Assembly (NCBI GenBank): GCA_030693065.1 | Contig: JAUYBL010000013.1 | Coordinates: forward strand, 124,001 to 188,000 | Reading direction: 5' to 3' | Length of the DNA: 64,000 nt | From: Methylococcaceae bacterium | GTDB lineage: Bacteria > Pseudomonadota > Gammaproteobacteria > Methylococcales > Methylomonadaceae | Position numbers and translations under genes: made by a program | Shown here: positions 1 to 64,000 of the stretch, one piece after another | Layout of the letters: each line of letters starts with the position of its first letter | Position numbering within the stretch: the stretch's first letter is position 1 | Notes under the pieces: generated by a model | Database searches by the model: none | Told to the model about the DNA's origin: nothing | What the model saw: only the letters and a program-made list of their open reading frames with translations

Positions 1-1
1 G

Positions 2-559
2 CTGATTATTGGTGTAACCGGCGCGACCGGCGCGGTTTACGCAGTAAGAATGCTGCAAGTTTTACAGGCTCAGCCGGAATGGGAAACGCATTTGGTGATT
101 TCTTCTGCTGGCGTCGTTAACTTGAAACACGAAATGGACATGAAGCGCTCCGATTTGGCGGCGCTGGCAGATGTGACCCATGGCGTTAATGATATTGCCG
201 CGAGCATTTCCAGCGGCGGCTTTAAAACTGAGGGCATGATTATCGCGCCTTGTTCGATGAAAACGCTATCAGCGGTCGCGCATGGCTTTGGGGACAATTT
301 AATTTCGCGTTCTGCCGATGTGGTCTTGAAAGAACGTCGTCGTTTGGTCGTTATGCCGCGGGAAACACCTTTAAACTTGGTACATATTAAAAATATGCTC
401 AGCGTAACCGAAATGGGTGGCATTATGTTTCCGCCGATGCCAGCGTTTTACAGTAAATCCGATTCTATGATGGGCATGGTCAATGAGACCGTTGGCAGGG
501 TGTTGGATATGTTTGGCGTTAATGTGGACGGTTTGTATACGCCATGGGAAGGGTTGTAA
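2..559 (+). CDS. ubiX: UbiX flavin prenyltransferase, 5' end cut by the window
   Basis: The frame is open from base 2, before the first internal ATG at 50, so the true start lies outside the window and about 185 residues are visible. The first residues hold the nucleotide-binding glycine loop (IIGVTGATGAVYAVRML), and the C-terminal half has the family pattern RETPLNLVHIKNML followed by MFPPMPAFY. UbiX joins dimethylallyl phosphate to FMN to make prenylated FMN, the cofactor of the UbiD decarboxylase in ubiquinone synthesis. UbiX proteins are about 190-210 residues, so only a few residues are missing. The gene converges on groEL across a shared terminator. The family call is firm. Confidence 0.93.
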   Translation: MIIGVTGATGAVYAVRMLQVLQAQPEWETHLVISSAGVVNLKHEMDMKRSDLAALADVTHGVNDIAASISSGGFKTEGMIIAPCSMKTLSAVAHGFGDNLISRSADVVLKERRRLVVMPRETPLNLVHIKNMLSVTEMGGIMFPPMPAFYSKSDSMMGMVNETVGRVLDMFGVNVDGLYTPWEGL

Positions 560-570
560 AAAAAGGTGGT

Positions 571-594
571 GGGAGCGACGCCTACGTCGCTCCC
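571..594. repeat. Perfect short palindrome after ubiX
   Basis: A 9-bp perfect stem (GGGAGCGAC / GTCGCTCCC) encloses a 6-base loop GCCTAC. It follows the ubiX stop by 12 bases and lacks a T-run, so it looks like a REP-type repeat or an RNA-stabilising hairpin rather than a terminator. A stronger terminator follows at 614-651. Confidence 0.5.
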
Positions 595-613
595 AATAAG
601 AATTGTGCCCATA

Positions 614-651
614 AAAAAGCCCCGGTTGTTTTTCAACAATCGGGGCTTTTT
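614..651. terminator. Bidirectional terminator between ubiX and groEL
   Basis: A 17-bp stem with one G-T wobble (AAAAAGCCCCGGTTGTT at 614-630 against 635-651) and a TTTC loop. A-run on the left and T-run on the right make it a Rho-independent terminator on both strands, serving the convergent ubiX and groEL genes. Confidence 0.85.
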
Positions 652-683
652 GCTTAAAGCAACTTGGCTTTAAGGCTGCATGA

Positions 684-2339
<1,656 letters not shown>

Positions 2340-2382
2340 TTATTCCTTGAATAGGTTGAATGTGATTAGTGGAAAAGAAGAT

Positions 2383-2670
2383 TTAGCCAAGAACCGCAAC
2401 GATGTCATCTTCACGAAGAACAATCAGGTCTTCACCATCAACTTTAACTTCGTTACCCGCGTATTTGCCAAACAATACTTTGTCGCCAACTTTAACATCC
2501 AGTGGGCGCACTTGGCCGTTATCTAATGGCTTACCGGTACCAATTGCCACTACATTACCTTGGCTAGGTTTTTCAGCTGCAGAACCAGGTAAAACGATAC
2601 CGCCAGCACTGGTGGTTTCTTCTTCAACGCGTTTGACAATTACTCTGTCATGTAACGGACGTATACTCAT
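2383..2670 (-). CDS. groES: GroES co-chaperonin (10 kDa)
   Basis: The 95-residue protein has normal GroES length, the N-terminal [18 protein letters not shown], the mobile-loop region with [11 protein letters not shown], and the C-terminal strand with [17 protein letters not shown]. It caps the GroEL ring. A clear ribosome-binding site (TTAGGAGAAAG on the minus strand) precedes the ATG. It is first in the groES-groEL operon, 43 bases from the CIRCE operator. Confidence 0.99.
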
Positions 2671-2712
2671 TTACTTTCTCCTAAGTTTAATATTTAAAGG
2701 TTAGACGTGTTA

Positions 2713-2739
2713 TTAGCACTCACTAGCATCGAGTGCTAA
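2713..2739 (-). promoter_or_regulatory. CIRCE operator (HrcA site) of groESL
   Basis: A perfect CIRCE element: TTAGCACTC, a 9-base spacer, then GAGTGCTAA. CIRCE is the known binding site of the heat-shock repressor HrcA and sits upstream of groE operons. It lies directly downstream of the groESL -10 element, where HrcA would block transcription until heat shock. The hrcA gene is not in the window. Confidence 0.95.
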
Positions 2740-2766
2740 TAATAAACAGCTTTTGCAGTCTGTCAA
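2739..2766 (-). promoter_or_regulatory. Sigma-70 type promoter of groESL
   Basis: On the minus strand a consensus -35 TTGACA (2766-2761) is followed after 16 bases by TATTAT (2744-2739). Transcription would start inside the CIRCE element. No clear sigma-32 consensus is seen here. Confidence 0.7.
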
Positions 2767-2810
2767 GATCTTTGGCATCATTCCGGCCCGCCACCGCTAT
2801 CACCACGCTT

Positions 2811-3557
2811 ATGAATGACAACCAGCTTTTACGCTACAGCCGACAAATCATGCTGCCTCAATGCGATATTGAGGGACAACTTAAGTTACTCGCTGCCAAG
2901 GTGCTGATCATTGGGGCCGGCGGTCTAGGCTCGCCCGCTGCGATGTACCTTGCTGCCGCGGGTGTAGGAGATATCAGCATTGCTGATCATGACATCGTCG
3001 ATCTATCAAATCTGCAAAGACAGATTGCTCATTGCAATGACGATATAGGGGTTAATAAAGCGATTTCAACCGCTCAAACGCTTAACGATCTTAATCCCGA
3101 CATTGCGGTCCATGTCATTAAGCAAAAGTTAGCCGGTGATGAGTTAGATACGGAAGTCCGTAAAGCTGACGTAGTGTTGGATTGCAGCGATAATTTTACT
3201 ACGCGATTTGCCGTCAATAGCGCCTGCGTAAAATACCAAAAGCACTTAGTCTCGGGAGCCGCGATACGTTTTGAAGGCCAGGTTTCGGTATTTACTCCCG
3301 GTATCAACGATAGTCCTTGTTATAACTGTCTATACAGCAATGATGGTGAGGAGTTACAAAATTGCGCTACTAATGGCGTGATGGCTCCAATCACCGGTAT
3401 TGTTGGTAGCGTTCAGGCATTAGAAGCTATCAAGCTAATCATTGGGACTGGAGAGTCATTGATCGGTAGATTATTGCTGCTGGATGGCCTGAGTATGGAA
3501 TGGAACACTATGAAATTCAGGAAAAATGCCAACTGCCCAACATGTGGTAGCAAATAG
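2811..3557 (+). CDS. moeB: MoeB/ThiF-family E1-like adenylyltransferase
   Basis: The 248-residue protein begins MNDNQLLRYSRQIMLPQ, the typical start of MoeB; the frame extends upstream to 2733 but that part overlaps the groESL operator and is not conserved. It has the nucleotide loop GAGGLGSP near residue 37, the DCSDNFTTRF segment with the arginine that contacts ATP, and two CxxC pairs (CYNC; CPTC at the C terminus) that bind zinc. MoeB adenylates the C-terminal glycine of MoaD in molybdopterin synthesis; ThiF does the same to ThiS. No rhodanese domain is present. MoeB is favoured on length and ending, but ThiF activity cannot be excluded. It is divergent from groESL. Confidence 0.85.
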   Translation: MNDNQLLRYSRQIMLPQCDIEGQLKLLAAKVLIIGAGGLGSPAAMYLAAAGVGDISIADHDIVDLSNLQRQIAHCNDDIGVNKAISTAQTLNDLNPDIAVHVIKQKLAGDELDTEVRKADVVLDCSDNFTTRFAVNSACVKYQKHLVSGAAIRFEGQVSVFTPGINDSPCYNCLYSNDGEELQNCATNGVMAPITGIVGSVQALEAIKLIIGTGESLIGRLLLLDGLSMEWNTMKFRKNANCPTCGSK

Positions 3558-3575
3558 CTAAAGTCCTAAAACAAA

Positions 3576-3608
3576 AAACCTCCAGAAAACGTAGTCTTCC
3601 GGAGGTTT
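3576..3608. terminator. Bidirectional terminator between moeB and a small gene
   Basis: AAACCTCC at 3576-3583 pairs with GGAGGTTT at 3601-3608, with A-rich and T-rich flanks, between two convergent genes. Confidence 0.75.
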
Positions 3609-3636
3609 ATTTTATTAAAGTGATTATGCGAACTAT

Positions 3637-3846
3637 TTATTGTTTTTTAGCAATTAACCCTTTAATAGTTTGGATAGCCTTTTCAGCCAAGTCATTAACT
3701 AATGACGGACTGTCGCCATGTGGCTCAATATCACCAAACGGCTCAGCATTATTTTGTGTGAATTTATAAATAAAATACCCTAACGGCGCGAAAGCGGCTG
3801 CAGCGACAATTAGCATAATCACAAACAATTCAATTACTCCACCCAT
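3637..3846 (-). CDS. Small single-pass membrane protein, unknown function
   Basis: A 69-residue protein with one membrane helix at about residues 5-27 (rich in V, I, A) and a polar tail with the acidic, proline-containing stretch EPFGDIEPHGDSP, then a short basic helix. I do not recognise a family. The frame is bounded by a terminator at its 3' end and an intergenic region at its 5' end, and it is convergent with moeB and divergent from pqqA. The composition is protein-like, which supports a real gene, but no ribosome-binding site is strong. Confidence 0.55.
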   Translation of the reverse strand: MGGVIELFVIMLIVAAAAFAPLGYFIYKFTQNNAEPFGDIEPHGDSPSLVNDLAEKAIQTIKGLIAKKQ

Positions 3847-3961
3847 AATACCCCCTCATGATTCACATCATTTATGTCTTATTATTTTTAAGTGAATTTT
3901 GATAATACTCTTTTCAAACTAAAAAAACATCCCTCGGATTACTGGTCAAGCGGGTCAAAAG

Positions 3962-3990
3962 TTGCGTTAGAAAAAACTTCATCGTATACT
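3962..3990 (+). promoter_or_regulatory. Sigma-70 type promoter of the pqq operon
   Basis: TTGCGT (3962-3967), a 17-base spacer and TATACT (3985-3990). The predicted start is near 3997, giving a leader of about 57 bases before pqqA. The region 3847-4053 holds no other gene. Confidence 0.65.
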
Positions 3991-4053
3991 CACAAGCGGC
4001 TTACTTGATCAAGCTGGCACATAACTCAAAAAGTACTTCTGGAGGTTTTATTT

Positions 4054-4128
4054 ATGAAATGGGAAACACCAAGCTACACTGACCTGCGTTTCGGTTTTGA
4101 AGTAACAATGTACATCTATAACCGTTAA
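4054..4128 (+). CDS. pqqA: PqqA, PQQ precursor peptide
   Basis: A 24-codon gene: MKWETPSYTDLRFGFEVTMY and then IYNR. Glu16 and Tyr20 are in the conserved E-V-T-M-Y context; PqqE joins these two side chains and both become the PQQ skeleton. The ribosome-binding site GGAGG at 4041 is strong, as expected for a peptide needed in excess. It opens the operon and is followed by a terminator-like hairpin. Confidence 0.97.
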   Translation: MKWETPSYTDLRFGFEVTMYIYNR

Positions 4129-4150
4129 TTTCTGCGGTCAAGATTAAGAA

Positions 4151-4178
4151 AAGGGGCTGTCAAAGGCCCCTTTTTTTT
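4151..4178 (+). terminator. Terminator/attenuator between pqqA and pqqB
   Basis: AAGGGGC (4151-4157) pairs with GCCCCTT (4166-4172) and runs into eight T residues. Placed between pqqA and pqqB, it should release most transcripts after pqqA and give a high ratio of peptide to enzymes, with read-through or a second promoter serving pqqB onward. Confidence 0.8.
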
Positions 4179-4234
4179 GCCGGAAAAAAAATATTCCCTT
4201 ATCATTCCGCCACCCATTCTTTCGGAATAACTAA

Positions 4235-5146
4235 ATGAAAATTAGAGTACTAGGTTCAGGCGCAGGTGGCGGCTTTCCGCAATGGAACTGTAACTGCCAT
4301 AATTGCCATCGCATACGTCACGGTGAAATGCGTGGTACAGCCCGCACTCAATCATCAATTGCTGTCAGTACCGACAATAAAAACTGGCTACTATTTAATA
4401 CCTCCCCAGATATTCGCGCGCAACTGGAAGCCTTTCCGGCCATTCAGCCTAAAGACGGCATTCGCGATACCGGCATTAAAGCCATCATGCTCATCGACAG
4501 CCAGATTGACCACACCACCGGCTTGTTAATGTTGCGTGAAGGCAAACCGCTGGATATTTACTGCACAGAGATGGTGAGACAAGATCTGACCACAGGCTTT
4601 CCGCTGTTTAACATGCTTAAAGACTATTGCACGGTCAATCATCACCCAGTGCCGGTTGATGGCAGCAGCTTTACTATTCCAGCCATCGATGATTTACGCT
4701 TTTATACTCAAGCGTTAAAAAGCAAAGCGCCGCCCTATTCGCCGCATCGCCATGACCCGCATGAAGGCGACAACATCGGCGTCATCATCGAACAAATATC
4801 CACCGGCAAAAAAGTGTTTTATTCACCCGGCCTGGGTGAAATAGAACCGCATGTCATGGCCGCCATGCAAGACGTTGATTGCTTATTGGTCGACGGCACC
4901 TTCTGGACCGATGATGAAATGGTCACTATGGGCATCAGTCAAAAACGCGCTCGTGAAATCGGCCATTTGCCGCAATCGGGCGAAGGCGGCATGATTGAAG
5001 TTCTTAACGGCGTTCCTAATGCACGCAAGATATTGATTCATATCAACAACACCAATCCAATTTTGGACGATGATTCCGAGCAGCGCAAAATACTCAATGC
5101 TGCCGGCATTGAAGTCGCTTACGACGGTTTAGAAATTGATTTGTAA
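4235..5146 (+). CDS. pqqB: PqqB, metallo-beta-lactamase-fold PQQ synthesis protein
   Basis: The 303-residue protein has the PqqB signature start [20 protein letters not shown] with the cysteine cluster CNCHNC, and the metallo-beta-lactamase-fold segment [10 protein letters not shown]. Its length matches the family. PqqB acts after peptide cross-linking; published work assigns it an iron-dependent hydroxylation of the tyrosine ring, although it was earlier proposed as a PQQ carrier. It is cytoplasmic. The next gene, pqqC, starts 10 bases after the stop. Confidence 0.97.
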
Positions 5147-5156
5147 AGGACATCCC

Positions 5157-5888
5157 ATGAGCACACCTGATAACACCCCTTGGACTAAAGAAGAATTTGA
5201 AGCTGCATTGCGCGGCATGGAAAAGTATTACCACATTCATCATCCTTACCACACATTGATGAATGAAGGAAAACTCACCAAAGAACAAATCCAAGGCTGG
5301 GTCGCTAATCGCTTTTATTACCAGGTATGCATTCCTATCAAGGATGCCAACATTTTAGCCAACTGCCCGGATCGTGAAACTCGAGCCAAATGGATTCAGC
5401 GCATCTTAGATCACGACGGCCACCCTGGCGATCCAGGCGGTATTGAGGCTTGGATACAATTGGGCATAGCAGTCGGTTTAACACGCGAAGACATCACCTC
5501 ATTAAAGCATGTGCTGCCGGGTGTGCGTTTTGCAGTCGATGCGTACGTTAATTTTGCCCGCCGCGCAGAATGGCATGAAGCCGCCAGCTCGTCATTGACT
5601 GAACTGTTTGCACCAAAAATTCACCAACAACGCCTGGATAACTGGCCAGAACATTATCCCTGGGTCGATAAAGAAGGTTATAGCTATTTCCGTAAACGTC
5701 TGACCGAAGCTCGTCGCGATGTTGAACATGGCTTGGCGATTACCCTGGACTGGTACAAAACCCGCGAGCAACAAGATCGCATGGTGGAAATCCTTAAATT
5801 CAAACTGGATGTACTCTGGACCATGGCCGACGCGATGTATTTAGCTTACATTGTCAAGCAACCGCCTTATTTTAATATCGAGAAATAG
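5157..5888 (+). CDS. pqqC: PqqC, pyrroloquinoline-quinone synthase
   Basis: The 243-residue protein starting [19 protein letters not shown] fits PqqC, a helical bundle oxidase that closes the last ring and removes eight electrons to give PQQ. Conserved segments visible are [16 protein letters not shown], the RFYYQ motif and [14 protein letters not shown]. An in-frame ATG at 5136 lies inside pqqB; 5157 is chosen because AAGGA precedes it and the family begins here. The C terminus is complete. Confidence 0.97.
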
Positions 5889-5933
5889 TGGCTGATGGCT
5901 AATCTAACAACTCAGTCGTAGATATCTGGTCAA

Positions 5934-6242
5934 ATGTTTACAATAGATTGGATAAAGCAAGCCGCTCAAAATAACAACTATCGCTATTCAAAACATGGTG
6001 ACCAAGAGCGGCAAAACGACAATTTAAGTTTGATCGAAGTGAAGCAAGCTTTGCTTAATGGTATTGTTATCGAACACTATGCTGACACTGGACGAGGAAT
6101 TAGTTGTTTGGTTGCCGGATTCACCGAAAACGGCATTCCGATACATGTAGTGTGTGGAACGATGGGAGAAACATTGGTTATCATTACCGTTTACATTCCG
6201 ATGCCACCCAAGTTTAAAAACCCTTTCGAGAGAGGTAATTGA
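5934..6242 (+). CDS. DUF4258 domain protein (putative RelE-like toxin half)
   Basis: This 102-residue protein matches the DUF4258 pattern: YRYSKHGDQERQ near the start, then an ALLNGIVIEHYADTGRGISCLV segment and a C-terminal strand LVIITVYIP ahead of a short proline-rich tail. DUF4258 is a small fold related to RelE-type toxins and is often paired with a YgiT-type zinc finger protein, as here, where the partner ATG comes one base after this stop. The pair is inserted between pqqC (45 bases upstream) and pqqD on the same strand. The toxin role is an inference from family and pairing. Confidence 0.8.
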   Translation: MFTIDWIKQAAQNNNYRYSKHGDQERQNDNLSLIEVKQALLNGIVIEHYADTGRGISCLVAGFTENGIPIHVVCGTMGETLVIITVYIPMPPKFKNPFERGN

Positions 6243-6243
6243 T

Positions 6244-6501
6244 ATGTCAGAACAATGCGTATTTTGTGGACACAAACACCTTATCGACAAAAACACACGC
6301 TACATTTACCAAAAGGATCAACAAATGCTAGTGGTCGATAACGTTCCCTGTTTGGAATGTGCATTTTGCGGAGAACAATACTTTGATGCCTTAGTTTTAC
6401 ACCAAATTGAAAACGACTACTTGGCTATTAGCCAACATCAAAAACAGCCGGCACGCACTATGCAAGTTGCAGTTGAGGAATTTTCTAATTTACTGTCATA
6501 A
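6244..6501 (+). CDS. YgiT-type zinc finger protein (putative antitoxin half)
   Basis: From the ATG at 6244 the product has 85 residues with two CxxC pairs, CVFCG near residue 5 and CAFCGE near residue 41, typical of the N-terminal zinc domain of MqsA/YgiT. The helix-turn-helix half of MqsA is absent, so it resembles the short YgiT-type family linked to DUF4258 proteins. An upstream in-frame ATG at 6154 lies within the preceding gene and is unlikely. The stop is 17 bases before pqqD. It probably binds and neutralises the DUF4258 protein; whether it binds DNA is unknown. Confidence 0.78.
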   Translation: MSEQCVFCGHKHLIDKNTRYIYQKDQQMLVVDNVPCLECAFCGEQYFDALVLHQIENDYLAISQHQKQPARTMQVAVEEFSNLLS

Positions 6502-6518
6502 CATTTAATCTACCCATA

Positions 6519-6791
6519 ATGACCATTAACCCAGACCAGCTCATCAAATTTTCCCCGATGCACCGCCTGCAATGGGAAGAAGCCCAGCAAAAAGACGTGA
6601 TTCTCTATCCTGAAGGCATGGTCGAGCTCAATCAAAGCTCGGCAGAAATCTTAAAACTGTGTGACGGCAGCCGTAAACTCGCGCAAATCGTCAGCGATCT
6701 GGAAGAGAAATTTGCCACCTCCGGGCTCACCAACGACATTACCGCTTTCTTAGAGGTCGCTTTAAAAAATGGCTGGATCCAACAACATTAA
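6519..6791 (+). CDS. pqqD: PqqD, peptide chaperone of PQQ synthesis
   Basis: The 90-residue protein has the PqqD pattern: [36 protein letters not shown] and a C-terminal winged-helix-like segment. PqqD binds PqqA and presents it to PqqE (the RiPP recognition element fold). Its 3' end overlaps pqqE by 23 bases, which points to translational coupling of the two interacting proteins. Confidence 0.96.
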
Positions 6792-7905
6792 CATCACCTC
6801 GCCGCGCTGGTTACTGGCTGAGCTCACCTACGCCTGCCCGTTACAGTGCCCTTATTGCTCGAACCCGATTGATTATGCGAATTATCAATCGGAATTAGAT
6901 ACCGAGGACTGGAAGCGCGTACTCACGCAAGCCCGCAAAATGGGCGCAGTGCAACTGGGTTTTTCCGGCGGCGAACCCTTAACGCGTATAGACTTGGCGG
7001 AATTGGTCAAACATGCCAAAGACTTGGGTTATTACTCCAACCTGATCACCTCCGGCTACGGTCTGACGGAAGAAAGAATCATCCAGCTGAAAGAAGCGGG
7101 GCTTGATCATATTCAAGTCAGTATCCAGGCCAGCACCCAGGAATTAAACGACCATATCGCCGGCACAGCGTCTTTTCAAACCAAAAAAGAAGTCGCACAT
7201 CTGGTTAAAAAACACGGCTATCCGATGGTGTTATGCGTGGTCATTCACCGCGAAAACATCCACCAAATGCCGGAAATATTGGCGATGGCTGAGGAATTGG
7301 GTGCGGATTACCTGGAATTGGCGAATACCCAATATTACGGCTGGGCGCATGCCAACCGCGATTTATTGCTGCCCACCAAAGAACAATTCGAGGAAGCCGA
7401 AGCTCTCGCCCAAGCCTTCAAAGAAAAAGTTGCCGGTAAAATGAAGATTTATTACGTCGTGCCGGATCTATATGAAGACCGCCCCAAAGCCTGTATGAAC
7501 GGCTGGGGAACCACATTCTTGACGATTGCACCGGACGGCGTTGCCCTACCTTGCCATTCCGCGCGTGACTTGCCGGGCCTGGATTGCCCGAATGTCAAAG
7601 ATTTCAGCATTGAGGAAATCTGGAATGAATCCAAAGCCTTCAATTTTTTCAGAGGCTTTGAATGGATGCAGGAGCCTTGTCGCAGCTGCGATGAAAAAGA
7701 AAAAGACTTTGGCGGCTGCCGCTGCCAAGCTTATTTGTTAACCGGCGACATGTACAGCACCGACCCGGTCTGCAGTAAGTCTCCAAGGCGTGAAGTTGTT
7801 CAAGAAGCCATTGATTCAGCAAAAGCCAGTGCCGATTCTGCCAACGAAAAACCGTTGATATTTCGTAATAGTAAGAATTCCAAAATACTGTCAAAAATCG
7901 AATAG
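6769..7905 (+). CDS. pqqE: PqqE, radical SAM enzyme cross-linking PqqA
   Basis: The 378-residue protein carries the radical SAM cluster motif at Cys23, Cys27 and Cys30 (ACPLQCPYC), the SAM glycine patch FSGGEPL, and a C-terminal SPASM region with [17 protein letters not shown] and a later VCSKSP, which bind auxiliary Fe-S clusters. It forms the C-C bond between Glu16 and Tyr20 of PqqA. It is the last pqq gene here; pqqF/pqqG-type proteases are not in the window and must be elsewhere. The last 40 residues are polar and poorly conserved. Confidence 0.97.
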
Positions 7906-8042
7906 AGAGCTATTGCCGATAAAATTTCCTGTCGGCAGTCGGCATCACGCCTCTGAACGATAACTGGTCTTATTATAAATAATTGGGTGTCAATTTTTCG
8001 TACAACCAAGCCATCATTAATTAAAGTAAATCCATAAGAAGC

Positions 8043-8259
8043 TATGGGGAACCTCGAAAAACCCATTCCGCTCATGGTTCGACAAGCTCTCGGCAACTGC
8101 TCCTGCGTTGCCCTACCTTCTGCATGCCCGATGAAACGGGGCAGGCTCTCCTTGCAGTCGACCACGAACGGAACATATTGATTTGTAAAGTACCGTTCGC
8201 ATTTATGACCTGTGGGTACTGAGTTTATCGAAGGGCATGGTTTTTCGAGGTTCCCTATG
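8043..8259. mobile_element. MITE-like element, copy 1 (209 bp plus TATG duplication)
   Basis: The element spans 8047-8255. Its ends are inverted repeats, GGGAACCTCGAAAAACC and its complement, and it is flanked by the 4-bp direct repeat TATG (8043-8046, 8256-8259). There is no transposase frame inside. It shares most of its length with copy 2 at 8920-9152. The gap 7906-8352 after pqqE holds this element and otherwise nothing recognisable beyond a weak hairpin near 7913-7938. Confidence 0.85.
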
Positions 8260-8352
8260 GTGTTGAGGCAGGGCACCAGACGTAATTCTGATTTGTCCAT
8301 GCAATTTTTTTAAGAGTCGAGCCATTCGTTAAGAAGCTCTTGATCAAGCCTG

Positions 8353-8898
8353 TTATTTTGGCTTTCGATGCCTTTGACCGGAAAAGCCAATTTTTGCCTC
8401 GTTATGATTCTGGTCAGGCGTTGGGGGAGAGAGTATTTGCTCTGGCTGGGGCGAATAATGCGGCTTACGGTTGTTTTCGCGGTATGGTGAATTTGACCAA
8501 TACCACTGGTTAAACGCTGGTGCAGCTTCTATTGGAATGGCATTTTGACGTTGTTGTGCGGCAAGCGCTTGTTGCTCTTCAGCAATGACGGTGCGTCGTT
8601 GCAACACCAAACTTTCTTGGCGATCCGACTCGATTTTTCTTTGTTTTTCTAATTCATTGCGTGCAGCTTCTTTGATGGCTTGCTCTTCCTTCCACGCCTG
8701 TAATTTTGCTTTGGCTTCTTCAGCGCGTTGCGGATCGATTAGTTTTATTTCGACAATATTCTGGGACGCGGCGGTCTTTGGGCAGGGTGAAGCTTGATAG
8801 ATAACTTTGCCTGACGCCAGTTCGCACTTGAAGACTGCGGCATTAGCTGAGTAAGACAATGCCATCGACAGTATAAAAATGTGTTTGGTAATTCCCAT
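8353..8898 (-). CDS. DUF4124 domain protein, exported
   Basis: A 181-residue protein with a signal peptide at residues 1-20 (cleavage after SYSANA) and a DUF4124 motif directly after it (AVFKCELASGKVIYQASPCP), which holds a conserved pair of cysteines. Residues 55-110 form a charged, probably coiled-coil helix, and the tail is proline, asparagine and tyrosine rich. DUF4124 proteins are periplasmic or envelope proteins of unknown role in Proteobacteria. The gene lies between two copies of the MITE-like element, and copy 2 starts 21 bases upstream of its ATG, so its promoter must lie in or beyond that element. Confidence 0.82.
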   Translation of the reverse strand: MGITKHIFILSMALSYSANAAVFKCELASGKVIYQASPCPKTAASQNIVEIKLIDPQRAEEAKAKLQAWKEEQAIKEAARNELEKQRKIESDRQESLVLQRRTVIAEEQQALAAQQRQNAIPIEAAPAFNQWYWSNSPYRENNRKPHYSPQPEQILSPPTPDQNHNEAKIGFSGQRHRKPK

Positions 8899-8915
8899 TA
8901 TTGACTCTTTTCATT

Positions 8916-9156
8916 TAAGGGGAGCCTCGAAAAACCCACTCCGTTCATGGTTCGACAAGCTCTCGGCAACTGCTCCTTGCGTTGCTCTACCTCCTCCATC
9001 CTTGGAGTCGTACCTACTGCATGCCCCATGAAACGGGGCAGGCTCTCCATGCAGTCGACCACGAACGGAATTTATTAATTTATAAAACACCGTTCGCATT
9101 TATGCCCTGTGGGTACTGAGTTTATCGAAGTGCAGGGTTTTTCGAGGTTCCCTAAG
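8916..9156. mobile_element. MITE-like element, copy 2 (233 bp plus TAAG duplication)
   Basis: The element spans 8920-9152 with ends GGGAGCCTCGAAAAACCC and the complement of GGGAACCTCGAAAAACCC (17 of 18 match), and a 4-bp direct repeat TAAG (8916-8919, 9153-9156). It carries about 24 bases more than copy 1, in the CTACC region near 8990-9015. No transposase is encoded. Bases 9157-9256 beyond it hold nothing I can name. Confidence 0.85.
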
Positions 9157-9256
9157 GTATTGATACGTTAGTTTAAGCCAAAATTACCGGCTACCAATAC
9201 TAGCGTTACACTTTCCAGCTTAAGCGCTGGTGAATAGAGTGAGCGGATAATAATTA

Positions 9257-10012
9257 TTAGTGGCTTTCAATGCTAAGGCGAGCCAATACTTCTTGCCATA
9301 GTTGGTGATAGGCAGTGAGTGAGGCGCTTTTTTTGGTAAAGCCGCCCAAGGGCATGCGTTCCAGGCCCATACGCTCAATGTCGCTGGCATAGGGAATGGC
9401 GGTGTTTAATATGGTTGGGTATTTTTCTACCAAGCTGAGCATGATGTCGCGGTGCATTTTTTTGCGTCGATCGACCATGGAAAAAAACGGCAGTACCGTT
9501 AAATCGTGCAGGTCATGTTCGTGGATAAAGACACTGAGTTGATCCAAGGTTCGCAGTGACAGTGTGGTCGGGATGATGGGCGATAACAGCATGTCGGCCG
9601 CTTCAAACACCGCTTCGGAAAGCAGCGAGATATTCGGCGGGCAATCTAAAAAAACAAAATCATAGTCGCCAGCCAGTGGCTTGATGAGTTTTTTTAATTG
9701 CCGGGTGGGTTTTTTGCTGGCATCCAGTACTAAATCCAAGTTTCTGAATGAAAAGTCAGCTGGCAGTAAATCCAGATTATCAAAGTCGGTGCCTTTAATC
9801 AGATCATCTAGCTCGCGTTTACCGGCGATTAAATCTTTGCTGCCGCCTTTGATTTTGGGCTTGATGCGAAAGTAATAACTGCTCGCTCCTTGTGGGTCCA
9901 AATCCCAGACTAAGGTTTTATAGCCTGCATTGGCGGCGATGTGTGCCAGATTAACGGCGCTTGAGGTTTTGCCGACGCCGCCTTTAATGCTGTAAACCGC
10001 CAATACTTTCAT
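9257..10012 (-). CDS. Orphan ParA/MinD-family ATPase
   Basis: The 251-residue protein has the deviant Walker A loop KGGVGKTSSAVNLA at residue 10, the A' motif WDLDPQGASSYYF, and the Walker B segment FVFLDCPPN. This is a ParA-type P-loop ATPase that dimerises on ATP and binds DNA or membranes to position cargo. No ParB or parS partner is near. Its ATG overlaps the stop of the CHAD gene by four bases (ATGA), so the two are translationally coupled. The cargo may be the CHAD protein or the polyphosphate it binds; this is an inference. Confidence 0.88.
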   Translation of the reverse strand: MKVLAVYSIKGGVGKTSSAVNLAHIAANAGYKTLVWDLDPQGASSYYFRIKPKIKGGSKDLIAGKRELDDLIKGTDFDNLDLLPADFSFRNLDLVLDASKKPTRQLKKLIKPLAGDYDFVFLDCPPNISLLSEAVFEAADMLLSPIIPTTLSLRTLDQLSVFIHEHDLHDLTVLPFFSMVDRRKKMHRDIMLSLVEKYPTILNTAIPYASDIERMGLERMPLGGFTKKSASLTAYHQLWQEVLARLSIESH

Positions 10013-11553
10013 AGGTGTTTCCTGTGGGGTTTGTTGGTTGCGAATAATGTGGCAAAAGCCTGCTGGGTTTGTGTGCTGGCAAATTCGGAAAATCGGGCGG
10101 TAAAGTGTCTGCGAGCATGATATTTGCGAGTATCCAGTTCTTGAATAAGTACACCCATGGCCATAAAGGTATTGGCAGGCGTATTTAAGGTGATCATTTC
10201 TTCGCTAAATACGCGTAGATTGCTTTCTTGCACAGAATAATCCTGAAAATCTCCCAGTACCTCTTGCAGGTTTTTTAGGTTTTTAATGAGGTATTTTATT
10301 TGTTCTTCCGGGTACAGCGATTGGAAAAACTCCAGTAGATAACGCAGCTTTTTACAGGTTTTTCTTAATTCATGTAAGTCTTCTGGCGGCGAGTATCGAG
10401 TAATGTCCTGGCCTTCTTTTAATACGCGGTTAAACATTTTCCAGATTCTGTGGTCTGCCAATTCTTTGATGTTGAGTTGCGCATTGGCTTCTGTTAGTTG
10501 TTTATTTGAGGGTTCTTTTAGATAAAGTTCCCAGTCCGCCAGAGTGTTTATATATTTGTCAGAACGCAGTTTTTTTGCCAGTTCTTGATGGGTTTTTTTT
10601 TGAGTACCGAGTAAGAAATCATGCAAAGGATTAAGGTCTTCACGAATAGACTCAGGTAGGCTTTTTTTATAATGCTCAAAATTTAACAGGTGTACATCCA
10701 GGTCGCGGGTGGGGCCGGTTATTTGTCCCAGCCAAGAGAAAAAGTCACTAAAACGAGCACTAATATTGTTGGGTAACACGCCTTTGAGTTGGCTTAAGCC
10801 AGACCGGGTTCTTCTGACAGCGACTCTAAAATCATGCAGAAACTCGCTGTCAAGATCGGCAATCACACCTTTTTCATTAGCCTTTATGGTGTTGAGTAGG
10901 TGGCTGTAGAGGTATTTGCAAGCAATGTCAGCACGTAACTCAGGGGCTAAATCGATGTTGAGTTTTGATGAGTAATCGTAAGCTTTTCGGCCATTAAGCT
11001 GCAATGCCGTAGGCAGTAGAGATTGTTTTAAAGGTATTAACTCAAACGGCGGGCTGATAAGTGTTTCAATGAGATGTTCGCTGGCTTTGTCGTAGCCTTT
11101 AACTGGATACACAAGTAAACGGTCGGTAAGTTGTTCGTAGTCTTCAATAACTAAGCGAACGACTATTTTTTGATCATCGTTAAGAATATTAAGTTGAATG
11201 CTTTTAAAGTTAAGCTTGCAAAGCGGTAGTAAAGCGCGCATTTCCAGAATAGGCGCTAAATGCTGTTGCCAGGTGTCGTCAGGGAAATCTTTTGCAAATA
11301 CCGGTACGCCGGCAAGTTCTGTATTGACAAGGTTGCAGCCATCAGCCAAATCGATTAAAGCCAGCAATGATGGAGTTTTTGACTGGGTCAATTCACAGCT
11401 AATACCAGCCGAATACAAGCGCCAGTCAAAACTGTCGTAATAAGTTCTATGGCAGTCATGCCGGGACAGTAACTGTAGATTGGTTTTATTGCCCAACTGG
11501 ACAATAAATGCTTCAGCAGTCAGGTGGCTGGGGAATTCAAAAGATAGCGGCAT
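10009..11553 (-). CDS. CHAD domain protein with degenerate CYTH domain
   Basis: The 514-residue protein has an N-terminal region (about 1-200) resembling a CYTH/triphosphate tunnel fold (YYDSFDWRLYSAGISCEL) but lacking an obvious intact ExExK motif, followed by a CHAD domain (about 215-510) with basic helix motifs FLHDFRVAVRRTRSGLSQLKG and LHELRKTCKKLRYLLEFF. CHAD is a helical polyphosphate-binding domain found on polyphosphate granules. The gene is divergent from pstSCAB-phoU and coupled to a ParA-like ATPase, which fits a role in phosphate storage. Confidence 0.88.
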   Translation of the reverse strand: MPLSFEFPSHLTAEAFIVQLGNKTNLQLLSRHDCHRTYYDSFDWRLYSAGISCELTQSKTPSLLALIDLADGCNLVNTELAGVPVFAKDFPDDTWQQHLAPILEMRALLPLCKLNFKSIQLNILNDDQKIVVRLVIEDYEQLTDRLLVYPVKGYDKASEHLIETLISPPFELIPLKQSLLPTALQLNGRKAYDYSSKLNIDLAPELRADIACKYLYSHLLNTIKANEKGVIADLDSEFLHDFRVAVRRTRSGLSQLKGVLPNNISARFSDFFSWLGQITGPTRDLDVHLLNFEHYKKSLPESIREDLNPLHDFLLGTQKKTHQELAKKLRSDKYINTLADWELYLKEPSNKQLTEANAQLNIKELADHRIWKMFNRVLKEGQDITRYSPPEDLHELRKTCKKLRYLLEFFQSLYPEEQIKYLIKNLKNLQEVLGDFQDYSVQESNLRVFSEEMITLNTPANTFMAMGVLIQELDTRKYHARRHFTARFSEFASTQTQQAFATLFATNKPHRKHL

Positions 11554-11609
11554 CTAGGTACCTGAATAATGGCTGGCGGTTAGCGAAATCCCCAAAATAG
11601 CAAGGCTAA

Positions 11610-11627
11610 GTTAAGGTTTTATGACAA
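11610..11627 (-). promoter_or_regulatory. Possible weak Pho box upstream of the CHAD gene
   Basis: On the minus strand TTGTCATAAAACCTTAAC resembles a Pho box: the first half-site is good (TTGTCAT) and the second poor (4 of 7 positions). It is 57 bases upstream of the CHAD start and would link the CHAD-parA pair to PhoB. Confidence 0.35.
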
Positions 11628-11697
11628 CCTGTAATCGGATTATGTGACGTAATACTTTTGGACGCAAACGCTATCTACTGTCAAACAGGTTTTGTTT

Positions 11698-11728
11698 TTG
11701 TCATAATTCTGTCATCTTGCTTTATGAT
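11698..11728 (+). promoter_or_regulatory. Pho box and -10 element of pstS
   Basis: TTGTCATAATTCTGTCAT at 11698-11715 matches the PhoB consensus of two CTGTCAT half-sites spaced by four bases. A TATGAT -10 lies at 11723-11728, the usual spacing for a PhoB-activated promoter that lacks a -35. A further CTGTCAAAC half-site lies just upstream near 11678. Confidence 0.85.
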
Positions 11729-11763
11729 AATAGCGATAGTTAAAATCAACTCTGGAGTGAATA

Positions 11764-12747
11764 ATGCAATTATCAAACAAAACAAAGTCCCTGCTTACTG
11801 CAATGGGATTTGCCGCTGCTAACTTGATCAATGGGGCAGCCTATGCTGCTGCAGAGGTTGATGCGAATCTGCCTGCATATCAAAAAGCCAGCGGTGTGTC
11901 TGGTAACTTGTCTAGTGTCGGTTCCGATACGCTGGCTAATTTGATGACTTTGTGGGCAGAAGAGTTCAATCGTCTTTACCCTAACGTTAATGTGCAGATT
12001 CAGGCGGCTGGATCTTCAACCGCGCCACCGGCACTTACTGAAGGTACTTCAAATTTGGGCCCAATGAGCCGAGAAATGACCGATAACGAAGTTGAAGCCT
12101 TCGAAAGCAAATATGGCTATAAGCCAACCGCTATACCTGTAGCTATCGATGCGCTGGTGGTAATGGTTAATAAGGATAATCCCGTAAAAGGCTTGACCAT
12201 TGAGCAAGTGGATGGAATTTTCTCATCAACGCGTAAATGTGGTGGGGACAAGGATATTGAAAACTGGGGTGATGCCGGTGTTGCTGCGTGGGGTGCGAAA
12301 AGCATTCAGCTTTATGGACGTAACTCGGTCTCCGGTACTTATGGGTACTTTAAAGAACACGCTTTATGTAAAGGTGACTTCAAAAGTAACGTCAACGAGC
12401 AGCCCGGCTCTGCCTCTGTAGTACAGTCGGTAACTACTTCAGTTAACGGTATTGGCTATTCAGGTATGGGTTATTCAACATCAGGCATTAAAATGGTACC
12501 GCTGGCTAAAAAAGGCAGCACCACTTTTGTTGAAGCAACACCTGCTAATGCTATCAATGGTACTTATCCATTGACACGTTACTTGTATGTTTACGTGAAC
12601 AAAAAGCCTAACCAACAGTTGTCACCGTTGGACGGAGAGTTCATAAAAATGGTGCTTTCTAAGACCGGTCAACAAGTTGTAATTAAAGATGGTTATATTC
12701 CTTTACCGGCCAAAGTAGTTGAAAAGGTACTGGCTAATCTGAAGTAA
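11764..12747 (+). CDS. pstS: PstS, periplasmic phosphate-binding protein
   Basis: The 327-residue protein has a signal peptide (about residues 1-29, ending AAYAAA), then [15 protein letters not shown] and [10 protein letters not shown], the phosphate-contacting loops of PstS, and [12 protein letters not shown] later. It captures phosphate for PstCAB. It is of the SphX/PstS type with a short extra N-terminal segment. It follows a Pho box and precedes a strong hairpin that should lower expression of the membrane genes relative to the binding protein. Confidence 0.95.
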
Positions 12748-12762
12748 CTTTATCCCAATAAA

Positions 12763-12806
12763 AAAGCACAGGGCGAGGCGGATTTATCTTCCTCGCCCTG
12801 TGCTTT
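12763..12806 (+). terminator. Strong hairpin between pstS and pstC
   Basis: A perfect 16-bp stem AAAGCACAGGGCGAGG / CCTCGCCCTGTGCTTT with a 12-base loop. It stands between the pstS stop and the pstC start, ends in only a short T-run, and probably acts as a partial terminator or mRNA stabiliser that sets a high PstS:PstC ratio. Confidence 0.75.
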
Positions 12807-12819
12807 ATGAGTTTTGAGC

Positions 12820-15093
12820 ATGCCTGAAATAAACAAAAACACAAAAAAGCCCGCTTCAATACAGATTTCCCCGGCTTATGAGCAATGGCGATTGCTTAAA
12901 GACAAGCTAGCCCGCTATGGCGTTGTGGCTGGAGGTCTTGGCGTAATCGTAGCCATTGTATTGATATTCTTTTATTTGCTGTATGTGGTTTATCCGCTGT
13001 TTATTTCGGCAAGTGTCGAACCAGTTGATCACTATGCCGCACCTGAACAGGCGTTGGGTAAAACCATACTGCTGGAAATGGAGGAGCAAAACGAAGTTGC
13101 CGCCAGGTTTACCGAAAGCGGGCAGGTAGTGTTTTTTGAAGTGGCGACTGGCAAAGTGGTGCTGACGCAGGCCATTGCTATTCCAGAAGGCGTTAAAATT
13201 ACCAGCTTTTCTCAGGGCAGTCCGATCAATGAAGGTGCAGTAATTTATGGGTTGTCGGATGGCCGAGCTATTGTTGTTAAGCATCAATACAAAGCAACTT
13301 ACCCGGACAATAAGCGTCTAATCACGCCGTCTCTTAAATATCCTTTGGGCGAAACGCCTTTGGTGATTGATACAACCGGTGCGGCGCTTGAAAAAATAGC
13401 CGTTAAGATCGGTAGTGATGCGTCGACAGTCATTGTTAAATCGGCCGGAAAAATTCGCTTGGTTAACTTTGCCAAAGAGCAATCGTTGTTTGCCGATGAA
13501 GCCGCATTGACACGTACTGATGCAGTGCTGGAGGTGTCGGCGGAAAATGTTGAGACCATTCTGGTTGATAAGGATGAAGCCAATCTTTATTTATTAAGTG
13601 CTGATGGGCGCTTAAGTTATATCGACATCAGCAATAAGAGCAGTCCATTGCTCAGGCAAGAACAAAATGTCGTCACAGCTGGACAAACAATCACCAGTGT
13701 TAGTTTCTTAAATGGCGACCTTTCGTTGCTGATTGGTGATTCTACTGGTCAGGTATCGCAATGGAGCATGATCAGAGATAAGCTGAATCATCGTACCATG
13801 GAAAAAATCAGAGCATTTAAAGTGTCTGACAAAGCTGTCGTGACTATTAATGCGGAGCAGCGTCGAAAAGGGTTTATGGCCATTGATGCCGATGGTGTGC
13901 TGGGCATTTACCATTCCACGGCAGAAAGGCAATTGATTAAGCAGCAAATCGGACAAGCTCAGCCAGTCGCTGCGGTGTTATCGCCGCGTGCGAACGGTTT
14001 ATTGGTTGAGTTAGCTGATGGGCAAATGCACTTTTGGCGAGTAGATAACGAACATCCTGAGGTATCTATCAAGTCATTGTGGCAAGAAGTTTGGTACGAG
14101 AGCTATCCCAAACCGGATTATATTTGGCAATCTTCCTCCGCCAGCAACGATTTTGAGCCTAAATACAGCTTAACGCCATTGGTGTTTGGTACGCTCAAAG
14201 CCGCATTTTATGCCATGTGGGTGGCGATTCCTTTGGCGTTGATGGGGGCTATTTACACAGCGTATTTCATGGCGCCGGGCATGCGTATTTATGTTAAGCC
14301 GACAATCGAAATTATGGGCGCATTACCTACCGTGATTTTGGGTTTTTTAGCCGGTCTTTGGTTAGCGCCATTCATGGAAGCTCACCTTGGCGGCGTATTT
14401 GCGTTACTGATGATATTGCCGCTGGGCGTGATGCTGTTTGCCTATGCCTGGTTGCATTTACCCAAAAAACTGGCACAAAAAATACCCGAAGGTTGGGGCG
14501 CAGCTTTTCTTATCCCGGTGATTTTACTCAGTGGCTGGTTTGCTTTTTCCGTCAGCGTTCCTCTGGAAACATGGCTGTTTAACGGCAGTTTGCGCGACTG
14601 GTTTAAATCCGAACTTGGCATTGGTTATGATCAACGTAATGCCCTGGTGGTCGGGGTTGCGATGGGATTTGCGGTAATTCCGACGATTTTTTCGATTGCC
14701 GAAGATGCCATTTTTAGCGTACCCAAACATTTGACGGTTGGATCGTTGGCATTGGGGGCGACGCCTTGGCAAACTATGAGTCGGGTGGTGTTGTTAACCG
14801 CCAGTCCGGGGATTTTTTCTGCGGTAATGATTGGTTTCGGTCGCGCCGTTGGCGAAACCATGATTGTGTTGATGGCGACAGGCAATACGCCGGTGATGGA
14901 TTTGAGCGTTTTCCAAGGCTTGCGAACGTTAGCGGCCAATATTGCCGTTGAGATGCCTGAATCGGAAGTCGACAGCACCCATTATCGAATATTGTTTTTA
15001 GCTGCCTTGGTGTTGTTTGTATTCACCTTTATTTTCAACACGTTGGCTGAAGTCATTCGTCAGCGTCTACGCGAAAAATACAGTTCATTATGA
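12820..15093 (+). CDS. pstC: PstC, phosphate ABC transporter permease with large periplasmic insert
   Basis: The ATG at 12820 gives 757 residues; a TTG six bases earlier is possible. One membrane helix (about 35-58) is followed by a long soluble region (about 65-430) with repeated strand patterns such as LSADGRLSYIDI and IGDSTGQVSQWSMI, resembling a beta-propeller. The permease core (about 460-750) has the ABC coupling segment LALGATPWQTMSRVVLLTASPGIFSA and GRAVGETMIVLMATG. The E. coli protein lacks the insert; long PstC forms occur in other Gammaproteobacteria. The stop overlaps pstA (ATGATGA). Confidence 0.93.
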   Translation: MPEINKNTKKPASIQISPAYEQWRLLKDKLARYGVVAGGLGVIVAIVLIFFYLLYVVYPLFISASVEPVDHYAAPEQALGKTILLEMEEQNEVAARFTESGQVVFFEVATGKVVLTQAIAIPEGVKITSFSQGSPINEGAVIYGLSDGRAIVVKHQYKATYPDNKRLITPSLKYPLGETPLVIDTTGAALEKIAVKIGSDASTVIVKSAGKIRLVNFAKEQSLFADEAALTRTDAVLEVSAENVETILVDKDEANLYLLSADGRLSYIDISNKSSPLLRQEQNVVTAGQTITSVSFLNGDLSLLIGDSTGQVSQWSMIRDKLNHRTMEKIRAFKVSDKAVVTINAEQRRKGFMAIDADGVLGIYHSTAERQLIKQQIGQAQPVAAVLSPRANGLLVELADGQMHFWRVDNEHPEVSIKSLWQEVWYESYPKPDYIWQSSSASNDFEPKYSLTPLVFGTLKAAFYAMWVAIPLALMGAIYTAYFMAPGMRIYVKPTIEIMGALPTVILGFLAGLWLAPFMEAHLGGVFALLMILPLGVMLFAYAWLHLPKKLAQKIPEGWGAAFLIPVILLSGWFAFSVSVPLETWLFNGSLRDWFKSELGIGYDQRNALVVGVAMGFAVIPTIFSIAEDAIFSVPKHLTVGSLALGATPWQTMSRVVLLTASPGIFSAVMIGFGRAVGETMIVLMATGNTPVMDLSVFQGLRTLAANIAVEMPESEVDSTHYRILFLAALVLFVFTFIFNTLAEVIRQRLREKYSSL

Positions 15094-16742
15094 TGAAACT
15101 ATGGTTTAAGAGCGGTGCCCCTTGGATATGGCTAAATGCAGCTGCAGTGAGCGTGTGTCTCATTATGGTAGTTGGTGTACTGGGTTTAATCGTTGCGCGA
15201 GGTATTGGCCATTTCTGGCCTGGACAAGTGATCCAATTTACCTATCAGGATGAAGGACAGGTCAAAACCATCATCGGTGAGCATGTTGATAGCAGTATTA
15301 CGCCGGCAGCAATGGCTAAATCCAGCGGGATTACCATGGCCGACACGGAAGAAACGCTGGTGCAGTATTTAGTTAAAACCGGCAACCGGGATGTTACCGG
15401 GGGTGATTTTCGCTGGATACAAGAGAGGCAAATAAAATCACAAGAGGCCCCCGCTAATTTGGTGGTGGTTGAGCGCCGTGAATGGGGTAATTTTTATGGC
15501 GAGCTGGCGGCGGTCAAAGAGAATGGTCAAGTCATTGCTAGCGGTCAGGAAGCCTGGGTCGTGTTGCAGAGCAAAATTGCCGGTGTGTTGGCTCTTTATC
15601 ACGATATTGCGCATCTGGAAAAAAAGGAAGTGGGTGCGATTAACTACGCATTAGAGCAATTGCGACTTGAGCAAAAGAGTTTGCAGCTTAAAAACCGCTG
15701 GGATGACAGCCAAGAAAAACGTCTTAACGACAAAAAAGCGGCGCTGGATGTTGACTATAAGCAATATCAGGCTCAGTTAGCGGCGCTTTATCAGCAAATC
15801 AGGCGCGACAGCTTAGTTGCTAAAACCCAAGATGGTGCCGAGGTAGAAATATCTCTGTCCAAGGTCGTCAGGGTTTACCAGCCTAATACCATGAGCTTTT
15901 TTGATAAAGCGGTTCATTATGGCGCCAAATTATTTGAATTTTTGACGGATGATCCGCGTGAAGCCAATACCGAAGGCGGTATTTTTCCGGCTATCTTTGG
16001 CACCGTAATGATGGTGATGATGATGTCAGTAATCGTCACGCCATTTGGTGTGGTAGCGGCGGTTTATTTGCGCGAATACGCCAAACAGGGCTTTACCACC
16101 CGGCTAATCAGGATTGCCGTCAATAATTTGGCCGGGGTACCGTCTATTGTTTACGGCGTATTTGGTCTGGGCTTTTTTGTTTATATTTTGGGCGGCAATA
16201 TTGATCGCTTGTTTTATCCTGAGTCAGCGCCTGCGCCAGTGTTTGGTACACCAGGCTTGCTATGGGCATCCATCACCTTGGCGTTGTTGACCTTGCCGGT
16301 AGTGATTGTTTCTACCGAAGAAGGACTCGCACGTATTCCTAAAGCCATACGCGAAGGTAGTTTGGCATTAGGTGCTACTAAGCTTGAAACACTGTGGCGC
16401 ACAGTACTGCCAATGGCCAGTCCGGCGATGATGACCGGGTTGATTTTAGCTGTTGCTAGAGCGGCCGGTGAGGTGGCGCCGTTAATGCTGGTGGGCGTAG
16501 TCAAGTTAGCGCCTACGCTGCCCTTAGATGGCAATTATCCCTTTTTGCATTTGGACAGAAAATTCATGCATTTAGGATTTCATATTTATGATGTGGGCTT
16601 TCAAAGCCCTAATGTTGAAGCGGCAAGACCGTTGGTTTACGCGACTTCGTTATTGTTGGTGCTGGTGATTATCGGGCTGAATTTGGCGGCGATATTGATC
16701 AGGAATCATCTGAGAGAAAAATACCGGGCATTGGAAGGTTAA
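15090..16742 (+). CDS. pstA: PstA, phosphate ABC transporter permease with coiled-coil insert
   Basis: The 550-residue protein has an N-terminal membrane helix (about 13-38), a periplasmic stretch to about residue 285 with a charged helical hairpin (VGAINYALEQLRLEQKSLQLK onward), and a C-terminal permease domain with LAGVPSIVYGVFGLGFF and SLALGATKLETLWRTVLPMA (coupling loop to PstB). It pairs with PstC to form the channel. It is longer than E. coli PstA (about 296 residues) because of the insert, matching the extended PstC. Confidence 0.93.
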   Translation: MMKLWFKSGAPWIWLNAAAVSVCLIMVVGVLGLIVARGIGHFWPGQVIQFTYQDEGQVKTIIGEHVDSSITPAAMAKSSGITMADTEETLVQYLVKTGNRDVTGGDFRWIQERQIKSQEAPANLVVVERREWGNFYGELAAVKENGQVIASGQEAWVVLQSKIAGVLALYHDIAHLEKKEVGAINYALEQLRLEQKSLQLKNRWDDSQEKRLNDKKAALDVDYKQYQAQLAALYQQIRRDSLVAKTQDGAEVEISLSKVVRVYQPNTMSFFDKAVHYGAKLFEFLTDDPREANTEGGIFPAIFGTVMMVMMMSVIVTPFGVVAAVYLREYAKQGFTTRLIRIAVNNLAGVPSIVYGVFGLGFFVYILGGNIDRLFYPESAPAPVFGTPGLLWASITLALLTLPVVIVSTEEGLARIPKAIREGSLALGATKLETLWRTVLPMASPAMMTGLILAVARAAGEVAPLMLVGVVKLAPTLPLDGNYPFLHLDRKFMHLGFHIYDVGFQSPNVEAARPLVYATSLLLVLVIIGLNLAAILIRNHLREKYRALEG

Positions 16743-16745
16743 TAC

Positions 16746-17579
16746 ATGACAGCACAACACACCCCTACACATGCGATAGACATGAGTTCTGTTTTGCAAG
16801 GTAGAACGACTCACGATGAGCAGACCGAAGTTTGTATCAAAGTGGAAAATCTCCAGCTTTTTTACGGTCAAAAACAGGCCTTGCACAGCATTAATATGGA
16901 AATGCCCAAGAAAAAGGTGACTGCCTATATCGGCCCCAGCGGTTGCGGCAAATCTACCTTATTGCGTTGCATCAACCGGATGAATGACCTGGTTGATAAC
17001 GTCACTATCGAAGGCCAAATTTTGCTGGATAACGAAAATATCTATGACAAATCGGTCAATGTCGCAGCGCTACGTAGACGCGTCGGCATGGTGTTTCAAA
17101 AACCCAATCCATTCCCTAAATCTATTTTTGAAAATGTTTGTTACGGGCTACGGATTCAGGGCATCAATGACAAACGCATACTCGAAGAAACGGTTGAAAA
17201 TGCTTTGCGTGGCGCGGCGCTCTGGGATGAGGTGAAAGATCGCTTACATGACAATGCCTTAGGCTTATCAGGCGGTCAGCAGCAGCGCTTGGTGATTGCC
17301 CGGGCCATTGCGATAGAACCTGAAGTATTGTTGTTGGATGAGCCGGCATCGGCATTGGATCCAATTTCAACACTAAAAATTGAAGAATTGATCAACGAAC
17401 TCAAAGAGAAATACACCATCGTTATTGTTACCCACAATATGCAGCAAGCGGCCCGTGTATCTGATTACACGGCGTTTATGTATATGGGCGAACTGATTGA
17501 AATGGGTGCGACGAGCCAGTTGTTTACCAAGCCCGTGAAAAAACAAACAGAAGATTACATCACCGGACGCTACGGTTAA
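16746..17579 (+). CDS. pstB: PstB, phosphate ABC transporter ATPase
   Basis: The 277-residue protein has Walker [10 protein letters not shown] at residues 63-71, the signature LSGGQQQR, Walker [17 protein letters not shown] and the switch histidine in [14 protein letters not shown]. These match PstB closely. It powers phosphate import by PstCA and, with PhoU, takes part in PhoR signalling. An N-terminal extension of about 25 residues precedes the core. It begins 3 bases after pstA. Confidence 0.98.
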
Positions 17580-17591
17580 TTAGGAGCACGC

Positions 17592-18305
17592 ATGGACAAT
17601 AGCAAAATAGGTCATCATATTTCTGAACAGTTCAATAAAGAGCTGGAAGATTTACGTAACAAAGTATTAACCATGGGCGGTCTGGTTGAACAACAGATCG
17701 AGCTGGCAGTTAAAGCCTTTACTAATGGCGATGTAGAGCTGGCAGAACAGGTTATCAAGCAAGATAATCAAGTTGACGCTCTGGAGATGGCTATCGACCT
17801 GGAAAGTTGCCAGATTTTGGCGTTAAGGCAACCCGCCGCATTTGATTTGCGACTATTGCTGACTGTCATCAAGGTGATTAACGAGTTAGAGCGCGTCGGC
17901 GATTTGGCTGAGCGCATCGCCAATATGGCTATCCATCTGTCAGACTCAATAGGCAAGCGTGATGATTATTACGAATTGCAGCACATGGCCGATTTGGTTA
18001 AAGAGATGTTGCATGAGGCCTTGGATGCCTTCGCTAGGATGAACATTGACACCATTACCGAGATTACCGGCCGTGATGAAAATGTTGATAAAGAATACGC
18101 CAGTATCTTAAGACAGCTGATTACTCAGATGATGGAAGATCCTCGTAACATTACGCGTACTTTGGACATACTTTGGACAGTGCGCGCCTTGGAAAGAATC
18201 GGCGATCACGCTCGCTATATCTGCGAGCATTTGATTTATATGGTCAAGGGTGAGGATGTCAGGCATTTAACCCAGGCTCAGCTGGAAAAGAAAGTCAAAG
18301 GCTAA
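17592..18305 (+). CDS. phoU: PhoU, phosphate signalling regulator
   Basis: The 237-residue protein is the usual PhoU length, a repeat of two three-helix bundles with the metal-binding motifs ELERVGDLAERIANMA near residue 97 and RALERIGDHARYICEHL near residue 198. PhoU represses PhoR/PhoB when phosphate is plentiful and restrains Pst. It follows pstB by 12 bases with an AGGAG site before the ATG, and a terminator ends the operon. phoB/phoR are not in the window. Confidence 0.97.
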   Translation: MDNSKIGHHISEQFNKELEDLRNKVLTMGGLVEQQIELAVKAFTNGDVELAEQVIKQDNQVDALEMAIDLESCQILALRQPAAFDLRLLLTVIKVINELERVGDLAERIANMAIHLSDSIGKRDDYYELQHMADLVKEMLHEALDAFARMNIDTITEITGRDENVDKEYASILRQLITQMMEDPRNITRTLDILWTVRALERIGDHARYICEHLIYMVKGEDVRHLTQAQLEKKVKG

Positions 18306-18322
18306 GGATTTTTAATTGTGCA

Positions 18323-18360
18323 AAAAAGGGCGGGATCTCATAAGAGGCCCCGCCCTTTTT
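18323..18360 (+). terminator. Terminator of the pst-phoU operon
   Basis: A 12-bp perfect stem (AAAAAGGGCGGG at 18323-18334, CCCGCCCTTTTT at 18349-18360) with a terminal T-run, 18 bases after the phoU stop. Confidence 0.88.
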
Positions 18361-18393
18361 ATTTGAATCTAAGATTTTAAAAAAAGTACGGTT

Positions 18394-18485
18394 ATACCAT
18401 TCACAATAAGTTTACATGCTATCCCTTCTCCAACGGGAGAAGGTTAGGATGAGGGTTTCAAATAAAAACTTATTGGGATTGGTAT
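18394..18485. repeat. 92-bp palindromic repeat element at the bamD 3' end
   Basis: The outer 20 bases at each end are inverted repeats with 18 of 20 matches (left ATACCATTCACAATAAGTTT). Inside is a second hairpin CCTTCTCC / GGAGAAGG followed by TTAGGATGAGGG, a phrase seen in short dispersed repeats of many proteobacteria. The right end touches the bamD stop codon. It encodes nothing and looks like a small non-autonomous element that may also end both convergent transcripts. Confidence 0.65.
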
Positions 18486-19333
18486 TATTTTTCCAAACCG
18501 ATAAAGTCCCATACTTTGTGCGAGAAAGTGGCGTCTTTGTGTTCAGGCACAGGCGGGCCATTAGGGAAGTTGAGATCGTAAACTCGAGCGACATCTTGAG
18601 CTAAATCCGGCTGATCAAGTTGCGTGTAGGCGTCCTTCATAACTTCTAGTGCATAAGGGACTGCCGGAGTGCGTTGGTATTTTTCAACTACCGTTTTAGC
18701 CCGATTGGCGGCAGCGACATACGCTTTGCGTTTCATGTAAAACCGCGCCACATGGACCTCATACATCGCAAGATTGTTGTTTAGAGCGATCATGCGTAAT
18801 TGTGAGTCAGCAACATATTTGCTGCGCGGAAAACGGCGTATTAGTTCGGAAAAATTTTCGAGAGCTTGCCGAGCATTGCCTGGGTCGCGTTGGGAGGCGT
18901 CCGTGGGCAGAAATCGATCGATAAAGCCGATGTCACGGTTGTAGTTGACTAGGCCTTTTAAATAATAGGCATAGTCGACACTGTCGCTACGCGGGTTGAT
19001 TTTAATGAAGCGGTCGGCGGCAGAAATCGCGGCTTCGGGATCATTATTTTTATAATAAGCATAAGCGACATCAAGCTGGGTTTGAGCTGATTCATCACCA
19101 AAAGGGTAACGTGCGCTTAACGCTTCGTAGATTTTGATTGCCTTGTCGTAGCTGCCGGCGTCCAGGGCTATTTTGGCTTCAGTGCGAAATTTTTCTGCAT
19201 TCCAGCCGACGTATTCATCCTCTGATTCAGAATCTGAACCTGCGAAAGACGATAAGCTTTTAAGAGTTTCGCAGCCTTGCAGAGATAAACCTAAGCAGCA
19301 GATGAATAAAAATTTAATTAAATTAAATCGCAT
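18485..19333 (-). CDS. bamD: BamD outer membrane assembly lipoprotein
   Basis: From the ATG at 19333 the protein has 282 residues and a lipoprotein signal ending in the lipobox LSLQGC at about residues 16-21; an ATG at 19357 would add eight residues. Five TPR-like repeats follow (for example YDKAIKIYEALSARYPFGDESAQTQLDVAY), typical of BamD/YfiO. BamD is an essential partner of BamA in inserting beta-barrel proteins. It is divergent from rluD, an arrangement seen in many Gammaproteobacteria. Confidence 0.94.
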   Translation of the reverse strand: MRFNLIKFLFICCLGLSLQGCETLKSLSSFAGSDSESEDEYVGWNAEKFRTEAKIALDAGSYDKAIKIYEALSARYPFGDESAQTQLDVAYAYYKNNDPEAAISAADRFIKINPRSDSVDYAYYLKGLVNYNRDIGFIDRFLPTDASQRDPGNARQALENFSELIRRFPRSKYVADSQLRMIALNNNLAMYEVHVARFYMKRKAYVAAANRAKTVVEKYQRTPAVPYALEVMKDAYTQLDQPDLAQDVARVYDLNFPNGPPVPEHKDATFSHKVWDFIGLEK

Positions 19334-19452
19334 AGTGCTAATGACACGTTGTAACATTGTGGGTTTTTCTCGTTGGATATAACTGCGCTATGAGTTAGGC
19401 GGTTGCTATAGGCGAGTATAACTTAACCGTAAGTTAATCAGAAGAGCTTGTT

Positions 19453-20397
19453 ATGACAAGACTAATGGCCGAAGTGCCTTATGAGATGGCCGGCATGCGT
19501 TTGGATCAAGCGCTGGCGGAGCTGTTTGCGGACTATTCGCGCAGTAAATTACAGATTTGGATCAAAGCTGGTCGGGTGCAGGTAAATGGCGTGGCGCTCA
19601 AGGCTAAGGATAAGCTTGAGGGGGGCGAGCATATTTCCCTAGATGCTGAAGCAGAAGTGGTGATTGAGTGTGAAGCTGAAGAGATTCCTTTAGACATTGT
19701 CTTTGAGGATGAAAGTTTGCTGATCGTAAACAAGCCGGCGGGCCTAGTAGTGCATCCGGCCATAGGAAACTGGCATGGCACGTTGCTGAATGCTTTACTG
19801 AATCATGACGCTTCGTTGGAAACATTGCCCCGAGGCGGCATAGTGCATCGAATCGACAAGGAAACCAGCGGATTACTTATGGTGGCAAAGACGTTGCAGG
19901 CCCACAATAGCTTAACGCAACAGTTGCAGGCTCGGGACATTACGCGTGAATATCTCGCAATAAGCCGTGGGCGTATGACGGCCGGTGGTACTGTTGATGA
20001 GCCGATCGGTCGGCATCCGAGTGATCGGCTGCGTTATGTGGTCAGGGAGTCCGGCCGAGAATCGGTGACCCATTACCGTGTAGTACAACGCTATACCCGA
20101 CATACCTTGATTCGGGTCAAATTAGAAACCGGGCGTACTCATCAAATTAGGGTCCACATGGCGCATATTCGTTTTCCGTTATTGGGTGACCAAGTCTATG
20201 GTGGGCGCTTTCAAATGCCTGCGGGTTGTAGCGAGCGTCTGGAAAAAGAATTGCGTAGCTTTAAGCGGCAGGCTTTGCACGCAGCAAAACTAGGTTTACA
20301 GCATCCTGTTACCGACGAATACTTGGAATGGGAAGTGCCGATGCCGGAAGATATGCAGCGTTTGTTGGATGCATTAGCGGACAATGAGCAAGAGTAA
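19453..20397 (+). CDS. rluD: RluD 23S rRNA pseudouridine synthase
   Basis: The 314-residue protein has an N-terminal S4 domain (about 12-75) and a catalytic domain with the RluA-family motif HRIDKETSGLL, where Asp135 is the catalytic aspartate. RluD makes pseudouridines 1911, 1915 and 1917 in helix 69 of 23S rRNA. Its 3' end overlaps pgeF by 14 bases, the conserved rluD-pgeF pair. RluC is less likely given the bamD and pgeF neighbours. Confidence 0.95.
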   Translation: MTRLMAEVPYEMAGMRLDQALAELFADYSRSKLQIWIKAGRVQVNGVALKAKDKLEGGEHISLDAEAEVVIECEAEEIPLDIVFEDESLLIVNKPAGLVVHPAIGNWHGTLLNALLNHDASLETLPRGGIVHRIDKETSGLLMVAKTLQAHNSLTQQLQARDITREYLAISRGRMTAGGTVDEPIGRHPSDRLRYVVRESGRESVTHYRVVQRYTRHTLIRVKLETGRTHQIRVHMAHIRFPLLGDQVYGGRFQMPAGCSERLEKELRSFKRQALHAAKLGLQHPVTDEYLEWEVPMPEDMQRLLDALADNEQE

Positions 20398-21118
20398 ACA
20401 TTCGCTTACACCCGATTGGCCTGCACCCGAGGGAGTTCGTGCTGCGACTACCTTGCGTACCGGCGGCGTCAGTTTGCCGCCTTACGACAGTCTAAATCCG
20501 GCATTACATGTCGGCGATGACATTGGTCGGGTTAAACAAAATCGGCAAATTATTAAAGATATGCTGACGCTCCCGGCTAAACCGGTATGGATGGAACAAA
20601 TCCATAGCAATCGTGTGATTCAAGCGGATCAACGCACGACCTTAGAGCAAGCTGATGCCAGTTACACGCGTGAGCCCGGAGTGGTGTGTACGATAATGAC
20701 GGCGGACTGTTTGCCGGTGTTGGTGTGTTCTGCTAGTGGTGATTGTGTCGGCGCTATTCATGCCGGTTGGCGAGGGCTGTTGAGCGGAATTATCAGTAAC
20801 ACACTTGCTGCGATGGGGGCTGGCGATTATTTAGTGTGGCTGGGTCCCGCTATTGGCCCTGACTGTTTTGAAGTGGGCGCAGAAGTTCGAGAAGCATTTG
20901 TACAAAAAGCTGGGGCGTTCGATGATGCTTTCATCCAGCAAAATAATGGCAAATGGCTTGCCGATATTTATCAATTAGCCAGAATTGAATTGGCCTCGCT
21001 GGGAGTGAATAAAGTATTTGGCGGCGAATTTTGTACCGTGACCGATGCGCAACGTTTTTACTCATACCGTCGCGATCAACAGACAGGCCGAATGGCGACC
21101 CTGATATGGAGAGAATAA
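20384..21118 (+). CDS. pgeF: PgeF/YfiH peptidoglycan-editing factor (DUF152)
   Basis: The 244-residue protein contains the metal-site segments TADCLPVLV, GAIHAGWRGLL and GPAIGPDCFEVG of the YfiH family, often labelled laccase or polyphenol oxidase. Work on E. coli YfiH links it to removing wrongly incorporated L-serine from peptidoglycan precursors, and homologues show purine nucleosidase or phosphorylase activity. It overlaps rluD, so the two are likely co-translated. Confidence 0.93.
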   Translation: MSKSKHSLTPDWPAPEGVRAATTLRTGGVSLPPYDSLNPALHVGDDIGRVKQNRQIIKDMLTLPAKPVWMEQIHSNRVIQADQRTTLEQADASYTREPGVVCTIMTADCLPVLVCSASGDCVGAIHAGWRGLLSGIISNTLAAMGAGDYLVWLGPAIGPDCFEVGAEVREAFVQKAGAFDDAFIQQNNGKWLADIYQLARIELASLGVNKVFGGEFCTVTDAQRFYSYRRDQQTGRMATLIWRE

Positions 21119-21122
21119 CTTA

Positions 21123-21938
21123 GTGAATTTATTGGTACTGATCATCATTTTTACTGCTATCGGCGGTATTTTAAGCGTCATGGCAGCCGCTGTTTTTTTG
21201 TTATTGCCAGAGCGACATAGAAACACTGTGTTGCCGCATGGTATTAGTTTTGCCATAGGCGCGTTATTAGCCGTTGCCTTTTGGGGCTTGATTCCTGAGG
21301 CATTTGCAGCGGTCGAGCCAGCACAGTTTCAGGCGTTATCAGGCACCGTTTTGGCAGGTATTTTGGGTTTTTTCGTGCTGGAAAAATTACTAATTTGGCG
21401 GCACTGTCACTTTGGTGAGTGTGAGGCTCACGGTGATGAACATGACGGCCATGGTCATAGTCACGCACATGCCACTGCCAAATCAGCTGGGTCGCTGATT
21501 ATTTTGGGCGACAGCATGCATAATTTTGTCGATGGGGTGCTGATTGCGGCGGCATTTTTAACCGATGTTAAATTGGGTATTGTCACTAGTCTGGCGGTTG
21601 CTGCGCATGAAATTCCACAAGAAGTGGGAGATTTTGCGATTTTATTGCAAAGCGGCTATTCAAGAAGTAAGGCGCTGTTTTACAATATACTGGCAAGTTT
21701 GGGTACGGTGTTGGGCGGCGTATTGGCGTATTTTAGTCTGGAAGATTTGCACAACAGTTTGCCGTATTTTTTGGCACTGGCAGCATCGAGTTTTATCTAC
21801 ATTGCTGTTGCCGATTTAATACCGTCACTACACAAAAAAACCGATATGAAAACTTCGTTGCAGCAAATTGCTTTAATTGCCGCCGGAGTATTGCTGATTT
21901 GCACTATGCATGGTATTGCTCATGACATTGAAATATAA
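21123..21938 (+). CDS. ZIP-family divalent metal transporter
   Basis: The 271-residue protein starts at a GTG four bases after pgeF. It has about eight membrane helices, a cytoplasmic histidine-rich loop at about residues 98-120 (HCHFGECEAHGDEHDGHGHS), and the ZIP metal-path motifs HNFVDGVLIAAAF and HEIPQEVGDFAILL in helices 4 and 5. ZIP proteins move zinc, iron or manganese into the cytoplasm, and this form resembles ZupT or the bacterial ZIPB type. The substrate cannot be read from sequence. A terminator follows. Confidence 0.9.
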   Translation: MNLLVLIIIFTAIGGILSVMAAAVFLLLPERHRNTVLPHGISFAIGALLAVAFWGLIPEAFAAVEPAQFQALSGTVLAGILGFFVLEKLLIWRHCHFGECEAHGDEHDGHGHSHAHATAKSAGSLIILGDSMHNFVDGVLIAAAFLTDVKLGIVTSLAVAAHEIPQEVGDFAILLQSGYSRSKALFYNILASLGTVLGGVLAYFSLEDLHNSLPYFLALAASSFIYIAVADLIPSLHKKTDMKTSLQQIALIAAGVLLICTMHGIAHDIEI

Positions 21939-21939
21939 C

Positions 21940-21974
21940 GGAAAGCGTCCATCATCGGCTGGTGGACGCTTTCC
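21940..21974. terminator. Bidirectional terminator between the ZIP gene and pgm
   Basis: GGAAAGCGTCCATCA at 21940-21954 pairs with TGGTGGACGCTTTCC at 21960-21974, with one wobble and a 5-base loop, between two convergent genes. Confidence 0.75.
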
Positions 21975-21980
21975 TTATTT

Positions 21981-23630
<1,650 letters not shown>

Positions 23631-23683
23631 TCAATTACGTGGTCTTAAAGTACATCAAAATCTTTAATGAGTGTAGAGCGTTT

Positions 23684-24226
23684 ATGTTAAGAGTTTGTTT
23701 ATTGGTTGGCTTAGGGGTATTTTCTAGTCTTACTGTCGCGAATCAGGATGTGTGGTTATTAATAGACACACATGCCAAAAAAATTGAAGTCAAGAGAGGC
23801 GAGCAAACCTTGGATGTTATTGATGAAATAGCAATTGGTAGAGGTGGCGCGGGCCTTAAGCACAGAAGGGGCGATAACATCACGCCTTTTGGAGAGTACC
23901 GTATTGGCTGGGTTGGTGAAAAAAGTAAATTTCGTAAGTTTTTTGGTTTAACTTATCCCTCTGCAAACGATGCCGAAAACGCATTGCGGGAAGGGTTAAT
24001 TGATCAAGAGACTTATGGTCGCATTGTGACAGCTGATCATGCTCATCAGATACCCCCTCAAAACACGCCATTAGGCGGTCAGATTGGGATACACGGTCTA
24101 GGTCGCGGTAATTTAGATGTCCATAAAGCATTCGATTGGACGCATGGTTGCATTGCTTTAACTAACCCGCAGATCGATCATTTAAGTCAATGGGTTGATA
24201 CCGGAACGGTAGTAAGGATAAAATAA
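23684..24226 (+). CDS. YkuD-type L,D-transpeptidase family protein, exported
   Basis: From the ATG at 23684 the protein has 180 residues, with a signal peptide ending near SLTVANQ; an ORF start at 23618 adds an unlikely leader. The catalytic motif is HGLGRGN followed 17 residues later by THGCIALTN, with the nucleophilic cysteine. YkuD enzymes form 3-3 peptidoglycan cross-links or attach lipoproteins to peptidoglycan. The next gene encodes an Lpp-like lipoprotein, a plausible partner, though its C terminus is QLK. No peptidoglycan-binding domain is visible. Confidence 0.88.
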   Translation: MLRVCLLVGLGVFSSLTVANQDVWLLIDTHAKKIEVKRGEQTLDVIDEIAIGRGGAGLKHRRGDNITPFGEYRIGWVGEKSKFRKFFGLTYPSANDAENALREGLIDQETYGRIVTADHAHQIPPQNTPLGGQIGIHGLGRGNLDVHKAFDWTHGCIALTNPQIDHLSQWVDTGTVVRIK

Positions 24227-24312
24227 AACTGGAAAGTGCATTGAAAAACGTGCAAAATTCAGTCGGTGTTTCATTTTTTTGTTGTAATAACTCTTAAGTA
24301 AGGAAAAATAAT

Positions 24313-24591
24313 ATGAAAAAAGTAATTAAATTATCGATGGTCGCTTTAGTTGCAAGTTTGGTTGTTGGTTGTGCCAGCACTTCAGACATCGAAAATCTGC
24401 AATCACAAATTGATGGCTTGAAAACTTCTGTTGCACAAGCTTCTGCTGATGCTCAAAATGCTCAAAGCGCTGCTGCTGATGCTTCTGCTAAAGCGGCTGC
24501 TGCTGAATCTGCTGCTAACCGTGCAGCTCAGTACGCGCAAGACACTAACAGCAAATTGGACAACCTGTTCAAGAAATCACAGCTGAAATAA
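24313..24591 (+). CDS. Lpp/OprI-like alanine-rich outer membrane lipoprotein
   Basis: A 92-residue protein with signal peptide and lipobox (VASLVVGC, Cys20), followed by a coiled-coil trimer type sequence of alanine-rich heptads (SADAQNAQSAAADASAKAAA) and a C-terminal LDNLFKKSQLK. It resembles Lpp and OprI, which tie the outer membrane to peptidoglycan through a C-terminal lysine; the last residue here is Lys. A Shine-Dalgarno AAGTAAGGAAA precedes the ATG and a strong terminator follows, as for a highly expressed monocistronic gene. Confidence 0.87.
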   Translation: MKKVIKLSMVALVASLVVGCASTSDIENLQSQIDGLKTSVAQASADAQNAQSAAADASAKAAAAESAANRAAQYAQDTNSKLDNLFKKSQLK

Positions 24592-24617
24592 TTCTCTATT
24601 GCTCTTTGGAGCAATAG

Positions 24618-24650
24618 AAAAGCCCGACGAGAAATCGTCGGGCTTTTTTT
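24618..24650 (+). terminator. Terminator after the Lpp-like gene
   Basis: AAAAGCCCGACGA pairs with TCGTCGGGCTTTT around a GAAA tetraloop, followed by more T residues; a textbook Rho-independent terminator 27 bases after the stop. Confidence 0.93.
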
Positions 24651-24752
24651 ATGCGCTTAAACATTGATTATCCTTTGTTAAGAGGTTGATGTTTTGAATT
24701 CAAGCCAAAGTTGGTCATGGTAGAATAAGCTTTTTGTAATTAACCAAAGTAG

Positions 24753-25691
24753 ATGCGTTTAATAAGAGGTTTATCACAACTAGAACCATTCAAAAATGGC
24801 TGTGTATTAACAATTGGCAATTTTGATGGCGTTCACCTTGGGCACAGGGTGGTGATAGACAAATTAGCTGAGCGCGGCAAAGCTTTAGGTTTGCCAGTCG
24901 TTGTGATGATCTTTGAACCGCAACCGCTGGAATATTTTCTTGCAGACAATGCGCCTTCGCGATTGATGCGATTGCGAGAAAAAGTGCTCCAGTTTAACCA
25001 ACTCCCTGTCGACGATTTATTAGTCGTCCGATTCAATCGCGATTTTGCCAATGTTGATGCCGAGCAGTTTATTGATCAGGTATTAATAAAGAAATTGCAT
25101 GTAAAGCATCTAGTTATTGGCGATGATTTTCATTTTGGAAAAGCGCGGCGAGGTAATTTTGCTTTGCTTAAAGAAAAGGGGCAGCAGTATGGATTTACTG
25201 TGGAAGACACCGGTTCTTTTCAATTAGGTGATCTGCGGATAAGTAGCACTCTAATCCGAGACGCCCTTTGCTCTGGTGATTTGTTAAATGCCGAACGATT
25301 ATTAGGACAATGCTATTCTGTTTGCGGCCGGGTGGTGCATGGCGATAAACTCGGGCGCACTATCGGTTTTCCCACCGCTAATATAAGAATGTTCAGAAAA
25401 AATGCCCCTGTTGACGGTGTGTTTGCTGTCACTATGACAGGTATAGATAATAAAGAATTTAAAGGTATTGCTAATGTGGGCACCCGGCCCACGGTCAATG
25501 GCAGTTCAAAAGTGATATTGGAAACGCACTTATTTGATTTTGATAAAGATATTTATGGGCGTTATGTGCAAGTCCATTTTAAACAAAAGATCAGGGATGA
25601 AATGCGTTTTCCGTCACTGGATCAACTTAAAGCCCAAATCGTAAAAGATGTGGTTGAAACTAAAAAGATTTTTGCCGAGTTTGTGTCATGA
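24753..25691 (+). CDS. ribF: RibF bifunctional riboflavin kinase / FAD synthetase
   Basis: The 312-residue protein has an N-terminal nucleotidyltransferase domain ([15 protein letters not shown] near residue 18; [14 protein letters not shown]-like segment near 120; STLIRDAL near 165) and a C-terminal flavokinase domain with [13 protein letters not shown] and the [11 protein letters not shown] segment. It makes FMN and FAD. It overlaps ileS by four bases, giving the conserved ribF-ileS-lspA order of Gammaproteobacteria. Confidence 0.97.
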
Positions 25692-28507
25692 CAATGGATT
25701 ATAAAAAAACACTCAATTTACCCAACACTGCATTTCCTATGAAAGGCAATCTGGCCCAGCGGGAGCCAGAGCGACTGAAAAAATGGCAGGAAGTCGAGCT
25801 ATATAAAAAAATTAGGACAGCCTTTGCGGGGCGGCCAAAATTTATTTTGCATGATGGCCCTCCTTACGCTAATGGCGAAATTCATATCGGTCATGCTGTC
25901 AATAAAGTATTAAAGGACATCATCATTAAATCAAAAACCCTCAGTGGTTTTGATGCACCTTATGTGCCTGGTTGGGATTGCCACGGGCTGCCTATTGAAT
26001 TACAAGTAGAAAAAAAGATCGGCAAGGCAGGGGTTAAAGTCTCTCCGGCAGTATTTCGAAAAGCCTGTCGTGAATATGCGGGTAAGCAAGTTAATTTACA
26101 AAAAGAGGCGTTTGTTCGGCTCGGAATACAGGGCGATTGGCAACAACCGTATTTGACTATGGATTATGCCTTTGAGGCTGACATAGTTAGGTCTTTAGGC
26201 AAAATTGCCCAAAAAGGTCATTTAACAAAAGGCGCTAAGCCTGTGCATTGGTGTACTGATTGTGGTTCGGCATTGGCTGAGGCTGAAGTTGAATATGAAG
26301 ACAAACATTCACCAGCAATTGATGTGCGTTTTCAAGTACAGGACGAGGCTGCGTTCATGGCTTGTTGTCACCATGTGCCCGAGCATGAAGGCCATGGGAT
26401 TTTATCAGTAGTCATTTGGACCACTACTCCGTGGACCTTGCCAGCTAACCAAGGGGTGGCTCTCAATCCAGAGTTAGAATATGTAGTGGTGCAATGTCCG
26501 ACTGAGCGATTAGTAGTTGCAGAAGCATTGTTAAAAGATGCTCTATTACGCTTCGGCATCGAGGATTACCATGTTATCGCTTATTGCAAAGGGTCAGCGT
26601 TGGAAAAGCAGGTGCTGCAACACCCATTCTATGAGCGGCAGGTGCCTATTATCTTAGGCGATCACGTCACAACCGAAGCCGGTACCGGTGCTGTGCATAC
26701 AGCGCCAGGCCATGGTCAGGACGATTACGTCGTTGGGATGAAATACGGCTTGCCGGTGGATAATCCAGTGGGCGGCGATGGCGTATTTTTGCCGGGCACT
26801 GAATTTTTTGCTGGAGAACACGTTTTTAATGCCAATGCGCATGTGTTGGAAGTGCTGGAAAGCAAAGGGCAGTTACTCCACCATCATGCTATTTTGCATA
26901 GTTATCCGCATTGCTGGCGGCATAAAACGCCCATCATTTTTAGAGCGACACCGCAGTGGTTTATCTCAATGGATAAAAATCATTTGCGTGAGCTGGCACT
27001 TGAAGAAGTTAAACGCGTTACCTGGATTCCTGATTGGGGCCTGGCGCGGATAGAAGGCATGATGGAAGGACGCCCTGACTGGTGTGTGTCCAGGCAACGT
27101 ACTTGGGGGGTGCCGATTACTTTCTTTGTAAATAAAGAAACCGGTGAATTACACCCGCGTACTGCCGAATTGACCGAGCAAGTTGCTAAACGTATCGAGC
27201 AGCAAGGCATAGATGCCTGGTTTGATTTGGATAGTGCCGAATTGCTGGGCGGTGATACTGAATACTACGACAAAATGACCGACACCTTGGATGTGTGGTT
27301 TGACTCCGGTGTTACTCATGCCTGTGTGCTGGCTAAACGCGAGGAGTTAGCATTCCCCGCAGATTTATATCTGGAAGGTTCAGATCAGCATCGCGGCTGG
27401 TTTCAATCGTCGTTATTGGCATCTGTTGCGATGAATGATGTTGCGCCATACAAAGCGGTGCTAACGCATGGCTTTACCGTGGATGCGGAAGGCAAGAAAA
27501 TGTCCAAATCCAAAGGTAACGTCATTGCACCACAGTCGGTGATGAAGGATTTGGGTGCTGATGTGTTGCGCTTATGGGTTGCATCCACCGATTATCGCGG
27601 CGAAATGACCGTATCCAGTGAAATTCTTAATCGTACCTCTGATGGCTATAGGCGCTTGAGAAATACCGCACGCTTTTTGCTGTCCAATCTGGATGATTTT
27701 GATCCGGCACAAGATTTGATTGCCAGCAACGATTTATTGGCACTGGACCGCTGGATTGTCGATCGGGCCTTTACGCTGCAAGAAGAAGTTAAAATCGCCT
27801 ATGAAAGCTATCAGTTCCAGCACATTTACCAGAAAGTACATCATTTTTGCGTGATCGATTTGGGCGGTTTTTATCTGGATATTATTAAAGATCGCCAATA
27901 CACCGCCAAAGCCGATGGCTTGGCCCGGCGTTCTGCGCAAACTGCTATGTATCATGTGCTTGAGGCCTTAACCCGCTGGCTGGCGCCAATCATCAGCTAT
28001 ACCGCCGATGAAATCTGGCAATACTTGCCGGGTGAGCGTAGCGAGTCGGTATTTTTAGCTACGTGGTATCAGGATTTAGTTGAGCTGGATGCTGAAGCGG
28101 TATTAAATCGTGATGTTTGGCAAAAATTAATGGTGGTACGCACCGCGGTCAGTAAAGAACTGGAAAAAAGTCGGGCTAAAGGCGATATAGGTGCCTCACT
28201 TAACGCGGAAGTGGAACTGTATTGCAGTCCTGAATTTTTGCAGGCGTTATCTTTACTTGGTGATGAGTTGCGGTTTATTTTCATCACATCAAAGGCAACT
28301 GCTTTTGGTGCCGATAGCACCCCAAACGATGCGGTGGCAACAGAAGTTGAAGGCGTTAAAGTGAAAATTATCGTGTCTGAGCATGCTAAATGTGTTCGTT
28401 GCTGGCATCAACGTCCTGATGTTGGTACCCACGAAGACCATCCGGAACTTTGTGGGCGTTGCATAGATAACATTGAAGGCGATGGCGAGCAAAGACATTA
28501 TGCGTGA
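25688..28507 (+). CDS. ileS: Isoleucyl-tRNA synthetase
   Basis: The 939-residue protein is full length, with the class I motifs HIGH at 66-69 and KMSKS at 604-608, the editing domain between them ([16 protein letters not shown]), and a C-terminal zinc finger (CVRCWHQ and CGRCIDN). It charges tRNA-Ile and edits valine. The start ATG overlaps the ribF stop and the 3' end overlaps lspA by 8 bases. Confidence 0.99.
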
Positions 28508-29006
28508 GTTGAGTATGTTGAAATGGTTATGGTTGTCGGTGCTGGCGTTAGCTTTAGATCAGGGGACTAAGTTATTGGTTGATAACACCATGCAACTCTA
28601 TCAATCGATTCCAATAGTGCCGTATTTCAACCTAACTTATGTCCACAATACCGGGGCAGCGTTCAGTTTTTTAAGTGAAGCGGGCGGTTGGCAGCGATGG
28701 TTTTTTGCTGGACTTGCATTGGTTATCAGCGTGGTCATCACTGTTTGGATCGCGCGGTTAAAATCACATGAGACCTTGCTTGCAGTGGCGTTAGCCTTAG
28801 TGCTTGGTGGTGCAGTCGGCAATTTAATTGACCGGTTAGCATATGGCTACGTGATTGATTTTCTCGATGTGTATGTTGATGACTGGCATTGGCCGGCATT
28901 TAACATCGCCGATTCTGCAATTACTTTGGGTGTTGTGCTTATGTTGATAGAGTCTTTCGGGTTGACGCATCCTAGACCAAACGATTTGTCTCGCTCAACT
29001 CAATAA
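28500..29006 (+). CDS. lspA: LspA lipoprotein signal peptidase II
   Basis: The ATG at 28500, overlapping the ileS stop, gives 168 residues; ATG at 28515 is possible. Four membrane helices are visible with the motifs [32 protein letters not shown] and [11 protein letters not shown], holding the two catalytic aspartates. It cleaves prolipoproteins ahead of the lipidated cysteine in the inner membrane, so it would serve BamD and the Lpp-like protein of this window. Its 3' end overlaps the convergent ampD by 12 bases. Confidence 0.96.
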
Positions 29007-29537
29007 GCTGAATAATTTTGGCCAGTCAAACGATGCGCCGGGGTCTGTTTTTCGTCCAGGCGCAATATCGCTATGACCAACAATACGTTGTTTTGACAAA
29101 GTTGGATACTGGTCGAGTAAAACTTTTATCACCTCGGCCAACCGATAATATTGCTGATCGGTATAGGGAGTGTGTTCAGTGCCCTCCAGCTCTATGCCAA
29201 TGGAAAAGTCGTTACAACTCTCACGTCCCTGGTAATGCGATTGTCCGGCATGCCACGCTCGCTGATCAAAAGGTACGTATTGCACAAAGTCTCCGTTGCG
29301 CCTAATCAGTAAGTGCGCCGACACTTTCAGTTGGCAAATGTCCTTGAAGTAAGGGTGATCGTCGTCATTGAGCTGATTGCAAAACAATTGATCGATATAG
29401 TGATGGCCAAATTCCCCGGGCGGTAGGCTAATGCAATGAATGACTGTCAAGGAAATATCATCGGGGTCTGGCCGGTGATCACAATTGGGGGAAGGGATGA
29501 GGGTAATATTGGTCAGCCAGTGTTGGATAATGTTCAT
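28995..29537 (-). CDS. ampD: AmpD 1,6-anhydro-N-acetylmuramyl-L-alanine amidase
   Basis: The 180-residue protein matches AmpD in length and motifs: zinc ligands His34 (TVIHCISLP), His155 (IVGHSDIAPGRKTDPG) and Asp165, plus the RNGDFVQYVPFDQRAWHAG core. It removes stem peptides from anhydro-muropeptides in the cytoplasm during cell-wall recycling. It is divergent from the DUF1631 and nadC genes, a neighbourhood also known in Pseudomonas. Confidence 0.95.
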   Translation of the reverse strand: MNIIQHWLTNITLIPSPNCDHRPDPDDISLTVIHCISLPPGEFGHHYIDQLFCNQLNDDDHPYFKDICQLKVSAHLLIRRNGDFVQYVPFDQRAWHAGQSHYQGRESCNDFSIGIELEGTEHTPYTDQQYYRLAEVIKVLLDQYPTLSKQRIVGHSDIAPGRKTDPGASFDWPKLFSLLS

Positions 29538-29650
29538 GAGTAAACAGTCAAAGCCTAAAGAAATTTGATTTACTTCAAATCGTCTATTATTAGCTAATTA
29601 AATCGATAAGATTAAATTTTAAATCGCTGCAACTGCAATACTAAATAACA

Positions 29651-31687
29651 ATGGATATTCAGCCAAAAGTAAACAATGCACAAATAAACAAAATTAAGGC
29701 GGCATTTCTGCAGTATTTTGCCACCTATCTGGACGGCTGCAGTACACGACTTGATTTTGAATTTGGTTTGCAGTTGGGTAAAGAGCGAGACAAGCTTTCT
29801 AAGGACCAATACAAAAAAATTACTGATTATCTGCGTGGCGCGCAACAGGATATCAGGCAGCAATATCTGCAAAAGATCAGCGTCGCATTTGACGAGTTGC
29901 AGCAACAAACCCTAAGTAAAACAACCAGTCAGGTACAGTGGAGCGCTGCCAAATTGCTGGATGATGAGTTTGTTAAAGAAGATTACGCCGTAAGCCAAAT
30001 TATTCGCAACTGCGAGCACATATTTATCGAAGAGCTGAGCCTGTTTAATCAACAATTAGCCAGCCTGTTGGGTAAAAAAGTCATTTCCTCTGCGCAGAAT
30101 CCAGCTTCCCCAGAAAACCTGCTACGAATTTTATTCGAAGTATTCAAGCCGCTAAAATTAAACACTGAATATCGACTTGCGTTGTATAACGTTTTTGACG
30201 CCAACGTTTTTAGTCAGCTGGGTTTTATTTACCGGGAGCTGCTGAAAAATTACTCGATTACTACGAAGGAACAAGTCGCCATTTTTGAAAATATCCGTTC
30301 AGAAATCAGTCCGGACACTATTCCCGGCAATTTCAAGATTGCCAATGACGTCTTTGAACCACTCCGACAAAAGCTTCAATACTGGCGTTCTGCGCAGTCG
30401 CCTTCTGCGTTCGATCTACTGGTAGATACCGGAAGTCCTATTTATGAACAGTTTGAACTCATAAATGCGCTGCAGGTATTGTCCTATGAAGGTCTTAAGC
30501 ATGTAATGCAAGTTGACGCGTCGTTAAAACACCGATTGCTTCACAAGCTGGAAGCCCTCAACTTTAGTGGTGAAGCTCGACAGCTGAGCCAATCTGATCA
30601 AGATATTCTGGATTTTGTAGCGTTGATTTTTGCAAAAATAGGCCAGGAAGAGACGCTACCCAGTTCAGTAAAGTCAGCGATTGTGCGATTACAAATGCCA
30701 GTGGCAGGTGTGGCATTGCTTCAGCCAGATGTGTTGGTCGAGCCTCAAAGCCCGATCAGGCAATTGCTAGACAAACTTATTGCTACTGGCAGTTTGGTCA
30801 ATGAAGATTCGTCAGCTGGACAAGCCATAATTGAGCAAATAGCTGATGTGGCAGACAAAATGACCACAGATAGTGGGTTTGACATAGCTAGCTGGGTGAA
30901 CGTAGATAATAATTTTTCTACTTACCTAAATGCTCAACAACATCGCGCACAGCGTTACGAGGCGCATTACCTGGAGCTGATGCAGCAATCGGAAATGCCG
31001 CTTAAGGATAACGCCGAAGTAGCCATGATTATTGCTGATAGGTTAAACAATAAAATCTTGCCAGCTGCCATTAGCGATTTCCTGAGACAGGCCTGGTTAC
31101 AGGTGTTGTTAGCAGCTTACCAGCACAAACAAGAACAGCCTGAGATATGGCAAAAGTATTTACAGACTCTGGACGATCTTATTTTCAGTGTATCGTTACC
31201 CAATGACGAACCGGCGAGACAACGCATACTTAATCTATTGCCAGGCCTGATTAAAGCATTGCGTCACGGCCTTAAACAAATTGCCCATGATAAAGTTGAA
31301 CGTGGCCGTTTTTTTAAGGAACTTGCGGTGCTGCATGTATTGGTACTGGATAAAAAGTCGACCTCCAACGAGGTGATTGGCAACACCCCTGAAGATAGCT
31401 TAACAAAACTGTTGGTTGCAGACATCGAACCCTTTATGGAGCTCATCAAGCAATTACCGGAAGGCAGTTGGCTGGTGTTTGTTACTGATTCCTGCAAACA
31501 TTGGGGTAAGCTGGCTTGGAAAAGCCAGGACTTACAACGATTATTGTTTCTGGATAAAGGCGGGGAAAAATTATTAGAGTGTGGGATGGCCGAGTTAGCC
31601 GAGCAATTACACACAGCCAAAGCCAGCCTTATTACCGTTAATCAACAACCTTTTACTGAACGTATCATTGCAAATTTAGCACCATGA
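29651..31687 (+). CDS. DUF1631 family protein, unknown function
   Basis: A 678-residue, largely helical protein without signal peptide or membrane helix. Its pattern (LDIQP-like start, KSTSNEVIGNTPEDSL near the end, WLVFVTDSCKHWGKLAWKSQDL before the C terminus) fits DUF1631, mislabelled thymidine phosphorylase in some databases. In Pseudomonas aeruginosa, as I recall, a DUF1631 gene lies between ampD and nadC, and the order here is the same. The strong synteny suggests a conserved role, but none is established. It overlaps nadC by four bases. Confidence 0.82.
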   Translation: MDIQPKVNNAQINKIKAAFLQYFATYLDGCSTRLDFEFGLQLGKERDKLSKDQYKKITDYLRGAQQDIRQQYLQKISVAFDELQQQTLSKTTSQVQWSAAKLLDDEFVKEDYAVSQIIRNCEHIFIEELSLFNQQLASLLGKKVISSAQNPASPENLLRILFEVFKPLKLNTEYRLALYNVFDANVFSQLGFIYRELLKNYSITTKEQVAIFENIRSEISPDTIPGNFKIANDVFEPLRQKLQYWRSAQSPSAFDLLVDTGSPIYEQFELINALQVLSYEGLKHVMQVDASLKHRLLHKLEALNFSGEARQLSQSDQDILDFVALIFAKIGQEETLPSSVKSAIVRLQMPVAGVALLQPDVLVEPQSPIRQLLDKLIATGSLVNEDSSAGQAIIEQIADVADKMTTDSGFDIASWVNVDNNFSTYLNAQQHRAQRYEAHYLELMQQSEMPLKDNAEVAMIIADRLNNKILPAAISDFLRQAWLQVLLAAYQHKQEQPEIWQKYLQTLDDLIFSVSLPNDEPARQRILNLLPGLIKALRHGLKQIAHDKVERGRFFKELAVLHVLVLDKKSTSNEVIGNTPEDSLTKLLVADIEPFMELIKQLPEGSWLVFVTDSCKHWGKLAWKSQDLQRLLFLDKGGEKLLECGMAELAEQLHTAKASLITVNQQPFTERIIANLAP

Positions 31688-32508
31688 CTACACTCATAAC
31701 TCAAATCCAAGCCTTTCTTGCAGAGGACATCGGTAACGGTGATATAACCGCCGCCATTATTCCCTCCACCATGACCGCAGAAGCCGAAGTCATTAGTCGA
31801 GAAAACATGGTGTTATGCGGGCAAACCTGGTTTGATAATGTATTTAAGGTGTTAGACGCGAATATTGTTGTTGACTGGTTGGTGGATGAGGGGTGCACTG
31901 TTAATGCAGGTTCTAGTTTATGCCGAATCAAAGGTCCGGCTCGTGGATTGCTAACAGGCGAGCGTACTGCGCTTAATTTATTGCAAACATTGTCCGCTAC
32001 AGCAACTGTTGCTAGAGCCTATGCCCAGGCAGTTGCAGGTACGGGCTGTAAAGTTTTGGATACTCGCAAAACAATTCCCGGTCTAAGGCAAGCGCAAAAA
32101 TATGCCGTTGCTTGCGGCGGTTGTTACAACCATCGCATTGGCTTATATGATGGTGTATTGATTAAAGAAAATCATATCATCGCCGCCGGTTCAATAGCTC
32201 AAGCAATACAGGCAGCTAGAGCGTTAACCTCAGTTGCGGTAGAAGTTGAAGTAGAATCTTTGTTAGAATTTAAAGAAGCCATCGCAGCCAAGCCCGATCG
32301 GATTATGCTCGATAATTTTAGCCTTGAAGAAATGCGCATAGCGGTTCAATTAGACCACGGAGAGATAGAGCTTGAAGCCTCAGGCAATATTGACCTCGAC
32401 AACATACGAGCTGTTGCTGAAACCGGCGTTGATTACATTTCCATCGGCGCGTTGACTAAAAACATCAATGCTATCGATTTATCCATGCGGATTAAACTAG
32501 TGCATTAA
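31684..32508 (+). CDS. nadC: NadC nicotinate-nucleotide pyrophosphorylase
   Basis: The 274-residue protein has the family segments EDIGNGDITAAI, ALNLLQTLSATAT, the catalytic-site DTRKTIPGLRQAQKYAVACGGCYNHR (quoted in part) and a C-terminal DYISIGALTK phosphate site. It converts quinolinate and PRPP to nicotinate mononucleotide in NAD synthesis. Its start overlaps DUF1631 (ATGA), and the next gene starts two bases after its stop. Confidence 0.97.
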   Translation: MTTLITQIQAFLAEDIGNGDITAAIIPSTMTAEAEVISRENMVLCGQTWFDNVFKVLDANIVVDWLVDEGCTVNAGSSLCRIKGPARGLLTGERTALNLLQTLSATATVARAYAQAVAGTGCKVLDTRKTIPGLRQAQKYAVACGGCYNHRIGLYDGVLIKENHIIAAGSIAQAIQAARALTSVAVEVEVESLLEFKEAIAAKPDRIMLDNFSLEEMRIAVQLDHGEIELEASGNIDLDNIRAVAETGVDYISIGALTKNINAIDLSMRIKLVH

Positions 32509-32510
32509 CT

Positions 32511-32999
32511 ATGATCAAAAATATCGATGACGTATTTAAATCACTTACTCACGGCGTTTATGTGATTGGTGTGCGTGACGATGAACGGCAGAATGCCTTT
32601 ACTGCTGCGTGGGTAATGCAAGTATCACACACGCCACCACTGCTGGCGTTTAGCATCAACCCCAAGCATTATTCTTACCAGCTGCTTAAGGCTGGAAAAA
32701 TCTGCACAGTGAATGTATTAGCGGAAACTCAGATAGTTTTAGCTGAACATTTTGGTCAGTCTGGCAAAGACAAAATGGCAGATTTTCAGTGGCATCAAGA
32801 TAAAACCGGCGCGCCGATTTTGTTGGCAAGTCTGGCATATTTTGATTGTCAGGTCAGTCACTTTACCGAAGCCGGCGATCACGTCATTGCCATCTGTGAA
32901 GTGCTTGGCGCAGCTCGGGTCAATCATGGAAGACCAATGCTTTACAGCCAGACTGGTGATCTTGATGGCAGCAGCGAATTGTATCTAGACTCACTATGA
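32511..32999 (+). CDS. Flavin reductase family protein (FMN-binding split barrel)
   Basis: The 162-residue protein has the flavin reductase-like pattern FKSLTHGVYVIGVRDDERQNAFTAAWVMQVSHTPPLLAFSINP (quoted in segments), with FTAAW and the serine/proline loop that bind FMN, and a conserved H-x-x-G turn. Members reduce FMN with NAD(P)H or bind flavin in diiron protein and high-potential systems. The start is two bases after the nadC stop, so it is probably co-transcribed. The substrate partner is unknown. Confidence 0.85.
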   Translation: MIKNIDDVFKSLTHGVYVIGVRDDERQNAFTAAWVMQVSHTPPLLAFSINPKHYSYQLLKAGKICTVNVLAETQIVLAEHFGQSGKDKMADFQWHQDKTGAPILLASLAYFDCQVSHFTEAGDHVIAICEVLGAARVNHGRPMLYSQTGDLDGSSELYLDSL

Positions 33000-33159
33000 A
33001 TGGAAATAACGGTCGATTACATTCATAGTGAGTTGGCCATTATTGTTTTCTGTGTGAACTCTATGGGATTTAGATTTTTCAGAATATGAAGATTGACATT
33101 TAAGTATGCAATAAAACAATTGGTTATATTTATTTTTTGAATCGTTAGGACAAAATCAA

Positions 33160-34206
33160 ATGACAGAAAACACCTCTTTTATACCTTGTTACGACTTTTC
33201 ACCGTCAGTAAATGCAGCCTATCTGAAAGAAATTATCCCCCTTATGGTGCGCCACAACGTTGGCGCTAATCCTATTAATTACGCCATTTGGTATGACTAT
33301 GTTGCTGGTAACAACGCTAAATTAACTGAACTTGTTAATTCCATGATTAGCGAGCAGAAGGCCTTTGATAGTGAAACCAGTATTGAGCTCTACAAAAAAC
33401 ATGTTTGTAACGCCTCTCTTGAGTCATTTGAAAAAATTAATGACCAAATTCAAAAAGTAATTGCGCAAGCCACCAGCTCTATTAACGACACTTGTCATAA
33501 AGCAGAAGAAACTAACGATAGTTTTCAGAAAAAAACACTGGTTCTGGAAAATATCTCTGAGGCAACTGATATAAAAACTGTTTTGCAAGAGATCATTCAA
33601 GAAACCAAGTCTCTCGCTGAAACGAGTCACTTGATGCAAACAAAACTCAATGATGCCAATAAAGAAATGCAACAGTTGCGTTTAGAATTGGCCCAAGTTC
33701 GCCAAGCGGCAGTTACCGACGGATTAACCGGCTTATTAAATCGTCGCGCTTTTGACCAGACATTGGCTGAAATCATTGATGGTTCTGAATCCCATATGAC
33801 GTGTTTGTCGATGCTCGATATTGATCATTTTAAGCGAGTCAATGATACCTACGGCCACACCGTTGGTGATAACGTGATCAAATACGTTGCGGCATTAATG
33901 AAAAAACATGCCGAAGATCACCATCATGTGGCCAGATATGGCGGCGAAGAATTGGCCATTATTATGCCGAATACCACTAAGGAAAAAGCCATAGAAATTT
34001 CCGAAATCATTCGAAGCTCCATGGAAAGTAGCCGCTTAAAACGCAAAGACAATAGCCAGCCCTTGAACACAATTACCCTTTCAATTGGCATTGCTCAATT
34101 GCAAGCGGGCGATGATGCAGAAAGTTTTATCGTCCGTGCTGACACTGCACTGTATAAGGCAAAAGAAACCGGCCGAAATAAAGTCGTCCATGACCATAGC
34201 AATTAA
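33160..34206 (+). CDS. GGDEF diguanylate cyclase
   Basis: The 348-residue protein has an N-terminal helical region (1-180) rich in coiled coil (for example SSINDTCHKAEETNDSFQ), and a C-terminal GGDEF domain with LTGLLNRRAFDQTL and the active site GGEEL at residues 261-265, so it should make cyclic di-GMP from GTP. The inhibitory RxxD site upstream of GGEEL is not seen, so product inhibition may be absent. No membrane helix is visible. It could control the surface glycan or attachment, but this is only a guess from position. The 160 bases before it hold nothing clear. Confidence 0.92.
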   Translation: MTENTSFIPCYDFSPSVNAAYLKEIIPLMVRHNVGANPINYAIWYDYVAGNNAKLTELVNSMISEQKAFDSETSIELYKKHVCNASLESFEKINDQIQKVIAQATSSINDTCHKAEETNDSFQKKTLVLENISEATDIKTVLQEIIQETKSLAETSHLMQTKLNDANKEMQQLRLELAQVRQAAVTDGLTGLLNRRAFDQTLAEIIDGSESHMTCLSMLDIDHFKRVNDTYGHTVGDNVIKYVAALMKKHAEDHHHVARYGGEELAIIMPNTTKEKAIEISEIIRSSMESSRLKRKDNSQPLNTITLSIGIAQLQAGDDAESFIVRADTALYKAKETGRNKVVHDHSN

Positions 34207-34237
34207 GAAAGCTGCGGATTCAGTTTTTTATTAATTA

Positions 34238-34762
34238 ATGACGCTGAAATTGTCTTTTATCAAAGCTGAGCCACAAGATGCGGAGCAGCTTGCCGCCTTA
34301 ATAAATTCGGCTTATCGGGGCGAAGCCAGCAAACAAGGGTGGACCACCGAAGCCGACTTGTTAGATGGATACCGAACAAACACGGCAGAGCTCGCACGTT
34401 TGTTAGCAAGTGATGATTCAATGATTCTGCTGTGTAAAAATAGCGAACAACTGATCGGATCAATACATCTGCAAAAAAAACAAGAAAAGGTTTATTTCGG
34501 AATGCTGGCAGTTAGGCCGGCCTTACAAGGGCGCGGGATAGGTAAGCAATTGCTATTTGCTGCTGAACTGGCCGCTCAGCAAATTTGGTCAGTGAGCACA
34601 TTTGTCATGGCGGTGATTACCTCTCGGCACGAACTGATTGCCTTTTATGAGCGACGAGGTTACCGGCGTACCGGAGCGATCATTGACTTTCCTTTGAATC
34701 CGGAGTTATGGACGGCCAAGGTGTCAGGCTTGCAATTGGAACTTCTGGAGAAGACGCTCTAA
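34238..34762 (+). CDS. GNAT-family N-acetyltransferase
   Basis: The 174-residue protein has the GNAT acetyl-CoA site GMLAVRPALQGRGIGKQLL (motif A, with the RGIG turn) and a C-terminal FYERRGYRRTG segment. It acetylates an amine of unknown identity. It lies 31 bases after the diguanylate cyclase and is convergent with the glycan cluster. Confidence 0.88.
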   Translation: MTLKLSFIKAEPQDAEQLAALINSAYRGEASKQGWTTEADLLDGYRTNTAELARLLASDDSMILLCKNSEQLIGSIHLQKKQEKVYFGMLAVRPALQGRGIGKQLLFAAELAAQQIWSVSTFVMAVITSRHELIAFYERRGYRRTGAIIDFPLNPELWTAKVSGLQLELLEKTL

Positions 34763-34792
34763 TTCTTTTGTCAAAGGGTTTCCATATATTAG

Positions 34793-35725
34793 TCAAGATG
34801 GCAAATCCTCTGTCGGCAGCACAAAAGATCTTGGTTTAAAAGCGAAGTCTCGTGCTGCTTCGGTGTGGTCAAACACCAAATCCTGATTCATGCGCTCGGC
34901 CATGGCAGCAGACCAATTTTGATATCGCGGCAAGTAGCGCAGCAAAGTTACTGCTAAACGGAAAGTCCACAACGGCACTGTCAGCAAACGCGGGCGGCGG
35001 TTAAGTGATATAAATACTCGGGTAACCATGTTGCGATAACTGAGTGTCTCGCCGCCGGAAATGTTATAGGCCCTATTTACTGGACAAGATGCCTCTATAG
35101 TCGCCAGACACGCACTCGCGACATCTGCAGCGTGGATAGGCTGGCGAAGGCCGCTTGCTTTGCCAAACAAAGGAAAGAAACCAAAACGACGGATGAAGCG
35201 TGTTATCTCGGCAATATTTTTGTCTTGTCCAAAACCATAAATCAGCGTGGGGCGCAGAATCACCCATTCCACACAAGTCCTCTCTGCCCACTCTTGCACA
35301 CGGGCTTCTGCATTTGCAATCTGGAGAGCAGTGGCTTGTTCTTCTGGATCAGTGGATTCATTCTTGGTAAAACGGCTGGTAGACGATAGTACGACGACCC
35401 GACGCGCACCATGAACTTCAAAAAAACTAAAATAATCAGGTAACACCCAGATGGGCGCTAGGCAAATCCAATTGGGGATGACATCTGCTGACTTTTGGAG
35501 GGCTGGCGACAGTGAAATTGATTCAGGCATTGGCAATCGTTGCCATTGCAGTCCCTTGCCAGGCTGTTCATCGGTACTCCTTGAACATGCAGTTATCAGC
35601 CAACCGGTCTCATTCAACAGCGGCAGTAGGCATGTCCCAACCAAACTGGTTGCGCCAAGGATACCTATACGGTTTTGTGGAAGTTCTTTAACCTCCGAGA
35701 AAGGCTTCTGCCTGGATTCGCTCAC
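34793..35725 (-). CDS. SDR-type NAD-dependent epimerase/dehydratase
   Basis: The 310-residue protein, starting at GTG, has a Rossmann loop near the start (IGILGATSLVGTCLL), a serine near the usual catalytic position (VVLSSTSRF) and an atypical YxxxK region (no clear YxxxK; NAEARVQEWAER follows). The remaining RPTLIYGFGQD, IHAADVASA and YNISGGETLSYRNMV segments match extended SDRs of nucleotide-sugar epimerase type. The lack of a plain YxxxK suggests a reductase/epimerase-like or oxidoreductase subfamily rather than a classical dehydratase. It is the last gene of the glycan cluster. Confidence 0.8.
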   Translation of the reverse strand: MSESRQKPFSEVKELPQNRIGILGATSLVGTCLLPLLNETGWLITACSRSTDEQPGKGLQWQRLPMPESISLSPALQKSADVIPNWICLAPIWVLPDYFSFFEVHGARRVVVLSSTSRFTKNESTDPEEQATALQIANAEARVQEWAERTCVEWVILRPTLIYGFGQDKNIAEITRFIRRFGFFPLFGKASGLRQPIHAADVASACLATIEASCPVNRAYNISGGETLSYRNMVTRVFISLNRRPRLLTVPLWTFRLAVTLLRYLPRYQNWSAAMAERMNQDLVFDHTEAARDFAFKPRSFVLPTEDLPS

Positions 35726-35790
35726 CGGATTATTGTTTTTAGAAAATTGATAAGGCGCTTAACTAGGGGAAAAATAAACGCAGTCATCTG

Positions 35791-36696
35791 CTACCACTTA
35801 AGTTTTAATGCACGGCCGACATGTCTGGCCGAGTAGTAAGTGGCTACTAAGAAAAATCGTAGCCATACCCCAATACCAACTAGCCACATCAATGCTCCAG
35901 GATATTGATGGCGAAAAAACTTACGGTAAAACCGCTGCATTCCCTTATGCTTGTGCCATTCGACAAAAACCGGCCGACTTCTACCGCATATCCCCAATGC
36001 ATGGGTGATTTGTGCTGACGGGACGAACAGAATCGTCCAGCCTTTTTGGCGGAAGCGCATACACCAGTCCAGATCTTCGCAATGTAAAAAATAACTTTCG
36101 TCCCATTCGCCAACATCCAGCATTGCTTCACGTTTAACCATCATACAAGCACCAGAAATTGCTTCCACTTCGATGGCGTGGTCTGGTAAAGGTTGTTTGT
36201 GCAAGTTAAAATCAAAAAATAAACGTGGCCAACGGTCCGAAAAACGCGCTAATCCAAATGCGCGCACAAAAGAACGCCACGGGGTGGGAACAGCCCTGCG
36301 GCCACCAGCTTGTTCGGTGCCGTCCGGATTAACAAGCAAGCCCCCTGCCATACCCACTAAGGCATCACCAGCTCGGGCATTGTTTCCGAAGGCATTCAAC
36401 AATTGCACCAAAGCTTCCGGTTTGAATGAGCAGTCTGGATTAAGAAACAGCAGGAATGGAGCGGAAGCACAAGCAGTTCCCTTATTACAAGCCGCAGCGA
36501 AACCAACGTTGGCTGAGTTTCTAATTATTTGTACGCAAGGTAAGCCCATCAAGGAATTTAAACTGTTGTCGGTTGATGCGTTATCAACCACGATTATTTC
36601 GATGTCTAATGGACAATTCAGCAACGAATCGACACAACTACGCAGCAACTTACCAGCGTTGTAATTGACGATGATTGTTGAGATGACAGCACTCAT
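35791..36696 (-). CDS. GT2 glycosyltransferase
   Basis: The 301-residue protein has GT2 motifs: STIIVNYNAGKLLRSCV, EIIVVDNASTDNS, the NPDC metal site (LFLNPDCSF) and the acceptor-site HCEDLDWCMRFRQKGW. A C-terminal hydrophobic stretch (MWLVGIGVWLRFFLVATYYS) probably holds it at the inner membrane. This type is close to rhamnosyl- and galactofuranosyl-transferases that extend O-antigen. Its ATG overlaps the preceding glycosyltransferase stop by four bases. Confidence 0.9.
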   Translation of the reverse strand: MSAVISTIIVNYNAGKLLRSCVDSLLNCPLDIEIIVVDNASTDNSLNSLMGLPCVQIIRNSANVGFAAACNKGTACASAPFLLFLNPDCSFKPEALVQLLNAFGNNARAGDALVGMAGGLLVNPDGTEQAGGRRAVPTPWRSFVRAFGLARFSDRWPRLFFDFNLHKQPLPDHAIEVEAISGACMMVKREAMLDVGEWDESYFLHCEDLDWCMRFRQKGWTILFVPSAQITHALGICGRSRPVFVEWHKHKGMQRFYRKFFRHQYPGALMWLVGIGVWLRFFLVATYYSARHVGRALKLKW

Positions 36697-37721
36697 TTTG
36701 TTTTTATGCCCAGTTTTGATTTAATTATCCGCTTATCTAACTGTTGCCAAATTTCAGCAATTGAAGCAACCCTTGCGCTTTGAATAAGTTGACGCTTGCA
36801 CCACATTTTCGGCAAGCCCAATATTGCATCCCGTTTAGCCCTCCAAAGCACACTGCCTTGACCATGCATTGCGAACCAAATAATGCTCACTAGATTCAAC
36901 GCTAAATGTAATGGTAGCAACAACCAAAATAAGATTCCCGGCATATCTTTTACGAAGGTCCACACCAAATTACGATGTCCATGATACACAGAAAAGTCGC
37001 TGTGTTGTCCACCAGTTGTGCCTGATCCGACATGTTGTGCTACTGACTGGGGCACATATAGACAGCGATATCCCGCTAGCCGCAAACGAAAACCGAGATC
37101 TACATCTTCCACATAGCAGAAATAGTCTTCGTCGAAGCCACCGATTTCACGCAAAGCGCTATGTCGATAAAGAGCTGCCGCCGCGCAGGGTGAAAATACT
37201 TCACGCTCACTTTCCGGTGCAGTCGTAACAGATGCGCCATGCCACATGCGCCAGACCAAGCCGCTTATATGGTAAGCATCACCGGCGCCATCCATTATCT
37301 CTGGATTGCTTGAATTTACCAGTTTGCTGGCGAACATGTCGAACGCCGGATTATTTTCCGTGGCAATTAACAGTGCTTCCAGCCAGCGAGGTTCCGCGAA
37401 CGCATCAGGGTTTAGTAATGCAATCCATTTAGACTCGGTCGATGCTGCGTTGATTGCCAAGTTGTTGGCGCGCGCAAAACCGCTATTGTCATTCTGCTCT
37501 ATCAACCGCACGAAGGGGAATTGCCGCGCGATTTCAACCGATTCATCGGTACTTGCGTTGTCTACTAGAATGATCTCGTGCGGCTGGATTGTCTGAGCCA
37601 TCAATGCAGTTATGCATTGCTCAAGAAATTGTTTACCGTTCCAATTGACGATTACTACAGTAACTTTTGATCTTGAGTTACTCAAACGTCGTTTATCCTC
37701 GTGACTGCCGATTCCTTCCAC
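36693..37721 (-). CDS. GT2 glycosyltransferase, WbbL-like
   Basis: From the GTG at 37721 the protein has 342 residues and overlaps gmhB by 40 bases; a TTG start at 37685 would give the usual short overlap. It has VTVVIVNWNGKQFLEQCI, EIILVDNASTDESV, the LLNPDA metal site and the CYVEDVDLGFRLRLAGY acceptor site, then an amphipathic membrane-associated tail. It resembles rhamnosyltransferases of the WbbL type; the donor sugar is unknown. Confidence 0.88.
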   Translation of the reverse strand: MEGIGSHEDKRRLSNSRSKVTVVIVNWNGKQFLEQCITALMAQTIQPHEIILVDNASTDESVEIARQFPFVRLIEQNDNSGFARANNLAINAASTESKWIALLNPDAFAEPRWLEALLIATENNPAFDMFASKLVNSSNPEIMDGAGDAYHISGLVWRMWHGASVTTAPESEREVFSPCAAAALYRHSALREIGGFDEDYFCYVEDVDLGFRLRLAGYRCLYVPQSVAQHVGSGTTGGQHSDFSVYHGHRNLVWTFVKDMPGILFWLLLPLHLALNLVSIIWFAMHGQGSVLWRAKRDAILGLPKMWCKRQLIQSARVASIAEIWQQLDKRIIKSKLGIKTK

Positions 37722-38257
37722 AACGAGATGCCTTCCTTTAACGAGTGAATTTTGTGTGTTGCTGCATTGGACAGAAGTTTCTCTTGCCCATCATCTGTCA
37801 AATAATGGCATCTTATCCCGATACCCGCATTTTTGGCCGCCTGCATGTCTGAATCTTTATCTCCGATCATAATCGAATGTTCCAGGTCGAGCCCGAATTT
37901 TTCTGCTGCACGCAATAACATTCCGGGATTGGGTTTACGATCAAACGAGTCTTTCTTGTAATGCCCGATACCGTGCTCAGGATGATATGGGCAATAGAAA
38001 AAGTCAGTGATTGGCGCATCTTCGAGCTCAAATTGCTTACACATCCATTCTGTCAGTGTGAAAAAGTCTTGTTTTGAGTAATAGCCTCGTCCGATTCCCG
38101 CCTGATTAGTTACTACGATCAAAAGATAGCCAGAGCGTTTAGCCGCCCGGCAGAGATCGAAAATGCCATCAATGAATCGAAATTTTTCTGTGCTCGATGT
38201 GTAACCTGCGTCATGGTTAATGACCCCGTCACGATCAAGAAAAAGCGCACTTACCAC
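37682..38257 (-). CDS. gmhB: GmhB-like heptose-bisphosphate phosphatase
   Basis: The 191-residue HAD-family protein starts at GTG and has the nucleophile motif FLDRDGVIN, then VVTNQAGIGRG, a CPYHPEHG loop, and DRKPNPGM and MIGDKDSDMQAAKNAG as motifs III and IV. It removes the 7-phosphate from D-glycero-D-manno-heptose 1,7-bisphosphate. The paired cysteines that usually precede RKP in GmhB are replaced by SFD, so the zinc loop may be incomplete. Neighbouring hddA and hddC imply the alpha-anomer form used for GDP-heptose. Confidence 0.9.
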   Translation of the reverse strand: MVSALFLDRDGVINHDAGYTSSTEKFRFIDGIFDLCRAAKRSGYLLIVVTNQAGIGRGYYSKQDFFTLTEWMCKQFELEDAPITDFFYCPYHPEHGIGHYKKDSFDRKPNPGMLLRAAEKFGLDLEHSIMIGDKDSDMQAAKNAGIGIRCHYLTDDGQEKLLSNAATHKIHSLKEGISLWKESAVTRINDV

Positions 38258-38264
38258 AGACTAG

Positions 38265-38951
38265 TTACAATCCTAAAAGTTCTGTTTGTGCTAATGCATA
38301 GTCATCTGGCACGCCGATATCAAGAAAACGGCCATGCGTGATGAATCCATCGAACCGGATTTGTTGCAGATGTTTTATAAAAAACTCGGTCTCAATGGAA
38401 AAAGGCTGACCCAAAGTAAATTCATCAAGTGCATGTTTTGGCAAAATATAGCAGCCGGCATTGATTAAGCCGGGGCCCTCCATTCCTTTCTCAAGGAAGG
38501 CGGTGATTGCCCCGTCATGCATCTCCACTCTACCGAAACGTGTTGTGTCGGAAACCTCACGAACCACGATGGTCGGATGGCGTCTTGCTCGCCATAATTG
38601 TTCCAATTCTTCAGCCTCGATATCAAGGTAGGTGTCGCCGTTAAATATGAAAACATGATCGGTTAAGCAATGGGGTAAGGCTGCGCGAATTGCTCCGCCT
38701 GTACCCAATGGCTGGGACTCCACTTCATACACTAGCTCCATACCCAAATAACGGTCACCAAAATGCGCGATAACTTTCTCAGCCATAAAACCAAGGGAAA
38801 GCATAATCCGTTTGAAACCTTTCCGGGCAAGTGTGGAAAGCAACAACTCCATGAACGGACGTCCGGCAATAGGTGCCATTGGTTTTGGCAGGTCAGGGAC
38901 AACCTCACGAAGTCGTGTGCCGAAGCCGCCAGCAAGCACAATGGCCTCCAT
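38265..38951 (-). CDS. hddC: HddC-like heptose-1-phosphate guanylyltransferase
   Basis: The ATG at 38951 gives 228 residues. It is a nucleotidyltransferase with the nucleotide loop AIVLAGGFGTRLREVVPDLPKPM, the DGDTYLD metal motif (FIFNGDTYLDIE) and an IDIGVPDDYALAQ-like ending (FLDIGVPDDYALA). Placed with gmhA, hddA and gmhB, it most likely makes GDP-D-glycero-alpha-D-manno-heptose. The HddC label rests on this context because general sugar nucleotidyltransferases share the fold. Its start overlaps the gmhA stop by one base. Confidence 0.87.
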   Translation of the reverse strand: MEAIVLAGGFGTRLREVVPDLPKPMAPIAGRPFMELLLSTLARKGFKRIMLSLGFMAEKVIAHFGDRYLGMELVYEVESQPLGTGGAIRAALPHCLTDHVFIFNGDTYLDIEAEELEQLWRARRHPTIVVREVSDTTRFGRVEMHDGAITAFLEKGMEGPGLINAGCYILPKHALDEFTLGQPFSIETEFFIKHLQQIRFDGFITHGRFLDIGVPDDYALAQTELLGL

Positions 38952-39535
38952 CAACTTGGTCTCTTAAATAAAGATTGTTCGACTAAACCACACAAAATAT
39001 GACCAATTACCAAATGCCCCTCCTGAATTTTTGGGGTATCGTCAGAAGGTACTTCAATCAGATGGTCACAAAGCTTTTTCATGGGGCCGCCACGATTGCC
39101 AGTCAGTCCAATGCTTATTAACCCGCGTGTACGGGCTTCTTCCAAGGCAAGTAGCACATTCTGAGATGTGCCCGAGGTAGAATAACCAATGAACACATCG
39201 CCTTTTTTACCATGAGCCTGCACTTGACGGGCAAACAGCTTTTCAAACCCGTAATCGTTACCAATGCTCGTTAAAATTGAGGTGTCGCAGGTTAAGGCAA
39301 TAGCGGCCAAAGCTGGGCGATCAAATTCAAACCGGCTGACGAATTCACCGGCAATGTGTTGAGCGTCGGCAGCACTGCCGCCGTTGCCTGCAAGCAGTAT
39401 CTTACCTCCTGCTTGCAAGCAAGAGATGCATGCTTGCGCAGACTGCTTTACCTGTAACAACAGCGCATCATCAGCCAGCATGGCGGACATCACTCGCTGC
39501 GCCTCAGCAACCTGTGCAGAAATATAATTCTTCAT
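38951..39535 (-). CDS. gmhA: GmhA sedoheptulose-7-phosphate isomerase
   Basis: The ATG at 39535, preceded by GGAG, gives 194 residues; an upstream start at 39547 is possible. It has the SIS-domain pattern AGNGGSAADAQHIAGEFVSRFEF and IGYSTSGTSQNVLLAL of GmhA. It converts sedoheptulose 7-phosphate to D-glycero-D-manno-heptose 7-phosphate, the first step of the heptose branch. It overlaps hddA (ATGA), indicating translational coupling. Confidence 0.94.
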   Translation of the reverse strand: MKNYISAQVAEAQRVMSAMLADDALLLQVKQSAQACISCLQAGGKILLAGNGGSAADAQHIAGEFVSRFEFDRPALAAIALTCDTSILTSIGNDYGFEKLFARQVQAHGKKGDVFIGYSTSGTSQNVLLALEEARTRGLISIGLTGNRGGPMKKLCDHLIEVPSDDTPKIQEGHLVIGHILCGLVEQSLFKRPS

Positions 39536-40560
39536 CCAACTCTCCATGCCTGCGAGCCATATTTGGTGAAGTGGCAGTTACTCAGCTGGCCATTAAACTT
39601 TCTTAGTGCTCTAGTAATATCCATACGCTTTTCAGGTGGCATAAAAAACATCATAAAGCCGCCTCCGCCTGCGCCAGAAACTTTTCCCGCCAATGCGCCT
39701 GCATCAATAGCTGCATTATAAATTTCATCAATGTGCAGATTAGAGACTGTTTTAGCCGAACGTTTCTTATTACTCCATCCTTGTCGCATAGAGTCAACTA
39801 TTCCATCAAAATCGCCTCTGAGTAGACACTCTTTCATAATCAGTGCTTCGCGCTTAATACCATGCATTGCTTCCAAAGCCTCTTCGGAACCTGATTGTAT
39901 GTTAGTGCTTTGGTCGGCAATAATCTTAGCGGACTCACGCGAAACGCCGGTGTAAAACAACAGCAGGGATGCTTCCAATTCGCAGATAATCCAGTTCTTA
40001 ATGCGCAATGGATTGATTACTGCGCGATCGTCAGCATAGAACTCCATGAAATTGAAGCCACCAAAGGTTGCGGAATACTGATCTTGCCTGCCACCTTGTA
40101 AGGCGCAATCCAAGCGCTCTATCTTAAATGCCAAATGGGCAATGGTGTAATCATCCAGAGGAAGATTAAGAAACTCAGCAAAGCAGCGAATCATTACCAC
40201 TACCAATGTGGATGACGAACCCAGACCAGAGCCTGCTGGTGCATCGCAAAATGTACTGAGTTCCAAAGGAATAGGTTCTCCTCCGTTGTAATGTTTAATC
40301 ATATGGTTATAAACGGCTTTATGAAGATCGAGCTTGCCGTTTAACGCTAACGGCTCGGCAAGTGCTTTCACCTTTTCGGACTGTTGATCGGTAGCAACAA
40401 AACGAATAACTGGCTCATCCAGAGTCTTGATAACCGCATAGGCATAGCGGTCGATTGTGGCGTTGAGCACGAAGCCGCCGTGAATATCGCAATACGGTGA
40501 AACATCAGTGCCGCCACCGGCGAGACCAAGGCGAAGAGGGGCTCGAGCGCGAATAATCAT
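39532..40560 (-). CDS. hddA: HddA-like GHMP kinase (heptose-7-phosphate kinase)
   Basis: The 342-residue protein has GHMP kinase motifs: APLRLGLAGGGTDVSPYCDI at the start, the ATP loop PAGSGLGSSSTLVVV at about 108-122 and KVSGAGGGGFMMFF near residue 298. It phosphorylates C1 of D-glycero-alpha-D-manno-heptose 7-phosphate in the GDP-heptose pathway. The adjacent gmhA, gmhB and hddC support this over other sugar kinases such as fucose or galactose kinase. Confidence 0.9.
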   Translation of the reverse strand: MIIRARAPLRLGLAGGGTDVSPYCDIHGGFVLNATIDRYAYAVIKTLDEPVIRFVATDQQSEKVKALAEPLALNGKLDLHKAVYNHMIKHYNGGEPIPLELSTFCDAPAGSGLGSSSTLVVVMIRCFAEFLNLPLDDYTIAHLAFKIERLDCALQGGRQDQYSATFGGFNFMEFYADDRAVINPLRIKNWIICELEASLLLFYTGVSRESAKIIADQSTNIQSGSEEALEAMHGIKREALIMKECLLRGDFDGIVDSMRQGWSNKKRSAKTVSNLHIDEIYNAAIDAGALAGKVSGAGGGGFMMFFMPPEKRMDITRALRKFNGQLSNCHFTKYGSQAWRVG

Positions 40561-40575
40561 GTTGCTGATTCCACC

Positions 40576-41313
40576 TTATAATGTTGAATCATTGTCGAAT
40601 GGAGTACGCCCCTCATTAGACTGTTTCATCATCTGCATATCATCCTTGTATTGGTTAAGATGCAATCGCACCTCTCGCTCTGGTTGCTGTGTTGATCTCA
40701 GCCATCGCCCACCGACCTCAACCTCAACTGCCTGGCGCTTGCGAATGACCAGCTCAATACCACACTCTGCAACGGGAGTCAGGGTCTGATCGAAGCGAGG
40801 TAGGTCAAAGCGATAATTTGCAGAAAGCTGCTCGATCCTGACTACTTCCGCGGCTGACCCAAGTTCGCGAACTATATCTAGTAGATTTATAGAACGGTTA
40901 CTCCACGATTTCGTCTTGAAAATTGTGAATGTCCACTTGTGGTCACGGTTAAAGGTGCTGGGAAATATCCCTTGCTCGTACAAGTCCTCATCCGGCACGG
41001 TGATTACCAAATAGCCACCTTCGCGCACTACACGGAACCAGTTGCGCAATCCCTCGGCGGGGTCTACTAGATGCTCCAGACAATGACTGCTGTGCACAAA
41101 ATCGAGAGAGCCTTCCTCAACCCCATTGAGAAATTGGGCGTCGCCATCTTCCCAGTCCCATGTTTTTATGCTTTTTATGAGTGGGAAAAGTTCTTTGTAC
41201 AGCAGCAATGGATCGGGTTTCCCCCCAATATCTAGGCCGTCATTGACGAAATATTTCCGCAAAAAGTTTGAGTCGGCGAGTCGTCGCTGTATGGACTTGC
41301 TGCATTCTTTCAT
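40576..41313 (-). CDS. Class I SAM-dependent methyltransferase
   Basis: The ATG at 41313 (with GGAG six bases upstream) gives 245 residues; an upstream in-frame ATG at 41343 is less supported. A short SAM-binding part (LDIGGKPDPL, HSSHCLEHLVDPAEGLRNWFRV, GGYLVITVPDEDLYEQ) resembles the SAM methyltransferase type 11 fold. It lies first after the GT-C-like gene in the minus-strand cluster and probably methylates a sugar of the glycan. No close functional match is claimed. Confidence 0.8.
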   Translation of the reverse strand: MKECSKSIQRRLADSNFLRKYFVNDGLDIGGKPDPLLLYKELFPLIKSIKTWDWEDGDAQFLNGVEEGSLDFVHSSHCLEHLVDPAEGLRNWFRVVREGGYLVITVPDEDLYEQGIFPSTFNRDHKWTFTIFKTKSWSNRSINLLDIVRELGSAAEVVRIEQLSANYRFDLPRFDQTLTPVAECGIELVIRKRQAVEVEVGGRWLRSTQQPEREVRLHLNQYKDDMQMMKQSNEGRTPFDNDSTL

Positions 41314-41472
41314 AGTTTCTCCATAAAATTTAGAAATTTCCAATAGAATCCGATTTACATCAGCTAAAGCAGATAACTAAACGACTAACTTTTGAATAAG
41401 TAATAATCGACAAGCTTTAATTGCTCTAAAGTTCTTCAAACCATCTGATATGTTAACAATGGCAGCAAATTC

Positions 41473-43491
41473 TCAATTATCAGCTGGTAAAAAAAGCCGT
41501 GGGTTTGAATATCCAAGCCACTGACCACTAGTATTGCTGCCAGTTGGCTCTGCAGCAAACACCAGCGAGATTCGTTTACCTGTATATGCAGCCAAAGATA
41601 ATGAAATCGGAGAAAAATTAAGCTTCTCTCCCATCAGAGGTGGACTCATTTCGCGCGAAAAAAGGATCTCTTGCTTAGCCGTACCGTTATTAGCTACATA
41701 CACCACGGCTCTTGCTGGTTCTGCAGGATAAATCATGCTTAAACCAAAACGCAACTGTGTGCCTGGTTCGATCAATACATTATCAAATCGGTATGAGAAG
41801 CCCGAAATGACTGTCATAGTATTTTCAATTCCAAACACAGAAGGCCAATCCAAAACAAGAACCCCGCTTCCAGTAGGAGTGCCAACTTTGGCTGAATTGT
41901 TAATATTCCCATTTGGAAAAGCTTTTATAAAATCAAAAGAAACCTTACCGAGTTGGGATTGTAAACGCGACTGCCACTCATTGGTTATATCTGAAAGCTG
42001 CCCAGAAGATCGCTCAGAGAATACACGTAAACTGGAGTCATATTTTGCCTCTTTTGTGATGTCGTTTAGCGTGACACATTTGACTTTACGTGCCTGTCCA
42101 CCATAAATGCGAAAAAAGCCACCATTTTGAAGTGACCACACGCAATCATTAGGCTGAGACGCTAAATCTATATCCCATAATTGTCCTGGGTATTTATCAA
42201 CAATATCCCGCTTGGCCATCTCAGCGAAGCGTGCGGATGAAACAAAGAACACTTGGTTAAAATGCTTAAAAATAACAGAATCAATTAGAATTGATGACGC
42301 AGCGAGAATTACAATCAGTAGCTGAATTGGAAAGTTATCCTTGTTTTTATGTTGGCCAACCGCCCATGCACTGACAAGCAGCATCAAAATAAACGGGCTA
42401 AGTAGCCAACGCTGTTCGAGTCTGATTGTTGAAATGGGGGGTATTAACAATAAAAGAGCCAATGCAATCAATAGAATCGGCCATCGAATCAATGTCCAAA
42501 CGGGAGTTGATATTGGTTGATTTTGCTTATAAAGAGTTGCGCTTACACCCAGGAAAATAGACAAAAAAAGTGTAATTGCGAGCGTTGACGCTAGTATCCA
42601 TGCAGGATACCAAGGTAATGAAGTCAGCTTAACGGCTACAAGATATTCTGGTCCTTCATTAAACCCGGCTATTGAGACAATAGCCTGACTTAAATGCGCC
42701 AGTGTTCTTCCGAAATCGAAAGCTATTTGAGTACCATCTGTTCCCAACAAAAATGGTGTATGTAATATTGCAATTTTGTAAGCAACATTAAAAACAGGAA
42801 TAGCCACGCAGGCTGATACAAGAGCTAAGATTTGTTTTTTCGGTAATACTTGAAAATTTGGTAGAAAAACAAAAGCAGCTCCAAGCCAGGCAAAAATAAC
42901 GATGTAACGTTCATGGCAATGAATCAGGAAAAACGAAAGTAAAATACCAATCCAGCCCCACCAGGCAGGGTTTTTCTGACGATTATCGGCACGAATTATG
43001 GCATAAATTACCCCGAGAAATAATATCAGAGCGACTCCCTCGACCGCCCCCCCAACCATTTGAGTCACTTGATAGACAGCAAATCGCGAAGTGGCAAATG
43101 CGATGGCAATGCTTAATGCTACAAGCAAACTATTTTTACTTAAACGATAGGCAATTACAAAAACTAGAGTTGCACTTACAGCATGCAACAAGATATTCAC
43201 CGCCAAGTAATGAGTAATTGCGGTATCAAACAAATTTAGAAGCAAAAATTCAAAACCAAATGCAACAGGGCGGAACTTGTCCTGGCAAGTCGTTGTGAGC
43301 AGTTGAGATGGGGTACCGCCGCATTGTCCATCCTTTAACGACAAGAGTGTGAATAAATCATCTCCAAAAAACACATTTGGCATCAATGGCCAATAACGCC
43401 ATGCAGCGGCAATTACAACAATCAAGAAAACCAAAGGTACTTGGATTTTTGAGTTATGCAATTTATTGAAAACTAAGATTTTATTAGTCAT
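41473..43491 (-). CDS. Polytopic membrane protein, GT-C glycosyltransferase-like
   Basis: A 672-residue protein with about 10-11 hydrophobic helices over residues 18-390 and a periplasmic C-terminal domain of about 250 residues. The first loop has NVFFGDDLFTL, an acidic motif in the position where GT-C enzymes of the GT39/GT83 type keep a catalytic aspartate. The C-terminal part (RIYGGQARKVKCV, VLVLDWPSVFGI) is beta-rich and could bind carbohydrate. Such proteins use polyprenyl-phosphate sugars in the periplasm. The neighbouring GtrA- and GtrB-like genes fit a supply of such donors. The assignment is tentative. Confidence 0.65.
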   Translation of the reverse strand: MTNKILVFNKLHNSKIQVPLVFLIVVIAAAWRYWPLMPNVFFGDDLFTLLSLKDGQCGGTPSQLLTTTCQDKFRPVAFGFEFLLLNLFDTAITHYLAVNILLHAVSATLVFVIAYRLSKNSLLVALSIAIAFATSRFAVYQVTQMVGGAVEGVALILFLGVIYAIIRADNRQKNPAWWGWIGILLSFFLIHCHERYIVIFAWLGAAFVFLPNFQVLPKKQILALVSACVAIPVFNVAYKIAILHTPFLLGTDGTQIAFDFGRTLAHLSQAIVSIAGFNEGPEYLVAVKLTSLPWYPAWILASTLAITLFLSIFLGVSATLYKQNQPISTPVWTLIRWPILLIALALLLLIPPISTIRLEQRWLLSPFILMLLVSAWAVGQHKNKDNFPIQLLIVILAASSILIDSVIFKHFNQVFFVSSARFAEMAKRDIVDKYPGQLWDIDLASQPNDCVWSLQNGGFFRIYGGQARKVKCVTLNDITKEAKYDSSLRVFSERSSGQLSDITNEWQSRLQSQLGKVSFDFIKAFPNGNINNSAKVGTPTGSGVLVLDWPSVFGIENTMTVISGFSYRFDNVLIEPGTQLRFGLSMIYPAEPARAVVYVANNGTAKQEILFSREMSPPLMGEKLNFSPISLSLAAYTGKRISLVFAAEPTGSNTSGQWLGYSNPRLFLPADN

Positions 43492-43502
43492 ATAACTGAA
43501 GC

Positions 43503-44678
43503 TTAAGCCTTACAGATAATCACTACATTCCAACAAAGCAGACGCAACGGTGGTATAAGCCACAGTAAAAGACGATCCAATTTTTCTAAAGGGGTATAAA
43601 GCCAACGCCATTTTTCACCTTCATGGACGACAACCTTCCAAAACCTTTCTTTGTTCGGGTTACGGCGCTGAGCCAGAACCATAATGACGAAAATAATTAG
43701 TGTGGATAACCAAAAGTATTTTGTTTCAACGTTTTTAAAATTTTCGTGAAATAGCTTAATGTCATTCCATTTTAATGGGTGTTCATCGGGTGTGCGGACA
43801 TCGGTCGCTATTGCACGATAAGCATTTATAGCGGGGTTATAAGCAAGGGGATCCCATGTTACAAACATTCCGTCAGCAGCAAGATGAGGTTTAATGCGGG
43901 TAATTGTTTCTTTAATATCAACATGGTGCAGCAAATTTCCCGCATAAATAATGTCAAATTTAGCGTCTGGCGGCAACTGCATGTCTTCGGCGGATGCAAC
44001 GTGTTGTTTAACGTTAACGTTATTCGCCTTTGCTAGTCGACTGGTTGCATCCAACATACCTTGTGAAAGATCTGACGATGTCACTTCTGCACCCAATATA
44101 GCGAAATAAACACTGGCTTCTCCAAGACCGCAGCCAACATCCAGCAAACGTTTGCCTTTTAAATTGCCGAGACGCTGAGTGATGTAGCGCATTTCAGGGG
44201 AAGTGCAGGCTTCATTGGCTGCACGTACATCGATGTTCTCAACGTCTTCGCTATCAGCCCATGCATCGTGAAATTCACGCTCAACTTGTATTCGTTCATC
44301 GTGAAGAGTTTGGACGTTATCCTTTTTTTTATAACCCGCTGATTCAGCCACACGCATAACGATTTCCTTAAAATAAATATCGTTTTTAATCTTGATTGGG
44401 TCTTCAGAGTTTATAAGGCCGGTTTCTTGCTGGTAAACGACTTCCTTTTCACTATCGCCGCGTAAATAAAAGCGGGCTTCATCCAAGGGGAATTTTAGGT
44501 GGCCAGGACTGGGAAGTTGCCATGCAATGTGTGCTTCTGCTTTCTCGTAGCTAAATTCGATGCTTCGCACGAAATCATTCCAACTTGGATGGTTTATGTT
44601 TTCGGCTTGATAAGATGTGGCTTGCGCAGCGATGAGAAACCGGTATTTAAAACTCTCGAATTTAATTTTTTTAGCCAT
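43503..44678 (-). CDS. Class I SAM-dependent methyltransferase with N-terminal extension
   Basis: The 391-residue protein has a standard SAM site, LLDVGCGLGEASVYFAILGAEVTSSDLS (near residue 175), with FDIIYAGNLLHHVD as the next motif. The N-terminal 150 residues resemble no family I can name, and hydrophobic stretches near residues 318-335 and at the end suggest membrane contact. It may methylate a glycan or lipid-linked sugar. It overlaps the radical SAM gene by 8 bases, so the two are probably translated together. Confidence 0.8.
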   Translation of the reverse strand: MAKKIKFESFKYRFLIAAQATSYQAENINHPSWNDFVRSIEFSYEKAEAHIAWQLPSPGHLKFPLDEARFYLRGDSEKEVVYQQETGLINSEDPIKIKNDIYFKEIVMRVAESAGYKKKDNVQTLHDERIQVEREFHDAWADSEDVENIDVRAANEACTSPEMRYITQRLGNLKGKRLLDVGCGLGEASVYFAILGAEVTSSDLSQGMLDATSRLAKANNVNVKQHVASAEDMQLPPDAKFDIIYAGNLLHHVDIKETITRIKPHLAADGMFVTWDPLAYNPAINAYRAIATDVRTPDEHPLKWNDIKLFHENFKNVETKYFWLSTLIIFVIMVLAQRRNPNKERFWKVVVHEGEKWRWLYTPLEKLDRLLLWLIPPLRLLCWNVVIICKA

Positions 44679-45873
44679 TTACAATCTCAATTCTTTTACT
44701 AGTATTTTGGCGTGATTGCGGGCGTTCACGAGGTTCGCTACGGATTTTTTCCGCCAATTCAAGTAACTGCTCATAAGTCAACGGCCAGTTTTTTTCTGGT
44801 GGTGATGTGAGGAAGGTACCCACTCGTTGTAATTTGGCCGCCATATAACGCATAGAAATAGTCATTTCTGGATAACTGCCATACATGCAACCATCACACG
44901 CACGAGTTACCTGAGCAACTTCCTCGCGCCATGCTTTGTTACGATATGTTTTGGGGAAGTTGCTTTCATAGGCAGGGTAACTGTTACCTAGCCGGTGATC
45001 GCAACAAGGTGCAAACTCGCCATTGGGTAGTAGCGCGAAATAGAGATTGGGTGTATCACAAACATTGTTGTTATGGCTGCGCCAAGTAATCGCCTCATCA
45101 CGAACAAACCGCTTAATGTCGTCCAAATACTGATCACTATCAAATAACAAGAAGCCCTCTTTGCGCATTTTTCTTACGCGTTCGATAACAGCATCTACGA
45201 CCGGCAGCTCATCTGTTTTAAAGCGCAATGACTGATCAAAGGTGCGAAATCCACGAGGATGAGCATAATCGCTGACATGCACAGGAACTAACGATGCAAA
45301 CCAAGAAATTGCGGACCCGAATCGGACAACATCTTCAATATCGCCCATATTTTGGGGCTGTAACACACATCCCAACGATGCAAAACTACCCTCAATAGGC
45401 AGGTATTTTGTGAATAGCGCCATAGCCTTCAATGCCTGGTGCCAAGATTTGTTAAAATCCCCGTTGATTTTATCCTGCATCGCGGGTTGTAACGAATCCA
45501 AAGAAATCGATATATCCTTGCCACCGGCCTCTACAGCTCGCGCTATCTGTTCTTCAGATGCGTATCCGTTGGTTTGCATACGCACATGGACGCCACGAGA
45601 TTCAAAAGCTTGGATGATTTCAGGTAAGTCTTTGCGAGCGAAGGGTTCTCCGCCGGTTAGTAAAACAATGGCTACACCCATCTTGGCAAAATTGTCTGCA
45701 ATGCGCTTAATTTCATCAAGAGTGCACTCTCGCACATCAGAGTTTGCATAGATGATATTGCATTGTTCACAGGTCAAATTGCAGCGGGCGGTGACATAAA
45801 ATTGCACATAGACTGGCGCATCTTGAAACAATGCCGCCTTTGCTAATGTTATTTTCGATAAACTAGAAAACAT
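44671..45873 (-). CDS. Radical SAM protein with SPASM-like C terminus
   Basis: The ATG at 45873 gives 400 residues and begins two bases after the gtrA-like stop. The radical SAM cluster motif is Cys31, Cys35 and Cys38 (ARCNLTCEQCN), then LTGGEPF as the SAM glycine motif. A C-terminal cysteine set (PNGEFAPCCDHRLG, RACDGCMYGSYP) looks like an auxiliary Fe-S site. Glycan clusters rarely need such an enzyme; it could act on a sugar or lipid carrier together with the adjacent methyltransferase. The substrate is unknown. Confidence 0.85.
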   Translation of the reverse strand: MFSSLSKITLAKAALFQDAPVYVQFYVTARCNLTCEQCNIIYANSDVRECTLDEIKRIADNFAKMGVAIVLLTGGEPFARKDLPEIIQAFESRGVHVRMQTNGYASEEQIARAVEAGGKDISISLDSLQPAMQDKINGDFNKSWHQALKAMALFTKYLPIEGSFASLGCVLQPQNMGDIEDVVRFGSAISWFASLVPVHVSDYAHPRGFRTFDQSLRFKTDELPVVDAVIERVRKMRKEGFLLFDSDQYLDDIKRFVRDEAITWRSHNNNVCDTPNLYFALLPNGEFAPCCDHRLGNSYPAYESNFPKTYRNKAWREEVAQVTRACDGCMYGSYPEMTISMRYMAAKLQRVGTFLTSPPEKNWPLTYEQLLELAEKIRSEPRERPQSRQNTSKRIEIVNG

Positions 45874-45874
45874 C

Positions 45875-46258
45875 TTATTTTTTCCTAAAAAAAACAGCAC
45901 GAATTACAAAATTCAGCATGAAAGTTATACCGTTAGCCAGTAATTTTGCTCCGTATGGATTTATTGAGAATGAATTAACTAACAGCCACAACAAACCCAT
46001 CCCAATTCCTAGCATTGCCCCATTTACTGCAAATGTTAGCGGTAAATCCGTACTCAACTTAAAACGGCTATTTGTGAAAACAAACCTTCGAATAAGCAGG
46101 AGATTTACAATTACCCCTACAGAAAAACCTGCAGCATTGGCCCAATAAATAGATAGGTCATACATAACCAAGGCTGCATATATCGAAAAATCTATGCAAT
46201 AGCCACAGACAACAGCAAAAAAATAACGTAGCGGCGCTTTATAGATTGATGGTTTCAT
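45875..46258 (-). CDS. GtrA-family membrane protein
   Basis: The 127-residue protein has four membrane helices and the GtrA pattern (RYFFAVVCGYCIDFSIYAALV, NAAGFSVGVIVNLLLIRRFVF and NFVIRAVFFRKK). GtrA proteins are thought to flip polyprenyl-phosphate sugars made by a GtrB-type transferase. The next gene downstream in order on the genome, read before it, is a GtrB-like GT2. It overlaps that gene by 20 bases. Confidence 0.88.
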   Translation of the reverse strand: MKPSIYKAPLRYFFAVVCGYCIDFSIYAALVMYDLSIYWANAAGFSVGVIVNLLLIRRFVFTNSRFKLSTDLPLTFAVNGAMLGIGMGLLWLLVNSFSINPYGAKLLANGITFMLNFVIRAVFFRKK

Positions 46259-47183
46259 TAATTAGATAAAGCGGCCTATCCTTAATTTCTTCAAATATGC
46301 GAGCGATGTATTCTCCTATAACGCCAATCAATAGGATTTGCACTCCACTAAACAAGACGATAGATAGCAATACTGCAGTTAATCCTGGTACAAGTGTGTT
46401 TGTAAAAAACTTCAAATACAACATATAAGCTCCTCCAGCAAGTCCTGCAAATATCGTCAGCAAACCAAAGTGTATCGCCATGGTCAGTGGCTTGCTAGAA
46501 AAAGACAAGATCGCGTTTATCGCAAATGCCATCATTTTTCTAAATGGATATTTTGTCTCCCCAGCAAAACGTTCTGCACGGTCATATTCTAATGGTGTCG
46601 CTCTATAGCCAAGCCAAGGTACCATGCCACGCACGAAGCGATGACGTTCGCGAAGTTGCTTGAATGACTCTACAACTTTGCGAGACATCAAGCGAAAATC
46701 TCCGGTATCAGGGGGAATATCAATTTCGCACATATAATTTAACAGGCGGTAGAAAGTCGCTGCAGTTGCCTTCTTAAATATAGTTTCGCCAGCACGGCTC
46801 CGACGTTTGCCATACACAACATCGAATCCGGTCAATGCCATCCGGTACATATCTGCAATCAGTTCTGGCGGGTCTTGTAGATCAGCATCTATTACTGCTA
46901 CATAGTCGCCTTCCACCAAGTCAATTCCTGCTGTTATAGCAATTTGATGACCAAAATTGCGACTAAAAGAAATTACCTTCACGTTAGGATTTTGCTCGGC
47001 AACGCTTCGCAAATAAAATAATGATCCATCCTTAGAGCCATCATCTACAAAAACCAACTCGACATCAATTTCATGAGCGAGATTGTCTCGCAACTTTTGA
47101 AGCCGATTTACTGTTTCATTGATTGATTCTTCCTCGTTATATACAGGAACAACAATGCTCAGTAAGTTTTTTTCTAGGGGCAT
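46239..47183 (-). CDS. GtrB/DPM1-like GT2 polyprenyl-phosphate glycosyltransferase
   Basis: The 314-residue protein has LSIVVPVYNEEESINETV, ELVFVDDGSKDGSL, the DADLQDPPELI metal site, and two C-terminal membrane helices (IHFGLLTIFAGLAGGAYMLY; VLLSIVLFSGVQILLIGVIG). This matches enzymes that load a sugar on undecaprenyl phosphate. With gtrA and the GT-C-like protein it forms a three-part periplasmic glycosylation set. Nothing is unusual. The transferred sugar is unknown. Confidence 0.9.
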   Translation of the reverse strand: MPLEKNLLSIVVPVYNEEESINETVNRLQKLRDNLAHEIDVELVFVDDGSKDGSLFYLRSVAEQNPNVKVISFSRNFGHQIAITAGIDLVEGDYVAVIDADLQDPPELIADMYRMALTGFDVVYGKRRSRAGETIFKKATAATFYRLLNYMCEIDIPPDTGDFRLMSRKVVESFKQLRERHRFVRGMVPWLGYRATPLEYDRAERFAGETKYPFRKMMAFAINAILSFSSKPLTMAIHFGLLTIFAGLAGGAYMLYLKFFTNTLVPGLTAVLLSIVLFSGVQILLIGVIGEYIARIFEEIKDRPLYLINETINL

Positions 47184-47431
47184 GTAGTGAAACCTCCTGA
47201 CTCATAAATGAATGGCAACTCAAAAAATCCGATTTGATCATGCTCAAAGACATGTTTTTTAAGGGCAGTGTATTTGGACAATTTAAAAAATAATTGCACG
47301 TATCATTAGGTGACCATACTCCGAAGATGCATAAACATACTCACTGAAATTTGTGAACACCAACTATTCATTAGAAGATGGTCTGCTGAAAATATCCACT
47401 AACTGAGCGCTAGTAAGGAGTTTATTGGTAC
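47184..47431. other. Non-coding gap between the GT2 gene and the fusion protein gene
   Basis: About 250 bases with no credible reading frame, no strong hairpin and no repeat I recognise. It could hold a promoter for the minus-strand genes from 47183 onward, but I see no good match to a consensus. Confidence 0.4.
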
Positions 47432-50400
47432 TCATTCCACTCTGACAGAACGAGTTGGATCAATTTCACGGGAATAATACGGAGTGCAATGTAATTTTTT
47501 AACGAAAATTGCCATCATATGAGTTGGCGTTAATGTGCCGTTGGCAAGACCAGCTTCATCTTCTGTATGCACTCTATCGATAAAATCTCTGTCCCATTCG
47601 GATTCTCGATTGAAATTGTGACCAAAGCATCGATCCACAAAAATATCTATTGCACTTCCAAAACCGATGAATTTTTCGCACTGGAATCGCTGTAATAGCA
47701 AAGGCAGAACATCTTGTGCTCGAACTCCTTCAAAACCCTCTTTACTGCAATCCCAATTGTCGTATTTTTTCTCAAGCCTATTTAGTAGCACGTTAAATTT
47801 ATAACTCTCTGGCAACTCTTTCCAAAACTTATTGACGATTTTTAAAGATTCTGGCCAACGCTGATGACCATTTCGCCCAATCATGTCGCTAATTATAAAA
47901 CTACCATTGGCATGAAGAGCATTACTAATTTGGTCAAACAAGTGTTCGAGTCGTGTTACATGATGCAGAGACTGGTTGGCAATGACGCCATCATATTTTT
48001 TTCTTGCAACCCAAGTATTGAAATCGGCCTCCACAAAACTCATGTTGTCTAGCACACCGTTTTCTTTGGCAATCTCTTTACCACGATCAAGCATCACTGG
48101 ATTGATTTCAAGACACTCAAGAATAAAGTCATTAAAACCAGAATTGACTAAATTCTTTGCGACGGACACTTCCAAATCGCAATTCCCCGCACCAACACTT
48201 ATAAAGGTCGCAATTGCGCTACCGGTTCGATTTTTTGCTTCAAATAAATTAGAAGAGAAAAACTGGGCTATCGTACTAAATCCAGCGTCTTTGAATATTG
48301 GTGCCAAGTATTTATTAGACCAATAATGATAAATATCTGGAAGGTCGTGAACGTTTACTTGTTTTTCGTATATTGCTAACTCCTGCTGAATTTTTTTTTG
48401 GTAGGCTTCGTCAATATTGTTAGTTGAGGATTGCTGCGTTTTCTTGTCGACATCGGTTAGTACATTAGAATCGGGAGCATAAAGAGTTAATGGCTTATTA
48501 TTTCGAATAACCTTGATACTCAATCCAGAGAGAATATCAGCCAATATTCTGAATGCCGCCTCAGCTCCCCAAGAGTTTTCCGCAAAAGTTAATCCATTTT
48601 GGCTGATTTTCTCCCATAGGACTTCATCTTGATAAATTTTTACAACAGCATCGGCTAATGCTTTAGCCCCCTCTGCAACCAAAATATTTTCACCATCGGT
48701 TAACAACATACCTTCTGCAGCCAGCGGTGTGGCGACAACCGGTAAACCTACGGCTATCGCTGATCCGATTTTACCTTTAATGCCCGCACCGAAGCGCAGC
48801 GGGGCAACCGAGACACGCATTTTGTCAAGCAGTGGCGTCAGGTCTTCGACAAAACCTGTGATTATGATGTCTTCCGATGCCAATGCTTGTATATCGGCGG
48901 GCGGCTTGCTGCCAACAGCATAGAAGCGGACACCAGGTAGCTGTTTGCGTAGCAAGGGCATTACTTCTGTGACGAAATAATGCACCGCATCGACGTTCGG
49001 AGTGTGCTGATAGCCGCCTACAAAAACAATGTCTCTGCGCTCTGAAAAAGATATACTCGTCCCCTGCACATTCATAATCAATGGGAATACATGAAGTATG
49101 GCATCAGGCAATTCAGCGTGCAGAAGTTCAAACTCGGCGGTGCTATGCACAATTGAAGCGTCGGATGCACGGATGGCTGCCAGCTCGCACTGTTTCATTT
49201 TGTCAGCTTCTTTTTGTTTGACTTTATCTGATTGAAGCTCTGCTTCGCGTGACATTCGCAAAAAGTGCAAGTCTACCGTGTGATAGAGCACTTTGGCTTT
49301 GGGGCAAAACTTGCGAATCATTTTTAAGTGGCGCGTCACCACTCCTGGGCGGAACAGGAATGCTAAGTCATAGCGGTCGCCGCAATCTTTTACGTGCTGT
49401 TCAACGTTAGTGACAAAAGGTGCGTACAACACCTCAATACCAGCTCGTTGCAGTTCCGTAGTGTATTCAGGCATATAGAGAAAGTTGTCTTCAGGGATAA
49501 ATGTCACCTGAAAATCCATCTCACGTAGCAACAGTATTAAGTTGAGTACTGTAATGGAGCCTGCATCCTGGTTCGGAGTGGGGGTACAGTGATCAATCAC
49601 CAGAGCGCGTCGTGTTGCCCGACGATCTTTGGCATTATCTGCATCCATGCCGGCAGGTTGATGGGTTTGTAGGTGCTCTTTCCAACGATCAAAGAGTTTT
49701 TTGCTGTTTTCAATTTGATAGGCTTTTGTGCCTTGTGATGTGTCGGTGCCTGACGTCACTCCCTCATAATGAATCACTGTAGACAACGGTTGATAAATCA
49801 CACGATAGTCACGGGCTCGGATTTTTAATGCAAGGTCTGAATCTTCGCAGTAGGCAGGTAAATATTGTTCGTCAAAACCACCCAATTCTGTAAACAACAC
49901 CTTGGGAACCATGATGGATGCACCTGAGCAATAATCTACTTCTCTGGCATAGTTATAAATGGGAAGGAGTGGGTCTTGGAACCGCCCAAAGTTCCAAGCG
50001 CTGCCATCTTGCCAGATTATGCCTCCAGCTTCTTGTAATCTGCCATCTGGATAAATCAGCTTGGAGCCTACTAATCCGGTTTTCGGGAATTCTTGGAAGG
50101 TTCGCACCAGTTCATCCATCCAGCCCAAAGTAACTTCAGTGTCATTATTCAGGAAGTAAAGATATTCGCCGTTGGCCGCATTAGCCCCGACGTTGCAAGA
50201 ACGAATGAAACCTTGATTTTGTTCGTTGCATATTAGACGGATGCCGTTTACGTTGCTCAATATATTCGCTGAATTATCAGGTGAGCAATCATCTACGACG
50301 ATGATTTCGAAACTGCTCTGCGGAAGATTTATCGCAATTGAAGCTAGGCAGCGTAAAGTGTAATCGACCTTTCCGTAGATTGGAATAATGACAGAAACTA

Positions 50401-52483
50401 GCGGATTTTTTGATAGAGGTATCACTATAGAGCTAGCATAGTCGGAAGAGAATGCTGAGTCTTGCTCCGAGATTTCGTGAGTTGTGTCTTTGTGTGTATT
50501 TGATGTCGGGATACTCAACACCGGAATAGTTGTTTGATGGCTACCGCTTCTTAATAGAATTCCTGGAAAATATTTTGCAAGGAAGTTTCGATGTAACGCT
50601 TTTGTTTGGTAGTCCAGTGGAAGCGCTTGATAGATAGGCTTAATTATCCGAAGAGTTTCCGTTACGTAGCGTTTTGTTTGTTGCTTTGGCGTTGAAACCC
50701 ATCGCCGCGCTTCGCGTAGCGGCAAAGTGAGTCGCCAAGAATTGCTTTTGGTAATTATCAGTAATCGGGTGCGTTCTTCCTTGAGTTCTAGGTCTAATCG
50801 CAAGGCCCATTCACCTCTTCTAACTGTTTCGTCCGAAAGGGTAGCGATATGCCCGTCGTGTTCAGCCAAAGTTTGATTCAGATCATCAATCTGCCTATCT
50901 CGCTCTGCTATGGCCTTGTTGAAGTTAGAGATTTGTTCATCGCGCTCGGCTAGGGCCTGGTTAATGTTGGTGACCTGTTCATTGAGTTCAGTCACCGTTT
51001 GATTCAGACTGCCGAATTGCTCATCGCGTTCTGCTAAGGCTTGGTTGACGTTGGCGATATGCTCATCGCGTTCGGCCAGGGTTTGGTTGACATTGGCGAT
51101 TTGCTCATCGCGTTCAGCCAGAGTTTGGTTGGCGTTGGCGATTTGTTCATCGCGTTCGGCTAGGGTTTGGTTGACGTTGGCGATATGCTCATCGCGTTCA
51201 GCCAGAGTTTGGTTGACGTTGGCGATTTGCTCATCGCGTTCAGCCAGGGTTTGGTTGACGTTGGCGATTTGCTCATCGCGTTCGGCCAGGGTTTGGTTGG
51301 CGTTGGCGATTTGCTCATCGCGTTCAGCCAGGGTTTGGTTGACGTTGGCGATTTGCTCATCACGCTCAGCCACCACACCGTTGAGGTTGTAAATAGCCTC
51401 AGCAGAGAGTCGGCTGCTAGATAGCAATACCTCCCTCATTCTTGCTGCATCCTCTAACGTACTGGGAATACCTTCTTCTTCGTTCAATCCAATTACAAAG
51501 GCTACAGCACGTCGCTGGTCAAGATACTCGCGTGCTGCCAGCAAGCACTCAGCGTCAATATCGTGCTTTCGAAATATTTCCAGTACCTGACCTTCAATGA
51601 TTTGATAAAAGCTGCGTTCTCGCTCAGTAAAAATTGCGCGATGTAGGTTGGCATCACTTAAATCGATAGACGACAAATCTATATGAGCAAGTTTCTGCAG
51701 TATCTGTTCCCGATAATTTATGTTCGAGCTGACCTCATCCATGTCGACTACAACATCGCAATCTTTACGCCCTGTAATATAAGCGTAAAGCCATAGGCCA
51801 AAAAAGAGGCAATAATCGGCTTCAGGTGATATTGGGTGAGCGTAGCTGTAAATTAGTTTTGTCTTGTTGTCATCTCCCGGCAAACACAACAAATCCCGAG
51901 AGTCCATCACTTCCTTTAGAACTGCAGGAAGATTTGGTTGGGAATAGATGAGTCTAGGCGTTGCTGAAATGTAGTTGTCAACTTTGTATGAATACCATTG
52001 ATCCCATGGATTTCTGAGTAAAAATATGTGTTTTGATTGGTAGTTAGCCTTGATCCATTTAACTCTTCCCACAGTTCTGGTGCATTGAAGCACCGGTTTT
52101 CTATGACTACCTTCAATCAAGGTATCGATATATGTTTTTAACTCGGCTGATTTATCATGTGCGTCCATAAAGAACAAATCAAAACTTAGCTTTGGGTTAA
52201 AGGTCTTTTTGATGGCTGGCAACAAATGGGTGTATTCGTCAAAATACCCGCCCGAAAGGAAGTTATGCCTTAGTAGTGCTTTTAACTGCTCCTTTTGCCC
52301 CGTAAGGTTATTCAGTTCAGTAGGGAGAGAGGCAATAACCTCATGCATCGGTTCGTGATATACGTGATAAAGGCCGCTAAGCTTAAGTGCATTATAAAAA
52401 AAAGTGCTTCCGGAACGGAAAAGTGAATGTACAAAGGTGGCCGCAGGCGGCGGGGTTTTTTTAATACTGTGTTTACGATTCAT
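47432..52483 (-). CDS. 1683-residue fusion: sulfotransferase-like, coiled coil, GT2, GT4, methyltransferase
   Basis: Residues 15-290 resemble a sulfotransferase ([15 protein letters not shown] as PAPS loop; [14 protein letters not shown] as the second motif). Residues 371-552 are 13 repeats of 14 residues, consensus [14 protein letters not shown], a coiled coil. [12 protein letters not shown] linker follows, then a GT2 domain (about 695-935; [27 protein letters not shown]), a GT4-like domain (about 962-1310; [33 protein letters not shown]) and a methyltransferase domain (about 1400-1560; [14 protein letters not shown]). It is upstream of none of the other export genes but directly follows wzt. 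It may build and cap the glycan, with the coil setting length; that is inference. Confidence 0.85.
50828..51373 (-). repeat. 13 tandem 42-bp repeats inside the fusion gene
   Basis: Thirteen in-frame units of 42 bases encode 14-residue coiled-coil repeats. The first eight units (nearest the N-terminal side) are nearly identical at DNA level; the other five are diverged. Near-identity makes them prone to gain or loss of units by slippage without a frameshift. Confidence 0.92.
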
Positions 52484-53802
52484 AAAGCGGCTTCGGAAAT
52501 AGAGAATTCAATTTTTGGGTAGAGCTGCGCGGAACCGCCAACAGTTTCACCATCACGGCCGAGACTTTTGAACAATAAGGTGTCCATTCGACGCTGGAGG
52601 AAAACAAGGCCATCTGCATGGTCACCGGAATGAACCCCACATGTTAGGTAATAAATTCCGGGGCCAAGGTTATTGGTAAGGTTGAACTTTATTTGCAGTT
52701 CGTCGCCCGGAGCATAATCTCGCTGATAAAGTGCTTGATCAGCAGTGTTGGTGCCAAATATGCATATTCCTTCGCGGTTCGTTATCATTATGCCAAAAAC
52801 AGGTTTGGCGACAAACCCTGCAAAGCAAACCCGATATGAAATCACGAACTCCATTCCCGCATTCATAACATTCAGTTTTTGCTGTGACTTGTTGGTCAAG
52901 GTAATGTCTAAAATGGAAACACGACCATCGCCATAAATTTTTTCGCTGCTTGCAAGAAGCTCAGGATCAAGTTGAGCAGGTTCATCATCGAGCTTTTGAT
53001 TAGATGTATTGAGTTTGTTTTTGCCTTTGGACGCACCAAACAAATCCCTCTCATACTCAATGCAAACATCTTTTGCACTGCCGTAGTTGCGCATCGCGCC
53101 TTGGCTTAAATAAATAGCCGCGTTACAAATTTTTTTTACTGTGTCTGTGTCGTGGCTAACAAAGAGCAGCGTTACTCCTGATTGATTTAGTTCATCTATC
53201 CTACGCATACATTTACGCTGAAAAGCTGCATCGCCAACTGCAAGTGCCTCATCAATAACCAGTACTTGTGGCTCGACGTTAATCGCTACTGCAAAGGCCA
53301 GTCTCACGACCATACCGCTCGAATAGGTCTTAACAGGTCGTTCGATAAATTGTTCAATATCTGCAAAAGCAACGATTTCATTGAAACGTGCATCGGTTTC
53401 TTCTTTGCTTAGTCCCAGCACTGCAGCGTTCATATACACATTTTCGCGGCCAGTAAATTCGGGGTTAAAGCCCGAACCCAGCTCCAGCAATGCCGCGATG
53501 CGGCCACTAGTTTGAATGCTGCCGCCCGTCGGGTGCAGTGTGCCGCAGATCATTTGCAACAAAGTTGATTTGCCGCTGCCATTGCGACCGATTATACCTA
53601 CGGTTTCGCCTTTTTTTACTTCGAATGAAATATCCTTAAGCGCCCAAAACTCATTAAAGTATTGCCTAGGTGTTACCCCGACAAGTCTCTGTAAGCGAGG
53701 AGCGACAAACTGTTTGAGCCGGTCGCGTGGGGTGTCGTAAATTTGGTAGCATTTACTGAGGTTTTGGACGCGAATGGCAATATCATCAGAGGACATCAGC
53801 AA
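52480..53802 (-). CDS. wzt: Wzt, polysaccharide ABC exporter ATPase with C-terminal extension
   Basis: The 440-residue protein has an ABC domain (about 1-245) with Walker [10 protein letters not shown], the signature [14 protein letters not shown] and Walker [13 protein letters not shown], and a C-terminal domain (about 290-440) with beta-strand pattern ([33 protein letters not shown]). In E. coli O8/O9a exporters this domain binds the modified glycan end. Its presence suggests that chain termination is recognised before export. It overlaps wzm by 17 bases at the start and the fusion gene by four bases. Confidence 0.94.
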
Positions 53803-54637
53803 ACCCTTTTCTGGTTTTTTGAAACCAAGCGTAACCTATCCAAGCGATTGTCGTGGCAGTGAATGTGTAAATGCCCAGGCCAAGCCAATCTGGCTGGCGC
53901 CCCCATATCAGCACTTCCCGTGCCTGTTCGATAATAAAGGTGAGGGGGTTGGCCATTAGCCAAGGACGGAATTCTTCTGGTAGCGCTGTCACAGGAAAAA
54001 AAACAGGCGCCAGGAACATCATAACCGTTGTGATGATGCCGATTGTTTGTCCAACATCGCGCAGGAATACGCCCAAGGAAGCCAGTATCCAGCCAAGTCC
54101 AAGGGTAAGAATGATGAGTGGCAGCAACACCAGCGGTGTAAAGATAGCGGTCCAGTGCACATAACTGTTGAAGATAGCAAAGGCGATTAGCAACACACCT
54201 AAGCTGATTAGGCTGTGAAATAGAGCTGCACCCATGCTGATAACAGGGAGTATTTCTAGTGGAAAAACGACTTTTTTGACGTAATTAGCATTGCTAAGAA
54301 TCAAGCTGGGCGCGCGATTTAAAACCTCAGCAAATAGGCCATGCACAATCATACCGACAAACAGCACTACCGCGAACTGGGCTTTGCTCTCTTCACTATC
54401 AACACCCCAGCGGGACTTGAAAATGACTGAGAATACAAAGGTATATACGGTAAGCATCAGCACCGGGTTAAAAAAGGACCAGGCTAAACCCATTGCCGAT
54501 CCTTTATAACGGCCTAAGACTTCGCGTTTGGTCATTTGCGCGATCAGCTGGCGGTTATGCCAGAGACTTCTACCCAGTGCTGCAAGTGATGTAGGTTGCG
54601 GAGCGTGAGGATTGATCGCTGTTTGTGAGTTGCTCAT
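53786..54637 (-). CDS. wzm: Wzm, polysaccharide ABC exporter permease
   Basis: The 283-residue protein has six membrane helices and the ABC-2 pattern (REVLGRYKGSAMGLAWSFFNP, VKKVVFPLEILP, FLRDVGQTIGIITTVMMFLAPVFFP). With Wzt it exports lipid-linked polysaccharide to the periplasm. Its ATG overlaps the stop of the small upstream frame (ATGA). The C terminus overlaps wzt by 17 bases. Confidence 0.94.
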   Translation of the reverse strand: MSNSQTAINPHAPQPTSLAALGRSLWHNRQLIAQMTKREVLGRYKGSAMGLAWSFFNPVLMLTVYTFVFSVIFKSRWGVDSEESKAQFAVVLFVGMIVHGLFAEVLNRAPSLILSNANYVKKVVFPLEILPVISMGAALFHSLISLGVLLIAFAIFNSYVHWTAIFTPLVLLPLIILTLGLGWILASLGVFLRDVGQTIGIITTVMMFLAPVFFPVTALPEEFRPWLMANPLTFIIEQAREVLIWGRQPDWLGLGIYTFTATTIAWIGYAWFQKTRKGFADVL

Positions 54638-54930
54638 TCGATGATTTCTACTTCTGCCAATCGTTTGACATGTTGATCTTTGGGATAGAGGGCAGGTTCG
54701 CCTTGGATGGCCCAGTTTAGGTTAGTAACTACGGTGCTCCAGGCCATGAGATGTGCAAAGATTTTTTGTCTTGAAGTGAACGAGCCAGTGCCAATAACTA
54801 AGTCGCTTAGTTTATCTTTGAGACTCTGAATTCGAAAACTTGGATGATTTTGGTATTGTTTTTTGCTTTGATTAGTTCTGTATGAACTTGTAATCGTCTT
54901 TATTACGATGTAAGGATTATAAGTCTTCAA
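54634..54930 (-). CDS. Small ORF at the head of the exporter genes, unknown function
   Basis: A 98-residue frame whose TGA overlaps the wzm ATG. The basic N-terminal half (SSYRTNQSKKQYQNH) and a C-terminal part (MAWSTVVTNLNWAIQGEPALY) match no family I recognise, and no clear ribosome-binding site is seen. The ATGA overlap supports translation, but it may be a remnant of a longer gene. Moderate to low confidence as a real protein. Confidence 0.35.
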   Translation of the reverse strand: MKTYNPYIVIKTITSSYRTNQSKKQYQNHPSFRIQSLKDKLSDLVIGTGSFTSRQKIFAHLMAWSTVVTNLNWAIQGEPALYPKDQHVKRLAEVEIIE

Positions 54931-55560
54931 TGTCTTATTTCAGGCAATAGGTAATGTAAAAACAACTGAACATTGTAATTTATTCTTGAAATTACTGCAT
55001 TTGTTTAAGCCGAACGATGAGCTTTGAAGCCAAAAGACAAGGCCGCATCTGGTTGGTTTATTGGAGAGGATCATCAGCTAGAAGAGGTCAGTTTGATACC
55101 GGTAAATTTGTTGTATCTCCTGGAGCTGCGGTTGGCCGGTTATTCTTGCAAATCATTGAAGACATTGAGATGTTAAGTTTATGGTGGTTCTGTAATCTTT
55201 AATAACCTTTAAAAATTAAAAAAATAATGAAAATCAGCTTAAAGCAAAAATATATTTAATATATTCGTATAAGAACGTAGGTATTTATGCTTATAAGGTC
55301 ATGTGATTTTTTTGAAGAAATTTTCGATAGGTAATCTGATAAGCAAGAATGCTCGGTCATGCGAATAAGCCAGTTTTAGTGCGATATTTACCAGGCATAA
55401 TTGCAAAGAATAACCATTGGTTATGCAAGTTAAGGTAGGGCAGTCGATGAAAATTGTCTCATTGCTATTTTGATGTCTGCTTGTTTAGCGCAAATAAGTG
55501 AGTGAATTGGTAGCTGTGCTCCTCAAAAAAAACAGTCTAGGTCTAGTTTATTTTTTTTGA
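54931..55560. other. 630-bp AT-rich gap between the glycan cluster and tRNA-Leu
   Basis: Low-GC sequence with scattered short frames (one of 61 codons at 55017-55202) but none with protein-like conservation that I can support. It must hold the minus-strand promoter of the glycan cluster; I found no ops/JUMPStart-like sequence and no consensus promoter good enough to call. Confidence 0.5.
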
Positions 55561-55565
55561 TGCTA

Positions 55566-55571
55566 TATAAT
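55566..55571 (+). promoter_or_regulatory. -10 element of tRNA-Leu
   Basis: A perfect TATAAT 24 bases upstream of the mature tRNA 5' end, followed by GCGCACC, a GC-rich start region typical of stringently controlled stable-RNA promoters. A -35 match is poor. Confidence 0.6.
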
Positions 55572-55595
55572 GCGCACCTCACCAATGATTACAAT

Positions 55596-55682
55596 GCCTC
55601 GGTGGCGAAATTGGTAGACGCAAGGGACTTAAAATCCCTCGTTCGTAAGGACGTGCCGGTTCGACTCCGGCCCGAGGCACCA
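55596..55682 (+). tRNA. tRNA-Leu (anticodon UAA)
   Basis: The 87-base sequence begins GCCTCGG and ends CCGAGGC-A-CCA, a complete acceptor stem with the CCA encoded. The anticodon loop reads ACTTAAAAT with anticodon TAA, a long variable arm follows (CGTTCGTAAGGACG), and the T loop is GGTTCGACTCC. These are class II leucine tRNA features. It carries its own terminator. Confidence 0.98.
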
Positions 55683-55690
55683 TAAAAAAT

Positions 55691-55722
55691 AAGGGCTTAG
55701 GTTTTTAACCAAGCCCTTTTTT
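55691..55722 (+). terminator. Terminator of tRNA-Leu
   Basis: AAGGGCTT pairs with AAGCCCTT around a 12-base AGGTTTTTAACC loop that can itself pair (GGTT/AACC), followed by a run of T residues. Confidence 0.9.
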
Positions 55723-55843
55723 ATTGCCTGAAATTTTACCGGTTACTTCGAGTAATCTTGCCAGCAAGAATTTCTATGACTGTTAGCAATTAACCACCCC
55801 AGCACTTTGTGTTTCTATGCTTTAACGGCGTAAAGGATTAAAC

Positions 55844-57646
55844 ATGGCCGATAACTACGACGATTACAGCCGCGAAGAATTGCTTCGCGAACTTCGCTTG
55901 CGCGACCGGCGGCCTCGCTTTGGCTTGGTGTGGGAGCGTAAAGAGATTGAGCACGAAAAAGCGGTAAATGATGATTTTGTTGCGCTGGATTTTGATCCCG
56001 CCTTGTCTTGTGGCGAGGCGCCTTATCGCAATTTGATTATCGAAGGCGATAACTTTGACGCCTTACGCTATCTGCGCATGACTCATGCCGGTAAGATCAA
56101 ATGCATTTACATCGACCCCCCTTACAACACCGGCAATCGCGATTTTATCTACAACGACCATTTTGTCGACAAGGAAGATGCTTACCGGCATTCCAAGTGG
56201 CTCGAATTTATGTACCGACGCTTGCAATTGGCGCGGGATTTATTGGCAGAGGATGGAGTGATCTTTGTTTCGATTGATGACAACGAGGTGTTTAATCTTG
56301 CGCCATTGATGAATCAGGTGTTCGGGGAGCGGAATTTTATTGCCACAGTCATTTGGCAAAAGGTTTTTTCACCAAAAAACACTGCCATGCACTTTTCAGA
56401 CGATCACGAATATGTGTTGGTTTATGCGATCAATCGTGATGTTTGGCGACCAAACGCTATACCAAGATCGGAAGCGCAAGATAAAGCATATAAAAATCCA
56501 GATAAAGATTCTCGAGGAGCTTGGACATCAGGTGATTGCTCCGCAAGAAATTTTTATAGCGAAGGCACATATCCCATAACGTGTCCTTCGGGGAGAATCA
56601 TAAATGGTCCGCCTCCAGGCAATTATTGGCGTTTTTCTAAGAAGCGACTAGATGAACTTAATGCAGATGATCGAATTTGGTGGGGAAAAGATGGAAATGG
56701 AGTTCCTCGCTTAAAACGTTTTCTTACAGATGTTAAACAAGGCGTGGTTCCTCAAACTCTATGGAAATATGAAGAAGTGGGTCATACGCAAGATGCTAAG
56801 AAAGAAGTTCAGGAAGTCATGCAGTTTGAAGATACCGCTTCCGTGTTTTCTACGCCGAAACCTATTCGTCTGATTGAGCGCATTCTACGCATCGCCACCC
56901 AACCCGACGACATCGTGCTGGATTTCTTCGCCGGTAGCGGCACTACCGCTCACGCCGTGATGAAACTCAACGCCGAAGACGGTGGCAACCGTCGTTTTAT
57001 TTTGGTGTCCAGCACCGAGGCGACTGAAGAGCAAATCCCCCCCAACCCCCCTTTTGCAAAGGGGGGAGTAGATAGTGTTATTGCAAATAACGAAGCAGAT
57101 GACGCGATTACAAAGGGAAAAACACATAATCCTGACGCCAATGAAGAGACAAAAACGCCCCCCTTTGAAAAAGGGGGGCAGGGGGGATTTTCAAATAAAA
57201 ATCTGTGCCGCGATGTCTGCGCTGAACGGGTAAGACGCGTGATACAAGGCTACACGAATAAAAAAGGCGAAGTCGTTGCTGGATTGGGCGGTGGCTTTGC
57301 CTACCTTCGCACTCACCGCCTGCCCGCCGAAACCCTATTCAGCAGCATTCAACATGAAGCTATTTGGACCGCCTTGCAGTTGATTCATGCCGAAAGCTTG
57401 TCGCCGTTTGTGGCCGATGCGCTGATTCAACAAGCCGACCTGGAAAACAGCACGGTTTTATATCTGCCAAAGATTAACGACGCCGTTTTGCAAGCGCTAA
57501 ATACTGTGCTTGTCAGCGCGTTGACATTGGTGGTTTACGCCTGGCAACCGGGCTTATTGAGGCAACATTTTGAGGATGCTCGATTAAGCTTTTTGCCGAT
57601 TCCGCAGTTTCTGGTGGATCGCTTTGGCACTGGGAGTAAGGCATGA
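55844..57646 (+). CDS. Type III-like Mod DNA methyltransferase
   Basis: The 600-residue protein has DPPY at residues 91-94 (DPPYNTGNRDF) ahead of FAGSG at 362-366, the order of a beta-class N6-adenine or N4-cytosine methyltransferase. Type III Mod proteins begin with a YSREELL/GL.W.R segment like the one here. Residues 397-449 are an in-frame insertion (PPFAKGG and PPFEKGGQGG) bounded by palindromes, falling before the conserved NLCRDVCAERVRRVIQG. It overlaps res by four bases (ATGA). The recognition site cannot be read from sequence. Confidence 0.92.
   Translation: MADNYDDYSREELLRELRLRDRRPRFGLVWERKEIEHEKAVNDDFVALDFDPALSCGEAPYRNLIIEGDNFDALRYLRMTHAGKIKCIYIDPPYNTGNRDFIYNDHFVDKEDAYRHSKWLEFMYRRLQLARDLLAEDGVIFVSIDDNEVFNLAPLMNQVFGERNFIATVIWQKVFSPKNTAMHFSDDHEYVLVYAINRDVWRPNAIPRSEAQDKAYKNPDKDSRGAWTSGDCSARNFYSEGTYPITCPSGRIINGPPPGNYWRFSKKRLDELNADDRIWWGKDGNGVPRLKRFLTDVKQGVVPQTLWKYEEVGHTQDAKKEVQEVMQFEDTASVFSTPKPIRLIERILRIATQPDDIVLDFFAGSGTTAHAVMKLNAEDGGNRRFILVSSTEATEEQIPPNPPFAKGGVDSVIANNEADDAITKGKTHNPDANEETKTPPFEKGGQGGFSNKNLCRDVCAERVRRVIQGYTNKKGEVVAGLGGGFAYLRTHRLPAETLFSSIQHEAIWTALQLIHAESLSPFVADALIQQADLENSTVLYLPKINDAVLQALNTVLVSALTLVVYAWQPGLLRQHFEDARLSFLPIPQFLVDRFGTGSKA
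57032..57191 (+). mobile_element. Inverted G/C-rich palindromic element inserted in frame in mod
   Basis: A 36-37 base unit (57032-57068: AAATC, C-run, CAACCCCCC, TTTTGCAAA, G-run) recurs in inverted form at 57156-57191. Each unit is itself palindromic. The 160-base segment between and including them keeps the mod frame open. Similar NPPFAKGG-type sequences are dispersed in genomes of cyanobacteria and Proteobacteria. Flanking target duplication is not evident. Confidence 0.75.
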
Positions 57647-60132
57647 GTGTTGCGCCAAAAGGGTACCAAAACGATGCGGTTAAAAACGCACTGGAGATTT
57701 TTCGTTATGCGGAAAACCAGTTGCAACAGGTTGACGACGTTACCAGCGAACGAGCTATCAGCGCTTTTAACGGTTGCGTGTTATTAGAGGCGCCAACCGG
57801 TGCCGGTAAAACTTTAATGGCTGGCTTGATTGCCGAAAGCTTTGCCAGGCCTGATCATCGCGATAATGCCAAGATTATCTGGTTTTGGTTTACCCCGTTT
57901 GCAGGTTTGGTTGAGCAAGCCAAAAGCGCGTTAAAGCGAGATTTTAACGGCCTAAAAATCCGCGATTTGAGTTGTGATCGTAAAAGTTATTCGGCCAGTA
58001 GCGGCGATGTGTTTGTTACTACTTGGGCATCGGTTGCCGCGCGCAACGCGGAAACCCGAAAGCTTAGGAGCAGTGGCGATTTGTCATTATCGCTGGATGA
58101 GTTTATCCCGGAATTGCGCGAGGCCGGGTTTCGGATTGGTGTGGTGGTGGATGAGGCACACCATAGTTTTACCAAAGCCACGGAAACGGTCAATTTTTAC
58201 CGGGAAGTGATGCGGCCGGAATTTTCCTTGCTGATTACCGCTACGCCGGATGATGCCGATGTCGAGAAGTTTAAAAAAGCCGCCGGCTTGGCAATGGTGC
58301 ATCGCATTCAAGTATCGCGGCAAAATGCCGTTGATGCCGGCTTGATTAAAGAAGCAGTAAAGTCGATTGCTTATCTGGTGCCGGATGATCAAAAAGAGCT
58401 GGTTGATTTGTCGGCGACGGCGCTGGAAGACGGCTGGCGCACCCATCAAGCCATCAAGGCGCAATTGTCTGAAGCTAAAATCCGGTTAACGCCGTTGATG
58501 CTGGTGCAAGTCGGTAATACCGGCAAAGCAGGCGAGACAGCCATTGCAGAAACTAAACAGCGCTTGCTGAACTTGGGTGTGCCGGAAGAGGCGATTGCCT
58601 GGTACACCGCCGATGACCCTAACGATGATTTACTGGCGGTGGCGCGCGATGAAAGCAAGGAAGTATTGATTTTTAAAGTCGCGGCCGCGTTGGGCTTTGA
58701 TGCGCCGCGCGCCTTTACGTTGGTGTCGTTACGCGGCACTAAAAGCACCGATTTTGGCATTCAAGTCGTCGGGCGTATTTTGCGGGTGCCTCCGCGATTG
58801 CAACCGATGGCGATTAGTAAAACCTTGCCGGAGGTATTGCGCTTTGGTTATGTATTTTTAGCTGACTCGGAAAGTCAGGGCGGTTTGATTGGCGCTGGCG
58901 CAAAAATTAATGCGATTGCCACACAGATGTCGGAGATCACGCCTTATACGATGGTCGTGAAAGTCGGTGGCCAGACCGAAGTGCAGGTTGCCGTTAATGG
59001 ACAAACCTCGTTATTGCCGCAACCTTATGTTGCGCCGGATTGGCAACCGGCAGACGCCGGAAGCGATAGTGATCAATCGCAAATTTCTTATTTGTCAGGT
59101 TCAACCTTACCTATTCTTGAGGATTGGTTGATGCCGCAAATAGCGCCGCATATTAACGAGCCAGGCCAACCGGCGCCTTATCGTCCCGCGTTGGTTGGTA
59201 ATAGCCGGTTTGCGTTGCGCGAAGGCTTACCAAATCGCTTTAAAACCGAACGTTTGCCACTCAGTACCGATGAGCTGGTGCAATGTATCGCTAAGCGTAT
59301 TGATTTGAGTGCGCAGGTTTTGAATGCCGGGTTACGAAAAAATCTGAAAATCACTCGTACCACCGTCGACGATATTTTTGGTAAGCCTGATGAAACGGTC
59401 GATAGCATTCAAGCTCGTTTATCAAATGCTGACATTGCCCGGCGAGCGCAAAAAGTGTTGTTTGATGCTGAGTTTATCGATCCACGCGATCTGCATCCGT
59501 TGTTATTGGCGCGATTGCATTCCGAATATAACGAGCATCAAGGCATGGAACTAAGCGAGCAGGAACTGGCGCGCGCTCTGAATTTGATTTTGGCGACTTT
59601 TCCGCGCTTGGTGCGCGATGCTTCCCGCGTCTGTGCCGCCCGTTTTAAGCAAGTTTTTGATGCCGCTGTATTGCCGCCATTTATTGAAGCGCCGGAGTGC
59701 ATTAGCCGCTCTCGGCTTAATGTGTATGGCGTAATGCCGCAAGATCTTAACGACACCGAACGCCGTTTTGCTGCTTTGTTGGATGCAGATATTAGTAATA
59801 CGGTAGCGTGGTGGCACCGCAATGAGCCACGTAAACCGTGGTCAGTGGGTATTGTTATGCCGGATGGCGATCGTTATTTTCCTGATTTTATTGTGGGAGT
59901 GAACGATCGCCATCACGGTGACGGTGTGTTGCTGGTAGAGACTAAGGGCGGGCATATCATCAATTACGGTGAGACTTTGGAAAAAATCAACGCCGAGCAT
60001 AAGCAGTACGGCAAGCCGTTAATGCTGACCCCGCAAGATGATGGTAGATTCTGGATGATGCTTTATATCGAATCTACTCGCAAAATAGAACCGGATCAGG
60101 TGTTTCGGGTTGAAAATATGGGGCAGTATTAG
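57643..60132 (+). CDS. Type III-like Res subunit: DEAH helicase with C-terminal nuclease
   Basis: The 829-residue protein has Walker A APTGAGKT at 50-57, the DEAH box at 170-173 (VVDEAHHS), LLITATPDD (motif III) and QVVGRILRVPP (motif VI). Near the C terminus PDFIVGVNDRHHGDGVLLVETKGG has the D-x(n)-ExK pattern of a PD-(D/E)xK nuclease. It should translocate on DNA and cut with the Mod subunit. Mod and Res sizes (600 and 829) fit a type III restriction system; the Res is at the short end. Confidence 0.9.
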   Translation: MSVAPKGYQNDAVKNALEIFRYAENQLQQVDDVTSERAISAFNGCVLLEAPTGAGKTLMAGLIAESFARPDHRDNAKIIWFWFTPFAGLVEQAKSALKRDFNGLKIRDLSCDRKSYSASSGDVFVTTWASVAARNAETRKLRSSGDLSLSLDEFIPELREAGFRIGVVVDEAHHSFTKATETVNFYREVMRPEFSLLITATPDDADVEKFKKAAGLAMVHRIQVSRQNAVDAGLIKEAVKSIAYLVPDDQKELVDLSATALEDGWRTHQAIKAQLSEAKIRLTPLMLVQVGNTGKAGETAIAETKQRLLNLGVPEEAIAWYTADDPNDDLLAVARDESKEVLIFKVAAALGFDAPRAFTLVSLRGTKSTDFGIQVVGRILRVPPRLQPMAISKTLPEVLRFGYVFLADSESQGGLIGAGAKINAIATQMSEITPYTMVVKVGGQTEVQVAVNGQTSLLPQPYVAPDWQPADAGSDSDQSQISYLSGSTLPILEDWLMPQIAPHINEPGQPAPYRPALVGNSRFALREGLPNRFKTERLPLSTDELVQCIAKRIDLSAQVLNAGLRKNLKITRTTVDDIFGKPDETVDSIQARLSNADIARRAQKVLFDAEFIDPRDLHPLLLARLHSEYNEHQGMELSEQELARALNLILATFPRLVRDASRVCAARFKQVFDAAVLPPFIEAPECISRSRLNVYGVMPQDLNDTERRFAALLDADISNTVAWWHRNEPRKPWSVGIVMPDGDRYFPDFIVGVNDRHHGDGVLLVETKGGHIINYGETLEKINAEHKQYGKPLMLTPQDDGRFWMMLYIESTRKIEPDQVFRVENMGQY

Positions 60133-60164
60133 CGGTGCTAAGGGTAGCTTCCCGAAATCGGATT

Positions 60165-60200
60165 CACCCGTTAAGCAGTGCATGATCGACTTAACGGGTG
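60165..60200. repeat. Perfect 11-bp hairpin between res and the SemiSWEET-like gene
   Basis: CACCCGTTAAG pairs with CTTAACGGGTG around a 14-base loop. It lies between convergent genes but has no T-run on either side, so it may be a weak terminator or an unclassified palindrome. Confidence 0.5.
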
Positions 60201-60225
60201 TGGCTAGGGATTTTACTTTGAGCTC

Positions 60226-60486
60226 TTAACGCTTATTAAAAAACACAATCATCAGCGTAATTGTGCCGGTCATCATTACCATGGTGGTATTGGCGACGAT
60301 CAGCGGTAGGTCGCCTTTAAGTACGCCGTACAGCAGCCATAAGGACACGCCGATAGTCAGAATCAGATAGGTCGATAGTGACATGCTGCTGACGTCGCGG
60401 GTTTTCCAGGTTCGCCATATTTGCGGTGCAAAAGACGACGAGGTAAAGCAAGACGCAACCAGGCCAAGAATGTCCAGTTCGCTCAT
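60226..60486 (-). CDS. SemiSWEET-like PQ-loop membrane protein
   Basis: From the ATG at 60486 the protein has 86 residues and three membrane helices, with the PQ-loop motif APQIWRTWKTRDVSSMSLSTY at residues 20-40. This fits SemiSWEET sugar transporters (three-helix units that dimerise), although bacterial PQ-loop proteins of this type can serve other substrates. An upstream frame extension to 60708 overlaps the neighbouring gene and has no membrane character. Its start overlaps the stop of that gene by four bases. Confidence 0.85.
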   Translation of the reverse strand: MSELDILGLVASCFTSSSFAPQIWRTWKTRDVSSMSLSTYLILTIGVSLWLLYGVLKGDLPLIVANTTMVMMTGTITLMIVFFNKR

Positions 60487-60779
60487 GGGGCAGTTTTGTT
60501 TGGAGCGGCGGGTTGCGTTGCTTCGGGGGCTTTGGGCACAGGTACTGGCACGGGAGCTTGCGGCTGGGTAAAGGCTTCTTTGGTAGCTTTTTCGTTCTTT
60601 TCTTGACGATGGCCTTCGCCGTACATGGTGGCTGAGATCATGAATAAAATGGTCGAAATCACCAAAATTAAAAACCGGTTTGGTTTTTCCATAAAAAATA
60701 ACGGCCATTTCGGCTTTATCATACCGGCGATAAAAAACATCGCTGTCAAAATGCCCAGATTTATTGCTTGCGCTACCAT
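60483..60779 (-). CDS. Small membrane protein with proline-rich tail, unknown function
   Basis: A 98-residue protein with two hydrophobic segments (about 5-22 and 35-51) and a charged stretch (EGHRQEKNEKATKEAF) followed by a proline-, alanine- and valine-rich tail (PQAPVPVPVPKAP). I do not recognise a family. It sits upstream of and coupled to the SemiSWEET-like gene (ATGA), so the two probably act in one membrane unit. Confidence 0.65.
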   Translation of the reverse strand: MVAQAINLGILTAMFFIAGMIKPKWPLFFMEKPNRFLILVISTILFMISATMYGEGHRQEKNEKATKEAFTQPQAPVPVPVPKAPEATQPAAPNKTAP

Positions 60780-60989
60780 TTATATCTACTCCCCTATTTA
60801 CTGTTTGATCTATGATAAGCCGGTGGTGCAGTTAATGCGCCACGAGTCAGGCTGATGATTTTACTTTATTTAACACCTTAACTTAATGCGATTTTACGTA
60901 GCATTTACTGTCTATTGCCGTTTGCAGTTTAACGCGATATTGGTGCTGTCAAGTTAAGTCACTATTCAATCCAAACCTTAGGGGGATTT

Positions 60990-61901
60990 ATGGGTGCATT
61001 TTTTATAACGATTCTGGTATTTGCCGTGGTGCTCGTCTTAATGAGTGTGAAAGCTGTGCCGCAGGGTATGGAATATACGGTAGAACGCTTTGGCAAATAT
61101 ACGCACACGTTAACGCCGGGGTTAAATATCATCATGCCGGTGATTGATCGTATCGGTCGGCAAATGGTGATGATGGAACAGGTAATGGATGTGCCTTCAC
61201 AGGAAGTCATTACCAAAGATAATGCAATGGTCACGGTAGATGGCGTGGTGTTTTATCAAGTAATGGACGCCGCTAAAGCCGCTTATGAAGTCAGTAAACT
61301 GGATTGGGCCATCTTAAATCTGGTAATGACCAATATAAGGACGGTGATGGGTTCCATGGATTTAGACGAATTGCTATCGCGCCGTGACGACATTAACGCC
61401 AGGTTGTTGAATGTAGTTGATGATGCCACCACGCCGTGGGGTATTAAAGCCACGCGGATTGAAATCAAAGACATTGCTCCTCCTAAAGATTTAGTCGAAG
61501 CCATGGGCCGACAAATGAAAGCCGAGCGCCTGAAACGCGCGTCTATTTTGGAAGCGGAAGGTTTGCGGCAATCAGAAATATTACGGGCAGAAGGCGCGCA
61601 GCAAGCGGCCATTTTGGAAGCGGAAGGCCGTAAAGAAGCGTCTTATCGTGATGCGGATGCCCGTGAACGCTTGGCTGAAGCCGAAGCTAAAGCGACGTTA
61701 ATGGTTTCCGAAGCCATCAGCAAAGGTGATATCCAGGCCATCAATTATTTTGTCGCACAAAAATATATTGAATCGATAAAAAGCATCGCTTCGGCGGACA
61801 ACAGCAAGCTGATTTTTATGCCGTTGGATGCTTCCAGCGTGATTGGCGCAATTGGCGGTATTGCCGAGTTAACCAAAGAAGCCATTTCCAAAAAAGGCTA
61901 A
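60990..61901 (+). CDS. SPFH/Band 7 protein (stomatin/QmcA-like)
   Basis: The 303-residue protein has one N-terminal membrane segment (about 4-22) and a Band 7 domain (about 23-185; [41 protein letters not shown]), followed by a helical region (about 175-250; [20 protein letters not shown]) and a C-terminal hydrophobic stretch. SPFH proteins organise membrane microdomains and often pair with NfeD, as here, where nfeD starts 4 bases downstream. The pair is similar to E. coli qmcA-ybbK. Confidence 0.93.
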
Positions 61902-61904
61902 GCC

Positions 61905-62348
61905 ATGACTGAATTGGATTTTGTATTTTGGCATTGGTGGGTGATCGCATTGGTGCTACTGGTGGTTGAAATCTTAACCCCCGGATTTTTCTTTTTGTGG
62001 ATGGCGGTATCGGGATTTGTTACCGGCGCGTTGGTTTGGCTAGTCCCTTCAGTTAATTTGAATACGCAGTTATTTGTGTTCTCGGTGATGTCCATTGTCA
62101 CCATCAGCGTCTGGAAGTTTTATGTAAAAAAACATCCGATTGAAACGGATCATCCATTATTGAATCAACGCGGCGCACAATATATTGGCCGGATTTTCAA
62201 TTTGTATGAGCCCATCATAAATGGTCAGGGCAAAATTAAAGTCGATGATTCTATTTGGAAAGTGCGTGGCAAAGACTGCGATATAAACTCCAAGGTCAAA
62301 GTGATTGCCGTGCGGGGCACGGTGTTTGACGTGGAAAAAGTACAATAA
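61905..62348 (+). CDS. NfeD-family membrane protein
   Basis: The 147-residue protein has three or four membrane helices in the first 75 residues (WVIALVLLVVEILTPGFFFL) and a C-terminal OB-fold domain (KIKVDDSIWKVRGKDCDI, VKVIAVRGTVFDVEK). Short NfeD proteins lack the ClpP-like protease domain and act with the SPFH partner at the membrane. It is the second gene of the pair. Confidence 0.92.
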   Translation: MTELDFVFWHWWVIALVLLVVEILTPGFFFLWMAVSGFVTGALVWLVPSVNLNTQLFVFSVMSIVTISVWKFYVKKHPIETDHPLLNQRGAQYIGRIFNLYEPIINGQGKIKVDDSIWKVRGKDCDINSKVKVIAVRGTVFDVEKVQ

Positions 62349-62360
62349 AACCAGTTTTAG

Positions 62361-62394
62361 CCGTTTATGGTTCGACAAGGCTCACCACGAACGG
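62361..62394. repeat. Short REP-like inverted repeat shared with the MITE interior
   Basis: CCGTTTATGGT at the left pairs (9 of 11) with ACCACGAACGG at the right. The same phrase (ATGGTTCGACAAG and ACCACGAACGG) occurs inside both copies of the element at 8047 and 8920. It lies between nfeD and cmoM. Confidence 0.6.
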
Positions 62395-62421
62395 TTTACT
62401 CGATTCTCCGTCACCTTTTAA

Positions 62422-63213
62422 GTGAATACCGCAGCACCAATGAAATCACCGCAAGACCGCAACTTCGACACCCTGATTCATAAATTCGAGCAAAAAATTT
62501 ACGATACCACCAAGGGTGAGTGGCGGCTTAAATTGCTTAAAGAAGATTTGGATGCGCTTTATCAAGCGCCCGAGCCTTTAGCTGTATGGGATGCCGGTTG
62601 CGGCTTTGCGCAAATCAGTCAATGGCTTGCCGAGCGAGGGCATCAACTGACGCTGTGCGATGTATCAGAAAAAATGCTTGCCCGCGCGCAGCATGAGTTT
62701 ACCAATGCGGGATTGAGTGCTGAGTTTCACCATCAAGCGGCGCAACATCTGGCACCGCAGCTTCCAGAGTTTGATCTGGTGTTGTGTCACGCGGTGCTGG
62801 AATGGTTGGCCGAGCCGTTGCCGACTCTGCAAGTCATTGCCAATCAAGTTAAACCTGGTGGGCATTTGTCGCTGCTGTTTTATAACCGCAATGCCATGGT
62901 TTACACCAACGCTCTCAAAGGTGGCTGGCGCCTTGAACAGTTACTTAATGACAGTTATTTAGGTAAAGGGGCAAAGCTCACGCCGCCCAATCCGCAATAT
63001 CCGCATGATGTTGTCGATTTTCTTGAGCAGCAAGGTTTTGAGATAATCACGCATACCGGCATTCGCGTGTTTAACGACTATATGACTAAAGAAGTTCTGG
63101 ACAATAGTTCGAGTGAGCAATTGTTTGCACTGGAATATCGCCATTGCCGAATGCCAACGTATCGCGATATGGGGCGTTACGTGCATCTGGTTGCGCGGCG
63201 GCTTGTTTACTAG
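62422..63213 (+). CDS. cmoM: CmoM-like tRNA uridine carboxymethyltransferase (methyl ester)
   Basis: The 263-residue protein (GTG start; ATG at 62440 is the alternative) has PQDRNFDTLIHKFEQKIYDTTKGEW at the start, close to the CmoM/SmtA pattern, then a class I SAM site WDAGCGFAQISQWLAERG and FDLVLCHAVLEWL. CmoM methylates 5-carboxymethoxyuridine at tRNA wobble position 34. Its closest alternatives are other SAM methyltransferases. It lies alone between nfeD and the lipoprotein gene. Confidence 0.85.
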   Translation: MNTAAPMKSPQDRNFDTLIHKFEQKIYDTTKGEWRLKLLKEDLDALYQAPEPLAVWDAGCGFAQISQWLAERGHQLTLCDVSEKMLARAQHEFTNAGLSAEFHHQAAQHLAPQLPEFDLVLCHAVLEWLAEPLPTLQVIANQVKPGGHLSLLFYNRNAMVYTNALKGGWRLEQLLNDSYLGKGAKLTPPNPQYPHDVVDFLEQQGFEIITHTGIRVFNDYMTKEVLDNSSSEQLFALEYRHCRMPTYRDMGRYVHLVARRLVY

Positions 63214-63258
63214 CGCATTTAATAAGCTGGTTTTGTGTATTTTTATGGAGGACTATTT

Positions 63259-63471
63259 GTGAATCGAAAATGGGTGTTTTTATTCGTCAATATTTTGAGT
63301 GTATCGCTTTTTTCAGGATGTACTTCCGAACAGATTTTCGCTACGGGTCAGGCTTATCAACGCAATCAATGCATTAAAGTTGCCGACCAAGATGCCGGTA
63401 GTCAGTGCCTAAACAGATCAAACACGCGTTACGACGACTATAAATACGAAGTTGATAAAGCCAATAAATAA
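63259..63471 (+). CDS. Small cysteine-containing lipoprotein
   Basis: From a GTG at 63259, preceded by GGAGG, the product has 70 residues: a signal peptide ending in the lipobox SLFSGC (Cys21), then a short domain with two cysteines (QCIKVADQDAGSQCLNR) and a tyrosine-rich C terminus (YDDYKYEVDK). It is likely an outer membrane or periplasmic lipoprotein; I know no name for the family. The frame runs further upstream to 63235 without a ribosome-binding site. Confidence 0.72.
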   Translation: MNRKWVFLFVNILSVSLFSGCTSEQIFATGQAYQRNQCIKVADQDAGSQCLNRSNTRYDDYKYEVDKANK

Positions 63472-63528
63472 CGATTTTGTTGCTCGAAAATGATGGTTTA
63501 GTGTCCACGATAGATTGTAGGTTTACCA

Positions 63529-64000
63529 TTATCTTTTACCTTTAAATGCCGCAACCATTCTGTTGAGTTGCTGCAAATCATTCTTTCCGTGTTGTTTTCC
63601 ATAGTGCAACTTGATAAATAGTTGAGTGATGTGTTCGATACCGGTGGCCTGTTCTGGTAACTGTCGCTTGGCTCTGAAGGCAAAGTCTTTAGCACCTTCG
63701 CCCGGCTTTTTTATTAAGCCATTCTTGGCTAGCTTTTTACAAAAACGTTGATAAGCCAGAACGGCTGGATCGACAGTTTTGCTAGGGTTTCGTAGCAGTA
63801 GCCAGCAAAGCACTGCTGTTATCACGCCGATGATGTCCGCCATCCAGTAAATCATGGTCTTTAGATCGCTAATCCCAAGTGACGATAAAAACTGACTTTG
63901 ATTTTTGTTGTCGTAATTGATGACCCAGCGTTGCCATTGATAATCGACATTGCCCCACAGTTGCCGGGCGTTTTTAAGCCAGTCAACCGCCGCCAATGCC
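63529..64000 (-). CDS. TgpA-type transglutaminase, C-terminal end (cut by the window)
   Basis: The minus-strand frame enters from beyond base 64000; no true start is visible. About 157 codons are seen, with ALAAVDWL at the edge, a membrane helix (MIYWMADIIGVITAVLCWLLL) and a cytoplasmic tail (YQRFCKKLAKNGLIKKPGEGAKDFAFRAK). This is the C-terminal DUF4129-like end of membrane proteins with a transglutaminase core. The transglutaminase domain itself lies outside the window. Confidence 0.75.
   Translation of the reverse strand, partial: ALAAVDWLKNARQLWGNVDYQWQRWVINYDNKNQSQFLSSLGISDLKTMIYWMADIIGVITAVLCWLLLRNPSKTVDPAVLAYQRFCKKLAKNGLIKKPGEGAKDFAFRAKRQLPEQATGIEHITQLFIKLHYGKQHGKNDLQQLNRMVAAFKGKR

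Follow-up and report, generated by a model that had tools for sequence, protein, structure and literature searches.

Type II toxin-antitoxin (TA) modules of the textbook kind are self-regulating, by means of an antitoxin that binds DNA. In MqsR-MqsA (YgiU-YgiT), the described system most similar to the locus reported here, the zinc domain of MqsA holds the toxin, and an XRE helix-turn-helix (HTH) domain of the same protein binds the module's own promoter.

In the passages of PMC2701414 that concern these families, YgiT is a zinc finger combined with an HTH, and Uma2 is described as a cassette-forming family, likely a solo toxin. DUF4258 (PF14076), a family of the RelE/ParE (BECR) superfamily, is placed among the BECR-fold type II toxins in the relevant sections of PMC11980606, where 17 fusions of DUF4258 to MqsA are counted and the target of DUF4258 is listed as unknown. 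In an excerpt of PMC4963859, the antitoxin listed for a DUF4258 toxin is HicB. TA modules inserted in operons are already known (PMC6504116, in the part that deals with them), and the pair described below is likewise found inside an operon. A literature search returned no work dealing with DUF4258-YgiT cassettes within operons and none dealing with TA genes of pqq operons, and the portions covered of a methanotroph transcription-unit paper, PMC12403871, hold no pqq transcript data.

The locus

The window, by which we mean the whole stretch of 64,000 nucleotides analysed, comes from a Methylococcaceae bacterium and contains a pqq operon on its plus strand. The operon starts with a reading frame for 24 amino acids at 4054..4128, named pqqA by eye from its sequence and position, and continues with pqqB (4235..5146; TIGR02108, 418.2 bits), pqqC (5157..5888; TIGR02111, 371.7 bits), pqqD (6519..6791; TIGR03859, 98.8 bits) and pqqE (6769..7905, overlapping pqqD; TIGR02109, 538.1 bits); PqqB, PqqC, PqqD and PqqE each score above the respective NCBIfam cut-off. 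Between pqqC and pqqD, at 5934-6501 and on the same strand, the open reading frames include a gene for a DUF4258 protein of 102 amino acids (5934..6242) followed by a gene for a YgiT-type zinc finger protein of 85 amino acids (6244..6501). This arrangement is as the sequence-only reading had described it, with 45 bases between the pqqC stop (5888) and the toxin ATG (5934), 1 base between the toxin stop (6242) and the antitoxin ATG (6244), and 17 bases between the antitoxin stop (6501) and the pqqD ATG (6519). The toxin-first order is shared with MqsR-MqsA and differs from the antitoxin-toxin order given as usual for DUF4258 in the same sections of PMC11980606.

The base composition of the pair is foreign compared to its pqq neighbours, which we count in favour of a mobile cassette: G+C content is 0.405 in the toxin gene and 0.392 in the antitoxin gene, against 0.47-0.49 in pqqB-pqqE, and the corresponding GC3 values are 0.40 and 0.38 against 0.48-0.59. 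The DUF4258 gene is the only match to its family in the 3.96 Mb genome. The same genome also encodes a canonical MqsR-MqsA module (MqsR at G000:C38:21131-21409, locus L223, with an antitoxin of 133 amino acids), so that the two systems could engage in cross-talk.

Our preferred interpretation, to which we assign a probability of roughly two in three, is that the pair is a mobile and minimal MqsRA-like type II TA cassette, devoid of autoregulation by the route known for MqsA and dependent on host operons for its transcription.

Two other features of the region were recorded. Between pqqA and pqqB, at 4140-4180, there is a G+C-rich hairpin followed by a T run (seen by eye on the plus strand; the terminator-site search lists it on the minus strand), which is possibly an attenuator that allows excess of pqqA. 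Two open reading frames, at about 7990-8300 and at 8898-9099, have translations with a run of similar words in common (SLPRF.GHA, EQLPRACRTM); this points to an intergenic element that is repeated downstream of pqqE.

The predicted toxin

Both proteins belong to the toxin-antitoxin-like families that the sequence-only reading had named. The toxin matches PF14076 with 68.6 bits (cut-off 25, E = 5.7e-19) and is thus a member of DUF4258. The MqsR family, PF15723, is not among its Pfam matches at E of 1, and comparison of the toxin profile with MqsR from sister genomes gives an hhalign probability of 4.9; sequence homology between DUF4258 and MqsR is not detectable by this route, so that the link between them rests on the predicted fold. 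Searches for solved relatives by sequence gave two matches for the toxin, at chance level only, and none for the antitoxin.

The AlphaFold2 model of the toxin, built from an alignment of 43 sequences (A2), has mean pLDDT of 94.4. Its top VIA match is chain D of 3hi2, with Z of 10.1 and rmsd of 2.4 over 83 aligned residues, and the next match stands at 7.7; BrnT (6.6), YoeB, RelE and other toxins of the same fold are found at Z of 5 to 7.7. The toxin is therefore predicted to have the MqsR version of the BECR fold, and it would probably act as an RNase. The catalytic Tyr81 of MqsR may correspond to the invariant His71 of the toxin, as judged only from the end points of the structural alignment (model residue 85 to chain residue 95) and from the MqsR residues given in the pertinent part of PMC9636575.

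The predicted antitoxin

The antitoxin matches the YgiT_finger family TIGR03831 with 47.4 bits (cut-off 20.2, E = 1.7e-12), and C5, C8, C39 and C42, which form the CxxC...CxxC signature shared with the zinc domain of MqsA, are invariant in 27 aligned antitoxins. The model based on this alignment (A1, 27 sequences) has pLDDT of 90.5, and its top VIA match is chain A of 3hi2 (rmsd of 3.0, 64 aligned residues), with Z of 7.4, a value below the safe level for a fold match taken alone; the three top rows are all MqsA, the other two with Z of 6.2 and 6.1, and the next, unrelated entry has Z of 3.8. At the sequence level, the antitoxin profile aligns with MqsA of sister genomes over 51 zinc-domain columns (E = 2.6e-5). 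Each of the two models, obtained from its own alignment, thus independently matches a different partner in the solved MqsR-MqsA(N) complex, 3hi2; we assign chain D to MqsR and chain A to MqsA on the basis of chain lengths, the listing itself naming only the complex. The predicted combination of an MqsR fold with an MqsA N-domain fold agrees with the earlier suggestion of a pair similar to mRNA interferases.

What sets the pair apart from MqsR-MqsA, besides a toxin of DUF4258 instead of PF15723, is the absence of the C-terminal domain of the antitoxin. MqsA proteins of the sister genomes continue into this domain (for example, to 133 amino acids in total), while the antitoxin of the window ends at 85 amino acids, all 27 aligned antitoxins are contained within 85 columns, and PF15731 is matched only over positions 2-63 of 131, under its cut-off. 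A C-terminal XRE HTH is not present in the window antitoxin or in its 26 aligned relatives. The antitoxin would then consist of a zinc-binding domain only, its HTH either lost or never possessed, and would be unable to regulate its own transcription in the manner of MqsA. Neutralisation by such a protein is plausible, because the complex used to demonstrate a block of RNA binding by MqsR contained only residues 1-76 of MqsA (PMC9636575, the section on the complex).

Transcription of the pair

The region 3850-8400 contains four promoter-like sites, compared to 6.9 expected from shuffling. Only one of them, a weak sigma-70-like match (9 of 12 positions) on the plus strand at 5851..5878, is a candidate promoter for the pair; it lies within the 3' end of pqqC and ends 55 bp upstream of the toxin ATG. 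The same search listed no terminator-like site inside 5934-6501. The pair is without a visible transcription unit of its own, as the sequence-only reading had also held. Together with the missing HTH, the lack of a clear promoter makes dependence on the host operon most likely: the cassette would survive by landing co-directionally in operons, here between pqqC and pqqD, and by being transcribed along with them, presumably by read-through.

The position of the pair relative to its upstream neighbours was scored with a simple ORF caller (39 loci given, 38 scored, L083 skipped). The upstream gene is on the same strand in 28 of 37 cases, and both on the same strand and at most 100 bp away in 20 of 37; for canonical MqsRA at 20 loci of the family, the respective counts are 11/20 and 4/20. 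The difference in tightly spaced co-directional upstream genes is modest (20/37 vs 4/20, Fisher p = 0.02; 17/33, p = 0.04, after removal of three near-duplicates and of the window). For ordinary long genes of these loci, tight embedding is seen in 49 of 93 cases (53%), compared to 54% for the pair, so these numbers show a non-autonomous position and not a preference for operons. The pair is placed like an average operon member and MqsRA is placed more like an autonomous unit, which fits a promoterless cassette without proving it.

An autonomous TA module that merely sits inside an operon, regulated in some other way and transcribed from a promoter of its own within the 3' end of pqqC, would account for the weak match at 5851-5878 and for the 9 of 37 relatives that lack a co-directional upstream gene; in these nine, the upstream neighbour is opposed in direction, so that a promoter of their own, or else silence, must be assumed for some copies. 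We consider such a module rather unlikely, given that promoter-like sites in the region are fewer than expected by chance, that the antitoxin has no HTH with which to autoregulate, and that in several loci (L060, L065, L066, L078, L219 and L256) the pair overlaps or almost touches the upstream gene, with distances of -13 to 10 bp.

Occurrence in pqq operons of the family

Matches at E of 1e-10 or better were found in 21 of 237 genomes of the family. Comparison of related pqq operons, proposed in the sequence-only reading, finds the pair in the pqq operon of 12 of these 21 genomes (the window genome G000, and G001, G015, G036, G039, G049, G059, G094, G134, G145, G148 and G216), and finds it missing from most pqq operons. 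In all 11 pqq-linked genomes that have pqqD on the contig, the pair or its remnant directly precedes pqqD; in G134, the contig ends within the antitoxin gene. A thirteenth pqq-linked copy, L085, is a remnant. Nine of the 13 copies look intact and at least four are broken, i.e., those in G134 (one stop codon in the toxin), G049 (shortened toxin), G059 and L085.

No match to the pair was found in G014, G064 and G041, which belong to the same genus as the window genome. G014 and G064 are the two closest genomes in which PqqC is matched; their pqqC and pqqD lie 43 bp and 34 bp apart, respectively, and comparison of the window with these empty sites reveals no readable insertion scar; PqqC itself was not found in G041, a genome that is 75% complete. 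The absence of the pair from both closest genomes with pqqC agrees with the earlier proposal; the "recent insertion" of that proposal is not datable for the window copy, since its silent sites are saturated relative to every other copy (see below).

Patchy presence and repeated decay in relatives would also be expected if the pair were a passenger in decay, without a function in this genome today. This is improbable for the window copy, in which both frames are open and the family signatures are intact. In comparisons with other pqq copies, moreover, dN/dS is 0.05-0.09 where dS is finite, although dS is near saturation, and such values indicate purifying selection.

Relatives outside pqq operons

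The nine family matches that are not linked to pqq include a pair between ftsK and radC in G050, pairs in G195 and G177 within what by eye is a type I restriction cluster, and a pair next to a phage integrase in G170; in G030, G144 and G217 the copy is broken or only partial, and the match in G154 is a distant relative. In the latter genome (L222, 4451-4970), the distant DUF4258 gene is immediately followed by a gene for a small protein with CxxC motifs, so the pairing of toxin and zinc finger may extend past the subfamily studied here.

Thirty relatives were collected from genomes of named species, some of them within the family, with taxa ranging from Nitrospirae to Chloroflexi and Spirochaetia as titled in the records. 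Near-full-length toxin and antitoxin genes in toxin-antitoxin order are present in 26 of the 30 loci, one of which, L072, has a stop in the toxin; the other four are L082 (toxin in two frames), L083 (broken toxin, no antitoxin match), L084 (toxin fragment) and the remnant L085. Identity to the window toxin is 55-80% over the matched part (57-80% in the toxin alignment A2), and identity of antitoxins outside methanotrophs is 37-52%, rising to 70% in one Gallionella record. Family searches identified the flanking genes at several sites: the beta subunit of glycyl-tRNA synthetase and heptose phosphatase (glyS and gmhB, L060), formate dehydrogenase alpha and formate-THF ligase (L062), a reductase similar to 2-hydroxyacyl-CoA dehydratase and its activase (L065), and a TIM-barrel protein and a short-chain dehydrogenase (L066). 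Ten of 398 sampled genomes from the phylum, including the genome of the window, have a match at E of 1e-20. The same unit is thus found in unrelated genomes and at unrelated sites, and the pair is a mobile two-gene module. No carrier of the pair was found among plasmids, phages and viral contigs, and PADLOC defence annotation gave no match.

These relatives bear directly on the suggestion, made in the sequence-only reading, that the pair regulates pqq mRNA. In the version that we considered, the pair has been domesticated and the toxin cleaves pqq transcripts, tuning PqqC, PqqD and PqqE. Its position directly before pqqD in every methanotroph pqq operon where both are on one contig, and the purifying selection noted above, would be in line with this role. 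The presence of this cassette in operons of other kinds (among them those of glyS, ftsK and formate dehydrogenase), its absence from the closest genomes and from most pqq operons, and the broken state of at least four pqq-linked copies make such domestication highly improbable, and we rejected a PQQ-specific regulator on account of the occurrence in unrelated operons. Relatives in unrelated operons point instead to a hitchhiker on the host promoter, in agreement with the cassette interpretation favoured here; its upkeep would be selfish or addictive.

Exchange between pqq operons

In the extreme case, third-position differences between G094 and G039 are 0.08 in the pair and 0.34 in the pqq genes (p = 1e-14), and between G094 and G145 they are 0.10 and 0.32. 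In most comparisons among the nine pqq-linked copies other than that of the window, these included, the pair diverges less at third positions than its pqq flanks do; G015-G134 and G134-G216 are exceptions, with about equal values, and several other comparisons show weak differences. Identity jumps abruptly some 11 bp upstream of the toxin ATG and drops past the antitoxin. Judging from these sequence comparisons, the cassette has recently been exchanged between methanotroph pqq operons. On the pqqCDE tree (77 rows, G036 being excluded because its pqqC is on another contig), presence of the pair requires at least 8 changes. A single ancestral insertion followed by simple descent is not supported, on account of these changes and of the silent-site divergence of the pair, which is below that of the flanks in most comparisons.

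The copy in the window is different. Its third positions are 0.44-0.55 from all others, about as far as those of its pqq genes, and with silent sites saturated in this way the insertion into this operon is not datable. In the tree of the pair, the window copy is not the nearest kin of the other pqq copies, and a single clade is not rejected (p = 0.40); one origin or two would both be compatible with these sequences.

The pqqC-pqqD junction

Insertions in pqq operons were surveyed in a 121-genome sample that left out the window and later finds, with the pqqB-pqqC and pqqD-pqqE junctions as controls. More than 300 bp separate pqqC from pqqD in 36 of 73 operons with both genes on one strand, compared to 13 of 93 for pqqB-pqqC and none of 73 for pqqD-pqqE, where the genes overlap or touch. 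The junction between pqqC and pqqD is a hotspot for insertions into methanotroph pqq operons. Its cargo in the 36 operons comprises Uma2 (27), the DUF4258-YgiT pair or its remains (6), NlpE (4), DUF29 (3) and DUF2442 (3), with HicA, PDDEXK_2 and others seen once each and nothing recognised in L147. All recognised cargo is on the operon strand, only plus-strand reading frames having been queried; three long minus-strand frames picked by hand in the hotspot had no Pfam match. Uma2 (PF05685) shares the hotspot with the pair, is absent from the junction in the window, and differs from the pair in fold class (PD-(D/E)XK) and in having no antitoxin.

Among the junctions in the range L086-L195 there are rows of up to six extra small genes, mostly Uma2 (e.g., L107, L120 and L176). 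The 13 long pqqB-pqqC junctions, of 387-2058 bp, are those in L095, L105, L109, L117, L125, L138, L167, L168, L172, L174, L178, L182 and L186.

Implications

We tentatively put forward a broader proposal, which goes well beyond the main interpretation and is correspondingly less probable. The pair may represent a class of TA cassettes that have shed both the promoter and the operator-binding domain. Such an operon hitchhiker would leave its dose to be set by the host promoter, would move as an exact two-gene unit, bounded some 11 bp upstream of the toxin start, and would tie addiction to an operon that the host is unable to shut down (pqq in a methanotroph, for example); the pqqC-pqqD junction would then be a natural trap for promoterless selfish genes, including Uma2, DUF29, DUF2442, HicA and DUF4258-YgiT.

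A widespread MqsRA-like module without a DNA-binding domain raises the question of whether a TA pair can persist when a foreign operon determines its dose. The DUF4258 toxins, listed with an unknown target, gain a tentative partner and a tentative fold. For methanotrophs, the pqq operon emerges as a gathering place of small selfish genes inside a pathway that is needed for methanol oxidation.

What the first reader, a model, noticed from the sequence alone, without database searches (positions are those of the whole stretch)
50828..51373. Near-identical 42-bp tandem repeats encode a coiled coil in a glycan-assembly protein: a possible tunable molecular ruler
Thirteen 14-residue repeats separate an N-terminal sulfotransferase-like domain from GT2, GT4 and methyltransferase domains in a gene directly behind wzt. 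In E. coli O8/O9a, WbdD caps the glycan by methylation, its coiled coil length sets chain length, and the Wzt C-terminal domain reads the cap. Here a coil, a methyltransferase and an extended Wzt occur together. Eight units are nearly identical in DNA, so unit number could change by slippage without frameshift. As one continuous helix, 182 residues would be about 27 nm (0.15 nm per residue). The ruler role is inference.
Basis: partly seen in the sequence, partly recalled or inferred. Interest (0 to 1): 0.8.

Follow-up and report, generated by a model that had tools for sequence, protein, structure and literature searches.

The report
Sulfotransferase-headed ruler protein for surface glycans
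A bacterial gene joins a probable sulfate-adding enzyme, a long rod made of 13 near-identical repeats, and sugar-polymerising enzymes, and comparison with relatives suggests that the rod sets how long a surface sugar chain grows before a sulfate cap ends it and a matched exporter recognises that cap.

Summary
The 42-bp repeats are real: 13 units at 50825-51370 on the minus strand encode one straight helix in a 1,683-aa protein translated just behind wzt. In characterised rulers the chain terminator sits at the end of the coil away from the polymerase. Here that is the N-terminal sulfotransferase-like domain, not the C-terminal methyltransferase.

Four results support this. (1) Relatives keep the GT2-GT4 polymerase but swap the N-terminal domain between sulfotransferase and methyltransferase, and the Wzt cap-reading domain follows the swap, not the polymerase. 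(2) In 399 other genomes, six of the seven best matches to this cap-reader are followed by a sulfotransferase, four of them from an unrelated subfamily. (3) The Trp that stacks on the methyl cap in Aquifex Wzt is Arg or Lys in all 16 sulfotransferase loci; E. coli O9a Wzt, which reads an anionic methyl-phosphate cap, also has Arg there. (4) A full-length relative is 58-71% identical, yet its coil is shorter by exactly 154 residues, or 11 units.

I read it as a new, probably sulfate-capping, variant of the WbdD/WbbB-type terminator. No biochemistry supports it yet, and variation within a strain could not be tested.

The parts
47432..52483 (-). multi-domain terminator-ruler-polymerase gene, 1,683 aa
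   Evidence: intact ORF; ATGA overlap with wzt
51494..52444 (-). N-terminal sulfotransferase-like domain (residues 14-330), proposed chain terminator
   Evidence: 10-sequence alignment with invariant motifs; AF2 pLDDT 85; Foldseek lists dominated by sulfotransferases; Pfam sub-threshold
52403..52417 (-). 5'-phosphosulfate-binding loop RSGST, residues 23-27
   Evidence: R23, G25, S26, T27 invariant and S24 nearly so in 10 homologs
51989..52015 (-). 3'-phosphate-binding motif R157-x7-S165 (RNPWDQWYS)
   Evidence: R157 and S165 invariant in 10 homologs
50771..51457 (-). predicted single continuous helix (residues 343-571), the ruler
   Evidence: AF2
50825..51370 (-). 13 tandem 42-bp units (14 residues = two heptads), residues 372-553
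   Evidence: core positions I7, V/L10, L14
50564..50758 (-). end of coil: [11 protein letters not shown] motif plus amphipathic segment, possible membrane contact
   Evidence: motif shared with ST, MT and FkbM relatives; hydrophobic moment 0.67; membrane role is inference
49754..50395 (-). GT2 glycosyltransferase module
   Evidence: Pfam PF00535, E=4e-25
48626..49036 (-). GT4 glycosyltransferase module
   Evidence: Pfam PF13692, E=6e-26
47828..48205 (-). C-terminal methyltransferase domain, on the polymerase side of the coil
   Evidence: Pfam PF13847, E=2e-10; kept in ortholog L046, absent from L019 and L021
52480..53802 (-). wzt, ABC transporter ATPase with C-terminal carbohydrate-binding module (residues 271-440, 52483-52992)
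   Evidence: Pfam ABC_tran and Wzt_C
52591..52593 (-). Wzt Arg404, at the position of the methyl-stacking Trp362 of Aquifex aeolicus Wzt
53786..54637 (-). wzm, ABC-2 membrane subunit
   Evidence: Pfam PF01061

Best explanation
The gene encodes a single-chain glycan assembly machine for an ABC-transporter-dependent surface polysaccharide. The C-terminal GT2 and GT4 modules extend the lipid-linked chain near the membrane (the methyltransferase next to them probably decorates the repeat unit). A straight helical rod of 13 repeats, probably a coiled coil, about 27 nm for the repeats and 34 nm for the whole predicted helix, holds the N-terminal sulfotransferase away from the membrane. When the growing end reaches it, the sulfotransferase puts a sulfate on the non-reducing end and stops growth. 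The cap-reading domain of Wzt, with Arg404 in place of the methyl-sensing Trp, then admits only capped chains for export. Unit number in the near-identical 42-bp array sets the rod length and can change in 14-residue steps without a frameshift. Shown: the domains, the helix prediction, the co-exchange of cap domain and cap reader, the Trp-to-Arg/Lys correlation, and the 11-unit length difference in an ortholog. Inferred: sulfotransferase activity, sulfate as the cap, the ruler function here, and slippage as the way the length changes.
For: Position: the terminator lies distal to the polymerase in every characterised case (PMC11231755), and insertions or truncations of the WbdD coil lengthen or shorten chains (PMC5082667). 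Sulfotransferase: RSGST loop and R-x7-S invariant in 10 homologs, and Foldseek lists dominated by sulfotransferases in two libraries. Swap: L019 and L088 keep the polymerase (normalised score 0.63) with a methyltransferase head and their cap-reader similarity is at floor (0.08); L048 keeps the sulfotransferase head with a different polymerase (0.11) and cap-reader similarity is 0.54. Partial Mantel: cap-reader versus cap domain r=0.47, p=0.0002; versus polymerase r=-0.18, p=0.96. Reverse search: 6 of the 7 best non-self cap-reader hits in 399 genomes precede a sulfotransferase, base rate 5 of 41, p=2e-5. Pocket residue: Arg/Lys in 16 of 16 sulfotransferase loci versus 3 of 39 others (p=3e-11); in the blind-drawn loci 5 of 5 versus 0 of 36 (p=1e-6). 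That column is Trp362 of A. aeolicus Wzt, which stacks on the 3-O-methyl cap and whose loss abolishes binding (PMC9445017). E. coli O9a Wzt (2r5o; methyl-phosphate cap) has Arg there and is the best PDB match of both sulfotransferase-associated cap-reader profiles, whereas the methyltransferase-associated profile matches Aquifex at 1e-25. Ruler: one helix; ortholog L046 differs by exactly 154 aa; 14-residue arrays in 26 of 46 such genes.
Against: No biochemistry and no glycan structure. The sulfotransferase domain is below Pfam's threshold and the Foldseek matches are weak (TM-score up to 0.44 by target length for the sulfotransferases in the PDB, E about 1e-3). The related loci are not statistically independent, and at the coarse level of sulfate versus methyl the ATPase domain tracks the cap as well as the cap reader does. 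L049 and L040 have cap readers unlike the window's, although both keep the basic residue. Three loci with Arg have no sulfotransferase as next gene (L141, L142, L144); L144 may make a methyl-phosphate cap. APS kinase is encoded elsewhere in the genome and its presence beside such loci is not specific to sulfotransferase heads. In Aeromonas salmonicida a sulfotransferase gene beside wzt was noted but no sulfate was found in the O chain (PMC4483657).
Confidence: 0.68

Rival explanations
1. One reading: the C-terminal methyltransferase caps the chain by methylation and the coil sets the distance between it and the polymerase.
For: A methyltransferase, a coil and an extended Wzt occur together; the methyltransferase is conserved at about 71% in ortholog L046.
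Against: The methyltransferase lies on the same side of the coil as the GT modules, so the coil does not separate them. It is absent from L019 and L021, which share the polymerase. The Wzt pocket has Arg instead of the methyl-stacking Trp.
Confidence: 0.1
2. The N-terminal domain sulfates internal or side positions of the repeat unit, and the coil is a flexible tether rather than a ruler; length is set elsewhere.
For: Many bacterial polysaccharide sulfotransferases act on repeat units (general knowledge).
Against: The head swaps with methyltransferase heads of the WbdD-like position, the cap-reading domain follows it, and the coil is predicted to be one stiff helix.
Confidence: 0.14
3. The head has the sulfotransferase fold but makes another anionic cap or only binds the chain end; the Arg pocket reads that instead.
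For: Arg also occurs in E. coli O9a Wzt (methyl-phosphate cap) and in L144, which resembles the K. pneumoniae O7 methyltransferase-kinase layout.
Against: The phosphosulfate-binding motifs are invariant and an unrelated sulfotransferase subfamily occurs with the same type of cap reader.
Confidence: 0.08

Closest known systems
WbdD of E. coli O9a / K. pneumoniae O3 (methyltransferase-kinase terminator with trimeric coiled-coil ruler)
   Same: Catalytic head, long coil, membrane-proximal end, gene beside wzt with a cap-reading domain; Arg at the cap-pocket position of its Wzt
   Different: Head is a methyltransferase-kinase; the polymerase WbdA is a separate protein; the coil is not described as a near-identical DNA repeat array
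WbbB (K. pneumoniae O12) and ORF6 of K. pneumoniae O7 (single-chain terminator-coil-polymerase)
   Same: Same order: terminator, coil, two glycosyltransferase modules in one chain
   Different: Caps are Kdo and methyl-phosphate; here the head is sulfotransferase-like and there is an extra C-terminal methyltransferase
Aquifex aeolicus WzmWzt cap-reading domain
   Same: Same fold family and same pocket position
   Different: Trp362 reads a 3-O-methyl cap; the window Wzt has Arg404
Sulfotransfer_3 / P-loop sulfotransferases such as mycobacterial Stf0 and STF9
   Same: PSB loop and R-x7-S motif, predicted fold
   Different: Sequence similarity below Pfam thresholds; fused to a ruler coil and polymerase

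Membership tests
Coiled-coil chain terminators of ABC-dependent glycan assembly (WbdD/WbbB/O7-ORF6 type) | Gene beside wzm-wzt whose Wzt has a carbohydrate-binding module | tested here: met
   wzm, wzt with Wzt_C directly upstream
Coiled-coil chain terminators of ABC-dependent glycan assembly (WbdD/WbbB/O7-ORF6 type) | Extended coiled coil between catalytic head and polymerase end | tested here: met
   one predicted helix 343-571 (monomer model; oligomer not modelled), 13 two-heptad units
Coiled-coil chain terminators of ABC-dependent glycan assembly (WbdD/WbbB/O7-ORF6 type) | Catalytic head distal to the glycosyltransferase modules | tested here: met
   ST-like head residues 14-330; GT2 697-910, GT4 1150-1286
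Coiled-coil chain terminators of ABC-dependent glycan assembly (WbdD/WbbB/O7-ORF6 type) | Cap-reading domain of Wzt matched to the terminator | tested here: met
   co-variation and Arg/Lys at the pocket position
Coiled-coil chain terminators of ABC-dependent glycan assembly (WbdD/WbbB/O7-ORF6 type) | Head caps the non-reducing end and coil length sets chain length | not testable with these tools
   needs glycan analysis and mutants
Coiled-coil chain terminators of ABC-dependent glycan assembly (WbdD/WbbB/O7-ORF6 type) | Membrane-associated amphipathic helix after the coil | tested here: inconclusive
   amphipathic segment after the SWRLT motif, moment 0.67; no proof of membrane contact
WbdD proper | N-terminal methyltransferase and kinase head | tested here: not met
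   no methyltransferase or kinase family in residues 1-371
PAPS-dependent sulfotransferase | 5'-PSB loop and 3'-PB motif | tested here: met
   RSGST and R157-x7-S165 conserved in 10 homologs
PAPS-dependent sulfotransferase | Significant match to a curated family or solved fold | tested here: inconclusive
   Pfam below cut-off; Foldseek lists dominated by sulfotransferases but E about 1e-3 and TM-score up to 0.44
Slippage-variable (contingency) repeat | Near-identical units and unit-number differences between relatives | tested here: met
   units 1-8 at 83-95% identity; 154 aa = 11 units between window and L046
Slippage-variable (contingency) repeat | Copy-number change within a strain or clonal culture | not testable with these tools
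   one genome per species is held

The most novel reading that the evidence does not exclude
Sulfate is an unrecognised chain-terminating cap of bacterial ABC-exported glycans, added by at least two unrelated sulfotransferase subfamilies. A single pocket residue of Wzt (Trp for methyl, Arg or Lys for anionic caps) reads the cap chemistry and has switched more than once (L040 carries Lys in an otherwise methyl-type cap reader). Ruler length evolves by gain and loss of 14-residue units in a DNA repeat array.
Probability: 0.55. Interest if true: 0.8.

Novelty: new variant of a known kind. Interest (0 to 1): 0.7.

Why it matters
Known caps in this export route are methyl, methyl-phosphate and Kdo, with pyruvate as a candidate (PMC10629545, PMC9445017); sulfate would be a new one. 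The swap pattern shows how such systems can change cap chemistry at all: the head and the exporter's reader change together while the polymerase stays, which meets the constraint stated in PMC10629545. The Trp/Arg position gives a sequence rule that could predict cap chemistry from wzt alone. The repeat array offers a natural series of ruler lengths with which to test the ruler model outside E. coli.

Tried and rejected
Linkage of APS kinase (cysC) as evidence for sulfation: cysC is in every genome tested, is not adjacent in the window genome, and stands near the wzm-wzt loci both of sulfotransferase heads (L046, L113) and of a methyltransferase head (L019), so it was not used. Unit quantisation in other homologous pairs (L019-L079, L022-L103, L073-L087 and others): differences are not multiples of 14, probably because these pairs are too diverged; only window-L046 is clean. 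[quoted passage not shown] First NBD control used a stale file and was redone. ST-A against ST-B by profile comparison: no detectable similarity. Three paper searches that combined sulfotransferase with Wzt, coiled coil or ABC-dependent export found no description of a sulfotransferase terminator.

Full report
What is there. The minus-strand ORF 47432-52483 encodes 1,683 aa and starts inside the wzt stop codon. Tandem Repeats Finder reports one strong 42-bp array; in AERD register 13 units of 14 residues occupy 372-553 (window 50825-51370). Units 1-8 are 83-95% identical in DNA, and most differences among them are synonymous. Each unit is exactly two heptads, with I7, V/L10 and L14 as core positions. 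AlphaFold2 gives one helix, residues 343-571, with pLDDT above 90 across the repeats. Domain order: sulfotransferase-like head, coil, SWRLT linker, GT2, GT4, methyltransferase. Upstream are wzt with a Wzt_C cap-reading domain, and wzm.

The head. Residues 14-330 fall below Pfam's sulfotransferase cut-off (E=0.21), but ten homologs share an invariant RSGST-type loop and R157-x7-S165, the two phosphosulfate-binding signatures (the reading of the motifs rests on general knowledge of the family). The predicted fold (pLDDT 85) matches mostly sulfotransferases in the PDB and viral libraries, weakly.

Relatives. A Nitrospirota MAG (L046) has a full-length ortholog: head 58%, GT2-GT4-methyltransferase 71% identical, but the coil is shorter by exactly 154 residues, 11 units. 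A Desulfocapsa contig (L047) breaks inside the array. Nitrosomonas eutropha Nm57 (L048) and another Nitrosomonas (L049) have the same head on different glycosyltransferases. More distant heads (L038, L040, L113, L134) also stand directly behind wzt-type genes, without polymerase modules in the same chain, as in WbdD. Conversely L019, L020, L021 and L088 share the window's polymerase but carry a methyltransferase or an unrelated sulfotransferase head.

Survey. Of 90 wzt genes examined, 46 have a coil-bearing gene within three ORFs; 26 of these 46 have a 14-residue periodicity, against 6 of 709 other ORFs. One (L061) has 24 units. Heads fall into several methyltransferase classes and two sulfotransferase classes, ST-A (window type) and ST-B (Sulfotransfer_3 type), which show no similarity to each other by profile comparison.

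Who reads the cap. In the characterised systems the Wzt C-terminal domain admits only capped chains. If the head makes the cap, this domain should follow the head and not the polymerase. It does: partial Mantel r=0.47 (p=0.0002) for the head and -0.18 (p=0.96) for the polymerase, both with the ATPase domain controlled. A caution: at the coarse level of sulfate versus methyl the ATPase domain tracks the head too. In a reverse test, a profile of ST-A-linked cap readers was run against 399 genomes of the phylum. Six of the seven best non-self hits precede a sulfotransferase: two ST-A, and four ST-B, which were not used to build the profile.

A pocket residue. In an alignment of 55 cap readers the column of window Wzt Arg404 is Arg or Lys in 16 of 16 sulfotransferase loci and Trp in 34 of the 36 non-sulfotransferase loci of the survey. 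The alignment to Aquifex aeolicus Wzt places this column at Trp362 (PDB index 363, offset by one as for His355), the residue that stacks on the 3-O-methyl cap and whose replacement by Leu abolishes binding (PMC9445017). E. coli O9a Wzt, which reads a methyl-phosphate, has Arg at the same place (2r5o) and is the best PDB match for both sulfotransferase-linked profiles. L040, whose cap reader otherwise resembles the methyl type, has Lys there, so the change happened more than once. Other columns also separate the groups, but only this one includes L040. Arg is not exclusive to sulfotransferase loci: L141, L142 and L144 have it; L144 resembles the methyltransferase-kinase head of K. pneumoniae O7, which would also be anionic (inference).

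Mechanism. Shown: anatomy, co-exchange, pocket correlation, unit-wise length difference. Inferred: the head sulfates the chain end, the rod sets the length at which this happens, and Wzt exports only sulfated chains. The predicted helix would be about 34 nm (229 x 0.15 nm), against about 20 nm for WbdD (PMC5082667) and about 11 nm for L046, so L046 should make much shorter chains. The C-terminal methyltransferase probably modifies the repeat unit.

Novelty. The ruler principle and the single-chain layout are known (PMC11231755). Sulfate is not among the caps listed in the papers I could read (PMC10629545, PMC9445017); the 2019 survey of terminators was not available. I file it as a new variant of a known kind.

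Noticed in passing
L061:4391-5396: A methyltransferase-headed relative behind wzt has about 24 units of the 14-residue repeat with higher-order periods of 168 and 210 bp, more extreme than the window.
   Followed up: partly
L063:11375-13006: A second 14-residue repeat gene (ELNTTLHERNIT units, about 10 copies, 93% match) lies in the same glycan region as a terminator with a 42-bp array.
   Followed up: no
L047:3319-3428: The Desulfocapsa contig ends inside the 42-bp array, which suggests that such arrays break short-read assemblies and that copy numbers need long reads.
   Followed up: no
L144:2942-8293: 1,783-aa protein behind wzt with methyltransferase, an unannotated domain, coil and WbsX-type glycosyltransferase; resembles the K. 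pneumoniae O7 methyltransferase-kinase terminator, and its Wzt has the Arg pocket residue.
   Followed up: partly
window 55844-60132: A DNA methyltransferase-like gene (600 aa) and a DEAD/helicase-like gene (829 aa), looking like a type III restriction-modification pair, lie beside the glycan cluster on the opposite strand (read from sequence only).
   Followed up: no
window 24459-24518: Short 27-bp tandem repeat, 2.2 copies.
   Followed up: no
G000 (genome): A second Wzt_C-bearing transporter gene is present in the same genome (two matches), so another capped glycan system may coexist.
   Followed up: no
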